Virus record (IMG/VR): IMGVR_UViG_3300020166_000027
Span: 1-58,496 of that record
Length of the DNA: 58,496 nt
DNA from: a virus
Reading direction: 5' to 3' (one strand)
In this document: positions 1-58,496 of the stretch, in pieces
How the letters are laid out: each line of letters opens with the position of its first letter
How positions within the stretch are numbered: position 1 is the stretch's first letter
Position numbers and translations under genes: made by a program
The notes under the pieces: model-generated
Database searches by the model: none
Seen by the model: only the letters and a program-made list of their open reading frames with translations
Told to the model about the DNA's origin: nothing

Positions 1-1933
1 ACCTTTGTGATAAATTGGTTTGATCATTTGAAAGATTTGCCGATATTTTTTGCTGGGCTACATTTATAATTATTTCATTAGAAGATATCACAGGTTTAGT
101 TATAGTTACTTTTTTTACTAATTCTTTTGCGGCAATGCCGGCCTTTTCATAGTCAGCTCTTTTAGCAACATCTTTAGAAGCTTCGTGTATTAACAATGTT
201 TTCTTTTTAGCCTGGTCGGCATCAAATTCATTTAATTTGGTTTGAACCGAATCTTTTTTGGCCTTTTCTATTTTTTCATTTTTTTCAACATTTGGGTCTG
301 TGCTATTTAAATCCCTAGCTAAAATAGCCGCATCAATACCGACTGATGCAGCTGTTCCTGGTCCCGGCAAAATTGCCGCTGTGCCAGATGCAATTTCCAT
401 TGCGGCGCCTGTGAAATCTCCTTGCATAACTTCACTTACTGCAAAAGCTAAAGCAGGTATAAGGCCAAGGCCAAATGGCAATTTTTTAGCGGCGGACTTT
501 GCAGCTGCTTTTGCCACTTGTTTTGCGGCTATTTTTGATGCGGCTTTTGATGCGGCTTTTTCAGCCGCTGCTAGAGATGCTTTTGCAGTTTTTCCGGCAT
601 TTATTTGAGCGGCAGTTGCTGCAGCTTTTTCAGTCGCTTCTTTAATTAATTGTTGTCTTATTGCTTTATTTAAAGCCGCTTTAGGCGTAGGTTTTACATT
701 TAAATTAGCTGGCGGGTTTGATTTAGGCGCAGTAGGCGCAGTAGGCGCTGATTTAGGCGCAGTAGATGAATTAGCCGGTATAGCTGGTGGTGATAATTTC
801 GGTGCAGTAGGCGCTGGTGGTGATAATTTCGGTGCAGTAGGCGCTGTAGGTGCTGATTTCGGTGCAGTAGGCGCTGTAGGTGCTGATTTCGGTGCAGTAG
901 GCGCTGATTTAGGCGCAGTGGATGAATTAGGCGCAGTGGATGAATTAGGCGCAGTGGATGAATTAGGCGGTATAGCTGGTGGTGATAATTTTGGTGCAGT
1001 AGATGCTGATTTAGGTACATTTGGAATACTAGTGGGTCTTACTTTTGGGGGTGACCCAATCTTTGCTTTTGGTGCAGTAGGTTTTTTAAACATTTTTCTA
1101 ATTTTATTAAGTGCACCTAAGCCAACCCCTAAGCCGGCCCCTTTTAATAGCCAACCACCTAGCTTCCTAAATAATCCCTCTCCGCTTTTGCCAGCATTTT
1201 CGTCTTTATCGTCTTCATTATTTTGATTATTACCAAGGGCAGAAGCAAATAAACCGCGATTGACTATTTTTTTAGCTTCGCGCTGATCTTCGAGATTGTC
1301 TAAATTCTTTAGTTTTTTGGCCTTAATATAATCGGCAATAGTTTTATTTAAAGTAACTAATTCATTTAATATATCTTTTTGAATGTCTATATTATTTTCT
1401 GTTAACAGAACAAGAGTTTTTACACTTTTTGATTGGAATGCATTGCCAACAGCAGTAAATGGCATTTTTAATGCACCTTTTATTGCTGTCTTAGCTTTAT
1501 CAAGACCACCGCCTAGCATTTGACCTGGAATAGTTGCTATATTTTTAGCGCTATTAATAATGCCGCCCAATGCGCGACGAGGAGCTCCTAAAATATTAGC
1601 AGTTACTGCAGCACCTCTGGTTATTGGGTTATTTGCAAATTGTTCTTTAATACGGTTACCAAAAGACATCTTGCCAGATATACCACTCTTTTTTATATCC
1701 GTAAGAAGTGCGTTCGAAAGAGTGACAGCTTTAATAAGTTCTTCTTGTTTATCTATGAATAAATCAAATTGTGATGTTAAAGAATAAAGAGATTGATTTG
1801 ATGAAATACTATTATTAGTTTGTGAAGTATTTGCGGCTAGTATGGAAATGCTTTCGGCCAGGCTTGCAAGATCTATTTGCAAGTCTCCATTCTCAGCTGA
1901 GAGCCGGGCATTAATATTTGCTAACGTAGCCAT
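1..1933 (-). CDS. Probable tail tape measure protein, N-terminal part (runs off the window)
   Basis: An open frame of 644 codons runs without a stop from ATG 1933 to the window edge, so the C-terminus is missing. The start overlaps the stop of the upstream frameshift extension (TAATG) and has AGAGG about 8 bases ahead. Visible parts: a helical, polar N-terminal region (residues 1-270); a Pro/Ala/Ser/Thr linker with repeated TAPKSAP and TAPKLSPP units (about 283-411); an Ala/Lys-rich helical stretch (about 431-484); and a Gly/Ala-rich hydrophobic segment (about 481-538, containing GDFTGAAMEIASGTA) of a type I associate with phage tail-length or hub proteins. It lies directly after the tail chaperone with its frameshift extension, which in lambda-type and many other tails is the tape measure position. 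T4 gp29 is about 590 residues, so this protein is already longer. Tape measure is inferred mainly from position and composition; a large hub or injected internal protein is the alternative. Confidence 0.6.
   Translation of the reverse strand, partial: MATLANINARLSAENGDLQIDLASLAESISILAANTSQTNNSISSNQSLYSLTSQFDLFIDKQEELIKAVTLSNALLTDIKKSGISGKMSFGNRIKEQFANNPITRGAAVTANILGAPRRALGGIINSAKNIATIPGQMLGGGLDKAKTAIKGALKMPFTAVGNAFQSKSVKTLVLLTENNIDIQKDILNELVTLNKTIADYIKAKKLKNLDNLEDQREAKKIVNRGLFASALGNNQNNEDDKDENAGKSGEGLFRKLGGWLLKGAGLGVGLGALNKIRKMFKKPTAPKAKIGSPPKVRPTSIPNVPKSASTAPKLSPPAIPPNSSTAPNSSTAPNSSTAPKSAPTAPKSAPTAPTAPKSAPTAPTAPKLSPPAPTAPKLSPPAIPANSSTAPKSAPTAPTAPKSNPPANLNVKPTPKAALNKAIRQQLIKEATEKAAATAAQINAGKTAKASLAAAEKAASKAASKIAAKQVAKAAAKSAAKKLPFGLGLIPALAFAVSEVMQGDFTGAAMEIASGTAAILPGPGTAASVGIDAAILARDLNSTDPNVEKNEKIEKAKKDSVQTKLNEFDADQAKKKTLLIHEASKDVAKRADYEKAGIAAKELVKKVTITKPVISSNEIIINVAQQKISANLSNDQTNLSQR
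716..1012 (-). repeat. In-frame tandem repeats encoding a Pro-rich linker
   Basis: On the plus strand the block shows three copies of an 18-base unit (gatgaattaggcgcagtg), two copies of a 30-base unit around 841-900 and two of another 30-base unit around 781-840. All unit lengths are multiples of three, so copy-number change lengthens or shortens the linker of the minus-strand protein without breaking the frame. Confidence 0.85.
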
Positions 1934-2822
1934 TACATTTTCCTCTTAATTTTCTCTGCTTGTTCTTCTAAGTGTTGTATTAATAAAGCCACATAAATTT
2001 CTCGTTCCCAGGGCATCATATTCTCCAACTCATGTAGAGAATAATTATGATGTTGCATTAACCCAAAGTTGGTCTTATAATGATTATATAATGAATCATT
2101 ACTCGACCATATTAAAAAAAATCGGTAAGATTCCGGATAAGTATTTCACTAGTATGTTTACAATTTTCACATGTATGGGTATGCCTTTTTTCTAAAACCG
2201 GCATTTTTTCAATATAAGATTTTATAAGATCGAATTGTGTGCTAGTCATAGATCCTAAAAAGTTAATAATTTCTTCTCTAGTCTCATCTTTAAATAATAT
2301 TTTTTCTTCTTCCGTTTCAAGTGAGACTAAACAGTCCGCCATTAATTCAATTGTCTGAATAGTTTCGGATTCGGTTGTCATAAGTAAAGAATTTTCAATT
2401 GTTTTAATATACGTTGGCCATTGCAATTCAACACAAATATCTTTGGTAATATTAATTTTATTTGATATTTCTGGTATAGTTACATTTACATCGTCAATAG
2501 TCATGTTTACTTCATTTTGGTGTTCGCATTCGACGCATGTTACAATAATATCTACTGATTCTCCAACAGATTTGGCTCTAATTTTTGTAAAAATATATTC
2601 AATATCAAATAATTTTAATTTATCTATATCAAGATCTTCTTGTATGCATGCACGTAACGTATCAACAACAGCATTCAACGCCGCATTTTGATCTTGGGAT
2701 TCAAACGCCAACATTAGAACTTTTTCTTCTTTTACAAGATATGGTCTAAATTTAACTGTTTGGTTAGTTGACGGAATTGTTAATTCATATTTTGGGATAT
2801 CATTCAGTTTAGGCAATGCCAT
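1933..2822 (-). CDS. Predicted -1 frameshift product: tail chaperone fused to a 60-residue extension
   Basis: The gp26-like frame ends GAT TTT TTT TAA. A -1 slip on T TTT TTT (2121-2115) lets translation continue as TTA ATA TGG and on for 60 more codons, to TAA at 1935-1933, giving a product of about 296 residues. The extension has no good start or ribosome site of its own near its beginning. It carries the segment YSLHELENMMPWEREIYVA followed by a charged helix (LEEQAEKIKRK). An aromatic/PWE segment like this is what I expect of the 'T' part of tail assembly chaperones. It ends exactly at the tape measure start. In lambda, gpG and gpGT arise the same way and both bind the tape measure. The open frame and slippery run are seen; the frameshift itself is inferred. 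Confidence 0.72.
2112..2822 (-). CDS. 26: gp26-like baseplate hub / tail assembly chaperone
   Basis: This 236-residue protein resembles the T4 gp26 family, whose T4 member is 208 residues. It starts with a beta-type segment (KYELTIPSTNQTVKFRPYLV), followed by a helical middle. It has two CxxC pairs, Cys96/Cys99 and Cys218/Cys221, which could form a zinc ribbon. The start overlaps the tail tube stop as TAATG, so the two are translationally coupled. The protein ends in Asp-Phe-Phe encoded by the eight-T run that forms the slippery site before its stop. T4 gp26 was described as a hub or hub-assembly protein. Its place between tube and tape measure, plus the frameshift signal, argue that here it acts as the short form of a tail chaperone. 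Family assignment is from recalled sequence character, not an alignment. Confidence 0.75.
   Translation of the reverse strand: MALPKLNDIPKYELTIPSTNQTVKFRPYLVKEEKVLMLAFESQDQNAALNAVVDTLRACIQEDLDIDKLKLFDIEYIFTKIRAKSVGESVDIIVTCVECEHQNEVNMTIDDVNVTIPEISNKINITKDICVELQWPTYIKTIENSLLMTTESETIQTIELMADCLVSLETEEEKILFKDETREEIINFLGSMTSTQFDLIKSYIEKMPVLEKRHTHTCENCKHTSEILIRNLTDFF
2115..2121 (-). promoter_or_regulatory. Slippery heptamer T TTT TTT before a stop codon
   Basis: Read on the minus strand the sequence is GAT TTT TTT TAA, with eight consecutive T. Both tRNAs can re-pair perfectly after a -1 move, and the 0-frame codon that follows is UAA, which favours pausing. The -1 frame stays open for 60 codons. 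I did not identify a clear downstream stem-loop or pseudoknot by eye. Confidence 0.7.
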
Positions 2823-3352
2823 TATAAGGGGCTCCAGTTATAGTAAGACAATTGGACATTTAATTCTACTAGTCCGTTAGTCGTTTCATTATTAAATTCA
2901 TTAGCATTCATTGTTGTAGGATATGCGCCTTCTAATCGCACACTATAAGGGCTTATCATTCCATTAGATTCGGTTTTTTGTTGTGCGCGTAAAATAACAT
3001 CTTTTTGATAATTTGTTTTATATGATATTTCGTAGGTCGTTTGGTTAACAATTAAATTCATCCAAAGATCAAAATATTTTCGTATTGCATAATCATTTGT
3101 AATATTAAACGATAAAGATATATCATCTTGCATAAATGTGTATGGAACTTTTTCTGCTTTAGGACCAATATATCGTTCAGCAGTAGCAATTTGTCTACCC
3201 GGAAGATTCATAGCCTTACACGTAATATTTTTTTCATTAAGTGTTAAATTGGAACCAGCTATTGCCGGAAGTTCAATTGAATAAAGATTGGGCATGGCTA
3301 AACCGCCCCTGCCACCAATAGTAGATAAAAAATCATCTATTCTAAAAGTCAT
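2822..3352 (-). CDS. 19: gp19-like tail tube protein
   Basis: This 176-residue protein begins MTFRIDDFLS and shows the T4 gp19/gp54 tube fold pattern. An N-terminal segment leads to LYSIELPAI, then the ITCKAMNLPGRQIAT region, the aromatic VPYTFMQDDISLSF strand, and a C-terminal strand ending in NVQLSYYNWSPL. T4 gp19 is 163 residues, so the length fits. I place the start at ATG 3352, which overlaps the upstream stop as TAATG; an in-frame ATG at 3442 would add 30 residues that overlap the upstream gene and look unlike tube proteins. The product should polymerise into the inner tail tube through which DNA passes. The neighbours (chaperone, tape measure) are its assembly partners. Confidence 0.8.
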   Translation of the reverse strand: MTFRIDDFLSTIGGRGGLAMPNLYSIELPAIAGSNLTLNEKNITCKAMNLPGRQIATAERYIGPKAEKVPYTFMQDDISLSFNITNDYAIRKYFDLWMNLIVNQTTYEISYKTNYQKDVILRAQQKTESNGMISPYSVRLEGAYPTTMNANEFNNETTNGLVELNVQLSYYNWSPL

Positions 3353-3939
3353 TAGCTTATAGCCTTTCGTGATTCCGCATAGACAGTAGATTTGCTTGCT
3401 TTTTGGAAATCCGCGGTCGGTAAAAAGGTGGCAATTTCCCATTCGGGTGGTGGCACATAAGCAAAGCGGCTACGAGTATGTGCTGTTAAATATCTTTTAA
3501 AGCATGGCTTAAAATATTTTAAAGAAGTTGCTTTTTGCAGCATATCATACTTTACTTTAAATTTAGTAGTTTCGTCATATTTTGAATTATTTGTAATTTC
3601 TACTAATCCATCAAGCATTTTGGCTCTAAGTACAGGTGGAAGATAATGTAAATTTAACCCAGTAAATCCGCCCGGAGCTTTTCCTACAATAATAGTTAAA
3701 GGGAAAGAATCATAATATGGAAGAGTATCTTTTGTTTTAGGATCATAAAAGAACATAAACATATTACCCACAATAGGTTTATTACCTAATTCGAGGGTTT
3801 CATCTTTCAAAAGAGCAGAACGATTTATATTACGCATGCTCTGCGCTTTTTTGCGAAACCACGCAATTGATTCTTTTGTTCGTGGAGTTATCCCGGCTTT
3901 GAATGCTTCTAACTCTAATTTATTAAATATATCTGTCAT
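3352..3939 (-). CDS. Conserved T4-like virion protein of unknown role
   Basis: A 195-residue protein I recognise only as a type found in marine T4-like phages. It has a basic helical N-terminus (TPRTKESIAWFRKKAQSM), then GNMFMFFYDPKTKDTLPYYD and FPLTIIV, followed by GGFTGLNLHYLPPVLRAKML and a basic C-terminal half (KRYLTAHTRSRFAYVPPPEW). No signal peptide or membrane segment is visible. It follows the gp4-like nuclease and precedes the tail tube with a TAATG overlap. In T4, genes 2 and 4 are neighbours, so a gp2-like DNA-end or head-tail joining role is possible, but I see no sequence support for it. The start at 3939 sits immediately after an exact late-promoter octamer, leaving no room for a leader. 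Confidence 0.7.
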   Translation of the reverse strand: MTDIFNKLELEAFKAGITPRTKESIAWFRKKAQSMRNINRSALLKDETLELGNKPIVGNMFMFFYDPKTKDTLPYYDSFPLTIIVGKAPGGFTGLNLHYLPPVLRAKMLDGLVEITNNSKYDETTKFKVKYDMLQKATSLKYFKPCFKRYLTAHTRSRFAYVPPPEWEIATFLPTADFQKASKSTVYAESRKAIS

Positions 3940-3944
3940 AATAC

Positions 3945-3952
3945 TATTTATA
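3945..3952 (-). promoter_or_regulatory. T4-type late promoter octamer (minus strand)
   Basis: TATAAATA reads on the minus strand five bases before ATG 3939. With the usual T4 spacing, transcription would begin at or within a base or two of the start codon, predicting a leaderless mRNA unless a later start is used. Confidence 0.5.
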
Positions 3953-3991
3953 ATAATATTTTAAATTTATTTTGAAAATTTTGCTTAAGAA

Positions 3992-4489
3992 TTATAGCTT
4001 TTTTTTCTTTTTTGTCATAGGCTTCAAAGGTTTTAGTGGTTTCATTTTAGGCATAATACCCATTTCATTTAATGTATTTTCTGTCCAAATAACAAAATTC
4101 CAACCCCTATCTTTAGCATAATTATTTGCAGCTTTCCATTTGTTAACATTCTTAACATAGGTTAGCCCCTCTTGCAAATATTGTTTAGTTTTACGTCCAG
4201 GATTTTTTGGTGGGTGGGTTTCTTTTTCTGGTTTAATTTCTACTAATAAAGTTTTGTTGTCCACAAAGGTTATTTTTAAATCAACATAATATCTATGATA
4301 TTTTTTATCAACATCATAAAAATATGGCACTACAACTTCTTCTGAGCTCCAAGATTTGACATTACTATTTTGATCGCACCATTTGAAGCAATGGCGCTCC
4401 CATAAGGACCGATACACTATAGCAGTATAATCACCGCCATATTTATTAGGATTTTTTGGAACAAATTTGCCCGAATATGTTTTTTTCAT
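3992..4489 (-). CDS. 4: Head completion nuclease, gp4-like
   Basis: From ATG 4489 the protein is 165 residues (T4 gp4 is about 150). It begins MKKTYSGKFVPKNPNKYGG and carries a TnsA/restriction-like nuclease pattern: RSLWERHCFKWCD (Glu in the first helix), VPYFYDVDKKYHRYYVDLKI (the Asp of YYVDL) and TLLVEIKPEKE (the ExK motif). This fits the PD-(D/E)xK-like fold predicted for gp4 homologues. The C-terminus is a Lys/Pro-rich tail ending in five Lys and Leu. In T4 gp4 is a late head-completion protein. The frame is open upstream to 4612, but that extension overlaps the divergent gene and has no matching character. No strong ribosome site precedes 4489, which weakens the start slightly. Confidence 0.8.
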   Translation of the reverse strand: MKKTYSGKFVPKNPNKYGGDYTAIVYRSLWERHCFKWCDQNSNVKSWSSEEVVVPYFYDVDKKYHRYYVDLKITFVDNKTLLVEIKPEKETHPPKNPGRKTKQYLQEGLTYVKNVNKWKAANNYAKDRGWNFVIWTENTLNEMGIMPKMKPLKPLKPMTKKKKKL

Positions 4490-4494
4490 TTTTA

Positions 4495-4502
4495 TATAAA
4501 TA
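4495..4502 (+). promoter_or_regulatory. T4-type late promoter octamer
   Basis: An exact TATAAATA lies in the 65-base divergent gap. Expected start of transcription is near 4508, giving a leader of about 47 bases to the tube-cap gene at 4555. Confidence 0.75.
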
Positions 4503-4536
4503 AATACTAGTAAGATGTTTTCATTGACTCTACCTC

Positions 4537-4544
4537 TATTTATT
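4537..4544 (-). promoter_or_regulatory. Near-consensus late promoter for gp4
   Basis: AATAAATA on the minus strand matches seven of eight bases of TATAAATA. It would start near 4531 with a leader of about 42 bases to ATG 4489. Confidence 0.4.
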
Positions 4545-4554
4545 GGATAATTAA

Positions 4555-5481
4555 ATGGCCGAATCTCAAAAATTACAGTTTCCTCTAGAGCGCACGGATA
4601 AGTATAAAGCAAAGATTATTTTTTCAGTCTCAGTAACTAATCCACCTAGCGTAAGCAATGGCGATCCGCGCGGCCGAAACTTAGATGGGCAAGTAGATAT
4701 AACACAACTTGGAATTGGTGGTTCGCAAGAATCCGGTAGTGCTGTGTCACAAAATACAAATGGAAATCAAAGTATCAATGTTGGAAAAAAGGTAGTATTA
4801 TATATGCCACCTTCTTTACAAATTAATGATGGAGTAGATATTGGTCCAGTTGATCTTATGGCATTTGGCGCTGGAATCAATAAAGCGTTAGGAGCAGTGG
4901 GTGGGGCCAGTACTTTGGCGGCATTATTTGATGCTGGTAAACAAGAAGCAAGTGATATGCTTACTGCTATCAGTGGTAATGCTTCTCAAGATATGGCGAG
5001 GGCGTTAATTGCCCGGTACTCTACCAAATTTTTAAGTGAAGGAGTTGCTGGCGCTGTTACATCAGCATTACAAACTACTCCAAATCCAAATACTAGAGCA
5101 ATTTTTAGATCTGTAAATATGCGGGAATTTAGCTTTATTTTTAAATTGCAACCAACAACACAAGATGAAAGCGATGCGATTACAAATATTATAAAGTTTT
5201 TTAGAACAGAGCTTTATCCAGAGACTATAAAAGAAGCATCGACAGGACTACCTGTCGCATATAGATTCCCAAATAAATTTGATATTAAGTTGGTATATGG
5301 CTCTAGCGAAAACCGCTTAGCAACTAAGATTAAAAAATCTCATTTAAAAAGCTTTAGTGCAACATATAATCCTAGCAGCATGTCCTTTTTAGACGGGGGC
5401 AAATTTTCGGAAGTAGATATTTCTATGACATTTATGGAAGAAGCCACACTCACTAAAGACGATATTTTGGGAGGTTACTAA
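4555..5481 (+). CDS. Baseplate tail-tube junction/cap protein (gp48/gp54-like)
   Basis: A 308-residue protein with an N-terminal beta segment, a Gly/Ala-rich helical middle (about 90-170) and a C-terminal half characteristic of the T4-like cap proteins. The latter shows TPNPNTRAIFRSVNMREFSF, a helix DESDAITNIIKFFRTELYPE and a closing strand SEVDISMTFMEE. T4 gp48 is 364 and gp54 320 residues. These proteins sit on the hub, start tube polymerisation and contact the tape measure. The gene opens the plus-strand baseplate operon behind a late promoter and overlaps gene 53 by TAATG, with GGAGG before that next start. gp48 versus gp54 cannot be settled by eye; no second copy is visible in this window. 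Confidence 0.7.
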   Translation: MAESQKLQFPLERTDKYKAKIIFSVSVTNPPSVSNGDPRGRNLDGQVDITQLGIGGSQESGSAVSQNTNGNQSINVGKKVVLYMPPSLQINDGVDIGPVDLMAFGAGINKALGAVGGASTLAALFDAGKQEASDMLTAISGNASQDMARALIARYSTKFLSEGVAGAVTSALQTTPNPNTRAIFRSVNMREFSFIFKLQPTTQDESDAITNIIKFFRTELYPETIKEASTGLPVAYRFPNKFDIKLVYGSSENRLATKIKKSHLKSFSATYNPSSMSFLDGGKFSEVDISMTFMEEATLTKDDILGGY

Positions 5482-6215
5482 TGTCATATTTTTCTACTTT
5501 TCCGCGGGTTCCATATTATTTTGGTGATGAGATTACTCCATCAAGTATACAAAATTTGTCTGCATATACTGATGTGGTTGATAAATTAAAAGATGCAGCG
5601 GGTTCATATATAAAATATACTATTTTAGAAGGTGATAGACCAGATAATGTTTCACAAAAATTATATAATAATGATAATTTTTATTGGACGTTTTTTTTGC
5701 TTAATGATCATTTAAGACGACAAGGTTGGCCGCTTACTAATGCAGAGCTTTTAAAAAAAGCTAAAGATATATATCCAAATACAACGGTAGTAATACGAGA
5801 TGTATTAATAGCTGGAATGAATGAGCAATTAACCGTTGGAACAACAATTCGAGGTATGACGTCCGGAGTTTCTGGGCAAATTATAAAAAGAAATTTAGAT
5901 TTGAATCAGCTTGTTATTGGCGGTGAAAAAGCATTTTCTCAAGGAGAATTGTTGTCATATGTTTATAATGGTATTACGCAATCTATTGCAATGGATTCAT
6001 TTGCAAGAGAACATTTAAGTGCGCATCATTATGAATATAATAATAGTACAGTGGATATAGATCCAGCAATCGGCCCAGGTGCATTGTTAACAGAAATAAC
6101 ACATTTTGACCGTCTTAATACAGAAAATGAAAAATTAAAAATAATTAAAGTGATTAAACCAGATACTATTCAATTTGTAGATTCTATATTTAAAACTTCG
6201 ATGGCGGGCCGTTAA
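5481..6215 (+). CDS. 53: Baseplate wedge protein gp53
   Basis: A 244-residue protein with the hallmark gp53 stretch near residues 47-85: YTILEGDRPDNVSQKLYNND followed by FYWTFFLLNDHLRRQGWPLT. gp53 has a LysM-like fold and, in T4 (196 residues), joins neighbouring wedges around the hub. Here about 50 residues are inserted in the middle (GTTIRGMTSGVSGQIIKRNL and following), resembling a small beta domain. Its C-terminus includes LNTENEKLKIIKVIKPDTIQ, also typical of the family. The start overlaps the cap gene stop and is preceded by GGAGG. It is one base from the next gene. Confidence 0.88.
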   Translation: MSYFSTFPRVPYYFGDEITPSSIQNLSAYTDVVDKLKDAAGSYIKYTILEGDRPDNVSQKLYNNDNFYWTFFLLNDHLRRQGWPLTNAELLKKAKDIYPNTTVVIRDVLIAGMNEQLTVGTTIRGMTSGVSGQIIKRNLDLNQLVIGGEKAFSQGELLSYVYNGITQSIAMDSFAREHLSAHHYEYNNSTVDIDPAIGPGALLTEITHFDRLNTENEKLKIIKVIKPDTIQFVDSIFKTSMAGR

Positions 6216-6216
6216 T

Positions 6217-7623
6217 ATGTCGGCAAAAAATCCACATGATTATTATTTTAAAAAAATAGAAATTCAATCTGAAAGATTTGATACTGGTGTTGTGGCCTCA
6301 ATAGAAGCTTGGGACATTACATATATGACGTTGCAATTGGATATTTTTGAACATATTGATAAGCCATATTTAACCGCTTCATTATTGTTTATGGATAATA
6401 GCAATCTTAGTAGCGAAATGAATTTACTTGGTACTGAAAGAGTTACAGTTACAGTTAGTACAACAGAAAATGCAAACGCAAATGCAATTACAAAAGTGTT
6501 TAGAATCAGTGAAATTACTCTTTCAAAAAAATCGAATGATGAAACCGAGCTACATGCAATACATTTGGTTGAAGAGCATGCATATTTGTCGTCCATAAAT
6601 AGTATTGACGGTGGTTATGAAGATGAACCATTTAAAATTATTGAAAAAATAATGAATAATGAGCTTAATCGAGAAATAAAAATTGGCAAAAATGCTGAGC
6701 CGTTTATTGCAGAAAAAATGAAAATTGTTGCGCCCGGAACACCGGCATTAAAAGTTTGTAATTGGATAAAAGATAGATGTAATACTGAAACGGGTTCTCC
6801 CTTTTATATGTGGTCGAGTCTTGCCGATGATATTATACGATTTGTTGATTTGGAAAATTTATTAAATACCCCCGCGCAAAATGCAGGCCCTGGGAATGAA
6901 TATTGGTATTCTCAGGCAATGATTACTGACGCTACTCAAAATAAAGATATTTTTGAGCAGGGGAGGGCGATTACAAGTTATGAAACCTTGAATAGTGAAA
7001 ATCATTTGTATTTTGCAATTAAGGGGTTAGTTAATTCTCAATGGGATTTTTATGATCCACTTACCGGAAAAAATACTCCTATAGATTTTAAAATGAAAGA
7101 AAAATACCAAGATTTACTTTCTCGAAATATTTTACCCGAGGCAGAGTCAACTTTTTTATTAGATAATGAAACAAAAATTAATAATAAAATTATTAGTGAT
7201 CATGCAGCTACGGATTTTTTTCAACTTGCGCCGTCTCAAATGCATTTTGAAAAAAATTCACCGTTTCGGGTAAATTATTATGAAGAGCCTAACCCAACAA
7301 TGCATAAATTAAAAGTAATAGGAAAAGCTTTAAGAGAATGGATTTTAAAACCTCAAATGTCAGTAACCATTGCTGGTTTACATTTTTTACGAAAAGGCGC
7401 GAATTTAACAATTGGGAATAAAATTGTTATTAAATTTTTGCGAAATAATGATGATAGAGAATATATTAATAAAAATTATCAGCTTTTTGATACTAAGCGA
7501 TCCGGCGAATATTTAATATACGCTACACGGCATACTTTTTCAGATGAAGAGTACAGAGTCAATCATACATTAGGCAAATTAAGCACTTACGGAAACATTC
7601 TAAGTCAAACGGTGGAATTTTGA
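6217..7623 (+). CDS. Baseplate hub protein, gp27-like
   Basis: A 468-residue protein made mostly of beta strands. It has a DITYMTLQLDIFEHIDKPYL segment near residue 33, a region PALKVCNWIKDRCNTETGSP around 175, and a C-terminal half with LHFLRKGANLTIGNKIVIKF. The layout of two related beta barrels matches gp27/VgrG-like hub proteins; T4 gp27 is 391 residues. It lies between gp53 and the gp5-like lysozyme, and T4 gp27 and gp5 form the central hub-spike complex. The gp27 call rests on size, composition and context, not on a decisive motif. A short sequence MHKLKVIGKALREW marks a domain boundary near residue 360. It overlaps the next gene, which starts with TTG. Confidence 0.62.
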   Translation: MSAKNPHDYYFKKIEIQSERFDTGVVASIEAWDITYMTLQLDIFEHIDKPYLTASLLFMDNSNLSSEMNLLGTERVTVTVSTTENANANAITKVFRISEITLSKKSNDETELHAIHLVEEHAYLSSINSIDGGYEDEPFKIIEKIMNNELNREIKIGKNAEPFIAEKMKIVAPGTPALKVCNWIKDRCNTETGSPFYMWSSLADDIIRFVDLENLLNTPAQNAGPGNEYWYSQAMITDATQNKDIFEQGRAITSYETLNSENHLYFAIKGLVNSQWDFYDPLTGKNTPIDFKMKEKYQDLLSRNILPEAESTFLLDNETKINNKIISDHAATDFFQLAPSQMHFEKNSPFRVNYYEEPNPTMHKLKVIGKALREWILKPQMSVTIAGLHFLRKGANLTIGNKIVIKFLRNNDDREYINKNYQLFDTKRSGEYLIYATRHTFSDEEYRVNHTLGKLSTYGNILSQTVEF

Positions 7624-8525
7624 AAACTATATCTGATCAGCTTGGTGGAGCAAGTGCAAATTGGTTTTTTGGGAAAATTGTCGATAACGATGATCCTCTT
7701 GAAATTGGCCGATTTAAAGTTAGAATTCATGGATTGCATACTAATAATTCGGCTAAAGTTCCGAATGAGTATCTGCCATGGGCACAGTGTGTAATGCCAG
7801 CAAACTCAAGCGGTATTTCTGGTTTAGGCGATATGCCAAGAATGCTGCCCGGCGCTCAAGTATTTGGTTTCTTTTTAGATGGAGAAGCATCGCAAATTCC
7901 TCTTATATTGGGGCCGGTGCTAACAATAGAGTCTCCTTCCGAAATACAAGCAGCTGCTGAAGCAGCATTGCCGGCTCAAACCCAAACAAGTTCTCCGATT
8001 AGCTCACCAGCTAGTTCACCATCTCTACTTGGCAACCAAACAACACAATCAGATACCGAAATAGATGAGAATTTAGTTGGTAATAATAATTCAGAAAAAA
8101 TATTTAATTACTTTGTTAACGCCGGTTATTCACCAGCACAGTCTGCCGGCATAGTTGGTAACTTTTATGCAGAATCGGCTTTAAATCCTAAAGCATATAA
8201 TCCTAATGATGTAGGGATGCCGGCCGAAGGATTGGCTCAATGGCGAGCAGGAAGACTTACGGACTTAAAAGAATTTGCTCGACAAAAAGGTAGTGATCAT
8301 AGAGCCCTTAATACGCAATTAGCATTTACTTTGCATGAATTGCAGGGAAAAGAAAGAAGCGCAAATAATCGTCTGTTAAATGCTAAAACGGCAAAAGAAG
8401 CGGCATATACTGTCTCGAGATATTATGAGAGACCTGCAAATAAAATAGTTAATGGAGTGTATACCTCGCCATCATTGCAAAAAAGAATTAATTTTGCTGA
8501 AGAGACATTGAGGAGTTACGGATAA
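7620..8525 (+). CDS. 5: gp5-like hub protein with C-terminal lysozyme domain
   Basis: A 301-residue protein. Residues 1-105 form the gp5 N-terminal OB domain: WFFGKIVDNDDPLEIGRFKV, LPWAQCVMP, LPGAQVFGFFLDGEASQIPL and GPV. A Ser/Thr/Ala/Pro linker (about 110-150) leads to a C-terminal lysozyme domain of the phage tail lysozyme type. That domain begins IFNYFVNAGYSPAQSAGIVG, continues NFYAESALNPKAYN (Glu as probable catalytic residue) and has GLAQW. Unlike T4 gp5, the lysozyme is C-terminal and the triple-helix needle is not in this gene but two genes downstream. The start is TTG at 7620, overlapping the previous stop (TTGA), with GGTGG 5-10 bases before it. The enzyme should open the cell wall during tail penetration. 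Confidence 0.85.
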   Translation: MKTISDQLGGASANWFFGKIVDNDDPLEIGRFKVRIHGLHTNNSAKVPNEYLPWAQCVMPANSSGISGLGDMPRMLPGAQVFGFFLDGEASQIPLILGPVLTIESPSEIQAAAEAALPAQTQTSSPISSPASSPSLLGNQTTQSDTEIDENLVGNNNSEKIFNYFVNAGYSPAQSAGIVGNFYAESALNPKAYNPNDVGMPAEGLAQWRAGRLTDLKEFARQKGSDHRALNTQLAFTLHELQGKERSANNRLLNAKTAKEAAYTVSRYYERPANKIVNGVYTSPSLQKRINFAEETLRSYG

Positions 8526-10060
8526 TGAGTACTATTTCACAATTACTTGGAAATTTGGCAGCAAGATTTCCAGGCGATACCCCTATTATTAATGTAGCAA
8601 AGGGTGTTTATGGATTAAAAAATTTAGAAGACGAAGTTTTTAATGAAATAGGATTAGTGGTAAACGGTATCTTAAACAATACTCAATCCTTACCAGAAAT
8701 TAAATCAAAAAATATAAGTATACCGGATGCAAAAGTTGTAGAATTTACACCAGCTGTACCTGGCTATGAAAATATATTAAGAAGTGCAACAAGTGAAAAA
8801 CAAGATATTACTAAAATGACCTCATCTTCCCTGGTAGGAGATGGCGAAAATAATTTCATTCTTACTTTAGGTAAACCCTTTGCAATGGCTAATGCACTAA
8901 GTCAAGTAACAAATACAAAGGTACCGTTTAATATAATTTCTCCGTTTATTCCAATTGAAACAAATGCACAAGCAAGCGAAACATTTATTACTTCTAATTA
9001 TAATGCTGCTATGCCCGGTGCTACTAATGCGTTAACTCAGTCTCGCTTAGCCATACTTAATTCTATTTTAGGATCAGTTAATAACAATTATAAAAATTTA
9101 ACAGAAAGTGCTGGATTCTTAGCAACTTATTCATCATCAAAAAATAATGAAATTGAAAATGCTATATCTTTTTTAAACTTAAATGATGAAGTAAAATCTA
9201 AAATTATTCCGCTAGTTATAAATGGCGATAAGAATACGGCTATTAATAAAATTATAGAAGCATTACCATTAAATGAACGCAGTGACGCAAAAATTAAAGA
9301 AATTGAAGAAGCTGTTGCTGGAATAGATACTAGTATTACTGCTAATACTACAAATGGCAATTCAATTCCGAATCCAGCAATAAGTACAGCACCGATTACC
9401 ACCTCGCAAAAATTTGCTGGATATCAAACCAGTACTAAGTCTGCCAATATGCCATATAGATTTCCTATTGTTGCTGGTAAAGAAGAACTTATAGCAGATT
9501 TTAATTTTGCAAAAGAAAATCGTGAAATTACAGCATTGGTAAATCATTGGACAGGTCATTTTAAAAATGATTCAGTGATTACTGCCCAACATATACATGA
9601 TATGCATATGGACCCGCCATATAATTATTCTGGTATTGGATATCATTATATTATTTTATCTGATGGTAGAATTCAAAGGGGTCGACCAGTAAATATAGTA
9701 GGTAATCATGTGAAAGATATGGATCAGCGAACAATAGGCGTTGCTGGCGTCGGGGGCATAGGACTTACTCGAGAATATTGGCAAAGCGAATTAGGCGAAA
9801 AATTTAGTACGCAGGGCTATCCATACGGCGGACGGTGGTATAGTGATGCTCAAGCAAAAACTTTTAAATTAATTGCTGAATGCTTTTATAGTGTATGGGA
9901 TGCCGGAGAAATTTATGGACATATGGATATGAAACCAAGCACTCAACAAGATCCCGATTGGCCAGAAGAATGGTTGCCTTCAATGTTTAAAAGAAAAAAT
10001 AAATTCGATCCAACAAAAGGTGCTCCTACAACAGCTCAAATTTTGGGAGATATATCATGA
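8525..10060 (+). CDS. Tail-associated protein with N-acetylmuramoyl-L-alanine amidase domain
   Basis: A 511-residue protein. The first roughly 300 residues are helical and unrecognised, with Gly/Ala/Asn-rich stretches. Residues about 335-495 form an amidase_2/PGRP-type domain. Its parts are TALVNHWTGH (first zinc His), GIGYHYIILSDGRIQRGRPV, VGNHVKDMD, TIGVAGVGGIG, and GHMDMKPSTQQDPDWP, where His and Asp fit the remaining zinc ligands. The enzyme family cuts the amide bond between muramic acid and L-Ala. It lies between the lysozyme and the M15 peptidase genes with TAATG and ATGA overlaps, so it is most likely a tail tip component and not a free endolysin. No signal peptide is visible. GAGGAG precedes the start. 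Confidence 0.82.
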   Translation: MSTISQLLGNLAARFPGDTPIINVAKGVYGLKNLEDEVFNEIGLVVNGILNNTQSLPEIKSKNISIPDAKVVEFTPAVPGYENILRSATSEKQDITKMTSSSLVGDGENNFILTLGKPFAMANALSQVTNTKVPFNIISPFIPIETNAQASETFITSNYNAAMPGATNALTQSRLAILNSILGSVNNNYKNLTESAGFLATYSSSKNNEIENAISFLNLNDEVKSKIIPLVINGDKNTAINKIIEALPLNERSDAKIKEIEEAVAGIDTSITANTTNGNSIPNPAISTAPITTSQKFAGYQTSTKSANMPYRFPIVAGKEELIADFNFAKENREITALVNHWTGHFKNDSVITAQHIHDMHMDPPYNYSGIGYHYIILSDGRIQRGRPVNIVGNHVKDMDQRTIGVAGVGGIGLTREYWQSELGEKFSTQGYPYGGRWYSDAQAKTFKLIAECFYSVWDAGEIYGHMDMKPSTQQDPDWPEEWLPSMFKRKNKFDPTKGAPTTAQILGDIS

Positions 10061-12594
10061 CAACAAATTTTGAAAAAGAAGAAGCAATTATAAGCGAAAG
10101 CCAAATAATGTCAAACTCTAATGGGTTTGTAGAAGGTTCAGGTACATACCCTAAACCAGAATATTGGCATCAAAGTTCTGTTAATTTGGCTGCAAGAAAT
10201 GCTAAATTCCATAAATTAGATATATCAAATGGAATTCCATTTGTAGATTTAGATCTAAATGCGCCGCTGTCTGCCCAATATCCTTTAAATGATGTTCATG
10301 AAACACCAGCAGGACATGTTTTTGAATTTAATGACACATTAGCCAATGAAAGAATATTGCTAAAACATACAATTGGTGCCGGTATTGATATTAAACCAGA
10401 TGGCACAATTTTAATAAATTCTAAAGGCAATAGAGTTGAAATAGTAGATGATAATTATTATATGGCTGTTGAAGGTGATGGTCATTTAACTTATTATGGA
10501 AACCTTAGCTTAAATGTTTCCGGCGATTTAGATATGGATGTTGGCGGCGACTTTTATTTAAGAGTTGGTGGAAGCTGGATGATTAATGTTTTAGGCGATT
10601 ATCGTAAAAAAATTGTTGGACATTGGCAAGAGATCGTTCAAAAAAGTAAAAACATTACTAATATTGGAAATTATGTTTCAACAACACTTGGTACAGTTAT
10701 TGATTCGGTAAAGGGTAAATATACTTTAAGATCGGAGGATAAAATAGAAGTACATGCTGGTGATAATTTGTATATTACTGCCGCAAATGAATTTATTCAA
10801 ACTGCACCAAATATGAATATTGCGGCGCAGGACATGTCTGTTATTGGCAGCACCGGAACTATTGGTGGCCAAGGCATTTACATGTATAATTTTAATTCCT
10901 ATACAGAAAAAACAGTTCATGCCGAAACAGTTTCTGCTAAAGCAATGTTTGCGGATACTTTCTTTGGAGACTTGTCTGGTGATGCTTTAAGAGCCGTGAG
11001 TGCAAATGTATCGGCCGGTTTAGGCGGCGGCGGTGCATCGGTTAGAATTAATAATGTACAACGAAACAATGCACAATCAGCAAAACCGACAGCTACTAAT
11101 ATGGAGCAATATGTTGAAAATTCATCGCTTGGATATAAAAAAATCAGCATTGACCCCACAGAAGAATTAAAAAATTCAATTGAAAAAACTGCACCTACTG
11201 GTGGAGTAACAGATAGAATTTTAACAACTTCTGAAGTAAGAGCTAAATTAAAGGATCCATTAAATAAAGCTAATAATGAATTTTTAAAAGAACAATTTGA
11301 ATTTGGTGTTTTGTCGCCACAATTTGCTAGATTGACTAGCCCAAGTGGAAGTACGAGTCAAACTAGCGTTTCAATACCAAGAATTGAATCAGAACCTATT
11401 AATGGAATGTCTGACCCATATAGTCGAGTTCAACCGCGGGAAAAAGCAGTGGCAAGAACCGTAAACATTGCGCCTAGCCCAGAATTCAATCCTACAAATT
11501 TTAAAGAAATAACCCAGAAAACCGAATTAGATACAAATATTCCTATTTCTAAATTTATGGGGTCATTAGGAGATAGAAAATCAATTGAGAAAATTGATGA
11601 TATGGGAAAACGAATAAGAATTGCGCAGAATCTTGTGCCCCATACTAAAATATTTAATACATTTAAAACATTAAAAAAATTAAATGATATTAATTTTGTT
11701 GTTGCGGAAGGGGTTTATATTCCAGTTCAATCCGAAAAATTAACACCTAATGGATTTATTGATTTATCAACAGAAGGTCGGGCCATTGCTTATGAAGTAT
11801 ATGATACCGCCGGTAAAATAAATTATGAAAAAACTTTTGAAATGGCTGAAGCTATAAAAGATTTTTGCTATTTTGATTCCCTTGAATTAAGATATGATGA
11901 TTACGATCCTAGCGGTATAATGAATATGCAGATTGCGGTGATCACTCCAGAAATTAATTCATCATATACTAATACCTATAAAATGAATGTTGCTACTTAT
12001 TACAATGACATATTACAGAGCTCGAGCGATTTAATACTATTAACATCAGATGAATTTGATCAAACTAATGAGTTTAGCACTAACCCAAATGTTGGCGTAG
12101 TAGATATGTCATATGACCCAGCTGATCCAAATGTGCCGGTAAATAATTCAAATACACAAGCAGATAATTCTTATAATGGACCACTCGGCAAAATTACAAC
12201 AAAGAATGGGTTATCAACATCTATTGCTAAAGTATTTGTTCCAAACTTCCAAGGATTAATTAATGATTTAGAAGCAGCTGGTTATGAGTTTAAAGTATTG
12301 CATGGTTATAGCAATAGAAATATCGCCAATTCAAGTAAAAAAAGCTGGCATGCGCACGGAGCAGCAATTGATATTAACCCAGCCCAAAATTATGTTCAGT
12401 ATGGTGTTTCATTTGGCAATGGGATGGTTACAGATATGCCTAATAATATTAGAGAACTTGCTGCAAAACATGGTTTAGGTTGGGGCGGTGATTGGAATAG
12501 TAAAAAAGATCCTATGCATTTTAGTGCTGCAAAAAATGAAGGCGGCAATTTTAACATAGCTAGAAATGGAAATATTCCAATATCAGTTGGATAA
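10057..12594 (+). CDS. Spike/needle protein with C-terminal M15 peptidase domain
   Basis: An 845-residue protein. Residues about 95-290 contain a series of short beta repeats (NVSGDLDMDVGGDFYLRVGG, WMINVLGDYRKKIVG, KIEVHAGDNLYITAANEF) like the triple beta-helix needle of gp5 C-terminal and VgrG proteins. A long linker and mixed region follow. Residues about 715-835 are a peptidase M15-like domain, with KSWHAHGAAIDINPAQN (zinc His and Asp), GLGWGGDW and DPMHF (second His). Such domains cut peptide cross-bridges, for example L-Ala-D-Glu or D-Ala-D-Ala bonds. The gene overlaps the amidase by ATGA. A separate late promoter follows it, so it ends one transcription group. The arrangement suggests that gp5's needle has been split off and fused to a peptidase. 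Confidence 0.78.
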   Translation: MTTNFEKEEAIISESQIMSNSNGFVEGSGTYPKPEYWHQSSVNLAARNAKFHKLDISNGIPFVDLDLNAPLSAQYPLNDVHETPAGHVFEFNDTLANERILLKHTIGAGIDIKPDGTILINSKGNRVEIVDDNYYMAVEGDGHLTYYGNLSLNVSGDLDMDVGGDFYLRVGGSWMINVLGDYRKKIVGHWQEIVQKSKNITNIGNYVSTTLGTVIDSVKGKYTLRSEDKIEVHAGDNLYITAANEFIQTAPNMNIAAQDMSVIGSTGTIGGQGIYMYNFNSYTEKTVHAETVSAKAMFADTFFGDLSGDALRAVSANVSAGLGGGGASVRINNVQRNNAQSAKPTATNMEQYVENSSLGYKKISIDPTEELKNSIEKTAPTGGVTDRILTTSEVRAKLKDPLNKANNEFLKEQFEFGVLSPQFARLTSPSGSTSQTSVSIPRIESEPINGMSDPYSRVQPREKAVARTVNIAPSPEFNPTNFKEITQKTELDTNIPISKFMGSLGDRKSIEKIDDMGKRIRIAQNLVPHTKIFNTFKTLKKLNDINFVVAEGVYIPVQSEKLTPNGFIDLSTEGRAIAYEVYDTAGKINYEKTFEMAEAIKDFCYFDSLELRYDDYDPSGIMNMQIAVITPEINSSYTNTYKMNVATYYNDILQSSSDLILLTSDEFDQTNEFSTNPNVGVVDMSYDPADPNVPVNNSNTQADNSYNGPLGKITTKNGLSTSIAKVFVPNFQGLINDLEAAGYEFKVLHGYSNRNIANSSKKSWHAHGAAIDINPAQNYVQYGVSFGNGMVTDMPNNIRELAAKHGLGWGGDWNSKKDPMHFSAAKNEGGNFNIARNGNIPISVG

Positions 12595-12598
12595 TAGC

Positions 12599-12606
12599 TA
12601 TAAATA
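12599..12606 (+). promoter_or_regulatory. T4-type late promoter octamer
   Basis: An exact TATAAATA lies 22 bases before ATG 12629, just after the end of the spike gene. It should drive genes 25, 6 and the following wedge protein. Confidence 0.75.
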
Positions 12607-12628
12607 AAAGAAAAGGGTTTTAAGACAA

Positions 12629-13072
12629 ATGGCAGCCACCAAAATATTATCTACTGAAGATGCAAGTTTATCTACGCCTTCTATTATTGTTGCTGTAGAT
12701 AAACCTAATAGCGATTTAGATTTAACATTTTCTGCAAAACCCAATAGTGGGGATGTTTATAAAAAAATAGATGCTGCAGCAGTGAAGCAATCAATAAAAA
12801 ATTTATTGATGACTAATCGTGGCGATCGTCCGTTTAATTATTATTTTGGAGCAAATTTAGTAGACCTATTATTTGAATTAGATGACGACGATTTAGAAGA
12901 TGATATTAATCAATATGTGGTAGATGCAATTAAAAATTTTGAACCCCGGGCGGAATTGCTTGATGTCATGGTCAGGGCTGCCCCAAATACTGTTAGAGTA
13001 CGAGTAGAGTTTATGGTAAAAAATACTCAACAAATTGAAATTGTAGAAACAACTATATCGAGGCTAAGATAA
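12629..13072 (+). CDS. 25: Baseplate wedge protein gp25
   Basis: A 147-residue protein matching the GPW/gp25 family (T4 gp25 is 132). It has DAAAVKQSIKNLLMTNRGDR, then PFNYYFGANLVDLLFE, and an acidic stretch DDDDLEDDINQYVVDAIKNF, ending in a beta strand with VRVRVEFMV. The family is the sheath-polymerisation initiator and is shared by all contractile injection systems. It overlaps gene 6 by TAATG; in T4, gp25 and gp6 meet at the wedge core, so the pair is a functional unit. Confident call. Confidence 0.93.
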   Translation: MAATKILSTEDASLSTPSIIVAVDKPNSDLDLTFSAKPNSGDVYKKIDAAAVKQSIKNLLMTNRGDRPFNYYFGANLVDLLFELDDDDLEDDINQYVVDAIKNFEPRAELLDVMVRAAPNTVRVRVEFMVKNTQQIEIVETTISRLR

Positions 13073-14913
13073 TGGCAACAAATATTTCGTCAACATCTTT
13101 AGATTTTGTAAATATACGCAATAATCTAAAAACATATTTTGCCCAAAAACCTGAATTTGCTGACTACAATTTTGATGCAGCTGGACTATCTAATATATTA
13201 GATGTGTTAGCATATAATACTCATTACAATGGGCTTATTGCGAACCTTGCTACAAATGAATCATTTTTATCTTCTGCCCAACTAAGAGCGTCTGTTATTT
13301 CTCATGCCGAATCTTTGGGTGTAAATGTTAGATCAAAAACAGCATCAATTTGTGAATTAGTAGTTTCAGTGAATTTGGGTGGATTAAACCCTAGGCCTGC
13401 AAGTATAACTTTACCAATTGGTACTACCTTTACCGCGGTATCAGACAATATAACATACACATTTAAAACTTTGGAAAAATATACCGCAATAGATGATGGA
13501 AGTGGCACATTTACTTTTGCGGATTCAAAAGGAACTTTGATTGTTAAAGCAGTTGAAGGAATAGAATATAGCAAAACATTTTATGTGGGCGAAGTTGCAG
13601 AAAATCAGGTTTATGTAATTCCTGAAGCAAATTTAGATACAACAACGGCAGTAGTCAAAGTATTTGACTCGCCAACAAGCGCAGAATATACTACATATAC
13701 TCCGCTATATAAAGCAATAACAGTAAATTCTACATCAACATATTATACTCTTCGTGAAACTCCGAATGGCTATTTTGAAATTAATTTTGGGGATGGTATT
13801 ACCTTTGGTAAAAGGCCTGAAGCCGGATCTAAAATAGTTATTACATATATGGTGCCAAATGGAGCAGTTGCAAATGGATTAAAAACATTTACAACCGCAA
13901 ATGAGATTAATATTGATGGTGTTGATTATCCACTTGCGTTAGTATTAAGTTCTAGATCACACTCCGGTGGAGAAAAGCAATCCATAGAATCAATACGACA
14001 AAATGCTCCAATTGCATTTGCAACTCAGCAGAGACTTGTTACTGCTTCTGACTATGAAGCATTAATTCGTACAAATTTTTCTCAGATTGATGATGTATCT
14101 GCATGGGGTGGTCAAGATAATTTTCCAATAGACTATGGTAAAGTTTTTGTGTCAATAGATTTTGAAGATAATACATCCGAGAATACCAAAATTTCATTAA
14201 AAAATTCTATTACCGAAAATTTTGCAAAGAATTTATCAGTGATGTCAATTACAACAGAATTTGTTGATCCCCAAGAATTATATTTTAATATAGAATGTGA
14301 TATTCAATTTAATCCAGAAAAAACTGCGGCAACAGCAGCAGCAATAAATAATAATGTATTGAGCCAAATTAATTCACATTTTAATGAAAAATTAAATGGG
14401 TTTAAAAAAACTTTTAGAAAATCTACATTATTAACTGAAATAGATAATTTAAGTCCGGCTATTTTATCAACAGCTATTCGCATTAAAAATCAATTAAGAT
14501 TTGTGCCCAATATAAATATCAAAGCAAATTACGAAATATATTTTCCATTTGCAGTTGCACTTCCAGATGATGATTATTATTCTATTATTTCAACAGAATT
14601 TAAAATACAAGAATCCGCAAAATTTGCTAGATTTCAAAATAAATTAAATAGTTCAACATTACAAATAGTAGCAACTGATGGTGAAGTATTGGTAGATAAT
14701 TGTGGATTTATTGATACCATATCAGGTAAAGTCGTAATATATTCATTCAATCCATCTACAATATATGATGGTACTAATTACTTAAAATTAATAGTAATAC
14801 CTGCGGATCAAAATACTATACGACCAATGAGAAACTATACTATGAAAATAGATAATACTCTAACTACAGTTTCTTCAAATATAGATAAAAATCAAATTTT
14901 AAGTAGAATTTAA
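13072..14913 (+). CDS. 6: Baseplate wedge protein gp6 (Baseplate J family)
   Basis: A 613-residue protein (T4 gp6 is 660). The N-terminal motif NNLKTYFAQKPEFADYNFDA and LSNILDVLAYNTHYNGLIAN is typical of gp6 in T4-like phages. It is followed by the beta-rich part with GYFEINFGDGITFGKRPEAG (the FGDG signature of baseplate J proteins), and AFATQQRLVTASDYEALIRT in the core. The C-terminal part is a beta domain. In T4 two gp6 copies per wedge form the continuous inner ring that holds the baseplate together and triggers sheath contraction. It is translationally coupled to gp25 before it and to the next gene by TAATG. Confidence 0.92.
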   Translation: MATNISSTSLDFVNIRNNLKTYFAQKPEFADYNFDAAGLSNILDVLAYNTHYNGLIANLATNESFLSSAQLRASVISHAESLGVNVRSKTASICELVVSVNLGGLNPRPASITLPIGTTFTAVSDNITYTFKTLEKYTAIDDGSGTFTFADSKGTLIVKAVEGIEYSKTFYVGEVAENQVYVIPEANLDTTTAVVKVFDSPTSAEYTTYTPLYKAITVNSTSTYYTLRETPNGYFEINFGDGITFGKRPEAGSKIVITYMVPNGAVANGLKTFTTANEINIDGVDYPLALVLSSRSHSGGEKQSIESIRQNAPIAFATQQRLVTASDYEALIRTNFSQIDDVSAWGGQDNFPIDYGKVFVSIDFEDNTSENTKISLKNSITENFAKNLSVMSITTEFVDPQELYFNIECDIQFNPEKTAATAAAINNNVLSQINSHFNEKLNGFKKTFRKSTLLTEIDNLSPAILSTAIRIKNQLRFVPNINIKANYEIYFPFAVALPDDDYYSIISTEFKIQESAKFARFQNKLNSSTLQIVATDGEVLVDNCGFIDTISGKVVIYSFNPSTIYDGTNYLKLIVIPADQNTIRPMRNYTMKIDNTLTTVSSNIDKNQILSRI

Positions 14914-15962
14914 TGCCATCGCAAACATTATCAGATATTAATCGTCTACCGATTAGTTTTAAAAAGAGTTTAGTAAAAGAGGTTCTTCCAGAATTTTTTG
15001 CGGAAGAATACCCAAATTTTATTCTTTTTTTAGAAACTTACTATGATTTTTTAGATAGTGCTGAAAATTTTGGTGATTTGATAGATGATCTATATACTAT
15101 TAGAGATATAGAAGCAGCTAGTCTTGCAAATATTGATAACTTATTTTATGAAATAGGTATGGGTGTATCGCATACATTATTTCAAAATCCTCGTGAAGTG
15201 ATTAGAAATTTTGCTAGATTCTTTAGAGTTAAAGGATCATTATATTCAGCAGAAGGTTTTTTCCGAGCTTTCTTTGGAATTGATGTAGAAATTGAATATC
15301 CTAAAACTAATTTGTTTATTTTGAACGAATCAGAAATTGGAATTGAATCATTAAAAGTATTACAAGATGGTGGTTTATATCAAGTTTTATCACATCTTAT
15401 TAAAGCTCCTATTTCTATATCAACATGGGGTGGGTTATATAAAAAGTTTGTGCATCCAGCAGGATTTTATCTTGGTGCCGAAGTTCAAATATCAAATGTT
15501 GCGGTTGCTAATCTTAATGCTATCGAGGTAATTTTTGATTCAGCATCTAATGTGGTTGATATAACAGAAATAGCATCGGTTGTGCCACTTACATTTAGCT
15601 CAATTTCATTGCTTGATAAAATGGGCGCAACAGATTATCTTGCCGATCCAAACACGGGCGATGTATTATCACTTAATGTTCGTACCGGAATATTGGAAAA
15701 TGCTGGATCGTATGATTTAAAAGAAGCTAATGATTCTGATAAACCAATAATTCACACAAGGCTAAGTTCTACTGAAACAGTACGCAAATATGCAGCAGCA
15801 ACAATTGCAGAATTAGCATTAGAATATGAAACAATTTCTGATTTGGCTAATGCAAGCTCACCAACAGTAGATCAAAGTTTAAACAATAATTTTGGTATTA
15901 ATGTATCAAATACTTATGAAACAGTTGATCAAGAAGAATTCGTAAGATATGATTCAAATTAA
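14913..15962 (+). CDS. Baseplate wedge protein in the gp7 position
   Basis: A 349-residue protein whose N-terminus has the pattern VLPEFFAEEYPNFILFLETY, then YDFLD, RDIEAAS, NIDNLFYEIG and REVIRNFARFFRVKGS. This is a helical segment common at the start of wedge or P2 gpI-like proteins of marine T4-like phages. The C-terminal half is mostly beta and ends acidic. It lies directly after gene 6 and before the gp8-like gene, the place of gene 7 in T4, but is one third of T4 gp7 (1032 residues). I see no clear homology to gp7 itself, so the role is by position only. The stop is followed by a late promoter. Confidence 0.65.
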   Translation: MPSQTLSDINRLPISFKKSLVKEVLPEFFAEEYPNFILFLETYYDFLDSAENFGDLIDDLYTIRDIEAASLANIDNLFYEIGMGVSHTLFQNPREVIRNFARFFRVKGSLYSAEGFFRAFFGIDVEIEYPKTNLFILNESEIGIESLKVLQDGGLYQVLSHLIKAPISISTWGGLYKKFVHPAGFYLGAEVQISNVAVANLNAIEVIFDSASNVVDITEIASVVPLTFSSISLLDKMGATDYLADPNTGDVLSLNVRTGILENAGSYDLKEANDSDKPIIHTRLSSTETVRKYAAATIAELALEYETISDLANASSPTVDQSLNNNFGINVSNTYETVDQEEFVRYDSN

Positions 15963-15973
15963 CTGTAAACTTA

Positions 15974-15981
15974 TATAAATA
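15974..15981 (+). promoter_or_regulatory. T4-type late promoter octamer
   Basis: An exact TATAAATA lies in the 50-base gap before ATG 16013, about 31 bases ahead of the start. It should drive the gp8-like and DUF4815-like genes. Confidence 0.75.
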
Positions 15982-16012
15982 CAATTAAATAGATTCAAAA
16001 AGAGATATTTTA

Positions 16013-16276
16013 ATGGCGCAAGAAATTATTAATATAGGTTCATCTGCTAATGATGGAACTGGTGATACTTTAAGAGCAGCAATGTCAAAATGTAATAATA
16101 ATTTTACTGCATTATTTGGCGGTGGATTACTTGAATCATATACAGTAGCAACTCTTCCAAGTACACCCGTAACTGGGTCATTAATTTTTGTTTCAGATGG
16201 CGATACCGGTTTGCCATGTCTTGCAGTATATGATGGAAGTAATTGGAAAATTATTTCCCTCGGATCAAATATTTAG
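16013..16276 (+). CDS. Small tail-fibre-type structural protein
   Basis: An 87-residue protein with the motif INIGSSANDGTGDTLRAAMS followed by KCNNNFTALF. This 'GDTLRxAxxKxNxNF' pattern is common at the N-terminus of fibre and virion proteins of marine and other phages, where I take it for an attachment or trimerisation element. The C-terminal half is a small beta unit (TGSLIFVSDGD, AVYDGSNWKIISLG). It has AGAG ahead of the start and sits 12 bases before the gp8-like gene. It could attach a fibre to the wedge, but the role is not shown by the sequence. Confidence 0.7.
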   Translation: MAQEIINIGSSANDGTGDTLRAAMSKCNNNFTALFGGGLLESYTVATLPSTPVTGSLIFVSDGDTGLPCLAVYDGSNWKIISLGSNI

Positions 16277-16288
16277 GAAAATACGAAA

Positions 16289-17677
16289 ATGGCAGCAACA
16301 GTTACTGACAATTTGAAAAAAACTATACTTCAAGCTATTATTGATGATTTTACTGATGCTAGTAATAATTATTATATTGGGGTGGGTAGATCTGAGTACT
16401 GGGATAGCGGAGACGTTGCGCCGGTGGCTCAAAATCATATGGATGAACAAAGAAAATTCAGAAATTCGCTACAGGCAATTAAAAAAGTTAGAGGTGTTTC
16501 TTTCGTTGTACCTAGACAGAATTGGACTAGCGGCACAATTTATTCCGCATGGGACGACCGCCAGCAAGGATATCCGGCGCGCTCCTATTATGTGATGAAT
16601 GCCAATTATCATGTGTACGTATGCTTACGGGCTGGCCGTGATAATACTGGAGCTTTAGTACCATCTGTTATAAATCCTACTGGCTCAAATAATGATCCAT
16701 TCGAAACTGCTGACGGATATGTTTGGAAGTTTATTTATACAATTTCAGAAATTAATGCAAAATATTTCTTATCGGCAGGTTATATGCCAGTGTCAAATGT
16801 AGAATTACAACCAGACTCAGACGCATCTGGAATAACATTAAAACAATGGGAAATTCAGCAAGCCGCAAATTCATATATGCTATCACAAGTAATAGTAACT
16901 GCTGGTGGATCGGGTTATACTTCTGCCCCTACTGTTAGTATTATAGGTACTGGGCATGAAATTGATGCTGGTGATCATTTAGCGGCTACTATTGATAGCG
17001 CAGGCACTGTAACTAAAGTAGAAATTGTTAATGAGGGTTCTACATTAAATTATATGTGGAATCTCGAAGGAACATCATTAGAATTTACTGGTGGGGGTGG
17101 ATCTGGGGCTGCGGCGCGTCCAGTAATTTCATCTGCTGCCGGGTTTGGAGCAGACGCAAGAGAAGATTTAAAAGCATCTGGCTTAATGTTTAATAGCAAA
17201 ATTGAAGGTGATGATGTAGACTTTATTACCATGCAAGATTTTAGACAAGTCGGACTTATTAAAAATCCTACATTAATAAATAGCAACACATTATTTACTA
17301 ATGAAACTGGAAATGCATTGGATCATATGACATTGCAAAGTATTTCTGTGGCTTTTTCTCCAGATAAAACTATACAAGGCTCAACATCAGGTGCTCAAGC
17401 ATATATTGATAGGGTTGTTAATGGCGCAGTATCAGATACTCCTCCACATAAAATTTATTTCCATCAAAATGAAGAAACTGGATTTAAGCAATTTACAGCC
17501 GGTGAAAATATAACAGAAATTAATGGTCCAGGAGTTGGGGTGTTATCATCGGGAGCCTGGAGGGTTGATGGAGAATTTGATCCAACAACAGGTGATATTT
17601 TGTATATAGATAATAGAGGTGCAGTAGAAAGAAGTGCATCTCAATCAGAAGACATTAAAGTAATCATCCAATTGTAA
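16289..17677 (+). CDS. 8: Baseplate wedge protein, gp8-like
   Basis: A 462-residue protein (T4 gp8 is 334). The N-terminal half has the gp8 pattern: NNYYIGVGRSEYWDSGDVAP, RNSLQAIKKVRGVSFVVPRQ, NWTSGTIYSAWDDRQQGYPA, RSYYVMNANYHVYVCL, and DGYVWKFIYTISE. An additional beta domain of roughly 100 residues (about 205-290, with GGSGYTSAPTVSIIGTG and GGGGSGAAARPV) is inserted, and such domains often bind fibres or sugars. gp8 dimers brace the wedge in T4. AGGAAA precedes the start; it is followed closely by the very large structural gene. Confidence 0.85.
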   Translation: MAATVTDNLKKTILQAIIDDFTDASNNYYIGVGRSEYWDSGDVAPVAQNHMDEQRKFRNSLQAIKKVRGVSFVVPRQNWTSGTIYSAWDDRQQGYPARSYYVMNANYHVYVCLRAGRDNTGALVPSVINPTGSNNDPFETADGYVWKFIYTISEINAKYFLSAGYMPVSNVELQPDSDASGITLKQWEIQQAANSYMLSQVIVTAGGSGYTSAPTVSIIGTGHEIDAGDHLAATIDSAGTVTKVEIVNEGSTLNYMWNLEGTSLEFTGGGGSGAAARPVISSAAGFGADAREDLKASGLMFNSKIEGDDVDFITMQDFRQVGLIKNPTLINSNTLFTNETGNALDHMTLQSISVAFSPDKTIQGSTSGAQAYIDRVVNGAVSDTPPHKIYFHQNEETGFKQFTAGENITEINGPGVGVLSSGAWRVDGEFDPTTGDILYIDNRGAVERSASQSEDIKVIIQL

Positions 17678-17692
17678 GAGATATAAGATACC

Positions 17693-20600
17693 ATGGTAAT
17701 AACATATTCAGAAAATGCATTTGAAAATCTATATCACGATGATTTTAGTGATAGTGCTGGTTTTCAAAGAATTTTATTTAATCCGCGCAAAAGTCTTCAA
17801 GCTCGTGAATTAACACAGTTACAAACCATTCTTCAAAATCAAATTACAAAATTTGGTCAAAATATTTTTAAAGAGGGTGCAGCGGTCAATCCGGGTGGTT
17901 TATTTATTAATGATAAATCAGAATTTATTAAATTACAAGAAGACACCATTCCTGATGCAGTTGTGCTTAATGAAAAATTTTTAGGTCAAACTTCGAATAT
18001 TGAATTTCAGTTAATTTCTGCTGAAGCAGCTGCTGGCGCAGATCCTGCTACAATTTATGTTAGATATACAAATAGTTTATCTGGCACTTCTGGGGCTTCG
18101 CCTATTACTGTTTTGGCAGGTGAAACTTTAGTTGGCCAAACATCTGGTACTATTTTAACAGTACAAGCAACAAATACAATTGCTAATCCAGCTGTTGGCC
18201 TTGGAGTAAAAGTTTCTTCTAATGCCGGAAGTTTTTTTACACAAGGATTTTTTGTATACGCACCTGCACAAACTTTAATTGTTTCAAAATATAATAGAAA
18301 TGCCACATTAGAAATTGGTTATAAAGTTATTGAAGATATTGTAACTGCTGATGATGATTCTTCTCTTTTCGATAATACTGGAGCAGTACCAAACCTAACA
18401 GCGCCTGGTGCTGATAGATTTAGAATTAGATTAATATTAATTGATAAAGCAAATATTGTAAATGGAGAAACATTTGTTTCTCTTGGAAAAATTGTTAATT
18501 CTAATCTTGTTAATTTAAATACTGGCTCTAACCAATATAATAAAATTAATGATTTATTAGCAACAAGAACAAACGAAGAATCCGGCGATTATTTAGTAAC
18601 TCCATTTAATTTGGCATATGACTCAGCAACATCTTCTACATTAAAGCTTACTGTAAGTAACGGGACTGCTTATGTGAATGGTTATAGAGCAGAAAATCCT
18701 ACTCCATCATTTATTACGGTTAATAGGGCACAAACAGCCGAAACTTTAAATAATAGCTCTATCGGTGTTGAATATGGCGATTTTGTAATTATTTCACAAT
18801 TAACTGGTGTACCAGATATTGAATTTTATTCAGAAATAAACTTGGTATCGAGTGTTGATGGGCTTGCTTCAAATGCAATTGGTACTGCTCGAGTAAGATC
18901 TATTGATAAAGTTGGTGATGGCACATATAGATGTTATATTTTTGATCTTAAAATGAATACTAATCAGAGCTTTAGAAATGTTAGATCTATTGCTTCAGCT
19001 GATGCATCTTTCCTTGGTGTTATACAGTTATCAGAGGGTATTGCTAAAAGAAATAATACTAACCTTGCTAATTTATTATTTCCATTACCTAGAACAAGGC
19101 CGCAAGAATTATCCGATATTTCTATGCAAGTCCAGCGAAAATTTACCGGTACAACCGACGCCACTGGACAAGCAATTATTAGTTTGAGTGATGTTAATGA
19201 ATCATTCACAAATGCAAATGATTGGATTATTTCTGTAAACGGTGTAATTGATACAAGTGTAGTAATTAGCGGTGGTAATACTTCACAAGCTATAATTTCT
19301 GGATTAGCTGCAACACAAACCTTTAATATTTTGGCCTATGTAGCAAAATCATCAGCTACCGCAAAAACAAAAAGTTTAACAAATTTAACACAAGCTATTA
19401 CTTTAAATGCCGCAGATTCTGCTGGTATTGTATATGGAAGTGTTGGCGTAGCTGACGTTTTTGAATTTACTAGCATAACTCAAGATAGTGCAAACGGACC
19501 AGATATTAGCTCATCGTTTATTACCGATAATGGGCAAAGAGATACTCACTATGGTACAAGTAGAATTCGGTTAAAAACTGGAAAAACAAATCCAATTACA
19601 GTTTATGTTAAAGTTAAATATTTCCAGCACTCAACCAATGGCGATTTTTATAGTATTAATTCATATAGCGGGATTGATTATGCCGATATTCCTTCTCATG
19701 TTACTGCCGATGGCACAATAGTGCAATTAAGAAATGTATTAGATTTTAGACCAGTTGCTGACATAAACGGAAATTATAATACTAATACATCACGTATTAA
19801 TGAATTACCACAAAATACCGATAATATATTGGCTGATATTAATTATTATCAATCAAGATGGGATAAAATTGTAATTAATGAAAATGGACAAATTACCAAT
19901 TTAAGTGGTGAACCATCATTAACACCAAATTTCCCAGTAACACCGGAAAATTGCTTAGAACTTTATAGAGTTAAATTAAACCCATATACGTTAGATAATA
20001 CTGATATTAGTGTTACAAAAATTGACACTAAGGGTTATACAATGTCAGAGATTGCTGGTATTGAAAAAAGAATTGAAAGACTTGAGGAAACAACTGCGCT
20101 TAGCCTTCTTGAATTAGATACTAATAATTTGGCAGTTTATGATTCTGCTGGTAATGATAGAACAAAATCTGGTTATATGGTAGATAACTTTGCAGACTTT
20201 TATCATACCGATGATAAATACTCCGAATTTAAAGCATCTATTGATCCACAAAATTATAAATTGCGGCCAGCATATTATAGCGATAATATTGGTTTGCAAT
20301 ATGATTCTGATAATTCAACAAATACAATCCTTAAAGGCGATAACATTTATATCAAGTATGCCCATACACCATTTTTATCGCAGCTTCAAGCATCAAGAAC
20401 AGAAAACGTTAACCCATTTGCGGCATACCAATTTAATGGTAATTTAAAACTTTCGCCGGCTTCGGACGAATGGAAAGATGTGCGTAGACTTGCGGATAAA
20501 GTAATTAGTGGTGGTACATTGTTAAATGGTAGACAATTAGACCAATGGAATGAATGGCAATGGGCCTGGGGCGGTTCACAAATTTCTGGATTGCAAAGAG

Positions 20601-22789
20601 GCGATACTGTAGAAACAAGTCCAAGAACGACATCATCATCCACCAGCACACAAAGATCGGGTAATGAATTACTCACAATTAGAACTACTAGTGCAACAGC
20701 AATAGTACAAAGAGTAGTATCATCAGAAACTATTCGTGAAGTTGTTGCGGATCGTGTGGTAGATGTTGCGCTTTTACCATATATTAGATCAAGAAAAGTA
20801 TTCTTTAAGGGAGAAGGTCTTCGTCCTAATGTTAAAATTATTCCATATTTTGACGGAATTGATGTCAGTGCCTGGTGTAAAGAAGAGACGTTTAAAAACT
20901 TTTCAACAAATAAAACCGAATATGGTAATACTCAAAATTCATTAACTGGTCATCCAGAGACTGCGTCAAATTTATTCAGTGATGCTGAAGGTAGATGCCA
21001 AGGTTCATTCTTTATTCCTAATACATCAACCATTAGTTTTAGATCAGGTACTCGCGAATTTACTCTTTTAGATATTACTTCGTATGATCCCCAAAATTCA
21101 TCAACAGTTGCTGTAGCAAATTATGACGCTAAGGGTTTACTAGAAACTAAACAAAGAACAGTAAAATCTACTCGCAGTATACAAATTATCACCCAGCGTG
21201 AAAATGTTGAGACCAATAGAACAATTACTGGGCGTCAAACTGTTCGACAAAGAGATCCAATTGCTCAATCATTCTTTATTGAAAATGCTGAAGGATTGTT
21301 TATTTCGAAAGTAAGATTATTCTTTGAAAGCAAAGATGAAACATTACCAGTTCAAATTCAAGTTCGACCAATGGTAAATGGATCGCCCTCTTCTGATGTT
21401 ATTATTCCTGGTTCTATTGTATCAAAAAATTCAACCGAAGTTAATATTTCAGCAAATGCAACAGCTGCAACAGATTTTGAATTTGATGAACCGTTATATT
21501 TAGATTCATATAGCGAATATTGTATTGTGGTTATATGTGATACTACCAAATATAATGTTTGGACATCATATATGGGTGATTTTGAATTAGGGTCAACAGC
21601 AAGAAGAATTGTTACCCAACCAACATTGGGATCGTTCTTTAAATCTCAAAACTCTTCTACATGGGAACCAGCACAGTTACAAGATTTGAAAATGGAATTA
21701 TTTAGATGCGCATTTTCTGGCACAACAGGAACTGCACAATTATATAATAGTAATTTACCAAATGAATTATTAGAAAAAGATCCATTTGAAATGACTGCTG
21801 CTAGTAATTATATTTTAGTGCATCATAAAAACCATGGATTTACCATTGGGGATAAAGTAACAATTTCGGGAGTTACCGGGACTATTAATGGTATTCCAGC
21901 AAGTGAATTAAATACTACTCATACTATAAGTAATTTTAATGATCAAGAAGCAATTGATTCATATTATATTCAAGTAGCAACAGCTTCTATATCAACAAAA
22001 TCAGCTGGTGGTACCACTGTACAAGCTACTAAGAATATGATTATTAATGTTATTAATCCGTCTATTGAAGTATTATTGCCACAATATACAAATATAACAT
22101 TAAAGGGCAAATTCCTTTCTGGTAAATCTATTGCTGGTAGTGAAGTGCCATATCAACAAGATACAACATTTGAGCAATTGCAATTCAAAGAAAATACTTA
22201 TTTTAATGTACCAAAAGTAGTAGCCAATACTGCAAAAGAAACTACATTAGGAACTAGCTCTATAATTTTACAATCAACTATGACTACCGATAATAATTTT
22301 GTAGCGCCAGTTATTGATTTACAGCGCGCCTCAATAATAGGAATTTCAAATAGAATTGAAAATCAATCTAATGCTATTTCAGCGGGTTTCAATATTCCAC
22401 ATCAATATATTAATGAAACTGATCCTAACGAAGGTAGTTCACCAACAAAACATGTTACAAAACCAGTAACACTAATTAATGATGCTGTTGGATTGAAAAT
22501 CCTATTGGGGGCAAATAAACCTCGAGGAGCAGACTTTAAAGTATATTGGAGAACATGCGAAGTAAGTGAAAACATTTATGACTTTGCATGGGCATTAGTA
22601 ACACCTGAAGGACCACAGGCTTCAGATGAAAATCCAGAGGTATTTAGAGATTATAGATATCTTGTAGGTGGCGATGGTGGTACTATGGATGCGTTTACAA
22701 AATTTCAAGTCAAAATAGTATTTACATCAAATAATAGTTCAAAAGTGCCAACTATTAAAGATCTACGACTTATTGCATTGGGTATTTAA
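17693..22789 (+). CDS. Giant baseplate/virion structural protein, DUF4815-like
   Basis: A 1698-residue protein. Its N-terminus (FENLYHDDFSDSAGFQRILF, NPRKSLQARELTQLQTILQN, then QITKFGQNIFKEGAAVNPGG) is the DUF4815-type opening found in very large virion proteins of marine T4-like phages. Beta-rich repeats follow. About residue 785 there is a coiled-coil-like GIEKRIERLEETTALSLLEL. About residue 1190 a domain with DPIAQSFFIENAEGLFISKV and VQIQVRPM begins. The C-terminus has FQVKIVFTSNNSSKVPTIKD. I infer a peripheral baseplate role comparable to T4 gp7/gp10-gp12 combined, since no separate gp9-gp12 homologues are visible. It has its own ATG close after the gp8-like stop, and no promoter between them. 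Confidence 0.78.
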   Translation: MVITYSENAFENLYHDDFSDSAGFQRILFNPRKSLQARELTQLQTILQNQITKFGQNIFKEGAAVNPGGLFINDKSEFIKLQEDTIPDAVVLNEKFLGQTSNIEFQLISAEAAAGADPATIYVRYTNSLSGTSGASPITVLAGETLVGQTSGTILTVQATNTIANPAVGLGVKVSSNAGSFFTQGFFVYAPAQTLIVSKYNRNATLEIGYKVIEDIVTADDDSSLFDNTGAVPNLTAPGADRFRIRLILIDKANIVNGETFVSLGKIVNSNLVNLNTGSNQYNKINDLLATRTNEESGDYLVTPFNLAYDSATSSTLKLTVSNGTAYVNGYRAENPTPSFITVNRAQTAETLNNSSIGVEYGDFVIISQLTGVPDIEFYSEINLVSSVDGLASNAIGTARVRSIDKVGDGTYRCYIFDLKMNTNQSFRNVRSIASADASFLGVIQLSEGIAKRNNTNLANLLFPLPRTRPQELSDISMQVQRKFTGTTDATGQAIISLSDVNESFTNANDWIISVNGVIDTSVVISGGNTSQAIISGLAATQTFNILAYVAKSSATAKTKSLTNLTQAITLNAADSAGIVYGSVGVADVFEFTSITQDSANGPDISSSFITDNGQRDTHYGTSRIRLKTGKTNPITVYVKVKYFQHSTNGDFYSINSYSGIDYADIPSHVTADGTIVQLRNVLDFRPVADINGNYNTNTSRINELPQNTDNILADINYYQSRWDKIVINENGQITNLSGEPSLTPNFPVTPENCLELYRVKLNPYTLDNTDISVTKIDTKGYTMSEIAGIEKRIERLEETTALSLLELDTNNLAVYDSAGNDRTKSGYMVDNFADFYHTDDKYSEFKASIDPQNYKLRPAYYSDNIGLQYDSDNSTNTILKGDNIYIKYAHTPFLSQLQASRTENVNPFAAYQFNGNLKLSPASDEWKDVRRLADKVISGGTLLNGRQLDQWNEWQWAWGGSQISGLQRGDTVETSPRTTSSSTSTQRSGNELLTIRTTSATAIVQRVVSSETIREVVADRVVDVALLPYIRSRKVFFKGEGLRPNVKIIPYFDGIDVSAWCKEETFKNFSTNKTEYGNTQNSLTGHPETASNLFSDAEGRCQGSFFIPNTSTISFRSGTREFTLLDITSYDPQNSSTVAVANYDAKGLLETKQRTVKSTRSIQIITQRENVETNRTITGRQTVRQRDPIAQSFFIENAEGLFISKVRLFFESKDETLPVQIQVRPMVNGSPSSDVIIPGSIVSKNSTEVNISANATAATDFEFDEPLYLDSYSEYCIVVICDTTKYNVWTSYMGDFELGSTARRIVTQPTLGSFFKSQNSSTWEPAQLQDLKMELFRCAFSGTTGTAQLYNSNLPNELLEKDPFEMTAASNYILVHHKNHGFTIGDKVTISGVTGTINGIPASELNTTHTISNFNDQEAIDSYYIQVATASISTKSAGGTTVQATKNMIINVINPSIEVLLPQYTNITLKGKFLSGKSIAGSEVPYQQDTTFEQLQFKENTYFNVPKVVANTAKETTLGTSSIILQSTMTTDNNFVAPVIDLQRASIIGISNRIENQSNAISAGFNIPHQYINETDPNEGSSPTKHVTKPVTLINDAVGLKILLGANKPRGADFKVYWRTCEVSENIYDFAWALVTPEGPQASDENPEVFRDYRYLVGGDGGTMDAFTKFQVKIVFTSNNSSKVPTIKDLRLIALGI

Positions 22790-22790
22790 G

Positions 22791-22997
22791 ATGTATTTGA
22801 AAATAGAAGGCGAACCAAAATTAGTAAAAGATATTAAAACTGGCGCGATCCTAAATTTAAATTATCATGATGAAATAGCTAAAATTAAAAAAGCTAAAGC
22901 ATTAAAAAAAATGCAAGAGAATGAAATAACCGATTTAAGAGCAGAAGTAAGCGAAATTAAAGAATTACTTGCTATGCTAATAAGAAAGATTGACTAA
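22791..22997 (+). CDS. Small coiled-coil protein
   Basis: A 68-residue protein beginning MYLKIEGEPKLVKDIKTGAI. An upstream in-frame TTG at 22773 overlaps the previous gene and is less likely. After a short beta hairpin the protein is one long charged helix (DEIAKIKKAKALKKMQENEI, then DLRAEVSEIKELLAMLIRKI) with hydrophobic spacing of a coiled coil. It ends with ATGG overlapping the next start. Proteins like this follow the giant structural gene in related marine phages. A small virion linker or assembly factor is likely, but the function is unknown. Confidence 0.65.
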   Translation: MYLKIEGEPKLVKDIKTGAILNLNYHDEIAKIKKAKALKKMQENEITDLRAEVSEIKELLAMLIRKID

Positions 22998-23242
22998 TGG
23001 CTAGAAAATATTACGTAGATTTAAGTGATACCATTGCTGCATGGCGTGGTAAAACTAATTTAATTTCTGAAAATATTGGTGATTTAGATAATCTTACCTG
23101 GAGTGATGATAGCGATGTTGTTGCGGCACTGAATAGTCTCTATGCATTGAGTGGTCCTAGAACCGAAAGGTTATTAATTTTAGATGCAAGTGGGACAGTT
23201 GTTAAATCCATATATGGTTATGCTGATTCTGGAGTTAGCTGA
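22997..23242 (+). CDS. Small structural protein of unknown function
   Basis: An 81-residue protein starting MARKYYVDLSDTIAAWRGKT, with NIGDLDNLTWSDDSDVVAAL and SLYALSG. The 'DLSDTIxxWRxKTN' N-terminus is a pattern I associate with fibre attachment proteins of marine T4-like phages. The second half is short beta. Overlap with the previous gene is TAATG. A role as adaptor between fibre and baseplate is inferred from this pattern and from position. Confidence 0.6.
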   Translation: MARKYYVDLSDTIAAWRGKTNLISENIGDLDNLTWSDDSDVVAALNSLYALSGPRTERLLILDASGTVVKSIYGYADSGVS

Positions 23243-23244
23243 TC

Positions 23245-24234
23245 GTGGCTATACATAGACCATTAACTTATGATAATACTGGTGGCGTGCTGCGCCAGAT
23301 GACTGATGCAGAGTTAACAGCTTTACGTCTAAAAGCTATCTATACATATGGTTTAAATCCATCAGTTGTTCTTTCTCGTGTAGGTACAGGTGGTAATTTA
23401 GGTTCAATATACGATACAAGATCAATAGTAAATGGGTATGCTGCAGATTCTGATGGTGCACCACCGGTTACAATAAAAACCATAGAATTTTCTAATATTA
23501 ATCAAACAGTACAAAGTGAATTAGCAGTTAATAACGCGTCACTTAAAGAATATCCAGTCTATTTAAATAATAGTGGTGATATTGCTGCAATGACAGATAT
23601 TGATTTTTATGATACAATTATTTTACCAGCAATTGATATTTTAACAAGTGGAAATACAACTTCTCAACAGCCCGGCACATATTTTATTTCAGCTACTAAT
23701 AATGTTGCTGGTGCAACTTTAGTTGACCCTCTACCTATTTACATAGATACTCGAGCTGACCTTAATTATTTCCGAAATGACGATTATGATTACGATTACG
23801 ATTATGATTATGAATACGATTATGAATATTGTGGGCCATATGAAAACGATAGACCAATCCAAATTCAACAATTTTATTTGCACCGAATAGATGCAAATGC
23901 TGGAATTTTAGCACCAATTTCTTATCCGCTTTATATTACTGATAATAATAATTTAAAAATTTATGGAGCTAACGAATTAAATACACTATTAGAAAAAAGT
24001 ATTAGATATACTGCTTCTGCAAATTCAGCCGGATTAATTAGATATTCATATACAGATGGCAATACAAGAGGTAGTGCTATGTCAAATACAGTGTATTCGG
24101 GTTCTGGGTTTAAAGATTGGGCAATTGCTGATCTCTGTATTCCCGGAGATTACGATTATGATATTGTTCAGCAAGTTCCGGCTGGACCTGTCACAACAGC
24201 GAACATATATAATTTAAGGATCAAAAAAGGATAG
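23245..24234 (+). CDS. Tail/fibre-associated protein with an Asp-Tyr repeat
   Basis: A 329-residue protein starting with GTG 23245, two bases after the previous stop. The N-terminus (HRPLTYDNTGGVLRQMTDAE, then LTALRLKAIYTYG) is of a structural type found beside fibre genes. Residues 179-195 are an almost pure Asp/Glu-Tyr alternation, ending in a Cys, and PGDYDYDIV appears again near residue 303. Between and after are beta segments such as QFYLHRIDANAGILAPISYP and LRIKKG. I do not recognise a family with known function. It lies in a series of genes coupled by short gaps after the giant structural gene, so it is probably virion-associated. Confidence 0.65.
   Translation: MAIHRPLTYDNTGGVLRQMTDAELTALRLKAIYTYGLNPSVVLSRVGTGGNLGSIYDTRSIVNGYAADSDGAPPVTIKTIEFSNINQTVQSELAVNNASLKEYPVYLNNSGDIAAMTDIDFYDTIILPAIDILTSGNTTSQQPGTYFISATNNVAGATLVDPLPIYIDTRADLNYFRNDDYDYDYDYDYEYDYEYCGPYENDRPIQIQQFYLHRIDANAGILAPISYPLYITDNNNLKIYGANELNTLLEKSIRYTASANSAGLIRYSYTDGNTRGSAMSNTVYSGSGFKDWAIADLCIPGDYDYDIVQQVPAGPVTTANIYNLRIKKG
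23779..23829 (+). repeat. Hexanucleotide repeat encoding (Asp/Glu-Tyr)n
   Basis: Eight consecutive six-base units follow the pattern GAT/GAA + TAT/TAC from 23782 in the gene frame, preceded by one GAC. The unit keeps frame when it expands or contracts. Confidence 0.9.
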
Positions 24235-24242
24235 AATGAAAT

Positions 24243-24788
24243 ATGACGACATTTGTTAATGGTTTTAAAACCGCGAAATTTATTAATCCTCCAAAAAATA
24301 CTTTAATAGAAATTATATATGAATCAAACAATAAAGATTCATCATATCTTATTGATGTGGATCATGAGCATCCAGATTTTAAAGCTTTAATGGAATTAGT
24401 ATCTCTTGAAGATATTGAAAAGGCCACATATAATAAGCCAACTGTGCATATTTCAGAATCTATTCCTATTGCAAAAATTAGTAAAGAATCAATTAAAAAT
24501 ATTGAAATTATTAATAATACAGCTGAAATTATTGAGATAGTTCCAGATGAGGCACCGGTTAAACCTGCTTATATTCCAAGACAAAAAAAGAACAGGCAAG
24601 TTGAAGTACAAGCAGTAAATGATGCCATACAAATGCTAATGGATAATCGATATGATGAAGGTATTATTTTTCCATTAAAAGTAAAATTATTTAAAAATGA
24701 AAAAATAATTAATTCTGGATTAAAAAGAGATATTGAAGAAAGTAAAGATTTGATGCATCTTGTATCAATTATGCAATACTTGGATTAA
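24243..24788 (+). CDS. Hypothetical protein
   Basis: A 181-residue, Ile/Glu/Lys-rich protein that I cannot assign. It starts MTTFVNGFKTAKFINPPKNT and has a beta-type N-terminus. An acidic/Pro linker (EIVPDEAPVKPAYIPRQKK, about residues 97-117) follows, and a C-terminal helical unit (AVNDAIQMLMDNRYDEGIIF ... DLMHLVSIMQYLD). AAGGAT lies ahead of the start. It is the last gene before the glycosyltransferase island and shares its low GC. No catalytic motif or membrane segment is seen. Confidence 0.55.
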   Translation: MTTFVNGFKTAKFINPPKNTLIEIIYESNNKDSSYLIDVDHEHPDFKALMELVSLEDIEKATYNKPTVHISESIPIAKISKESIKNIEIINNTAEIIEIVPDEAPVKPAYIPRQKKNRQVEVQAVNDAIQMLMDNRYDEGIIFPLKVKLFKNEKIINSGLKRDIEESKDLMHLVSIMQYLD

Positions 24789-24791
24789 ATT

Positions 24792-25556
24792 ATGAGTAAA
24801 AATAAAATTGTTTACTTGCAATGGGGTGATAGATATACTCAAGAGCATGTAGATCGATTATATGATCAAATCAATAAAAATTGTTCAGTAGATTTTGACT
24901 TTATGACGGTACAAGGCTGTCATGAAGGCGCTGCCTTTGATCAAATGCAATCTTTACAAAAAAAATATTATAGAGGTGATTTGGACGTAGACTCATCTAT
25001 AACCGAAAATTCATCCGATACATATGTTCGTGAAGATGCCGGTGGTCTTGCACACTTTCGTAAATTTATTTTATTCATGCGAGACGACGATGATAGATAT
25101 TTTGATAAAGATGACACTATATTATATGTTGATTTAGATACACTTATTACAAACGATCTATCATATTTTTTCGATTTAGATAATTCTAAACCTTGGATTG
25201 CACGCAGCTGGCAGTTTAATAAAGATAGTAAATGGAAAAGATTATATAATTTAAGAAGTTGTCCATATTTCAATAGTTCTGTTATGGTATGGAAACCCGG
25301 GCAATGTAGAAAAATATTTAATCAGCTTACAAATCCAGTCAAAATAGAAGCATCATTTTTTCAATACGGAGTAAATGATAATTGGTTATTTCATAGATTT
25401 GGTCCAATGGCATATAGTAAAGATGATAGAAATTTTTTTAATCATTTTGATAAAGACATTGTAGTGTCAGACCCAAGTTATATGACAAATAATACTAAAA
25501 TCCATACATTAGCAGGCCTTTCTATGAATGAAAAGAATAAAATATGTTTGAATTAA
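24792..25556 (+). CDS. Glycosyltransferase-like protein 1 (DxD)
   Basis: A 254-residue protein that opens with NKIVYLQWGDRYTQEHVDRL, an N-terminal beta-alpha unit that recurs in three other proteins of this island. A central ILYVDLDTLITNDLSYFF at about residue 110 is the DxD metal/nucleotide-sugar site of GT-A glycosyltransferases such as GT8. Further island-wide motifs are GGLAHFRKFIL, SCPYFNSSVMVWKPGQ and a late His (KIHTLAGLSMNEK), which fits a GT8-like C-terminal motif. The donor and acceptor are unknown. The gene overlaps the next by 13 bases. Confidence 0.75.
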   Translation: MSKNKIVYLQWGDRYTQEHVDRLYDQINKNCSVDFDFMTVQGCHEGAAFDQMQSLQKKYYRGDLDVDSSITENSSDTYVREDAGGLAHFRKFILFMRDDDDRYFDKDDTILYVDLDTLITNDLSYFFDLDNSKPWIARSWQFNKDSKWKRLYNLRSCPYFNSSVMVWKPGQCRKIFNQLTNPVKIEASFFQYGVNDNWLFHRFGPMAYSKDDRNFFNHFDKDIVVSDPSYMTNNTKIHTLAGLSMNEKNKICLN

Positions 25557-26158
25557 ATGATAGCTTAATATCATGTTTAGCATATATTGATTCTAACATG
25601 CCTTATAGAAAAAAAGATTTTTATGATTCAATTAAGCCCCAAGCATTACAAGCAAAGTTTTGGTTAGCTGAAGAATATAATAAAATTTATAAAGAACAGC
25701 GCACCGCAAATATTATTGGTGCAGGCTTTGTAATGTTTAATGATTATTTTTTAAAGATAATGAATATAGATAATATTGTATATTATGATTTAGATAAAGA
25801 AGCATTATCGTTGAATTGGCATGCATTAAAAAAAATACGTGAAGAAAAATTAATTTCACAAAAATGTTTAGATGTATTTTTAGATTATGAATATGTGCGC
25901 AATGATTTATATAATGGAGTTGTTATAAATTATTCCTGTGAATCTATGTTTTATATGAAAAATTATATAGATATTACAAATTATCCAGCTAATACCGTAT
26001 ACTGTTTTATGGGATCTTCTTCCTTTAAAAGAGGAAATATTAATGTATCGAATAGCCTGGAAGATTTCATAGAAAAAAGCGGGTTAATTAATATTAATTA
26101 TTCTGGGGAAAAATCTTTTGGAGATGAAACAAAATATTTGGTAATTGGTACTACATAA
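25544..26158 (+). CDS. Unknown protein of an island-specific paralogous pair (methyltransferase-like?)
   Basis: A 204-residue protein. A Rossmann-like strand-loop (ANIIGAGFVMFN, then NIVYYDLDKEAL) sits about residues 53-90. The C-terminal half carries INYSCESMFYMKNY and GSSSFKRGNINVSNSLEDFI, which reappear in the protein at 29151 as NTSCEHSYYMKDI and GNDCSKRGHINLINSVDQLI. Each of the two follows and overlaps a DxD glycosyltransferase gene. The Gly-rich first loop and the acidic end of the second strand suggest a SAM- or nucleotide-binding Rossmann fold. I do not recognise the family and do not assign a reaction. Confidence 0.6.
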   Translation: MFELNDSLISCLAYIDSNMPYRKKDFYDSIKPQALQAKFWLAEEYNKIYKEQRTANIIGAGFVMFNDYFLKIMNIDNIVYYDLDKEALSLNWHALKKIREEKLISQKCLDVFLDYEYVRNDLYNGVVINYSCESMFYMKNYIDITNYPANTVYCFMGSSSFKRGNINVSNSLEDFIEKSGLININYSGEKSFGDETKYLVIGTT

Positions 26159-26203
26159 TGTATCTCCCCTTTCATAAAAGCTACTCTTTATTATACACTC
26201 GTT

Positions 26204-26218
26204 TTGACAATTTGTCAA
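26204..26218. promoter_or_regulatory. Operator-like palindrome TTGACA-att-TGTCAA
   Basis: Six-base arms are perfectly inverted around three bases and coincide with the -35 hexamer of the upstream promoter. A dimeric regulator bound here would block that promoter. Confidence 0.45.
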
Positions 26219-26233
26219 CCCCCTAAATATAAA
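26204..26233 (+). promoter_or_regulatory. Sigma70-like promoter, TTGACA-18-TATAAA
   Basis: A perfect -35 hexamer (26204-26209) is followed after 18 bases by TATAAA (26228-26233). Expected transcription start is near 26240, about 65 bases before the PP-loop gene. Confidence 0.6.
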
Positions 26234-26251
26234 AAAATTAACATTTTAGCA

Positions 26252-26280
26252 TTTACTATTGTACTTTCTTATGATATAAT
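26252..26280 (+). promoter_or_regulatory. Second sigma70-like promoter, TTTACT-17-TATAAT
   Basis: A perfect -10 hexamer (26275-26280) has a partial -35 match at optimal spacing. Transcription would start near 26287, 18 bases before ATG 26305. Confidence 0.55.
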
Positions 26281-26304
26281 AAGTTATATAATGAAAGAAG
26301 AATT

Positions 26305-26985
26305 ATGAAATTTTTAACTGGCCCTACATGGGATGAAAGAGTAATTGATTTAAATCCTGCTTCTAAGATAGGAATTTTAGTTTCATCTGGTGTGGATAGT
26401 ACTACCCTTTTAAAACTTATTTGGGATAACTTTAAAGATATTAATATAAGACTTTTTAATGTTCAAACAAGTGAAAACCCAGCAAAACCCACAATACAAA
26501 AAATTTTAGATCAACTTGAAATTCCACTAGAACTTGAAATTGTTGGCAAGTCTAGATGGAATTGGCCTATGCATGCCCATTATCCTAGATTATGTAAAGC
26601 ATTTCAAGAAATACGAGATACTACTGATTGCGAAGAACTTTATTGCGGAAATATTCTTCCACCTCATCCACAATGGTTTCCTAGATGGGATGTGAAACAA
26701 AAAGGAATAGCTAAAAGACCTTGGGTGACCAACGATAAATTTTTAAAAAATCCATTTGAACATTTAGAAAAATATCATGTACTGGATATAGGAGTAAGAA
26801 ACAATTTTGAACAAATTTATCAACAAACAATTTCGTGTAATATTCATGCAGAAATTCCGTGTAATGATTGTATGGGGTGCTGTGAATTAAAATGGGGGTG
26901 GGAACAACTTTCATCAAAGGTTGGTACTAATCTTGATGAAATGACAAAAGACGCAATGATAAAATATGGGAATATAGGATGGTAA
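26305..26985 (+). CDS. PP-loop ATPase with QueC-like zinc site
   Basis: A 226-residue protein. The N-terminus has the PP-loop, ILVSSGVDSTTLLKL (residues 24-38), used by the adenylating enzymes QueC, TilS, ThiI and asparagine synthetase. Near the C-terminus are Cys178, Cys186, Cys189 and Cys192, with another Cys at 193. That is spacing C-x7-C-x2-C-x2-C, as in the zinc site of QueC (preQ0 synthase). Length also matches QueC. However, the usual QueC central motifs around a PDCR sequence are not visible, so the substrate may differ. No QueD, QueE or FolE gene is in the window. It leads the sigma70-driven half of the island; the next ORF, a methyltransferase, overlaps it by seven bases. GAAAGAAG precedes the start. 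Confidence 0.72.
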   Translation: MKFLTGPTWDERVIDLNPASKIGILVSSGVDSTTLLKLIWDNFKDINIRLFNVQTSENPAKPTIQKILDQLEIPLELEIVGKSRWNWPMHAHYPRLCKAFQEIRDTTDCEELYCGNILPPHPQWFPRWDVKQKGIAKRPWVTNDKFLKNPFEHLEKYHVLDIGVRNNFEQIYQQTISCNIHAEIPCNDCMGCCELKWGWEQLSSKVGTNLDEMTKDAMIKYGNIGW

Positions 26986-27542
26986 ATATAACTAATATAG
27001 ACAAAGCATATGATGATGCTGCAGTTTGGTACGAAGAAAAATATGTTAATGGCGGTTGGGAAAATAATATTTACATGAAAGACGAAAAAGACGCATGGCA
27101 GTATTGGTCAATGTTAAATTTGTCTGGAAAAATAGTATCTTTGGGATGTGGATCTGGTCAAGACATTCCTATCCTTGATATGCCAAATCCAAATAATTTT
27201 GAGGGGTATGATATATCCCAAGGTATGCTAGATAATGCAAAAATAAAATTTCCAGATTATAGCTTTACTCATCATGATTGTAATAAGATGATCGATACTA
27301 ATGCTGATATTTTGGTAAGTATATTTGGAACAGCTAATTATTTAGGTATTGATACACTTTTGCAACATTACAACCATATGAATTGTAAGCATGCTTTTTT
27401 TGTTTTTTATGATGAAAATTATGTTGATGGTATTATTGACACTTATTATAGGTATACTAAAGAACAATTAGAAAAAGCATTTGAGCAGTTTAATCCAGAT
27501 GTTCGTAAATTAAATAATAATTACTATATTGTAGCCTGGTAA
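26979..27542 (+). CDS. SAM-dependent methyltransferase (class I)
   Basis: A 187-residue protein with the class I methyltransferase motif I IVSLGCGSGQDIPIL at about residue 50. An acidic end of strand two (FEGYDISQGMLDNAK) and an Asp-containing motif (FTHHDCNKMIDTNADILVSI) follow. The C-terminal half is short, so the substrate-binding part is minimal, as in small-molecule or sugar methyltransferases. It overlaps both the PP-loop gene and the following glycosyltransferase gene (TAATG), so these three are probably translated together. The target is unknown. Confidence 0.8.
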   Translation: MVNITNIDKAYDDAAVWYEEKYVNGGWENNIYMKDEKDAWQYWSMLNLSGKIVSLGCGSGQDIPILDMPNPNNFEGYDISQGMLDNAKIKFPDYSFTHHDCNKMIDTNADILVSIFGTANYLGIDTLLQHYNHMNCKHAFFVFYDENYVDGIIDTYYRYTKEQLEKAFEQFNPDVRKLNNNYYIVAW

Positions 27543-28249
27543 TGTTGCGAATTATTGTTTCTAAATGGGGGGATATGTATGGAGAGGAATACATAGACAA
27601 ACTTAAAGAAAGTATTGCAAAATACACTACTGTTGATTGGGACTTAACAGTTATTAGAGATTGCCATACCGATTGGGAACATTATAGCAAGAAATGGTTT
27701 CGAGGAGAGGGTAATCCATCTGTTGTGCAAGGTGAAGGTTTTCAAAATGGTTATCACCATTATAATTTAGGAGGTATTCCTCTTTATAGAAAAATGTATC
27801 CCTTTGGTTTAGATGATTTCGCAGATGATAATGATACTATCATTATGATGGATATAGATATGTTAATCACCGCGGATTTAAAATATTTTACAACTTTAAA
27901 TTTTGATAAACCTTGGGTACAATATGATTATAATATGGAAAAAACAGATAAAAATAGATTAATAAAAGATTTTATTAATCAGAATATTACTCCGATCAAT
28001 ACATCTGTTACTGTCTGGAAAAAAGGTCAATTAAAACCAGTATATGATTTAGTTAATCAGTATAAAGATGAAATATTTTTTACTTATCGCAGAGTTGATG
28101 CTTATGTATGGTATAGATTCGGAGTAAAAGAATTTTTTAATTTTTTGCCCCCTTTAGCTGTTGATTGGTATTCTAATAATAGTAATGCCATTATAAAAAA
28201 TATGGCAGGTGAACCTATTAAATTAAAGAATAAAATTATTTTAACATGA
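27542..28249 (+). CDS. Glycosyltransferase-like protein 2 (DxD)
   Basis: A 235-residue paralogue of the protein at 24792. It begins MLRIIVSKWGDMYGEEYIDK and has GGIPLYRKMYPFGLDDF, then the DxD centre IIMMDIDMLITADLKYF at about residue 100. A later INTSVTVWKKGQ corresponds to the FNSS-W-PGQ motif of the other copies. GT-A fold and nucleotide-sugar use are inferred from the DxD context. The start overlaps the methyltransferase stop, and the stop overlaps the small membrane protein start (ATGA). Confidence 0.75.
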   Translation: MLRIIVSKWGDMYGEEYIDKLKESIAKYTTVDWDLTVIRDCHTDWEHYSKKWFRGEGNPSVVQGEGFQNGYHHYNLGGIPLYRKMYPFGLDDFADDNDTIIMMDIDMLITADLKYFTTLNFDKPWVQYDYNMEKTDKNRLIKDFINQNITPINTSVTVWKKGQLKPVYDLVNQYKDEIFFTYRRVDAYVWYRFGVKEFFNFLPPLAVDWYSNNSNAIIKNMAGEPIKLKNKIILT

Positions 28250-28440
28250 TTAAAGTATGGACGCTTGCAATTATAACATATAGTATGGTCTGGGCTGGTG
28301 GGGCAATGACTTTAATAAAAATATGTCATTATCAGAATCCCGATGCTAGTTGGGATTATGTTCAGTTATCATTAAACCGATGGCAAGTTTGTCCACCATT
28401 TATTGAAAAGAAATCTAAGTATGCAAAACCAAAAAAATAG
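28246..28440 (+). CDS. Small membrane protein
   Basis: A 64-residue protein whose N-terminal half (VWTLAIITYSMVWAGGAMTL) is one likely transmembrane helix or uncleaved signal anchor. A short hydrophilic tail with two Cys and a basic Lys/Pro C-terminus follows. It is wedged between two glycosyltransferase genes with ATGA overlap upstream and a 20-base overlap downstream. It might anchor an enzyme of the island or act on the host membrane; no family recognised. Confidence 0.55.
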   Translation: MIKVWTLAIITYSMVWAGGAMTLIKICHYQNPDASWDYVQLSLNRWQVCPPFIEKKSKYAKPKK

Positions 28441-29176
28441 AATTATATGCACTAAATGGGGTAGTGGATATGGAGATAAAGATATTGTAAATCTGTATAA
28501 TTCTGTACAAAAAAATTGTTCTGTTGACATTGAATTTGAGTGCTTTGAAAATTTAGAATCCGATTGGGAAGATTATAAATGGAAACATTATAGAGCATCG
28601 AATGAACCAGACTATCGAAAAGATATGGTTCAAAATAATTATCATAGAGATGATTTTGGCGGAATTCCTCACTATAGGAAAATTCTTCTTTTTGAATTAG
28701 ATAAAAAATTTAATCCTAATGACAAAATTTTGTATTTAGATTTAGATACACTTATCACTGGCGATTTGGCGTATTTTTTTGAAGATTTAAATATTGATAA
28801 GCCATATATAGTTTGGAATTATTGGTGGGACCATCCTTATTTTGAAAGCGGCTCAGAATGGAAAAGACAATATTCTATTACCCGTTGCCCATTATTTAAT
28901 AGTTCAACTATGCTATGGAAACCCGGCCAAAATAAACCAATATATAATCATATAGCGCAATACACTGACGAAGTATTTTTTACTTATCCATCAATGGATA
29001 CTTTTATGTTTCATAACTTTGGTCCTTGTAACAGCAGCAAAAATAAAAACCACTTTCAATATTTTGATGAAGGTATTATAACGTCCGAAAGAATTAATTC
29101 TATTGAAGACGGAGAAGCCGGAATTATTCATATGTTGGAAGGATTATCTAATGAAGAAAAGTCTAAGTATGTATAA
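28421..29176 (+). CDS. Glycosyltransferase-like protein 3 (DxD)
   Basis: A protein of 251 residues from ATG 28421; a TTG 18 bases upstream would extend it by six residues. It is the closest paralogue of the 24792 protein: RIICTKWGSGYGDKDIVNLY, NCSVDIEF, GGIPHYRKILLFELDKKF, the DxD centre ILYLDLDTLITGDLAYFF at about residue 105, CPLFNSSTMLWKPGQ, and a final HMLEGLSNEEKSKYV corresponding to HTLAGLSMNEK. The repeated architecture suggests gene duplication within the phage lineage and different donors or acceptors for each copy. It overlaps the next gene by 26 bases. Confidence 0.76.
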   Translation: MQNQKNRIICTKWGSGYGDKDIVNLYNSVQKNCSVDIEFECFENLESDWEDYKWKHYRASNEPDYRKDMVQNNYHRDDFGGIPHYRKILLFELDKKFNPNDKILYLDLDTLITGDLAYFFEDLNIDKPYIVWNYWWDHPYFESGSEWKRQYSITRCPLFNSSTMLWKPGQNKPIYNHIAQYTDEVFFTYPSMDTFMFHNFGPCNSSKNKNHFQYFDEGIITSERINSIEDGEAGIIHMLEGLSNEEKSKYV

Positions 29177-29786
29177 TATTGAACCCACTGATGCTATAAG
29201 ATACAGTAAATTATTTAACCGTATTAAATGGGAATTCCCTTGGTTTTTTGATCAAGTAAAGGATCAAATAAGTGATACTGAATTTCAAATTCAAAAATGG
29301 TGGGCTAATCGAATAGATCTCATTGATAAAAAAGTTAATATTCTTTCCTCGGGCATTGGATTTTATTCAGTACCGTTTTGCTATGAAAAATGCGCTAAAC
29401 ATATTAATGCCTATGATATGGATCCTACCACCGATATTCTTTCCAGAGATATTAATAGATTTTATTTTCCAATTTTTGAACATCACCAGAATAATATTAT
29501 TTTTGATAGAGAATTATTAGATGTATCTGCGGATATTTGGATTAATACCAGTTGTGAACATAGTTATTATATGAAAGATATTATTCCGACTGGTAAGCTA
29601 TGTGTTTTATCTGGTAATGATTGTTCAAAACGTGGTCATATCAATTTAATTAATTCAGTTGACCAATTAATTAACCAGACCGGATTATCTTCTATACTTT
29701 TTACTGATACAATGCAATTTAATTTTGAAGATGATATGGGTAAGCAAGAGTATAATCAGTATTTTGCAATAGGAATTAAGGAATGA
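29151..29786 (+). CDS. Second member of the island-specific paralogous pair
   Basis: A 211-residue protein from ATG 29151, chosen because GGAAGG lies at 29138-29143 and because an upstream TTG at 29103 overlaps the preceding gene further. It has KVNILSSGIGFYSVPF and NAYDMDPTTDILSRD, which fit a Rossmann fold with an acidic residue after strand two. WINTSCEHSYYMKDI and CSKRGHINLINSVDQL follow, shared with the protein at 25544. A methyltransferase or other nucleotide-binding enzyme is possible. The order 'DxD transferase then this family' occurs twice, which suggests a functional pair. Confidence 0.6.
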   Translation: MKKSLSMYNIEPTDAIRYSKLFNRIKWEFPWFFDQVKDQISDTEFQIQKWWANRIDLIDKKVNILSSGIGFYSVPFCYEKCAKHINAYDMDPTTDILSRDINRFYFPIFEHHQNNIIFDRELLDVSADIWINTSCEHSYYMKDIIPTGKLCVLSGNDCSKRGHINLINSVDQLINQTGLSSILFTDTMQFNFEDDMGKQEYNQYFAIGIKE

Positions 29787-30673
29787 AAAAAGTTATTTAT
29801 TCAATTCATGTTGATATTCCAGAACAATTATTAGATGAAACCGGATATTCTGTTCATTCTGGAAAAAATAAACACAGAGTTAATCGTGCCGGAGAGACTA
29901 AAGACAAATTAAATGCTTATAATAATCGTTTAATTTGGACTATGAAGGCATATGCCGATCATATTGATGCTGATTATATTATATACACTTACAATAAAGA
30001 ATGGATTGACTATTATCTTTATTGTAAAAAAGTTTATCATAATTTGCCAATGTACCATATTGTGAATTATTATAAACATCATTTAATGCGTAAACTTGCA
30101 GATCAATATGATGCTGTTTTTTATGCTGATTTAGATGTTATTCCATGGACTAAAGAAAGTGTTTTTGACGCTCACGATTTAAATAAAATTTATGCTAAAA
30201 ACAATAATGAATTGGCCGAGTGGGGTAAACATGCCGATTTAACAAAATATAATAGTTGTGATCGAAATCCGGTTATCAAATATTGGAATTGTTATGCTTT
30301 ATTATTATCTCAAGGCTTTGACCCGGAAAATAATGCTATTAATACCGGTACAATGTTAGGCGGTAGTGAAGCTATTAAAAAGCTTGATTGGGATGGGCAA
30401 TTTGAATACGCGGTAGACTGTATGAAAGCATTACAAGATGATACCGCTACAATGTTCCCTAAGGCTTTACATGATAGATTTGCATTTGATAATGAAACTA
30501 TATTTAGTTACTTAGTAGAAACTCAGCCTATTGATTATGCTTCTTTTACTGACGCTTGGCATGGAAGACTTGATGATGATGCAATAAATCCAGAATATAA
30601 AATGATTCATGCTATTAATAAACGATTTGATTTAATTTGGCCAGATATAAAATATGAAGGTAGAAACCTGTGA
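29783..30673 (+). CDS. Glycosyltransferase-like protein 4 (DxD, divergent)
   Basis: A 296-residue protein, more distant from the other island transferases. Residues about 45-100 are Tyr-rich (DYIIYTYNKEWIDYYLYCKK), then KLADQYDAVFYADLDVIPW supplies the DLD motif at about 114. INTGTMLGGSEAIKKL resembles the acceptor-side region of GT-A enzymes, and FDNETIFSYLVE with late His residues follows. No membrane segment is visible. AAGGA precedes the start, which overlaps the previous stop. The stop overlaps the GTG start of the next gene. Confidence 0.68.
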   Translation: MKKVIYSIHVDIPEQLLDETGYSVHSGKNKHRVNRAGETKDKLNAYNNRLIWTMKAYADHIDADYIIYTYNKEWIDYYLYCKKVYHNLPMYHIVNYYKHHLMRKLADQYDAVFYADLDVIPWTKESVFDAHDLNKIYAKNNNELAEWGKHADLTKYNSCDRNPVIKYWNCYALLLSQGFDPENNAINTGTMLGGSEAIKKLDWDGQFEYAVDCMKALQDDTATMFPKALHDRFAFDNETIFSYLVETQPIDYASFTDAWHGRLDDDAINPEYKMIHAINKRFDLIWPDIKYEGRNL

Positions 30674-31326
30674 AAATTTTCCTTTTTAGAATAGGAAATA
30701 AATATGGCCCGGAATATGAAACATATTTGAACAAAAAACTAAAACACTATGATGTAGAGTGGATACATCAACCATTATCATCTGCTGTTGCACTGCAATG
30801 GAATAAGATGTTTTTAATGGCATATAATTCTAATGATCCAATAGTTGTTATGGATATAGATACTATTCTTTTAAATGATTATACTCAACTATTTGATTAC
30901 CCTATTCAACCTGGCGAATTTTTAGGAATTCCGGCATGGTGGTCAAAGAAAACTAATTATCAATTAAATGGTGGATTTTATAAATATTATCCTAAAGAAT
31001 GTAAATTTATTTTTGATAAGTTTATTGCAGATCCTAAAAAATGGCAAAGACATTATATTGAAAATGGTACAACTATTGGCCCGGTAAATGGTGAACAGTT
31101 TTTTGTTGAGGATACATTAAAAGAACGTTTAAATCTTAAACTTATACCAAAATCATGGGTTACTCGGTGGACTCAAAACTCAACTAAAAATGAATATATT
31201 AGCCAAAAGTATCCGGGCACTTTAATAAAAGACGGTAATTTTAATGAAGATATTAAATTAATTCATTTTACAACATCATTAAATAAGCCCCATGACTCAG
31301 AGATGTTCAAACATTTATATATTTAG
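30670..31326 (+). CDS. Glycosyltransferase-like protein 5 (DxD)
   Basis: A 218-residue protein starting with GTG 30670 within GTGA, with GAAGGTAG ahead of it. The first residues MKIFLFRIGNKYGPEYETYL are a version of the island's N-terminal unit. The DxD centre is PIVVMDIDTILLNDYTQLFD at about residue 60, followed by LNGGFYKYYPKECKFIFDKF and a late His (IKLIHFTTSLNKP). The shorter N-terminal part than in the paralogues explains the earlier DxD position. It is the last gene of the island; a late promoter for the fibre genes follows 12 bases after its stop. Confidence 0.72.
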   Translation: MKIFLFRIGNKYGPEYETYLNKKLKHYDVEWIHQPLSSAVALQWNKMFLMAYNSNDPIVVMDIDTILLNDYTQLFDYPIQPGEFLGIPAWWSKKTNYQLNGGFYKYYPKECKFIFDKFIADPKKWQRHYIENGTTIGPVNGEQFFVEDTLKERLNLKLIPKSWVTRWTQNSTKNEYISQKYPGTLIKDGNFNEDIKLIHFTTSLNKPHDSEMFKHLYI

Positions 31327-31337
31327 CCCTTAAAACA

Positions 31338-31345
31338 TATAAATA
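31338..31345 (+). promoter_or_regulatory. T4-type late promoter octamer
   Basis: An exact TATAAATA lies in the 44-base gap between the glycan island and the fibre locus, 25 bases before ATG 31371. It separates the timing of the two blocks. Confidence 0.75.
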
Positions 31346-31370
31346 TATTGAAGCAAGCTAAGGGTTCTTT

Positions 31371-32036
31371 ATGGCACGGTTTTCAAATTTATCCCAATTA
31401 AGTTTAGTCGACTTATCACCTACCGATGAGATTTTAATTAATGATATTAGCGTAGAAGGAAATGATTCTTCTGCGTTTAAAAAGCTTTCCGCAATAGATT
31501 TTGCTACTTATGCCGTTACATTAATAGCCACGGAAGCTGACCCAGTTATACAAACAGATTCTGCCAATCTTAATTTTAATATTGGTGACAATTCCCCAAC
31601 TTTAAAAGACAGTAATGGTCAAGTTACTTTTTTTATACCAACCGACTCAAGTGGAATAATAAATAATATTATTGTGCAAGGTCAAGTTACTGATTTAGCA
31701 AATCATACTACAACAGATCTTGCTGAAGGTAATAATTTATATTATACTACTGCACGATCAGATAGTGCTTTTGATGTAAGGTTTACTACAAAATCTACTA
31801 CTAATCTTGTTGAAGGTAATAATTTATATTATACTGATAATCGGGTACAAGAATATATTGGATCAGGAATTCATTTTCAGACTTATGAAAGTAAACCTAT
31901 TCCGGATGTTGGTACTTGGTTGTATATGGATTCTATTGGAGATGGCGCCACATCATTATATTTTTCCCATGCTAATGGCCAAAAAGATGAATTAATTAGT
32001 AAAAATCGTGCCATACTATACAGTCTAATTTTTTAA
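31371..32036 (+). CDS. Tail fibre protein with NLYYT modules
   Basis: A 221-residue protein. The N-terminus (RFSNLSQLSLVDLSPTDEIL) is an attachment-type segment. Residues about 110-165 hold two copies of the fibre module (T)TDLAEGNNLYYTTARSDSAF and TTNLVEGNNLYYTDNRVQEY, known from many long fibres and repeated in four other genes here. A short beta tail ends the protein. AAGGG precedes the start. As first gene of the fibre operon it may be the proximal fibre or the adaptor binding the baseplate. Confidence 0.72.
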   Translation: MARFSNLSQLSLVDLSPTDEILINDISVEGNDSSAFKKLSAIDFATYAVTLIATEADPVIQTDSANLNFNIGDNSPTLKDSNGQVTFFIPTDSSGIINNIIVQGQVTDLANHTTTDLAEGNNLYYTTARSDSAFDVRFTTKSTTNLVEGNNLYYTDNRVQEYIGSGIHFQTYESKPIPDVGTWLYMDSIGDGATSLYFSHANGQKDELISKNRAILYSLIF

Positions 32037-32046
32037 GGAACAAAAA

Positions 32047-32361
32047 ATGTCTATTATCAATAATAATCTTAGCACCTCTAATACTACTATGCTAACTGTT
32101 CCTGCTGCCACACGATATGCAATTATTTCAATTATTTCTTGTAATATATCGGTTTCTACTGCTTCATTAACACTTTATATAATACCATCTGGTCAATCTG
32201 CATCGAATAGAAATTTAATATTAAAGGCTGTAAATATTCAGGCAAGCGATACATTTACTCTTAATGCTGAACGGATTGTATTAGACGCCGGAGATTCTAT
32301 TGTAGCTGTTGCATCGGCTGATCCTGCTTTAAATCTTACAATTAGTTATTTGGAAGTATAA
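32047..32361 (+). CDS. Small beta-sandwich-type fibre accessory protein
   Basis: A 104-residue protein with alternating hydrophobic strands (ATRYAIISIISCNISVSTAS, LTLYIIPSG, ERIVLDAGDSIVAVASA, LTISYLEV) and no helix of note. The arrangement resembles the 121-residue protein at 57024, which lies before another fibre-type gene. AAGGAA precedes the start, and the stop overlaps the next ATG (TAATG). A role as a fibre tip, joint or chaperone is only an inference from position. Confidence 0.62.
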   Translation: MSIINNNLSTSNTTMLTVPAATRYAIISIISCNISVSTASLTLYIIPSGQSASNRNLILKAVNIQASDTFTLNAERIVLDAGDSIVAVASADPALNLTISYLEV

Positions 32362-35300
32362 TGGCATTTATTAAAACAATAAGCTTAGATAATCGTAATT
32401 ATTCCGATACTACAGTTATTATAACTCAAAATGAAAATATAGAATTAAATCCGCTTGGCGGTATTGTTACCATTAATGGAAATTTAATTACTAGCAATTC
32501 TGCCACATTTAATAGTGATGTTACAATTGTTGGTCCATTAGCGGTTCAGGATTCCGCAACATTTAATAGTGATGTTACAATTGTTGGTCCATTAGCGGTT
32601 CAGGATTCCGCAACATTTAATAGTGATGTTATTATAGCTGGGGACTTAAGATCTCCTATTGGTGGCAACCCTTTAATTATTAATGATAATTTAGATGTTA
32701 GCGGTAATGTTCAAATTTATGGCAATTTGCAAATTCAGGGAACAGAAACAACTATCAATAGCCAAACAGTTACTATTAATGATAAAAATATTGTATTGGC
32801 TGATTCTGCCGTAGATTATTTTTCTGCAAATGGCGCAGGGCTTACTATTGGTGGTTCTTTTTATGATAGCGCAAATTTAGTTAAACCGCATATAATTTAT
32901 GCTTCACTTCCAGATGCATGGGAAGTAAATAAACAATTAAATATTTTAAATGATACTACAATAAATGCAATGGGAATAACTTCCAATGCATTAACTATTG
33001 AAAACACGTCTGTTGATTCAACAGGAATAACTTCGAATGTATTAACTATTGAAAACACATCTGTTGATTCAACTGGTATTGATACAAATAGTCTTGATGT
33101 TACGGGCGGTATCACTGCTGGTTCGGTTTTGGTGGGTAATGTTCTTATTGATTCGGTTGGGCTCACATTAACTGGTAATGCTGGTATTGATTTGGGCGAT
33201 AATATTCAACTTGATGATACTGGGCTTACTATTGAGACAGTAAAAGCAGGTGATGCTGGCCATACTCGAGTTGATGATACTGGATTTACTATTCAAGATA
33301 GCGATGGCGATACTATTGTATTATTAACGCAAACTGGATTATATCTATATGATAGCGCTGGCATTGAAACAAATTCAATAACAGAATTAGGTTATAGCGG
33401 TAATTATATTCAATTTGATTCTGATTGGGATTCTTCTTTAAGTGCAGCAATAGATTTATATCAAGATATTAAATTTAATTCTACTGATAGAAAATTAGAA
33501 TTAAATTTAATGAGAATTGGTCGATATGCCCATACTGCAAATGATCTGGGCATTGCTGAAGCCAATTATGCTAATGATTTTAATACCGATTATGATCCTG
33601 GCGCAACATTATTTGAACAATACGACAGTTTAAATAGAATTATTTATTTTACAGAAATTGATAATCATCCTGGAATAGCATATTATAAAAATGCCGCAAA
33701 TGATCCGGATCCGTATTTAATTGATAATACCTATAATAGTGAATATTTTGGCGGTGATTCCGAATATCAAGCCGGTAGATTTTATCATAATCCGGTTTTA
33801 AGAAAAACTTGGTATATTGATAGATATCTTCCGCAGCCGCAACTTATATCGGAGCATCATAGACACACTGATGATTTAAGGGAAGGCAATTTAAATTATT
33901 ATTGGACAGATGAAAGATTTGATTCTGCCTTTAGACAAAACCTACCGGCTTTTCAATATGAAATTTCTGCTAATATTATTATTCAAGGATTTAATTTTGA
34001 TTCTGAAGAAGGCTTACAACTAGCGTTTACTAGCGACTCAATAGCAGAAGGTCCTAATAATTTATATTATACCGATGCTCGAGTTAATAATTATCTTTCG
34101 GTTGTTCAAGAAGATTCCAGTGCAGCAGGATATCCGGGTGGGAAGTTAACTTATTCTAATGGAATATTTACATTTTCACCTTCAGCTGATATTGATGCCT
34201 TCCTTACCGCTGCGGATATTGCTGATTTTATTACTACCGAAACCGATCCAATATTTTCAGCACATGCTGCCGCTAATATAACATCAGGAGATATTGATAA
34301 TTTAGCAACATTATCTGAATTTTCGGATTTAACATTTGTACAACAATTAGCAACAGCTGATGGTACTAGTTGGGATACCGCTTTTGGATGGGGAGACCAT
34401 GCTTCTGCCGGATATTTAACCAGTGCATCAATTGACAATTTACATACTGATGAATTAGCAGATAGTTGGTTATCCTCCGCGCTTGTAGCTAATATCATAT
34501 CTGCTACTAATGCCGATGTTACTAATTGGAATACTGCATATGGATGGGGTGATCATTCTACTGCTGGCTATCTTAGTGCTGTATCAATTAATACCGAAAT
34601 TGATAGCTGGATGACCGATAATATTGCCCCAACTATTATCTCTGCTACTGACGACGATGTTACTAATTGGAATACTGCTTATAGCCAAAGTCAAGCAGAT
34701 TATATTCGGGAAGGTGAGTTTCAAAGTCATTTTGATTCAGCATTTAATGCAGATTTCCAGCCAGTATTTGACGCTGCCTTTAAATCTGCAATTGATAGCG
34801 ACTTTCCGGTTTTATTTGATTCTGGATTTAATGCTAGTTTTGCCGCTGCGTTTAATACCGCTTTTGATTCTGGCTTTGATTCCGCTTTTAATAGTGCACT
34901 AGAACTTGTTACTACAGATGATTTAGCTGAAGGATCTGTTAATAGATATCTCACTCAAACCGGATTTAATGCATATTTTAATCTTAAGACTACTGACAAT
35001 CTAGCCGAAACAGATGATAATTTTTATTATAAAAGTATTAGATTTGATTCAGACTTTAATACAAAAAGCACAAATGATTTAAATGAAGGTAGTAGGGCTA
35101 GACTTTATTATAATAGATCGCGATTTGATTCGGATTTTCTCGATGCATTCAGCGGATCTCTTAATAGTGCATTAGATCTTAAGACTACAGATGATTTAGC
35201 TGAAGGATCTGTTAATAGATATCTCACTCAAACCGGATTTAATGCATATTTTAATCTTAAGACTACAGATAATTTAGCTGAAACAGATGATAATTTTTAT

Positions 35301-37412
35301 TATAAAAAATTGCGATTTGATTCGGACTTTAATACAAAAAGCACAAATGATTTAAATGAAGGTAGCAGTGCTAGACTTTATTATAATAGATCGCGATTTG
35401 ATTCAGATTTTCTTGATGCATTCAGCGGATCCCTTGTTTTATCACTTGGTGATATTTTTGAGCAAGATAGTCCAAATGCTCCGCGTAGATTAGATCTTAC
35501 AATAGCGGCCAGAAACGCTCTTGATAGTGCATCTTTATCAGATATTGGTGATGTAAATGATGCATTAACCCCAAGTGATGGTCAAGTTCTTACATGGAAT
35601 AATGCTGAGCAATATTGGACAAATTCGACATTACCAGCTGGTTATGGTGATAATAATGTTGCGGCTCTTCTTAATGGTAATTTAACATCTAATATTATTC
35701 CGTCAGTAGATAAAGGTATTTCGCTAGGAGATTCCTCACATAGATTTAATGCAATACATGCTGCAGATTTGTTTATTAATTCACAAACTATTAACTTTAC
35801 TTCTGGCGAAGGTACCGAACGAACCACCGTTGCAACATTAAGTTATAATGCAGCTGCTGGTAATTTTGGATTTGCTGATATAAATGGCGGCGCATTAAGT
35901 CTAGATTCTAGTTCTATTTCAAATACTATTGCTCGAGTATCTTATGTTGATACTCAAATTGCGAATTTAATTAATGGGGCCGGCCCGGCATTTGATACAT
36001 TAAACGAATTAGCAGTAGCTTTAGAAAGCGGAGATGCCGATTTACTTTCTGCTATAAATGCAATTCAAGGCTTTAGCGGAAATTATAATGATTTAAGTAA
36101 TTTACCAACATTGTTTGATGGTGCATATTCTTCATTAAGCGGGTTGCCAACATTGTTTGATGGTGCATATTCTTCATTAAGCGGGTTGCCAAATATACTA
36201 GATTCCGCCGATATTACTAATGTAATTGATGCTACATATATTCAGGCCAATCAAACAGCTCAAGATTTTGCTTATGCATCGTTAACTGGTTCACCGACTA
36301 ATGTATCGAACTTCACAAATGATGCTGGCTACATTACTTCGGTTGGAATAATTAGTTATAATAATTTAGCTGATTTACCAACATTGTTTGATGGTGCATA
36401 TAGCTCTTTAACCGGAACGCCAAATGTTCTTGATTCCGCCGATATTACCAATGTAGTTGACGCTACATATATTCAAACAAATCAGACAGCTCAAGACTTT
36501 GCTTATTCTAGCCTAACCGATGCACCGACTAATGTATCAGACTTCACAAATGATGCTGGCTACATTACTTCGGTTGGAATAATTAGTTATAATGATTTAA
36601 CTGATTTACCAACAATTCCATCAGATTTAACCGATTTGGGTATTTCTGATGGTACTAATGGACAAATATTAACAACTGATGGTAGTGGCAATTTCACATT
36701 TACGGATGCCCCATTAGGCTTTAGCGGAAATTATAATGATTTAAGTAATCTGCCAACAATCCCAGATGAACCGGCTATTAATAGAAATAGTGGAACTCCT
36801 ACTTTAGCTACTGGCGTGACTGCATCAGAAATACGATCACTCATCGGCGCTGGTACGTCTAATATAACACTTGGGGCGAATACCTGGACTGGTTTACAAA
36901 CATTTAATGCTGGCGCAACAATTCCAACTAATCAAACATTAAATTTGGGCAATGTAGAATTACTTTCAGCTTCAAATTTAGTTATGGATGTTAACTCTGG
37001 CGATTTCTTTATTAGAGATGGAAATAATGCCAATACAGTAAGATTTGCTTTTGACATTTCATCTGGCCATTTTCAAGCAGATGGTAATATTACTGCCTAT
37101 CAAGCAACATTTGTATCGGATCAAAGGCTAAAACAAAATATAATTAATATTGAAGCTCCACTTGAAAAAATTAAACACTTAAATGGTGTTAATTTTGAAT
37201 GGATATCGAGCGGAATTAAATCGGCTGGAGTTATTGCGCAAGATGTTGAAACAGTATTACCCGAGGCAGTTTTTGAAAATATTAATAAAAATACCGGCGC
37301 AGAATATAAAACCGTTAATTATGATGCACTCCATTCTATATACATTGAAGCTATTAAAGAGCTAACCCAAAAAGTTGAAGCTCTTGAAATTCAATTACAA
37401 AATAAGAATTAA
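32361..37412 (+). CDS. Long tail fibre with C-terminal S74 intramolecular chaperone
   Basis: A 1683-residue protein. It contains tandem 18-residue beta units SATFNSDVTIVGPLAVQD (about 48-95), repeats of the LEIENTSVDSTGI type (about 210-240), and two nearly identical 91-residue blocks (from about residue 850). Then come NLYYT and DGAYSSL modules and a DTLNELA-type unit. The C-terminal 100 residues are an S74 peptidase domain: SDQRLKQNIINIEAPLEKIK with the Ser-Asp cleavage dyad, GVIAQDVETVLPEAV and VNYDALHSIYIEAIKELTQK, ending in a coiled coil. S74 domains trimerise the fibre and then cut themselves off, as in K1F endosialidase and T5 L-shaped fibre. The mature fibre should end near residue 1583. 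Confidence 0.85.
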   Translation: MAFIKTISLDNRNYSDTTVIITQNENIELNPLGGIVTINGNLITSNSATFNSDVTIVGPLAVQDSATFNSDVTIVGPLAVQDSATFNSDVIIAGDLRSPIGGNPLIINDNLDVSGNVQIYGNLQIQGTETTINSQTVTINDKNIVLADSAVDYFSANGAGLTIGGSFYDSANLVKPHIIYASLPDAWEVNKQLNILNDTTINAMGITSNALTIENTSVDSTGITSNVLTIENTSVDSTGIDTNSLDVTGGITAGSVLVGNVLIDSVGLTLTGNAGIDLGDNIQLDDTGLTIETVKAGDAGHTRVDDTGFTIQDSDGDTIVLLTQTGLYLYDSAGIETNSITELGYSGNYIQFDSDWDSSLSAAIDLYQDIKFNSTDRKLELNLMRIGRYAHTANDLGIAEANYANDFNTDYDPGATLFEQYDSLNRIIYFTEIDNHPGIAYYKNAANDPDPYLIDNTYNSEYFGGDSEYQAGRFYHNPVLRKTWYIDRYLPQPQLISEHHRHTDDLREGNLNYYWTDERFDSAFRQNLPAFQYEISANIIIQGFNFDSEEGLQLAFTSDSIAEGPNNLYYTDARVNNYLSVVQEDSSAAGYPGGKLTYSNGIFTFSPSADIDAFLTAADIADFITTETDPIFSAHAAANITSGDIDNLATLSEFSDLTFVQQLATADGTSWDTAFGWGDHASAGYLTSASIDNLHTDELADSWLSSALVANIISATNADVTNWNTAYGWGDHSTAGYLSAVSINTEIDSWMTDNIAPTIISATDDDVTNWNTAYSQSQADYIREGEFQSHFDSAFNADFQPVFDAAFKSAIDSDFPVLFDSGFNASFAAAFNTAFDSGFDSAFNSALELVTTDDLAEGSVNRYLTQTGFNAYFNLKTTDNLAETDDNFYYKSIRFDSDFNTKSTNDLNEGSRARLYYNRSRFDSDFLDAFSGSLNSALDLKTTDDLAEGSVNRYLTQTGFNAYFNLKTTDNLAETDDNFYYKKLRFDSDFNTKSTNDLNEGSSARLYYNRSRFDSDFLDAFSGSLVLSLGDIFEQDSPNAPRRLDLTIAARNALDSASLSDIGDVNDALTPSDGQVLTWNNAEQYWTNSTLPAGYGDNNVAALLNGNLTSNIIPSVDKGISLGDSSHRFNAIHAADLFINSQTINFTSGEGTERTTVATLSYNAAAGNFGFADINGGALSLDSSSISNTIARVSYVDTQIANLINGAGPAFDTLNELAVALESGDADLLSAINAIQGFSGNYNDLSNLPTLFDGAYSSLSGLPTLFDGAYSSLSGLPNILDSADITNVIDATYIQANQTAQDFAYASLTGSPTNVSNFTNDAGYITSVGIISYNNLADLPTLFDGAYSSLTGTPNVLDSADITNVVDATYIQTNQTAQDFAYSSLTDAPTNVSDFTNDAGYITSVGIISYNDLTDLPTIPSDLTDLGISDGTNGQILTTDGSGNFTFTDAPLGFSGNYNDLSNLPTIPDEPAINRNSGTPTLATGVTASEIRSLIGAGTSNITLGANTWTGLQTFNAGATIPTNQTLNLGNVELLSASNLVMDVNSGDFFIRDGNNANTVRFAFDISSGHFQADGNITAYQATFVSDQRLKQNIINIEAPLEKIKHLNGVNFEWISSGIKSAGVIAQDVETVLPEAVFENINKNTGAEYKTVNYDALHSIYIEAIKELTQKVEALEIQLQNKN
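32505..32631 (+). repeat. Exact 54-base tandem duplication in the S74 fibre gene
   Basis: Two perfectly identical 54-base copies (32505-32558 and 32559-32612) are followed by the first 19 bases of a third. Each encodes one 18-residue beta unit. Identity at synonymous sites shows a recent duplication. Confidence 0.92.
34911..35433 (+). repeat. 273-base direct duplication in the S74 fibre gene
   Basis: A block starting at 34911 is repeated from 35184 with few differences. It encodes the 91-residue unit TTDDLAEGSVNRYLTQTGFN ... FLDAFSGSL. It includes the NLYYT-type element in variant form. Confidence 0.88.
36105..36188 (+). repeat. Exact 42-base tandem duplication
   Basis: Two identical 42-base copies (36105-36146, 36147-36188) encode LPTLFDGAYSSLSG twice. 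The adjoining DNA resembles parts of the 2844-residue fibre gene. Confidence 0.9.
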
Positions 37413-37415
37413 ATA

Positions 37416-39605
37416 ATGGTACTTCCACTCACCGGACCAATTAGTTTACAAGCTATACAAGCAGAACATGGCGGCACTGCCCCGATTTCTCTTTCTGAAT
37501 ATTACAAAGGTGGGGGCGAGGTAGATGCCACACAATCAAATAATGCGGCTATTCCCACCTCAGGTACAATAGACCTTGGTGATTTCCGTGGTTCGGGTAG
37601 TGGGGTAAATCCTGGTAGTGTAATTTTTACTTATACGGGTTCCGATCATTATTGGGATGTGCCAGCTGGCGTAACTAATATTGGTGTTATATTAGTTGGC
37701 GGCGGCGGTGGCGCTGGTTCCAATAAAAATGATTTTTGGGGCGGTGGCGGCGGTGGCGGTGGCGCATTTATAGCTACCCCAGATACGTCTTATATAAGTG
37801 TGACACCCGGAGATGTTTTAAAAATAGAAGTTGGTGCTGGTGGAAATGGTGCTGGATTAGACCTTAGCTCAGCAACAACAGGCGAAAATGGCGGAGACAG
37901 CATTATTTCTTCTGTTAATGTTGTTACTGATGCTACTACAATAATTCGCAAAGTTGGTGGCGGGGCTGGTGGTGGATCTGGTGGTAGTTCCGGAGGAGCG
38001 GGCGGCAATCCTATTACATTTGCGAATGCTGATTTTAGAGGTTACGGGGGCGATGGCGGCACTGGGCGCCTTGATGCAGATTATGGCTATGGCGGCGGCG
38101 GCGGTGGCGCTGGTGGAGCAGCAATTGTTAGTAATACAATTGGCTATGGTGGTAACGGAAATAGCACCGCCTATCAAAATGGTGGTGATGGCACTCGAGG
38201 CGGCGGCGGCGGAGGACAATATGATCCATATAATGGTTCAACTTTTACTTTTATGCATAATGCTGGTGGTGGTGCCGGTGTTAATGGTACTGAGGGTCTT
38301 GCCGCTACTGGTAGGAATGGTTCATATATAACTGGTCTTGGCCAAACTGGTGTTAACACTGATGCAGGAAGAGCCGGCGGCGGATCTGGCGGCGGCCCCT
38401 CCCGAAGTTATGGTAGAGGCGGTTTATATGGCGGCGGCGGTGGTGGTTTAGACGATGATGATGTTCCATCAATTAATAGTACATATAATTATTATGAAGG
38501 CAGCGGCGGTGGTGGTGTTGTAAGAATATATTGGACTGATGGGGATGGTAATACGTCTCGTTCGTGGCCAGCTACTAATATTTCTACTAGTAATGATTTT
38601 ACTACTGAAACCTATTCAACCTCTGCTTCAACATCAACAACGTATACTCCTCCAGCAGCAGGTGGTGGTGGCGGTAGTGGCGATCCTGGTCAAGGAGAAT
38701 CTTCTACTGGTGAGGCTCGGTTTGTAGCAAGAACTGGCGCATATACTTGGACAGTTCCGGAGGGTGTTACATCTATTAGTATGATTGCTGTTGGCGGTGG
38801 CGGTGGTGCTGGTGGTTCTGGCAGCAATTATTCTGGTGGCGGCGGAGGCGGCGGTGGGTTATCATATGTAAACAATTATGCTGTCACAGCGGGCACCACA
38901 TATCGGGTTCGTCCTGGCCTTGGTGGGGTAGGTGGAACAGCTAATGGCGGTAATGGTGGATACGGAGTAGAATCTTATATTCGGATAGACTCCCCGCTTG
39001 AATATATTTTAGCGGCGCAAGGTGGTTTACGGGGTACTGGCGCAAATAGCTCGCCGGCCGGAACAGGCGGTAACGGTGGGGCTGGCGCTTCATATCGTAG
39101 TATTTCCGGACAATCTGGTGGTAATGGCGGCAATGGCGGTGCAGGCCAATACAATGCTGGCGGTGGCGGTGGCGGTGGTGCTGGTGGATACACCGGTACT
39201 GGCGGCGCTGGTGGTACTGGGAATATGACAGCTGGACAAACAGGCGCTGGAGGCGGCGGTGGCGGTGGCGGTGGTACTGGAACCGATACACAACCAGATA
39301 ACGCTGGTGGCGGTGTAGGTATATTTGGCTCTGGCGCTAATGGCAGTGGTGGAAGCGTTGCCAATCCCGGAAATGGTGGGTCAGGCGGTACTAACGGTTC
39401 TTCGGCCGGTGGCGGAGAATATGGCGGTGGCGGAGGCGCGCCAGAAGATGATAGCCCCACCAAGCCAGGATTGCCTGGTGGAGATGGTACAGTTAGAATA
39501 ATTTGGCCCGGTAGTAGATCTTTCCCATCAACTAATGTGGCAGCAGCAGACTCAACGACAATTACACGTTATAATGCGAATGGAACTACAACTGATTTAT
39601 CTTAA
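37416..39605 (+). CDS. Glycine-rich receptor-binding adhesin, gp38-like
   Basis: A 729-residue protein. The N-terminus (LPLTGPISLQAIQAEHGGTA, then GTIDLGDFRGSGS) is a known opening of Gly-rich phage adhesins. Two homologous modules follow. The first (about 68-420) opens VIFTYTGSDHYWDVPAGVTN and the second (about 433-729) ARFVARTGAYTWTVPEGVTS. Each continues into long runs of Gly-rich motifs, and each ends VRIYW/VRIIW plus a Ser-Trp/Phe-Pro-(A/S)-T-N motif. The Gly runs fit a polyglycine type II helix bundle as in the gp38 adhesins of T2 and S16, where loops between helices contact the receptor. It sits directly behind the S74 fibre, as gene 38 follows gene 37 in T4. The start lacks a strong ribosome site. 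Confidence 0.78.
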   Translation: MVLPLTGPISLQAIQAEHGGTAPISLSEYYKGGGEVDATQSNNAAIPTSGTIDLGDFRGSGSGVNPGSVIFTYTGSDHYWDVPAGVTNIGVILVGGGGGAGSNKNDFWGGGGGGGGAFIATPDTSYISVTPGDVLKIEVGAGGNGAGLDLSSATTGENGGDSIISSVNVVTDATTIIRKVGGGAGGGSGGSSGGAGGNPITFANADFRGYGGDGGTGRLDADYGYGGGGGGAGGAAIVSNTIGYGGNGNSTAYQNGGDGTRGGGGGGQYDPYNGSTFTFMHNAGGGAGVNGTEGLAATGRNGSYITGLGQTGVNTDAGRAGGGSGGGPSRSYGRGGLYGGGGGGLDDDDVPSINSTYNYYEGSGGGGVVRIYWTDGDGNTSRSWPATNISTSNDFTTETYSTSASTSTTYTPPAAGGGGGSGDPGQGESSTGEARFVARTGAYTWTVPEGVTSISMIAVGGGGGAGGSGSNYSGGGGGGGGLSYVNNYAVTAGTTYRVRPGLGGVGGTANGGNGGYGVESYIRIDSPLEYILAAQGGLRGTGANSSPAGTGGNGGAGASYRSISGQSGGNGGNGGAGQYNAGGGGGGGAGGYTGTGGAGGTGNMTAGQTGAGGGGGGGGGTGTDTQPDNAGGGVGIFGSGANGSGGSVANPGNGGSGGTNGSSAGGGEYGGGGGAPEDDSPTKPGLPGGDGTVRIIWPGSRSFPSTNVAAADSTTITRYNANGTTTDLS

Positions 39606-39639
39606 ACTGATATTTTATATATTTACTGATAGCAAAAGA

Positions 39640-39647
39640 TATAAATA
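39640..39647 (+). promoter_or_regulatory. T4-type late promoter octamer
   Basis: An exact TATAAATA lies in the 79-base gap after the adhesin, 37 bases before ATG 39685. The rest of the gap holds only an imperfect AT-rich inverted repeat (gatatt ... aatatc). Confidence 0.75.
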
Positions 39648-39684
39648 ATATCAAATGCGCAATTAAAAATGTGGAGAGCTATAC

Positions 39685-40032
39685 ATGGCTAGATACGAAG
39701 AAATTGAAATTGACCAAGGGAGTGATATTTCAATTGAGCTGCATACTAATAATATAGATGGCTCTGTTAAAAATCTTACCAATGTGGCTATAGCATGTAA
39801 AATGAAAAAAACACATCGCAGCTCAATATCTACTGATTGGACCTGTGTTGTAAAAGAACCGGCTACCGCTGGAATTATTACTATGTCGCTTTCAAATGCT
39901 CAATCCGATGCATTGAAAGCCGGTAGATATGTATATGATGTTGAATTATCATATTTTGATAGTGATAATACACAGATTGTGGAAAGAATACTTGAAGGTC
40001 GTATGTCTGTAAACCCATCAGTTACAAAATAA
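39685..40032 (+). CDS. Small tail/fibre structural protein
   Basis: A 115-residue protein with the pattern YEEIEIDQGSDISIELHTNN, MKKTHRSSISTDWTCVV, GIITMSLSNAQSDALKAGRY and VYDVELSY. This all-beta sequence is a widespread type next to fibre genes, in which the 'G.YvYDVELs' segment is conserved. I would place it with the BppU-like or upper-baseplate small proteins that join fibres to the virion, but the exact family is not certain. GGAG precedes the start. It is followed by the 1599-residue fibre. Confidence 0.68.
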   Translation: MARYEEIEIDQGSDISIELHTNNIDGSVKNLTNVAIACKMKKTHRSSISTDWTCVVKEPATAGIITMSLSNAQSDALKAGRYVYDVELSYFDSDNTQIVERILEGRMSVNPSVTK

Positions 40033-40044
40033 AGGTATATTCAC

Positions 40045-43000
40045 GTGGTTACTAAAATAACAAAAATAATTGTAGGTGTACCATCTGGTAATATTTCCGC
40101 TGCAGCTGCTGGCAATGCTTCAACTTTGGGCGGTGAATCTAGTGGGTATTACACCGACTTTACTAATTTAAATAATGTTCCAACAATTTTAGATTCAAAT
40201 GCAATTGTATCATTAATTTCATCAACACCATCCGGCTTTGATTCTAGTGATATTGCAGCTTTAATTGCGGCAACGGTTGATTCAAATTATGTTGGTATCC
40301 GATTAGATGACCAAATTCTACGATTTGTCAACAAAAGCCATATTGATGGTTTAGGTATTAATGCTGCGGAATTTAATGGCGAATCTGCTTCATATTATTT
40401 AGATTGGGCTAATTTAACAAACGTCCCGGTTGAATTAGTAATGGAATCGGAATTAACTGCTGCTATTGACAGCGCTATTAATTCTGTGATTGGGCTAGCT
40501 CCCGACCAATTAAATACCCTAAATGAATTAGCAGAAGCAATTGGTGATGACGCCAATTTTGTTACTACTATTACAAATTTAACTAATACTAAACTTGATA
40601 CTGCTCAAACAATTAATCTTATTGATAGTGCATATGTCAGCGCAAGAATTGTTGCGGGTAGTACTTTTGATTCTGGTAATGCAATTGGTTTGATTGATAG
40701 CGCATATATTAATGCGAGAGTTGATCAGCCCCCGGTATTTAATTTTGATTCAGCAATACAAGATATTACAACTAATATTATTCCTCGTACTACTGAAGCA
40801 GTAGATCTTGGAACCAATACCCAAAGATTCAGAGATTTATATTTAAGCGGCAATTCCATTATGATGGGAAGCCTAGTAATTTCTGATTCTGGTGGTACTC
40901 TTGTTATTAAAGATAATAGTGGTAATAAAGCCGCTATATCATTGGCAGCCACTACAACAAAAGAATTAATTGAAGAATTTAATTTATTCTATACGCGGGC
41001 CCGAGTTGATAGTGATTTTGATGCGCGCCTATTAACAAAAACTACAGCAGATCTTGCTGAAGGCGATAATCTTTATTATACAACTGCTCGGGCAGATAGT
41101 GCTTTTGATGCAAGATTTGATTCATCTTTTGATGAAAGACTAGCTACTAAAACAACAACTAATATTGTTGAAGGTGATAATCTTTATTACACAAGAAGCA
41201 GATTTGATTCTGCATTAGGTGATACAGTATCTCAAGAAACAATTAGAAATTATTTTTCGGCTGCTGGTGATTTATCATATAATTCTGCATCCGGCGAATT
41301 TTCTTTTGATGTTGAACATGTTTATACCCAATCCAATTTTGATAGTGATTTTAATACTTCTCTTGATGCCGCGGCGATTGATGGTCTTGGACTAACCTAT
41401 AATACTGTTAATAATACTTTAAGTATTGATAGTGCAGAATTTTCTGCAATGTTTACAACAGAAAATCTTCCGGAAGGAAACAATCTTTATTATACTAGCG
41501 CGCGCGTAGATAGTGATATTTTATCATTAGTAGATGCACCGTATATTCAATCACAACAAGCAGTATTAGCTAATATTGCTGACCGTAATGCGGATGCTTT
41601 TGGTGGTGCTGGGGTAACAGTCACTGGGGATATTATCCCAGATGGCGATACTTTATATAATTTGGGTTCACCCGATAGAAAATTTGCTAGTTTATATGTC
41701 GCTGGCGAAACAATTTATATTGGTAATTTGTCAATTTCCGATGCTACGGGCGAATTTATAGTTAAATCCGTAGATTCGGCTGGTACCGAAACAACTATTT
41801 TAAAACAAGAAACGGGCGCAATTTATCTTAAAGATTTTGTCATAGTTGATTCTGGTGAACAACTATTCTTGCGGAAATTAGATAGTGATAATGGACCAAC
41901 AACAGATTTTGCAGATCTTGCGGTTGGGACTGCCACACTTGCCGGTGCTCTAAGAGGCCCAAGTCAATTTGTAATTGATCCATATCCCTATGCCGTTGAT
42001 TCGGGCGAAGTTATTATTCGTGGGAATTTACGAGTTGAAGGCACAACCACTACTATTAATTCGACTAATTTAAGTGTTAATGATAAACTAATTATAATTG
42101 CTGATAGCTCACCAGATGCAATTTCTGCAGATGGCGCTGGATTTTTAATTGATGGTGCAGGTGCATCTTTAACATATAATGCAAGCTTAGACAAATTTAT
42201 ATTTAATAAAGGTGTTGTTGCGCCAACCTTTACTGGGCAATATGTAGGATTTGATTCGGATTTTGATTCTGCACTAAGCACTAAATCAACTACTGATCTT
42301 GCTGAAGGCGATAATCTTTATTATACCGCGGGTCGTGTAGATAGTGATATTTTATCACTGGTTGATGCTACATATATTAGAGCACGTCAAGCTGATATCT
42401 TCAGAGACTCCGCATTTATTTTAAATGTAATTGATTCTGATTTTGTTAATTCGAAGGTTGCTATTCCTTCTGGATCGACCACTACTTTAGGTGCTCCGGT
42501 TGATGGAAGCATAAATGATGGCGCATTTACTGGTTTTGATATTACTAAACCAGTAGTTGAAGCAATTGATCATTTAAATGAAGCTTTAAACAATGTGCGA
42601 AATAATACATTTGTAAGATCTGTATCATTTACTGGTTCGCCAACAGCCGGCGGCGCCGGAACAAATGTTACCTTAAATTTAAATGTTGACGGAACACCAA
42701 ACAGATATGATGTTTATTGGGGCGACGGATCAGTTGATTCTGCTACTAGCGATGCTACACCATCACATGTCTATTCAACAAATGTGGGTTCTCCATATAC
42801 GGTAACAGTTAGAGCATATAATAACGGTGGATATGGCTCTGGTATGGAAGCATCTTCAACGTTAGAAGACTATATTATTATCTATACTGCCGATCCATCA
42901 GTTGCATTTAGATTATATAAGGATGCTGTTGGTGGGTCTCCGTTAAGTGGCAATAATTTATATGTCATTGAAGGCGGTTCACTATATCTTGAAAATATTA

Positions 43001-44844
43001 CAACCAATACTACAAGCGCTGATGTTACCTATACTATGAATTGGGCAGATGGCAATGTAGATACTATTGCATCTGACATTGCAGATGGTGGCGTAAATGG
43101 TAATAGGTTGCTACATCAATGGCAAGCTGGTAGTAATAGTGGAAGCGCTTTAGATGCTTTAACATTAACATTAACTTCACATACTACCGCATTGCCGTCA
43201 TCTATTCCAACATCTGGCGCAATATCATTAAAAGTATATGATGATAATCCAGCTAGCCCACAGACATTAGCAAATAAAACTATTGCTTTGAATGGACAGG
43301 ACGCAAAACTTGCTGCTAACGTTACAAATAATACAAGCACTACTACAATTACGGCTGGCGCAAATATAGAGCGATTTATATCTTCTAATGCCACAACAAC
43401 AACAACTTCTACTTTTGCTTATAATAATAAATCTGGATATTTGGTTGCATATATTAACGATGCATCAGATGGTGGCGCTGATATGTCGGCCCCAATTAAT
43501 AATGCTGATAACGGGGCATTGGTAATTACTGATTCAAGTGATTTTAATTTATTGTCAAGTACTGGATCTCCGATTTCTTTTAATTCTAGTATATATTATC
43601 CAAAACTATTTGATGGGTTTATAGCAAGAATTACTAAACCAGTTGCTGATTTGCCAACCGGTATTAATAATATGTTTATTAAACACGAAGGTGTTGGTCA
43701 AACAAATACCGTTACATTAGTAAAAGATGATTTAACAGTAGCGCCATCAATTTCTACGGTCGGTAATATTACCGAAACTGCAGCCGGGACATTAAAATAT
43801 ATTTCCGGAATTCCTTATTATACAACTAATGCTACCCTTGCTTTAAGCGGTACAGCAATTTCTAATCTTATTGGTCAAACATATACTGATCTTTCTGACG
43901 TAGTTAGTATTACTTCTGGTACAAATTTAGAAGGAACATCTAATTCTGTTATATCAACACAAAACTATAATTATTCTGGAATTGATGGCGCAGTAACAAT
44001 GTTAAGTGGAGGTGTACCAATTAAAGAAACCGGTGTTGCTTCTCCATATTCAATTGGTTCATTAAGCTTTACGGTTGGCCCAAATAATGTCCGTGCAGTT
44101 GAAACTTTAAAAATAAGAGCACGTAATATTAATGGGACTAGCTCTTATAGCAATTTAACCGAAAATATTCAAGTATATTCTGGGTCAATATCTGGTATTG
44201 ATGAAACAAATCTTTCAGTTGGTGCAATTGGTGGAACATATAGCGATAATGCAATAAGAATTTTTGATTTTTCAAGTGCAACTACTGATACCCCAACGAT
44301 TCCAACAGCTACAAATTTCTATACAAATAATACATATTCACAAAACGCTGATCCTGGTGTTGCGGGTACATTAGAAGCAACAGTCAGGTGGGGTAACATT
44401 ACTAATAATGCAGTAGACTACTCCACATATCTGCCGGCTGGACCGGATAGATCTAATGATACCGGCGATCAATATTTTACATTTGCATTCAGACGAACCG
44501 CAATATCAAATTTTAATATAAATATTAATGCTAGTAATGGTATTAGTGGGCTTTATATTGCGGCGCCAGGCACACAAATAGATAATACCTCAACAATTAA
44601 TGGATGGCTAGATGCTAGCACTTCATATGAGGGTGCCGGAATTCCGGGAGCGGGAGCGGGCGGTAATGGGGCTAATGGTTGTACTGTCGGCACATTACCT
44701 CCAATTAATGGTACTGCTATTACTAATGGAGTATTTACCACTACATTAGGAACTGAAAGTTTAACTAATGCTACAAATAATGTTGCATTGGTTAGAATCA
44801 AATTATCAAGCGGTCAAACCATATCTTCATTAAGCATATCGTAA
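40045..44844 (+). CDS. Long tail fibre with PKD-like domain
   Basis: A 1599-residue protein, GTG start at 40045 with AAAGG upstream. The N-terminal part carries a LNTLNELAEAIGDDANF unit and four or more NLYYT modules (TTADLAEGDNLYYTTARADS, TTDLAEGDNLYYTAGRVDSD). Middle repeats such as GDIIPDGDTLYNLGSPDRKF and RVEGTTTTINSTNLSVNDKL follow. Residues about 862-950 look like a PKD/Ig-like domain: NRYDVYWGDGSVDSATS, HVYSTNVGSPYTVTVRAYN. The last 600 residues are Thr/Ser/Asn-rich beta, with a Gly-rich motif (GAGIPGAGAGGNGANG) near residue 1535. No S74 domain ends it. PKD-like domains usually bind sugars or proteins. Confidence 0.78.
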   Translation: MVTKITKIIVGVPSGNISAAAAGNASTLGGESSGYYTDFTNLNNVPTILDSNAIVSLISSTPSGFDSSDIAALIAATVDSNYVGIRLDDQILRFVNKSHIDGLGINAAEFNGESASYYLDWANLTNVPVELVMESELTAAIDSAINSVIGLAPDQLNTLNELAEAIGDDANFVTTITNLTNTKLDTAQTINLIDSAYVSARIVAGSTFDSGNAIGLIDSAYINARVDQPPVFNFDSAIQDITTNIIPRTTEAVDLGTNTQRFRDLYLSGNSIMMGSLVISDSGGTLVIKDNSGNKAAISLAATTTKELIEEFNLFYTRARVDSDFDARLLTKTTADLAEGDNLYYTTARADSAFDARFDSSFDERLATKTTTNIVEGDNLYYTRSRFDSALGDTVSQETIRNYFSAAGDLSYNSASGEFSFDVEHVYTQSNFDSDFNTSLDAAAIDGLGLTYNTVNNTLSIDSAEFSAMFTTENLPEGNNLYYTSARVDSDILSLVDAPYIQSQQAVLANIADRNADAFGGAGVTVTGDIIPDGDTLYNLGSPDRKFASLYVAGETIYIGNLSISDATGEFIVKSVDSAGTETTILKQETGAIYLKDFVIVDSGEQLFLRKLDSDNGPTTDFADLAVGTATLAGALRGPSQFVIDPYPYAVDSGEVIIRGNLRVEGTTTTINSTNLSVNDKLIIIADSSPDAISADGAGFLIDGAGASLTYNASLDKFIFNKGVVAPTFTGQYVGFDSDFDSALSTKSTTDLAEGDNLYYTAGRVDSDILSLVDATYIRARQADIFRDSAFILNVIDSDFVNSKVAIPSGSTTTLGAPVDGSINDGAFTGFDITKPVVEAIDHLNEALNNVRNNTFVRSVSFTGSPTAGGAGTNVTLNLNVDGTPNRYDVYWGDGSVDSATSDATPSHVYSTNVGSPYTVTVRAYNNGGYGSGMEASSTLEDYIIIYTADPSVAFRLYKDAVGGSPLSGNNLYVIEGGSLYLENITTNTTSADVTYTMNWADGNVDTIASDIADGGVNGNRLLHQWQAGSNSGSALDALTLTLTSHTTALPSSIPTSGAISLKVYDDNPASPQTLANKTIALNGQDAKLAANVTNNTSTTTITAGANIERFISSNATTTTTSTFAYNNKSGYLVAYINDASDGGADMSAPINNADNGALVITDSSDFNLLSSTGSPISFNSSIYYPKLFDGFIARITKPVADLPTGINNMFIKHEGVGQTNTVTLVKDDLTVAPSISTVGNITETAAGTLKYISGIPYYTTNATLALSGTAISNLIGQTYTDLSDVVSITSGTNLEGTSNSVISTQNYNYSGIDGAVTMLSGGVPIKETGVASPYSIGSLSFTVGPNNVRAVETLKIRARNINGTSSYSNLTENIQVYSGSISGIDETNLSVGAIGGTYSDNAIRIFDFSSATTDTPTIPTATNFYTNNTYSQNADPGVAGTLEATVRWGNITNNAVDYSTYLPAGPDRSNDTGDQYFTFAFRRTAISNFNININASNGISGLYIAAPGTQIDNTSTINGWLDASTSYEGAGIPGAGAGGNGANGCTVGTLPPINGTAITNGVFTTTLGTESLTNATNNVALVRIKLSSGQTISSLSIS

Positions 44845-44857
44845 CAGGAAAAAATAA

Positions 44858-45772
44858 ATGGCAATTTCTGACAATCAAAAAGTCGATTTTCTTTGGAAGA
44901 AGGTTGGATATGGCGTAGCCAAAACCGATCAAAATAGTATTAAAGCCGCTCCCAATGAAGCACTTTCATCACCTATGTTAATTAGAGGTGATCAAATTTG
45001 GGCGTATTCAGAGTTAATTCCCCAAGTGTTTCCGGCAGATACAACATTATATGTAGAAATATATGATGATAGCGCTAATGGCGAAAGTGCTGTTGAAGCC
45101 GTTGAGGATAATACCTCTACCGCTAATAGAACCTGGAAAACAAATTTAGAAAACTGGATCCCGGTTGAATTTGGGGCGGCTTATCAAGTAAAAGTATATG
45201 CTGCTCCATCCGGAACATCCAACCCACAAACAAGCGGAACTCGATTATTTGCCGCCGGCTCCGGTAATAATGATGAATGGTTTTTTGATTATAAGGCTGG
45301 TATTTTAAATTTTATTGGCAGCAATCTTCCGACTTCAGTAAATGGTACAAATGTTATATACATTTGTGGCGGCCGATATATTGGCCCAACTGGTAGAATA
45401 GGATTAGTCGGAGATGGGCTAGATTCCGCAGAGGTTGAAAATAGTGTAAGCGGACTTTTGGTTGGAACATCAGAAGATTTAACAACAACTACTATTAATC
45501 AAGTTGTTGATACGTTCAATAAAACCGAATATAGAACAGCAAAATATATTGTTCAAATTGAACATGACGACAATGCCAAATATCATTCTACGGAATTACT
45601 TCTTACTCATAATAATACAGAAGTATATTTTACGGAATATGCTTCCGTAACAACTGACTCGGACTTAGGGTTATTTTCGGCATCTCTTGTTGGAAATAAT
45701 GTAAGTCTTTTATTTACACCACATTATACAAACACTAGTATAAAATCTAGAAGAATTAATATAAATTCTTAA
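44858..45772 (+). CDS. Fibre-associated structural protein
   Basis: A 304-residue protein. It starts ISDNQKVDFLWKKVGYGVAK, an opening I associate with marine T4-like fibre proteins. The middle is beta-rich (IWAYSELIPQ, VEIYDDSANGESAVEAVEDN, WKTNLENWIPVEFGAAYQVK), then EWFFDYKAGILNFIGSNLPT and INVIYICGGRYIGPTGRIG-type strands. The last 80 residues begin EYRTAKYIVQIEHDDNAKYH, an element also used at fibre ends. AGGAAA precedes the start. It is the last gene before the next late promoter. Confidence 0.65.
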   Translation: MAISDNQKVDFLWKKVGYGVAKTDQNSIKAAPNEALSSPMLIRGDQIWAYSELIPQVFPADTTLYVEIYDDSANGESAVEAVEDNTSTANRTWKTNLENWIPVEFGAAYQVKVYAAPSGTSNPQTSGTRLFAAGSGNNDEWFFDYKAGILNFIGSNLPTSVNGTNVIYICGGRYIGPTGRIGLVGDGLDSAEVENSVSGLLVGTSEDLTTTTINQVVDTFNKTEYRTAKYIVQIEHDDNAKYHSTELLLTHNNTEVYFTEYASVTTDSDLGLFSASLVGNNVSLLFTPHYTNTSIKSRRININS

Positions 45773-45791
45773 ATTTTGAAAGAAGAATTTA

Positions 45792-45799
45792 TATAAATA
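45792..45799 (+). promoter_or_regulatory. T4-type late promoter octamer
   Basis: An exact TATAAATA lies 38 bases before ATG 45838, in a 65-base gap that also holds AAGGAG as ribosome site. Confidence 0.75.
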
Positions 45800-45837
45800 A
45801 CCATATAATCATGGAACGCCAAAGGAGCGCGCACTAG

Positions 45838-46146
45838 ATGGCTGTCAATCAAAATTTCAAGGTAAAAAAAGGCCTTGAGGTTCAAGACTCTGCAATAATA
45901 GGTGGGGGATTAACTGTAAATGGAATTTCATATCCTAATATTGACGGTCTTTTTAATGATGTCATCAAAACTGATGGTAGTGGCAATCTTGTTTTTGGTA
46001 AGTTGAGCATCAATGACTTATCTGATGTAAATCTTCTAAGCTTAAAAGACGGCGGCCTGCTAATTTACGATTCTGATCAAAGTAAATGGGTTGCTAATAC
46101 AGAACTTAACAACAATTCTCAACGTATTAACGGAGGCCAATACTAA
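45838..46146 (+). CDS. Short fibre attachment-type protein
   Basis: A 102-residue protein starting MAVNQNFKVKKGLEVQDSAI. The opening 'vNxNFkVKkGLxV' is typical of the first residues of marine phage fibres. Two short beta repeats (IIGGGLTVNGISYPNI, LSINDLSDVNLLSLKDGGLL) and a polar C-terminus follow. The stop overlaps the next ATG (TAATG) with GGAGG ahead. The two ORFs may be parts of one fibre separated in evolution: this one looks like an N-terminal domain, the next like the shaft. Confidence 0.66.
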   Translation: MAVNQNFKVKKGLEVQDSAIIGGGLTVNGISYPNIDGLFNDVIKTDGSGNLVFGKLSINDLSDVNLLSLKDGGLLIYDSDQSKWVANTELNNNSQRINGGQY

Positions 46147-48350
46147 TGGCAGCAATATTAATTAAACGTTCCACGGGTGTTGCGGCGCCATCTAGTTTGA
46201 AAACTGGTGAACTCGCATACTCATACGGGACAGGAACCCAGGCCAATCTGGGTGATAGACTATTCTTTGGCAAGGGCGACGATGGGGCTGGCAATGCTAC
46301 CTCCGTTGTAGTTATTGGCGGTGAATATTTTGCATCGATGCTCGACCATGTTCCCGGAACATTAACAGCATCCTCAGCTATTCTTGTCGATGCTAATTCT
46401 AAAATCGATAAATTACTTGTTGACAATATCACTATCGGTGATACTGATGCGCAAACAATTAGCACATCTTCCGGAGATTTGGTATTATCCGCTACCGGTA
46501 ATGTACAACTTGGCTCTACTTTAGATGCTAATAATAATGCAATTACTAATGTACCAACACCATCAGCGGCTTCGCATGCTGCAAACAAGCAGTATGTTGA
46601 TGACCAAATTGGTGGGGCTGTTGGCCTTACTATTAATGGTGATACTGGTACCGATACCATTAACCTTGCAGATTCGGATTTCACCGTTACTGGTGGAACT
46701 GGTCTTACAACTGTAGCATCAAATAATCAAGTAACTATTAGTCTTGATAATACTGCAGTTACTCCTGGTAGTTATGGTAGTGCAACAGATATTCCAACAT
46801 TTACTGTTGATGCACAAGGCCGGATCACTGCAGCAGGTACTGTAGATTTAGCTAGTATTACTGTTGATTCAGCAGAAGTTCAAGCGATTGTGGATGCAAC
46901 CTTTACTGCAAACTCAAGCGATGATCTTTCTGAAGGTACAACAAATCTTTATTATACCTCTGCTCGTGCAGATTCTGATGCAAAAAATGCTCTTGTTGGT
47001 GGTACTGGTATTACATACAACTCCAATACCGGAGCGATCTCTGCAGACCTTAATGCAATTGACCATGATTCACTACTAAATTTTGTAGCCAATGAACACA
47101 TTGATCACTCTTCAGTTTCAATTACTGGCGGCAATGGTTTAACTGGTGGCGGCGATATTACCACCTCTAGAACACTTAATGTTGGGGCTGGTACTGGTAT
47201 TACAGTAAATGCGGATAACGTTGCTGTTGATATGAGTGCATTTACTACAACCAATCTTGCTGAAGGTAATAATCTTTATTATACCCCAGCTCGTGCGGAT
47301 TCCGATGCAAGAAATGCAATAACTGTAACTGATAACGCCGACTTTGGCGGATTAACTTATAATCCTGCTGATGGTACGTTTACATACACCAGTATTACTC
47401 CAGCAGAGCTTGCGGCAAGTGCTGTTTCAGCTGGTACAGGTGTTACCGTTGTCGCTGGTGAAGTAAGCATTGGTCAAGCAGTTGAAACAACTTCTAATGT
47501 AACTTTTGCTGACATTACTGCTACTGGTGATCTTGTTGTAGGTGGAAGCCTTCAAGTTGATGGTACATTAACATATATTGATACACAGACACTTTCTGTT
47601 TCTGACAACATGATCTATCTCAATGGTGGAGAATCTGACGGTTCACCAACAGCATCTATTGATTTAGGTTGGGCTGGCAACTATAATGAGGGTGGTTCAT
47701 ACGCCCACACTGGTTTCTTCCGTGACGCAACAGACCAAACGTTCAAAATTTATCAAGGTTATACCCCAGAACCAGATGCTGCAACTCAAATTGATACATC
47801 ACACGCATCATTTGCACTTGCTGATTTCCAAGCAGCAACAATTACTGCAGAATCTTTTGTCGGTAATTATGCTGGCTTTGATTCCGACTTTAATGGCAAA
47901 TCTACAAGTGATTTAAGCGAAGGTTCTAACCTTTACTATACAGATACTCGTGTAGATGACTTGCTCCAAACTATGTTGGTTGCCGGTGAAGGTGTTACAA
48001 TCACTAATGGCGTTGGCACTTATACAATTGCTGGTGAAGATGCATCTGATACAAATAAAGGTATTGCAAGCTTTGATGCTACACACTTTACTGTAACTTC
48101 TGGTGCGGTAGCATTAAATGACATTACACTTACTGCTGGAGATGCCTCCACACTCGGCGTTGCGGCTGGTGAAGGTTTAACCATTAATGGTGACGGAATT
48201 ATCACTACGGCAATTTCCGGAAGTGTAATGACGGTATCTGTTCAAGATGCAACAACTACTGCAAAAGGTGTTGCAAGCTTTGATTCTACTCAGTTTACTG
48301 TAACTTCTGGTGCGGTAGCATTAAATACTGTTGATGGTGGAACATATTAA
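46146..48350 (+). CDS. Tail fibre protein (734 residues)
   Basis: N-terminus AAILIKRSTGVAAPSSLKTG, then ELAYSYGTGTQANLGDRLFF, is a recurring fibre opening in marine T4-like phages. The shaft includes ANKQYVDDQIGGAVGLTING, a GGxGLTGGGDITTSRTLNVG unit, three NLYYT modules (e.g. TTNLAEGNNLYYTPARADSD) and GSLQVDGTLTYIDTQTLSVS. The C-terminus has two copies of KGxASFDxTxFTVTSGAVAL. Codon use is less AT-rich than in the neighbouring glycan island. There is no S74 or recognisable tip domain. A late promoter and hairpin follow the stop. Confidence 0.75.
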   Translation: MAAILIKRSTGVAAPSSLKTGELAYSYGTGTQANLGDRLFFGKGDDGAGNATSVVVIGGEYFASMLDHVPGTLTASSAILVDANSKIDKLLVDNITIGDTDAQTISTSSGDLVLSATGNVQLGSTLDANNNAITNVPTPSAASHAANKQYVDDQIGGAVGLTINGDTGTDTINLADSDFTVTGGTGLTTVASNNQVTISLDNTAVTPGSYGSATDIPTFTVDAQGRITAAGTVDLASITVDSAEVQAIVDATFTANSSDDLSEGTTNLYYTSARADSDAKNALVGGTGITYNSNTGAISADLNAIDHDSLLNFVANEHIDHSSVSITGGNGLTGGGDITTSRTLNVGAGTGITVNADNVAVDMSAFTTTNLAEGNNLYYTPARADSDARNAITVTDNADFGGLTYNPADGTFTYTSITPAELAASAVSAGTGVTVVAGEVSIGQAVETTSNVTFADITATGDLVVGGSLQVDGTLTYIDTQTLSVSDNMIYLNGGESDGSPTASIDLGWAGNYNEGGSYAHTGFFRDATDQTFKIYQGYTPEPDAATQIDTSHASFALADFQAATITAESFVGNYAGFDSDFNGKSTSDLSEGSNLYYTDTRVDDLLQTMLVAGEGVTITNGVGTYTIAGEDASDTNKGIASFDATHFTVTSGAVALNDITLTAGDASTLGVAAGEGLTINGDGIITTAISGSVMTVSVQDATTTAKGVASFDSTQFTVTSGAVALNTVDGGTY

Positions 48351-48361
48351 GTTTTAACTTG

Positions 48362-48369
48362 TATAAATA
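48362..48369 (+). promoter_or_regulatory. T4-type late promoter octamer
   Basis: An exact TATAAATA begins 12 bases after the previous stop and 114 bases before ATG 48476, the longest late leader in the window. Expected start of transcription is about 48375. Confidence 0.75.
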
Positions 48370-48375
48370 AATTTA

Positions 48376-48404
48376 AGGTCAGGGGATAAAATATTCCCTG
48401 ACCT
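48376..48404 (+). promoter_or_regulatory. Perfect 9-bp stem-loop at the predicted 5' end of the late transcript
   Basis: AGGTCAGGG (48376-48384) pairs exactly with CCCTGACCT (48396-48404) around an 11-base loop. It starts where the late promoter should begin transcription. A T-rich stretch follows only after about 11 bases, so terminator function for the upstream gene is possible but not typical. Confidence 0.65.
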
Positions 48405-48475
48405 CAGCTAATAAATTTTTATTTTTAGCTATATTAAAAATTAAATAATAAACCTTTTTTAAGGAATTGAAATAG

Positions 48476-51400
48476 ATGTCTACTAAAGTTAAGCTGAAAA
48501 AATCCAGCATAGTTGGTCGTGTTCCAAGTGTAAATGATCTTGATTATGGTGAAATTGCCATTAACTATGCTGATGGTAGAATTTACTATAAAAGTAGTTC
48601 AAACAGCATTAACTATTTCCAAGATTTTAATAATGCATTAGCCGGATTTGATTCGGCAGATGTTTTTGGCATCATTGATTCCGCATATATTCAAAATCGT
48701 CAAAATCTTGAATATTCTAGCCTAATAGGCATTCCTACCTCTTTTACACCAAATGGTGTAGATTCTAGCGCCACTTTTGCGCTCATTGATAGCGATTATA
48801 TTGCAACGCGGGCTAACCTAGCCTTTGCTGGTACTGCTGATATAACAAACTACCAATTTGTAGCCGATTCTGGTGATATTACCTTTACTGGTACAGATGT
48901 TAATGGTTTAACATTATCATTTAATAATCAATTAGTTCAAGTTTACTTGAACGGTATATTGCTTCTTGAAAATGATGATTATACAAAATCCAATAATAAT
49001 ACTATTATTTTATCAAGGCCTGTTGATTCCGGTGATCAATTAATTGTCTCGGATTTTAATGCGTTCTTTACAAATCAAACTGTTACCGCTAATACTATAC
49101 ACGGCTTTATTGACTCGGCTTTAGCTTCTGTTGGAGAAGCTGATATTACCGCATTCGAATTTACAGCAGATTCCGGCCAAACTGCCTTTAGTGGTATTGA
49201 TAATAATGGCGCAACTCTTAGTTTAGATCCAACTGGTGTTCAAGTATATCTTAATGGTATTTTACTTTCTGGGGCCTCTGACTATACAGTTTCTGCAAAT
49301 ACATTAACGCTAACCGATGGGGCAAGCCTCAATTCACATTTAAGCGTACAGTCTTTTAAAAGATATTTTAATTTTGTTGGACTTGACTCCGCAGATATAA
49401 CTGGCATTGTTGATGCTACGTATATCCAAGCCAATCAAACCGCACAAGACTTTGCTTATGCATCGTTAACCGGCGTGCCAACAACATTTGCTCCTATTGG
49501 TGTCGATTCCGCTTCTACTATAGCGTTGATTGATTCTGCATATATTGCAGCTCGTACACCGGAAGTTGTAGCAACTGATTTATCTGACTATAGAACAGAA
49601 ACTCAAATCAAAACCTTAATTGATTCTGGTGTTAATGCGGTAATTGATGCTGCACCTGGTGCATTAGATACACTTAATGAATTAGCAGCAGCCCTTGGGG
49701 ATGATGCCAATTTTAGCACAACAATTACTAATCAAATAGCTACAAAAATTGATTCGGCTGGAGTGGTCGGTATTGTTGATGCGGCATATGTTCAAAGTAG
49801 ACAAACTCCACAAGATTTTGCTTACTCTAGCTTAACCGGCACACCAAATGTTCTTGATTCCGCCGATATTACTAATGTAGTTGACGCTACATATATTCAA
49901 GCAAATCAAACAGCACAAGACTTTGCTTATGCATCATTAACTGGGACACCAAATGTTCTTGATTCCGCCGATATTACTAATGTAATCGATGTTGCATATA
50001 TTCAGGCCAATCAAACACCACAAGATTTTGCATATAGTTCCTTAAGTGGTGCCCCAAATGTACTTGACTCTGCCGATATAGCCGCAATTGCTACTGCAGC
50101 TGGTGGGGTTGATTCTGCTGCAATTGAAGCAATGATCGACAGCAACTATGTTGCTAGTAGAGTTTCATTAGCGTATGCTGGTAATGCTGAAGTAAAAAAT
50201 TATAAGTTTGTTGCGGATTCAGCACAAACAGTATTTACTGGTGTTGATGAAAATGCTGTTACATTAGGATTTACAAATCAATTAGTACAAGTTTATTTAA
50301 ACGGCGTTCTTTTACTTGATTCTGATGATTATACAAAGTCTAATAACAATACAATTACATTAGTTACTCCGGCAAATTTGGGTGATCAACTAATAGTTTC
50401 TGATTTTAAATCATTTTTTGCTAGCGCTGGTCTTGATTCCGCTGATATTACCAATGTAATTGATGCCACATATATTCAGGCCAATCAAACACCACAAGAC
50501 TTTGCTTATTCTAGTTTAACAGGTGCCCCTAATGTACTTGATTCCGCTAATGTATCAACTCTTATTACTACTGCGGTAGATGCTCTTGTAGACGGCGCGC
50601 CAGGAGCATTGGATACTCTTAATGAATTAGCTACCGCCTTAAATGATGATTCAAATGCAATTGCAGCAATTAATAATACCCTTGCTCTTAAATTAAATAT
50701 TGCGGATGTAGTTCCTCAAGATTTTGCTTATTCTAGCTTAACCGGTGTACCAACAACATTTGCGCCAACTGGGGTAGATTCTGGTTCAACATTATCATTA
50801 ATTAATGCTGCTTATATTCAAGCCAATCAAACACCACAAGACTTTACATATAGTTCTTTAACCGGAGCTCCAAATGTTCTCGACTCTGCCGATGTAACCG
50901 CAATTGCTACTGCAGCAGGAGGAGTTGATTCGGCCGCAATTGAAGCAATGATTGATAGCAATTATGTTGCTTCAAGGGTTACATTAGCCTATGCCGGTAA
51001 TGCTGAAGTAAAAAATTATAAGTTTGTTGCAGACTCTGCCCAAACAATATTTACTGGCGCCGATGAAAATGCTGTTACATTAGGATTTACAAATCAGCTA
51101 GTACAAGTGTATTTAAATGGTGTTTTACTTTTAGATAGCGACGATTATGCAAAATCTAATAATGATACTATAACATTAGTTACTCCGGCAAATTTGGGTG
51201 ATCAATTAATTATCTCAGATTTTAAATCATTTTTTGCTAGCGCTGGTCTTGATTCAGCAGATATTACCAATGTAATTGATGCCACATATATTCAAGCAAA
51301 TCAGACAGCACAAGACTTTGCTTACTCCAGTTTAACTGGTGCACCAAATATTTTGGACTCTGCCGATGTACTAGCTATAGCTCCAGCACAAGACTTTGCT

Positions 51401-54400
51401 TATTCTAGCTTGACTGGTACGCCTAATGTACTTGATTCGGCTGATGTACTAGCATTAGCTCCAGCGCAAGACTTTGCTTACTCCAGCCTAACTGGTACGC
51501 CTAATGTACTTGATTCGGCTGATGTACTAGCATTAGCTCCAGCGCAAGACTTTGCTTACTCCAGCCTAACTGGTACGCCAACCACTATTGCTGGTTATGG
51601 CATAACAGATGCTTTTGATGGTGCATATAGCTCATTAACAGGAACGCCAAATGTTCTTGACTCTTCCGATGTAACCGCAATTGCTACTGCGGCAGGTGGG
51701 GTTGATTCCGCTGCAATCGAAGCAATGATTGACAGCAACTATGTTGCTAGCAGAGTTACATTGGCCTATGCCGGTAATGCTGAAGTAAAAAATTATAAGT
51801 TTATAGCAGATTCCAATCAAACCATATTTACTGGTGCTGATGAAAATGCGGTTACATTAGGATTTACAAATCAATTAGTACAAGTATATCTTAATGGTGT
51901 TTTACTTTTAGATGGCGACGATTATACAAAGTCTAATAACAATACAATTACATTAACGCAGGGTGCTAGCGTTGGCGATCAACTAATAGTTTCTGATTTT
52001 AAATCATTTTTTGCTAGCGCTGGTCTTGATTCCGCCGATATTACTAATGTAATTGATGCTACATATATTCAAGCAAATCAGACAGCGCAAGACTTTGCAT
52101 ATAGTTCCTTAACCGGTGCACCTAATGTACTTGACTCTAATAATGTTTCAGCACTTATCACAACTTCAATTGATAATCTTATTGACGGTGCACCCGGGGC
52201 ATTAGATACTCTTAATGAATTAGCGACTGCTTTAAATGATGATTCAAATGCAATTGCAGCAATTAATAATACATTAGCTCTTAAGTTAAATATTGCTGAT
52301 GTAACACCTCAAGATTTCTCATATGCTAGCTTAACCGGAGTTCCAACAACATTTGCTCCCACTGGTGTAGATTCTGGTTCAACATTATCATTAATTAATG
52401 CGGCGTATATACAGGCAAATCAAACACCACAAGACTTTGCCTATTCTAGCTTAACCGGAGTTCCAACAACATTTGCTCCCACTGGTGTAGATTCTGGTTC
52501 AACATTATCATTAATTAATGCGGCGTATATACAAGCTAACCAAACACCACAAGACTTTGCATATGTATCCTTAACGGGTGCTCCAAATGTTCTTGATTCT
52601 GCTGACGTATTAACTATTGCTAATGCGGCCGGAGGAGTTGATTCCGCCGCAATCGAAGCAATGATCGATAGCAATTATGTTGCAAGTAGAGTTACATTGG
52701 CCTATGCTGGTAATGCGCAGGTTCAAAATACTAAATTTATAGCAGATTCCAATCAAACCATATTTACTGGATTATCATATGCCGATCAATTAGTACAAGT
52801 TTATTTAAACGGCGTTCTTTTACTTGATTCTGATGATTATACAAAGTCTGGCAATGATACGATTACATTGACACAGCCAGCTGATTTGGATGATCAATTA
52901 ATTGTCTCGGATTTTAATGCGTTCTTTACAAATCAAACTGTTGACTCTGCGCAAATTAACTCACTAATTGATTCGGCTTTAGGCACCGTTGGGCGCGCCA
53001 CCGTAAAAAATTATAAGTTTATAGCTGACTCCGGTGATATAACATTTACTGGCACAGATGCTAATGGCTTATCATTATCATATAATAGCCAACTTGTTCA
53101 AGTATATTTAAATGGCTTATTGCTTACCGAATCCACTGATTATACAAAGTCTGGCAATGATACGATTACATTAATTAGCGCCGCTGATTCTGGTGATGAA
53201 TTATCAATTGTAGACTTTAATTCATTTTTTACATATTCCGGCTTTGATTCCGCCGATGTATTGGCTTTACAAACACCACAAGACTTTGCTTACTCTAGCT
53301 TAACAGGCACGCCAAATATTCTCGACTCCGCTGATGTACTTGCACTAGCTCCGGCACAAGACTTTGCTTACTCTAGCTTGACCGGTGCCCCTAATGTGCT
53401 CGACTCCGCTGATGTACTTGCACTAGCTCCGGCACAAGACTTTGCTTACTCTAGCTTGACCGGTGCCCCTAATGTGCTCGATTCTGCAGATGTATTGGCT
53501 TTACAAACACCACAAGACTTTGCTTACGCATCATTAACTGGTACCCCTAATATACTTGATTCTGCAAATGTATTGGCAATTGTTCCGGCTCAAGACTTTG
53601 CGTACGCTAGCTTGACTGGTGCACCTAATGTACTTGATTCCGCAAATGTATCAACTTTAATTACTACTGCAGTAGACGCTCTTGTAGATGGTGCACCTGG
53701 AGCACTCAATACGCTCAACGAATTAGCAATTGCTTTAAATGATGATTCAAATGCAATTGCAGCAATTAATAATACGTTAGCTCTTAAGTTAAATATTGCA
53801 GATGTCACTCCTCAAGATTTCGCTTATTCTAGCTTGACTGGTGCACCTAATGTACTTGATTCCGGGGATGTACTAGCATTAGCTCCAGCACAAGATTTCG
53901 CTTATTCTAGCTTGACTGGTGCACCTAATGTACTTGATTCCGGGGATGTATTGGCCATTGCTACGGCAATTGGAGGAGTAGATTCTGCTGCAATTGAAGC
54001 AATGATCGACAGCAACTATGTTGCTAGTAGAGTTTCATTAGCGTATGCTGGCAATGCACAGGTTCAAAATACTAAATTTATAGCAGACTCCGCTCAAACA
54101 GTATTTACTGGTTTGTCATATGCTGACCAATTCGTGCAAGTATATTTAAATGGTGTTTTACTTTTAGATAGCGACGATTATACAAAGTCTGGTAATGATA
54201 CAATCACTTTAATAACCGGAGCAGCCTCTGGCGATCAATTGATTGTATCGGATTTTAAAGCATTCTTTACAAACCAAACCGTTGACTCGGCACAAATTAA
54301 TTCGCTGATTGATTCTGCTTTGGGAAGTGTTGGTAGAGCAACTGTAACAAATTATAAGTTTGTAGCCGACTCTGGCGATACAATATTTACTGGCACAGAT

Positions 54401-57010
54401 ATTAATGGTTTGTCATTATCATACAATAACCAGTTAGTACAAGTTTATTTGAATGGTTTATTGCTTACTGAATCTACTGATTATACAAAAACTGGTAGTG
54501 ATACAATTACGTTAGTTGGTGGTGCCGATTCTGGCGATGAATTATCAATTGTAGACTTCAATTCATTCTTCACTTATAACGGCTTTGATTCTGCTGGTAT
54601 TACTTCTATCATTAATGCGTCATACATTCAAGCTAATCAGACAGCACAAGACTTTGCTTATTCTAGCCTAACCGGCACACCAAATATTTTGGACTCTGCT
54701 GATGTTCTTTCACTCTCCCTAGATGCATCTGAAGTCACATCATTGGTTGATAGTGCATATGTTCAAGCTAGACAAACACCGCAGGACTTTGCTTACTCTA
54801 GCTTGACCGGTACGCCAACCACTATTGCTGGTTATGGCATAACAGATGCTTTTGATGGTGCATATAGCTCATTAACAGGAACGCCAAATGTTCTTGACTC
54901 TGCTGATATTATTAATGTAATTGATGCAACGTACATTCAAGCTAATCAAACACCTCAAGACTTTGCTTACTCTAGCTTGACTGGTACGCCTAATGTACTT
55001 GATTCGGCTGATGTACTAGCATTAGCTCCAGCGCAAGACTTTGCATACTCTAGCTTGACCGGTGCACCCAACGTGCTCGATTCTGCAGACGTACTTGCAC
55101 TAGCTCCAGCGCAAGACTTTGCATACTCTAGCTTGACCGGTACGCCCAATGTACTTGATTCGGCTGATGTACTAGCTATAGCTAATGCGGCCGGTGGAGT
55201 TGATTCTGCTGCAATTGAAGCAATGATTGACAGTAATTATGTTGCAAGTAGAGTTTCATTAGCGTATGCTGGTAATGCTTCAGTACAGAATTATAAGTTT
55301 ATTGCAGACTCTGGTCAAACCGCTTTCACTGGTCTATCATATTCAGATCAATTTGTTCAAGTATATCTAAACGGCGTTTTGCTACTTGATAGTGATGATT
55401 ATACAAAGTCGGGTAATGATACAATCACTTTAATAACCGGAGCAGCCTCTGGCGATCAATTGATTGTATCGGATTTCACCTCCTTCTTTACAAACCAAAC
55501 CGTTGACTCTGCGCAAATTAACTCACTAATTGATTCAGCTTTGGACAATGTGGGGCGCGCTACAGTAACAAATTATAAGTTTATTGCGGACTCAGCCCAA
55601 ACTACCTTTACTGGCATAGATGCTAATGGTTTATCATTATCATACAGCAATCAACTTGTTCAAGTATATTTGAATGGTATCTTGCTACTTGATAACGATG
55701 ATTATACAAAGTCGGGTAATAACACTATTACTTTGACAGATACAGCCGACTCGGGCGACCAGTTAATAATTGCTGATTATAAATCATTCTTTACCAGCTC
55801 TGGGTTTGATTCCGCTGGTATTCTTAGCTTTATTGATCAAGATTATATCAGAAACAATCAGACAACATATGCTAGCTTGTCCGAGTTTAACAATGATACA
55901 AAGTTCTTAGATTCCAATACTGTCACTAATGTAATCGATGCTGCATACATTCAAGCAAATCAGACAGCACAAGACTTTGCATACTCCAGCTTGACTGGCG
56001 CGCCTAGTATCCCATCCGTGTTGACTGATCTTAATATCACAGATGGCAACGCCAATTCAATTCTTACCACTGATGGTGCGGGTAACTTCTCATTCAAAGA
56101 CAGTGCCACTCTCGACACATTAGTAGTTAATAATTTGACAGTGACGGGTACTCAAACAACTGTTGATGCCACAACACTTACAGTTGAAGATCCTATAATT
56201 CATCTAGCAACGTCAAATGAAAATACCGATGCAATCGATATTGGTTTTGTGGGCCACTACTCTGACGATGGAGGTTCGACAAAGAATCACACTGGCTTGA
56301 TTAGGGATGCGAGCAATCAAGAATACTACTTGTTCGAAAGTTTAGTTCAAGCTAGTTTAGACTCTGCAGATCCTTCACTCACCGTTAACGTAGGTGGTAC
56401 AAATTGGTCATTAGCCACATTCAACACCGGATCGATTAAAGCCAACAGCATTTCTATCAACGGCGAAGCAATTGATTCAGCATATGTTCAAGCACGTCAA
56501 ACAGCACAAGACTTTGCTTATTCTAGCCTAACCGGTGCACCCAATGTGCTCGATTCTGCAGATGTACTTGCACTAGCTCCAGCACAAGACTTTGCTTACT
56601 CCAGCCTAACTGGTACGCCAACTACTATTGCTGGTTATGGCATAACAGATGCTTTTGATGGCGCATATAGCTCACTGACCGGAGCACCAAATGTTCTTGA
56701 CTCTGCAGATATATTAGCAATTACTTTTGATGGTGCATATAGCTCATTAACAGGAACACCAAATGTTCTCGACTCTGCCGATGTATTAGCAATTGCAGGT
56801 GGGAGTGGTTTAGGCGATGGACTTGACTCTGCAGCTGCTATAAATATAATTGATAGCAAGATATTGCAATTAGACATTGGCGATATTGTTGGAACAGATG
56901 GTAACCCAGGTGAAGTTCTACAGAGTAATGGAAATGGAAATTCATCTTGGACAGACATAAAACTAATAGCAAAGCAGAAGGCATTTGCAATGTCTCTGAT
57001 TTTTGGTTAA
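48476..57010 (+). CDS. Giant repeat-built tail fibre (2844 residues)
   Basis: AAGGA precedes ATG 48476. The N-terminus (KVKLKKSSIVGRVPSVNDLD, then YGEIAINYADGRIYYKS) is a fibre attachment type seen at the start of phage fibres. The rest is modular. There are about 35 copies of a 26-residue unit (DFAYSSLTGTPNVLDSADVL type), about 11 copies of an 80-residue beta unit around LVQVYLNGVLLLDSDDYTKS, and four copies of GAPGALDTLNELATALNDDS. Near residue 2540 the pattern changes (NLTVTGTQTTVDATTLTVED, a unit also found in the other fibres), and the end is short (GEVLQSNGNGNSSWTD). No S74 domain is visible. A homotrimer would be very long; length may vary by recombination among the repeats. Confidence 0.82.
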   Translation: MSTKVKLKKSSIVGRVPSVNDLDYGEIAINYADGRIYYKSSSNSINYFQDFNNALAGFDSADVFGIIDSAYIQNRQNLEYSSLIGIPTSFTPNGVDSSATFALIDSDYIATRANLAFAGTADITNYQFVADSGDITFTGTDVNGLTLSFNNQLVQVYLNGILLLENDDYTKSNNNTIILSRPVDSGDQLIVSDFNAFFTNQTVTANTIHGFIDSALASVGEADITAFEFTADSGQTAFSGIDNNGATLSLDPTGVQVYLNGILLSGASDYTVSANTLTLTDGASLNSHLSVQSFKRYFNFVGLDSADITGIVDATYIQANQTAQDFAYASLTGVPTTFAPIGVDSASTIALIDSAYIAARTPEVVATDLSDYRTETQIKTLIDSGVNAVIDAAPGALDTLNELAAALGDDANFSTTITNQIATKIDSAGVVGIVDAAYVQSRQTPQDFAYSSLTGTPNVLDSADITNVVDATYIQANQTAQDFAYASLTGTPNVLDSADITNVIDVAYIQANQTPQDFAYSSLSGAPNVLDSADIAAIATAAGGVDSAAIEAMIDSNYVASRVSLAYAGNAEVKNYKFVADSAQTVFTGVDENAVTLGFTNQLVQVYLNGVLLLDSDDYTKSNNNTITLVTPANLGDQLIVSDFKSFFASAGLDSADITNVIDATYIQANQTPQDFAYSSLTGAPNVLDSANVSTLITTAVDALVDGAPGALDTLNELATALNDDSNAIAAINNTLALKLNIADVVPQDFAYSSLTGVPTTFAPTGVDSGSTLSLINAAYIQANQTPQDFTYSSLTGAPNVLDSADVTAIATAAGGVDSAAIEAMIDSNYVASRVTLAYAGNAEVKNYKFVADSAQTIFTGADENAVTLGFTNQLVQVYLNGVLLLDSDDYAKSNNDTITLVTPANLGDQLIISDFKSFFASAGLDSADITNVIDATYIQANQTAQDFAYSSLTGAPNILDSADVLAIAPAQDFAYSSLTGTPNVLDSADVLALAPAQDFAYSSLTGTPNVLDSADVLALAPAQDFAYSSLTGTPTTIAGYGITDAFDGAYSSLTGTPNVLDSSDVTAIATAAGGVDSAAIEAMIDSNYVASRVTLAYAGNAEVKNYKFIADSNQTIFTGADENAVTLGFTNQLVQVYLNGVLLLDGDDYTKSNNNTITLTQGASVGDQLIVSDFKSFFASAGLDSADITNVIDATYIQANQTAQDFAYSSLTGAPNVLDSNNVSALITTSIDNLIDGAPGALDTLNELATALNDDSNAIAAINNTLALKLNIADVTPQDFSYASLTGVPTTFAPTGVDSGSTLSLINAAYIQANQTPQDFAYSSLTGVPTTFAPTGVDSGSTLSLINAAYIQANQTPQDFAYVSLTGAPNVLDSADVLTIANAAGGVDSAAIEAMIDSNYVASRVTLAYAGNAQVQNTKFIADSNQTIFTGLSYADQLVQVYLNGVLLLDSDDYTKSGNDTITLTQPADLDDQLIVSDFNAFFTNQTVDSAQINSLIDSALGTVGRATVKNYKFIADSGDITFTGTDANGLSLSYNSQLVQVYLNGLLLTESTDYTKSGNDTITLISAADSGDELSIVDFNSFFTYSGFDSADVLALQTPQDFAYSSLTGTPNILDSADVLALAPAQDFAYSSLTGAPNVLDSADVLALAPAQDFAYSSLTGAPNVLDSADVLALQTPQDFAYASLTGTPNILDSANVLAIVPAQDFAYASLTGAPNVLDSANVSTLITTAVDALVDGAPGALNTLNELAIALNDDSNAIAAINNTLALKLNIADVTPQDFAYSSLTGAPNVLDSGDVLALAPAQDFAYSSLTGAPNVLDSGDVLAIATAIGGVDSAAIEAMIDSNYVASRVSLAYAGNAQVQNTKFIADSAQTVFTGLSYADQFVQVYLNGVLLLDSDDYTKSGNDTITLITGAASGDQLIVSDFKAFFTNQTVDSAQINSLIDSALGSVGRATVTNYKFVADSGDTIFTGTDINGLSLSYNNQLVQVYLNGLLLTESTDYTKTGSDTITLVGGADSGDELSIVDFNSFFTYNGFDSAGITSIINASYIQANQTAQDFAYSSLTGTPNILDSADVLSLSLDASEVTSLVDSAYVQARQTPQDFAYSSLTGTPTTIAGYGITDAFDGAYSSLTGTPNVLDSADIINVIDATYIQANQTPQDFAYSSLTGTPNVLDSADVLALAPAQDFAYSSLTGAPNVLDSADVLALAPAQDFAYSSLTGTPNVLDSADVLAIANAAGGVDSAAIEAMIDSNYVASRVSLAYAGNASVQNYKFIADSGQTAFTGLSYSDQFVQVYLNGVLLLDSDDYTKSGNDTITLITGAASGDQLIVSDFTSFFTNQTVDSAQINSLIDSALDNVGRATVTNYKFIADSAQTTFTGIDANGLSLSYSNQLVQVYLNGILLLDNDDYTKSGNNTITLTDTADSGDQLIIADYKSFFTSSGFDSAGILSFIDQDYIRNNQTTYASLSEFNNDTKFLDSNTVTNVIDAAYIQANQTAQDFAYSSLTGAPSIPSVLTDLNITDGNANSILTTDGAGNFSFKDSATLDTLVVNNLTVTGTQTTVDATTLTVEDPIIHLATSNENTDAIDIGFVGHYSDDGGSTKNHTGLIRDASNQEYYLFESLVQASLDSADPSLTVNVGGTNWSLATFNTGSIKANSISINGEAIDSAYVQARQTAQDFAYSSLTGAPNVLDSADVLALAPAQDFAYSSLTGTPTTIAGYGITDAFDGAYSSLTGAPNVLDSADILAITFDGAYSSLTGTPNVLDSADVLAIAGGSGLGDGLDSAAAINIIDSKILQLDIGDIVGTDGNPGEVLQSNGNGNSSWTDIKLIAKQKAFAMSLIFG
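51421..51576 (+). repeat. 78-base tandem repeat in the giant fibre gene
   Basis: From 51421 a 78-base unit encoding 26 residues repeats nearly exactly at 51499, and is broken by the next variant after 51576. Similar tandem pairs occur around 53350-53490 and 54960-55180. Confidence 0.88.
52327..52566 (+). repeat. 120-base tandem duplication in the giant fibre gene
   Basis: Copies start at 52327 and 52447 and are almost identical in their codons, encoding SLTGVPTTFAPTGVDSGSTL and what follows. An older, more diverged copy lies near 50740. Confidence 0.88.
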
Positions 57011-57023
57011 GGAGAAATAAATA

Positions 57024-57389
57024 ATGACAGCCCCTAATTTAGCTGGTGTAACAAGTATAATTGGCAAAACAGCTGGTTCTGGTAGTTTGACAACTGACGC
57101 CACTACTACTATTGTTACATGTCCTGTTGATAAAGTTTTAAAGATTAATAGTATTGTTGCTGCCAATTACGGTGGTTCTGACTCCGCATCTATCACATTG
57201 GGTCTTTATGATAGCCCGAGCACATACTATCTTTCATATGGCATTACTGTCCCTAACAACTCTTCGTTAATTGTGTCGTCAAAAGAAAATTCATTATATT
57301 TACAAGAAGGTACTGTTATCAGAGCTGGCGCGTCGGAAGGATCAGCTCTTTCACTGTTGATTTCGTATGATGAAATCGGGGATGATTAA
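57024..57389 (+). CDS. Small beta-sandwich-type fibre accessory protein
   Basis: A 121-residue protein with AAGGAG ahead of its ATG. Strand pattern: TTIVTCPVDKVLKINSIVAA, SASITLGLYDSPSTYYLSYG, SLIVSSKENSLYLQEGTVIR, LSLLISYDE. It resembles the 104-residue protein at 32047 in layout, including the 'L.l.eGt.I.A.As....L.lliSY' end. It lies between the giant fibre and the kelch-like protein, so it is probably a fibre tip or joint component. Function unknown. Confidence 0.62.
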   Translation: MTAPNLAGVTSIIGKTAGSGSLTTDATTTIVTCPVDKVLKINSIVAANYGGSDSASITLGLYDSPSTYYLSYGITVPNNSSLIVSSKENSLYLQEGTVIRAGASEGSALSLLISYDEIGDD

Positions 57390-57391
57390 TC

Positions 57392-58369
57392 ATGTCGTAT
57401 AAACATTATAATAATGGCCCGGGCATTTTTAGTATGAATGATGTGTATTTTTCTCATCTTATAGACTCTGCTGGACCAGATGCCGGTGGCGGTGGCTGGG
57501 TGTTTCAAGGTTCGATAAGCGGTTATACAGCAGGTGGAGGTTGGCCGGTTCAAAACAACATAGATAAGTTTTCATTTACGTCTGATGGTAATGCTACAGA
57601 CGTTGGTGATTTGATATCTGTAAAATTTGGTGGTGCTGGACAATCAAGTGATGTATCTGGATATTCTGCATCTGGGTATACGGGTAGCGTAAATACTAAT
57701 GTAATTGAAAAATTCCCCTTTGCTACTGATGGAAACTCTACCGATGTGGGTGATATAACAGTAGATAGAAGACATGGTGCTGGACAATCGAGTGATGTAT
57801 CTGGATATTCTACAGGTGGGTTAGCCCCCCCGGCTACAGGCAATAGCAATACAATTGACAAGTTTCCTTTTGCCACTGACGGCAATGCGACTGATGTTGG
57901 GGATTTGACTAGCATTGCCGCCGCTCCGGCTGGACAATCAAGTGATGTATCTGGATATACGTCGGGTGGATATACTCCAACTGTGATTAATATAATTTCA
58001 AAGTTTCCTTTTGCCACTGACGCAAATGCAACTGATGTGGGTGATTTGACACAAGCGAGGAGGGGTGTAGCAGGACAATCAAGTGATGTATCTGGATATT
58101 CTGCAGGTGGGGTTCCGGTGGTAAATACAATAGATAAATTTTCCTTTGCCACTGATGGTAATGCTTCTGATGTTGGTGATCTAATTAATACTTTCTATAG
58201 CGCGACTGGAACATCAAGCACTGTATCTGGTTATACGGCTGGCGGATATACCCCATCGACGTACGATGTAATTCAAAAGTTTCCCTTTACGTCTGATGGT
58301 AATGCAACTGATGTTGGTAATTTGACGTTAGCGCGCGCCACGGCCGGCCAAGTTGGCCAACAAGTTTAA
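57392..58369 (+). CDS. Kelch-like six-blade beta-propeller protein
   Basis: A 325-residue protein. After about 30 residues there are six repeats of about 45 residues of the form GYxxGG...IxKFPFATDGNATDVGD followed by LTxxRxxxAGQSSDVS. Such repeats resemble kelch/galactose-oxidase-type propellers that occur in phage tail proteins. Nearly all blades keep KF(P/S)F, TD and VGDL, with variability concentrated between GYxxGG and the next K-F, the loop face of a propeller. It ends shortly after the sixth repeat. A receptor-binding tip or fibre partner is the best guess. Confidence 0.74.
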   Translation: MSYKHYNNGPGIFSMNDVYFSHLIDSAGPDAGGGGWVFQGSISGYTAGGGWPVQNNIDKFSFTSDGNATDVGDLISVKFGGAGQSSDVSGYSASGYTGSVNTNVIEKFPFATDGNSTDVGDITVDRRHGAGQSSDVSGYSTGGLAPPATGNSNTIDKFPFATDGNATDVGDLTSIAAAPAGQSSDVSGYTSGGYTPTVINIISKFPFATDANATDVGDLTQARRGVAGQSSDVSGYSAGGVPVVNTIDKFSFATDGNASDVGDLINTFYSATGTSSTVSGYTAGGYTPSTYDVIQKFPFTSDGNATDVGNLTLARATAGQVGQQV

Positions 58370-58384
58370 ATAGGATTATAATAA

Positions 58385-58496
58385 ATGGCAATTAACACTC
58401 AAAGTATATTATCAACATTAGAAACAAAAATTGCTTCTATGGATTCTAATACTCCACTCGATGATATGATTGTTAATATCAAATCTTATCAAGAGG
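58385..58496 (+). CDS. Start of a further structural gene (cut by window end)
   Basis: ATG 58385 opens a frame without a stop to the window edge, 37 complete codons. It begins MAINTQSILSTLETKIASMD and continues SNTPLDDMIVNIKSYQE, which looks helical. AGGA lies about 10 bases ahead, 15 bases after the kelch-like gene's stop. Too short to identify; openings like this occur on fibre-associated proteins of related phages. Confidence 0.6.
   Translation, partial: MAINTQSILSTLETKIASMDSNTPLDDMIVNIKSYQE

Follow-up and report, generated by a model that had tools for sequence, protein, structure and literature searches.

A conserved -1 slippery site at the end of gp26 predicted to give short and long tail chaperones in T4-like phages

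The tail gene gp26 and the 'gp51' open reading frame downstream of it are very probably one gene decoded in two ways, giving a short and a long putative chaperone by a -1 slip. The locus lies in a stretch of 58,496 nucleotides from a marine T4-like virus (IMG/VR record IMGVR_UViG_3300020166_000027, positions 1 to 58,496), which is called the window below. Comparison of homologues revealed a kept slippery site, a coding -1 frame, no separate start, an enrichment of hairpins downstream and colinearity with T4 gp51. The features of the locus are as follows.

2822..3442, minus strand: tail tube protein (phrog_45 'tail tube', E 7e-30, residues 31-205)
2112..2822, minus strand: gp26, putative short-form chaperone (TAC-N, 'G' form), 236 aa in the zero frame (PF12322, phrog_150)
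2115..2121, minus strand: slippery heptamer T_TTT_TTT, with the zero-frame stop TAA (2112-2114) directly 3'
2070..2109, minus strand: predicted RNA hairpin, a probable frameshift stimulator, beginning 5 nt 3' of the heptamer
1933..2115, minus strand: -1 frame extension of 60 codons and a stop (phrog_634), putative long form (TAC-NC, 'GT' form)
2..1933, minus strand: presumed tape measure gene, judged by its position, its length and a hydrophobic stretch within the C-terminal half

The slippery site and its conservation

In profile searches, the window gp26 matched PF12322 (E 7e-51, residues 10-236) and phrog_150 (E 4.4e-53), and its AF2 model showed a pLDDT of 91. The 3' end of the gene reads ...ACC GAT TTT TTT TAA, with a run of 8 T at the slip site. 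A -1 slip leads into 60 codons (1936-2115) reading LIWSSNDSLYNHYKTNFGLMQHHNYSLHELENMMPWEREIYVALLIQHLEEQAEKIKRKM, and the stop of this frame (TAA, 1933-1935) overlaps the ATG of the next gene (1931-1933) by one base, A. An earlier note on this DNA had described this gene end, an extension of exactly 60 codons stopping within the next start codon, and a fusion of 296 residues; the coordinates, the codon count and the frame read through the junction bore out all three.

The stop of the tail tube ORF overlaps the gp26 ATG, and the true tail tube start is probably inside the ORF. Both gp26 junctions are TAATG overlaps (window 2822 and 1933), suggesting translational coupling of the tail tube, chaperone and tape measure genes. 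The window cuts off the presumed tape measure gene, which encodes 704 aa in the near-identical contig L003. Pfam-type and phrog profile searches gave no family match naming it a tape measure; the gene just downstream of the frameshift-type gene in Caulobacter phage Cr30 is annotated as a tape measure. A tract of Pro/Ser/Thr/Ala-rich repeats was observed in the presumed tape measure gene (window 700-1100, minus strand), and the repeat number differs in L003. On the same strand, a gp4-type head closure protein (window 3992-4612) also matches the N-terminal domain of TnsA-like endonucleases (PF08722, E 1.5e-17).

Subsequently, 182 loci were examined, comprising IMG/VR homologues from two scans and annotated phages. 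In the first IMG/VR scan, the run and the -1 frame were kept in 80 of 80 homologues, as far as the contigs reach. T_TTT_TTN was present at the gp26 end in 170 of the 171 non-T4-type homologues, which indicates that the slip site is not due to chance. The last base of the heptamer was C in 100, T in 42, G in 17 and A in 11 of them. The -1 frame was open and conserved in all non-T4-type homologues not cut by a contig end. Thus the slippery run and the frame were both kept in related marine phages, a check that the earlier note had suggested. Frameshift-type genes were also found in Caulobacter phage Cr30, Cronobacter phage LPCS28, Stenotrophomonas phage BUCT608 and Vibrio phage CZ01, whereas T_TTT_TTN was not found at the end of the T4-type genes among the 182 loci.

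The exception was vibriophage K476 (locus L106, around 4223), in which the gp26 relative lacks the canonical heptamer and reads ctt ttt gcg TAATG. This relative may use stop-start coupling, because the next small ORF overlaps its stop and no evident tape measure gene adjoins the locus.

For quantitative comparison, 78 non-redundant frameshift-type lineages, less than 90% identical to each other, were used, and all 78 carried T_TTT_TTN. The residue before the two phenylalanines varied (D in 41, S in 29, N in 6 and A in 2 lineages); nevertheless, the codon preceding TTT ended in T in 78 of 78, against a third-position T background of 0.38. The first Phe codon was TTT in every lineage, compared with a TTT:TTC ratio of 569:212 (TTC 27%) elsewhere in these genes. 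At other codon positions of the gp26 homologues, an in-frame T_TTT_TTN occurred only 6 times in 18,278.

The -1 frame and the RNA downstream

Over extension codons 2-19 of the 78 lineages, the dN/dS of the -1 frame was 0.125, compared with 1.03 for the zero frame and 1.63 for the +1 frame of the same DNA. The window extension matched phrog_634 (E 2.9e-25), as did 25 of 25 aligned extensions, and it also matched the C-terminus of phrog_150. Cyanophage records call the same ORF 'gp51, baseplate hub assembly catalyst'. The extension, described as hidden by the earlier note, is accordingly not unknown, while its proposed identity as the C-terminal part of the long form was supported.

The RNA just 3' of the heptamer was then compared with shuffled sequences. 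The window hairpin had a dG of -15.3, with z -3.8 against dinucleotide shuffles and z -4.3 against synonymous shuffles. Over the 78 lineages, the mean z against synonymous shuffles was -1.73, and z was below -2 in 36 lineages at this position compared with 3-12 at other positions. Among the structured lineages, the first paired base was mostly 4-5 nt past the heptamer. The predicted downstream structure is therefore in excess of what the protein sequence requires. About half of the 78 lineages had no significant simple hairpin downstream, and RNAalifold detected no conserved fold over the 78 lineages or over their two main subgroups. The hairpins are lineage-specific, and the absence of a common fold is consistent with stimulators that turn over. 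In the window and many relatives, the heptamer is immediately followed by the zero-frame stop, which comes one codon later in most others.

An internal Shine-Dalgarno stimulator 5' of the heptamer was also considered and rejected. Such a sequence occurs in many lineages, and its mean dG was -6.1 compared with -2.1 in other windows of the sequence; however, synonymous shuffles of the region gave -4.7, and on average 42% of the shuffles were as strong, so that the signal is explained by conserved residues.

The extension could alternatively be a separate small gene, gp51, with its own start or with re-initiation from stop to start after gp26. It is annotated in this way in the cyanophage records, namely as a separate gene in S-PM2, P-SSM2, Mosig, C48C1, B23 and S-RIM4, and in some lineages (S-PM2, P-SSM2) extension codon 3 or 4 is an ATG. 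The annotated starts, however, disagree among the records, lying 2 to 74 nt past the gp26 stop. Furthermore, 30 of the 78 lineages, the window included, lack any ATG, GTG or TTG among the first 18 extension codons, yet the dN/dS of their -1 frame is still 0.135. Because purifying selection acts from the first codons despite the lack of a start codon, a separately initiated gene is excluded by the sequences of these 30 lineages; in the remaining ones it is unlikely. Across the 78 lineages, we found neither a start codon conserved in position nor a conserved ribosome site for such a gene, which the earlier note had named as a finding that would speak against frameshifting, and Shine-Dalgarno-like sequence was rare upstream of the candidate starts. 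A separate gene would also leave the conserved heptamer unexplained, and we regard it overall as highly improbable.

Another route to the long form is transcriptional slippage, in which a U is inserted into the mRNA on the T-run instead of a slip of the ribosome. Bacterial polymerases are known to slip on long T or A runs, and the window has a run of 8 T. On the other hand, the heptamer is TTTTTTC in 100 of 170 homologues, and its six T are generally too few for the polymerase to slip efficiently. All 170 homologues obey the X_XXY_YYZ rule, and the enrichment of hairpins at 4-5 nt fits ribosomal frameshifting. Transcriptional slippage is thus extremely improbable as the source of the long form, and a -1 ribosomal slip is the reading adopted below.

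Relation to T4 gp26 and gp51

The predicted 296-aa fusion was aligned with both T4 proteins using hhalign. With T4 gp51, the alignment (E 2.7e-20) was continuous through the junction and covered nearly the whole length of gp51, whereas with T4 gp26 (E 1.3e-25) it extended only up to the slip junction. T4 would therefore encode both forms as paralogous genes. Indeed, T4 gp51 itself matched PF12322 over residues 1-201 and phrog_150 over residues 3-248, and gp26 and gp51 matched each other (hhalign E 2.7e-17; BLASTP 2e-6). Judged from these alignments, the window carries gp26 and gp51 as a single frameshifted gene, and T4 carries them as two paralogues.

The long form, which consists of the short form and a C-terminal domain and is colinear with T4 gp51, has the organization of a T4-like chaperone pair with gp26 as the short and gp51 as the long member. 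The window shares the families PF12322, phrog_150 and phrog_634 with this pair, and the N-terminal domain is common to the short and long forms in the window as in T4. In AlphaFold models, gp51 resembled gp26 in the order of its helices and strands and had three C-terminal helices in addition; a T4-type gp51 was taken as the natural stand-in for the 296-aa fusion. Unlike the single frameshifting gene of the window, T4 genes 26 and 51 are separate and divergently oriented, and T4 gp26 keeps the E-F-F residues while its run is broken by a TTC codon (gag TTC TTT).

In a tree, T4 gp26 and T4 gp51 formed clades together, apart from all frameshifting sequences, with support of 94/91; the tree is unrooted and has long branches. 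It is possible, and we propose only tentatively, that a single frameshifting gene, with a slippery site that adjoins or slightly precedes the stop codon and fast-evolving hairpins 4-5 nt downstream, was ancestral across T4-like phages, and that the T4 branch duplicated the gene instead of recoding it. This reading spans Kyanoviridae, Cr30, Menderavirus, Aeh1-type phages and large Vibrio Straboviridae. If it is true, the T4 branch gave up a ratio fixed in translation and gained two genes with independent regulation.

For T4 gp28, the signal of homology to gp26 was weak (hhalign E 0.0019, probability 15%), and no such relation is claimed here. T4 gene 28 (L092, 5343-5900; L086, 9349-9882) gave a phrog_1140 match of 9e-4, and gp28 could be a third, diverged paralogue of gp26.

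Chaperone role and known systems

A conserved -1 slippery site together with a coding -1 frame, as in a lambda G/GT-type pair, was found in this gene. In lambda gpG/gpGT, as in the window, the -1 frameshift lies near the end of the short form and the long form carries a C-terminal domain. The likeness to lambda proposed in the earlier note would extend to gene order, in that tail tube, gp26, extension and presumed tape measure parallel lambda V-G-T-H. The lambda slippery heptamer differs from T_TTT_TTT. That of P2 gpE/gpE+E', T_TTT_TTG, is of the same type as in the window, and P2 is likewise a contractile-tailed phage; the comparison with P2 covered this heptamer, and its protein family is different from that of the window gp26. 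The long:short ratio and the binding partners have been measured in lambda, whereas we infer those of the window, and the likeness drawn here is one of architecture. The lambda G protein binds the tape measure, the recruitment of tube subunits falls to T, and the frameshift efficiency in P2 and its relatives is 2- to 3-fold above that in lambda (review PMC5009743).

A chaperone frameshift at a GTTTTT motif has been reported in Vandenendeviridae and Andersonviridae, where the extension was annotated as a separate gene until recently (PMC12846349). These are other phage families than that of the window; they share a conserved -1 open frame and a poly-T site where the short-form gene ends, a likeness of frame and motif.

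From these systems we infer slipping in vivo, with the following course. The majority of ribosomes would terminate at TAA to give the 236-aa short chaperone, and a minority would slip -1 on T_TTT_TTT to give the 296-aa long form with its extra C-terminal domain, the slip, and hence its efficiency, probably being aided by the stop codon directly downstream and the hairpin 5 nt 3'. By analogy with lambda gpG/gpGT and T4 gp26/gp51, many short and few long copies would coat the tape measure protein, and the extension would recruit tail tube subunits. Neither form would be expected in the virion.

The frameshift might also be real while gp26 and the long form act in hub assembly without binding the tape measure; the likeness to G/GT would then be architectural only. 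Classical T4 work put gp26 and gp51 in hub assembly, and both are listed as hub assembly chaperones (PMC3004832). Moreover, there was no sequence match in the PDB and no significant fold match to solved tail chaperones; the HK97 chaperone 2ob9 ranked third in the PDB fold comparison at a non-significant E of 1.1. The presumed gene order and the predicted two-form decoding, however, equal those of a lambda-type chaperone locus, and Vladimirov, Gautam & Davidson (2022, Virology 566:9-15) independently identified the tail assembly chaperones of T4-like phages, as stated in two papers citing them (PMC10885494, PMC12846349). We consider a role confined to hub assembly unlikely, and the analogy argues for gp26 and the long form being tail chaperones.

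The recasting of gp26 as a tail chaperone, put forward in the earlier note, was accordingly supported by the kept slip site, the -1 frame and the gene order; the idea is not new, since gp26 and gp51 were published as T4-type tail chaperones in 2022, as the citing papers state. One of these papers states that some T4-like phages do without frameshifting and carry a short gene beside a longer one that encodes the fusion (PMC10885494), the other that the short-form genes of T4-like phages are already known to contain poly-T frameshift signals (PMC12846349).

Cyanophage gp51 has been described as reaching just ~20% of the T4 gp51 length, and Aeromonas phage Aeh1 as being without gp51 (PMC3037559). 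We found an unannotated -1 extension after gp26 in Aeh1 (L107, 4208-4384), reading RLTLVNDSVYDLF.... Both the short cyanophage gp51 and the 'absent' Aeh1 gp51 are accounted for, because the missing ~200 residues are gp26, joined by frameshifting. The stimulatory hairpins and this recovery of an Aeh1 gp51 may be unreported so far. Many marine phage records give gp26 and gp51 as two genes or omit gp51, and could be corrected. Furthermore, ribosomal recoding and gene duplication can be compared here as two natural routes to the same protein pair.
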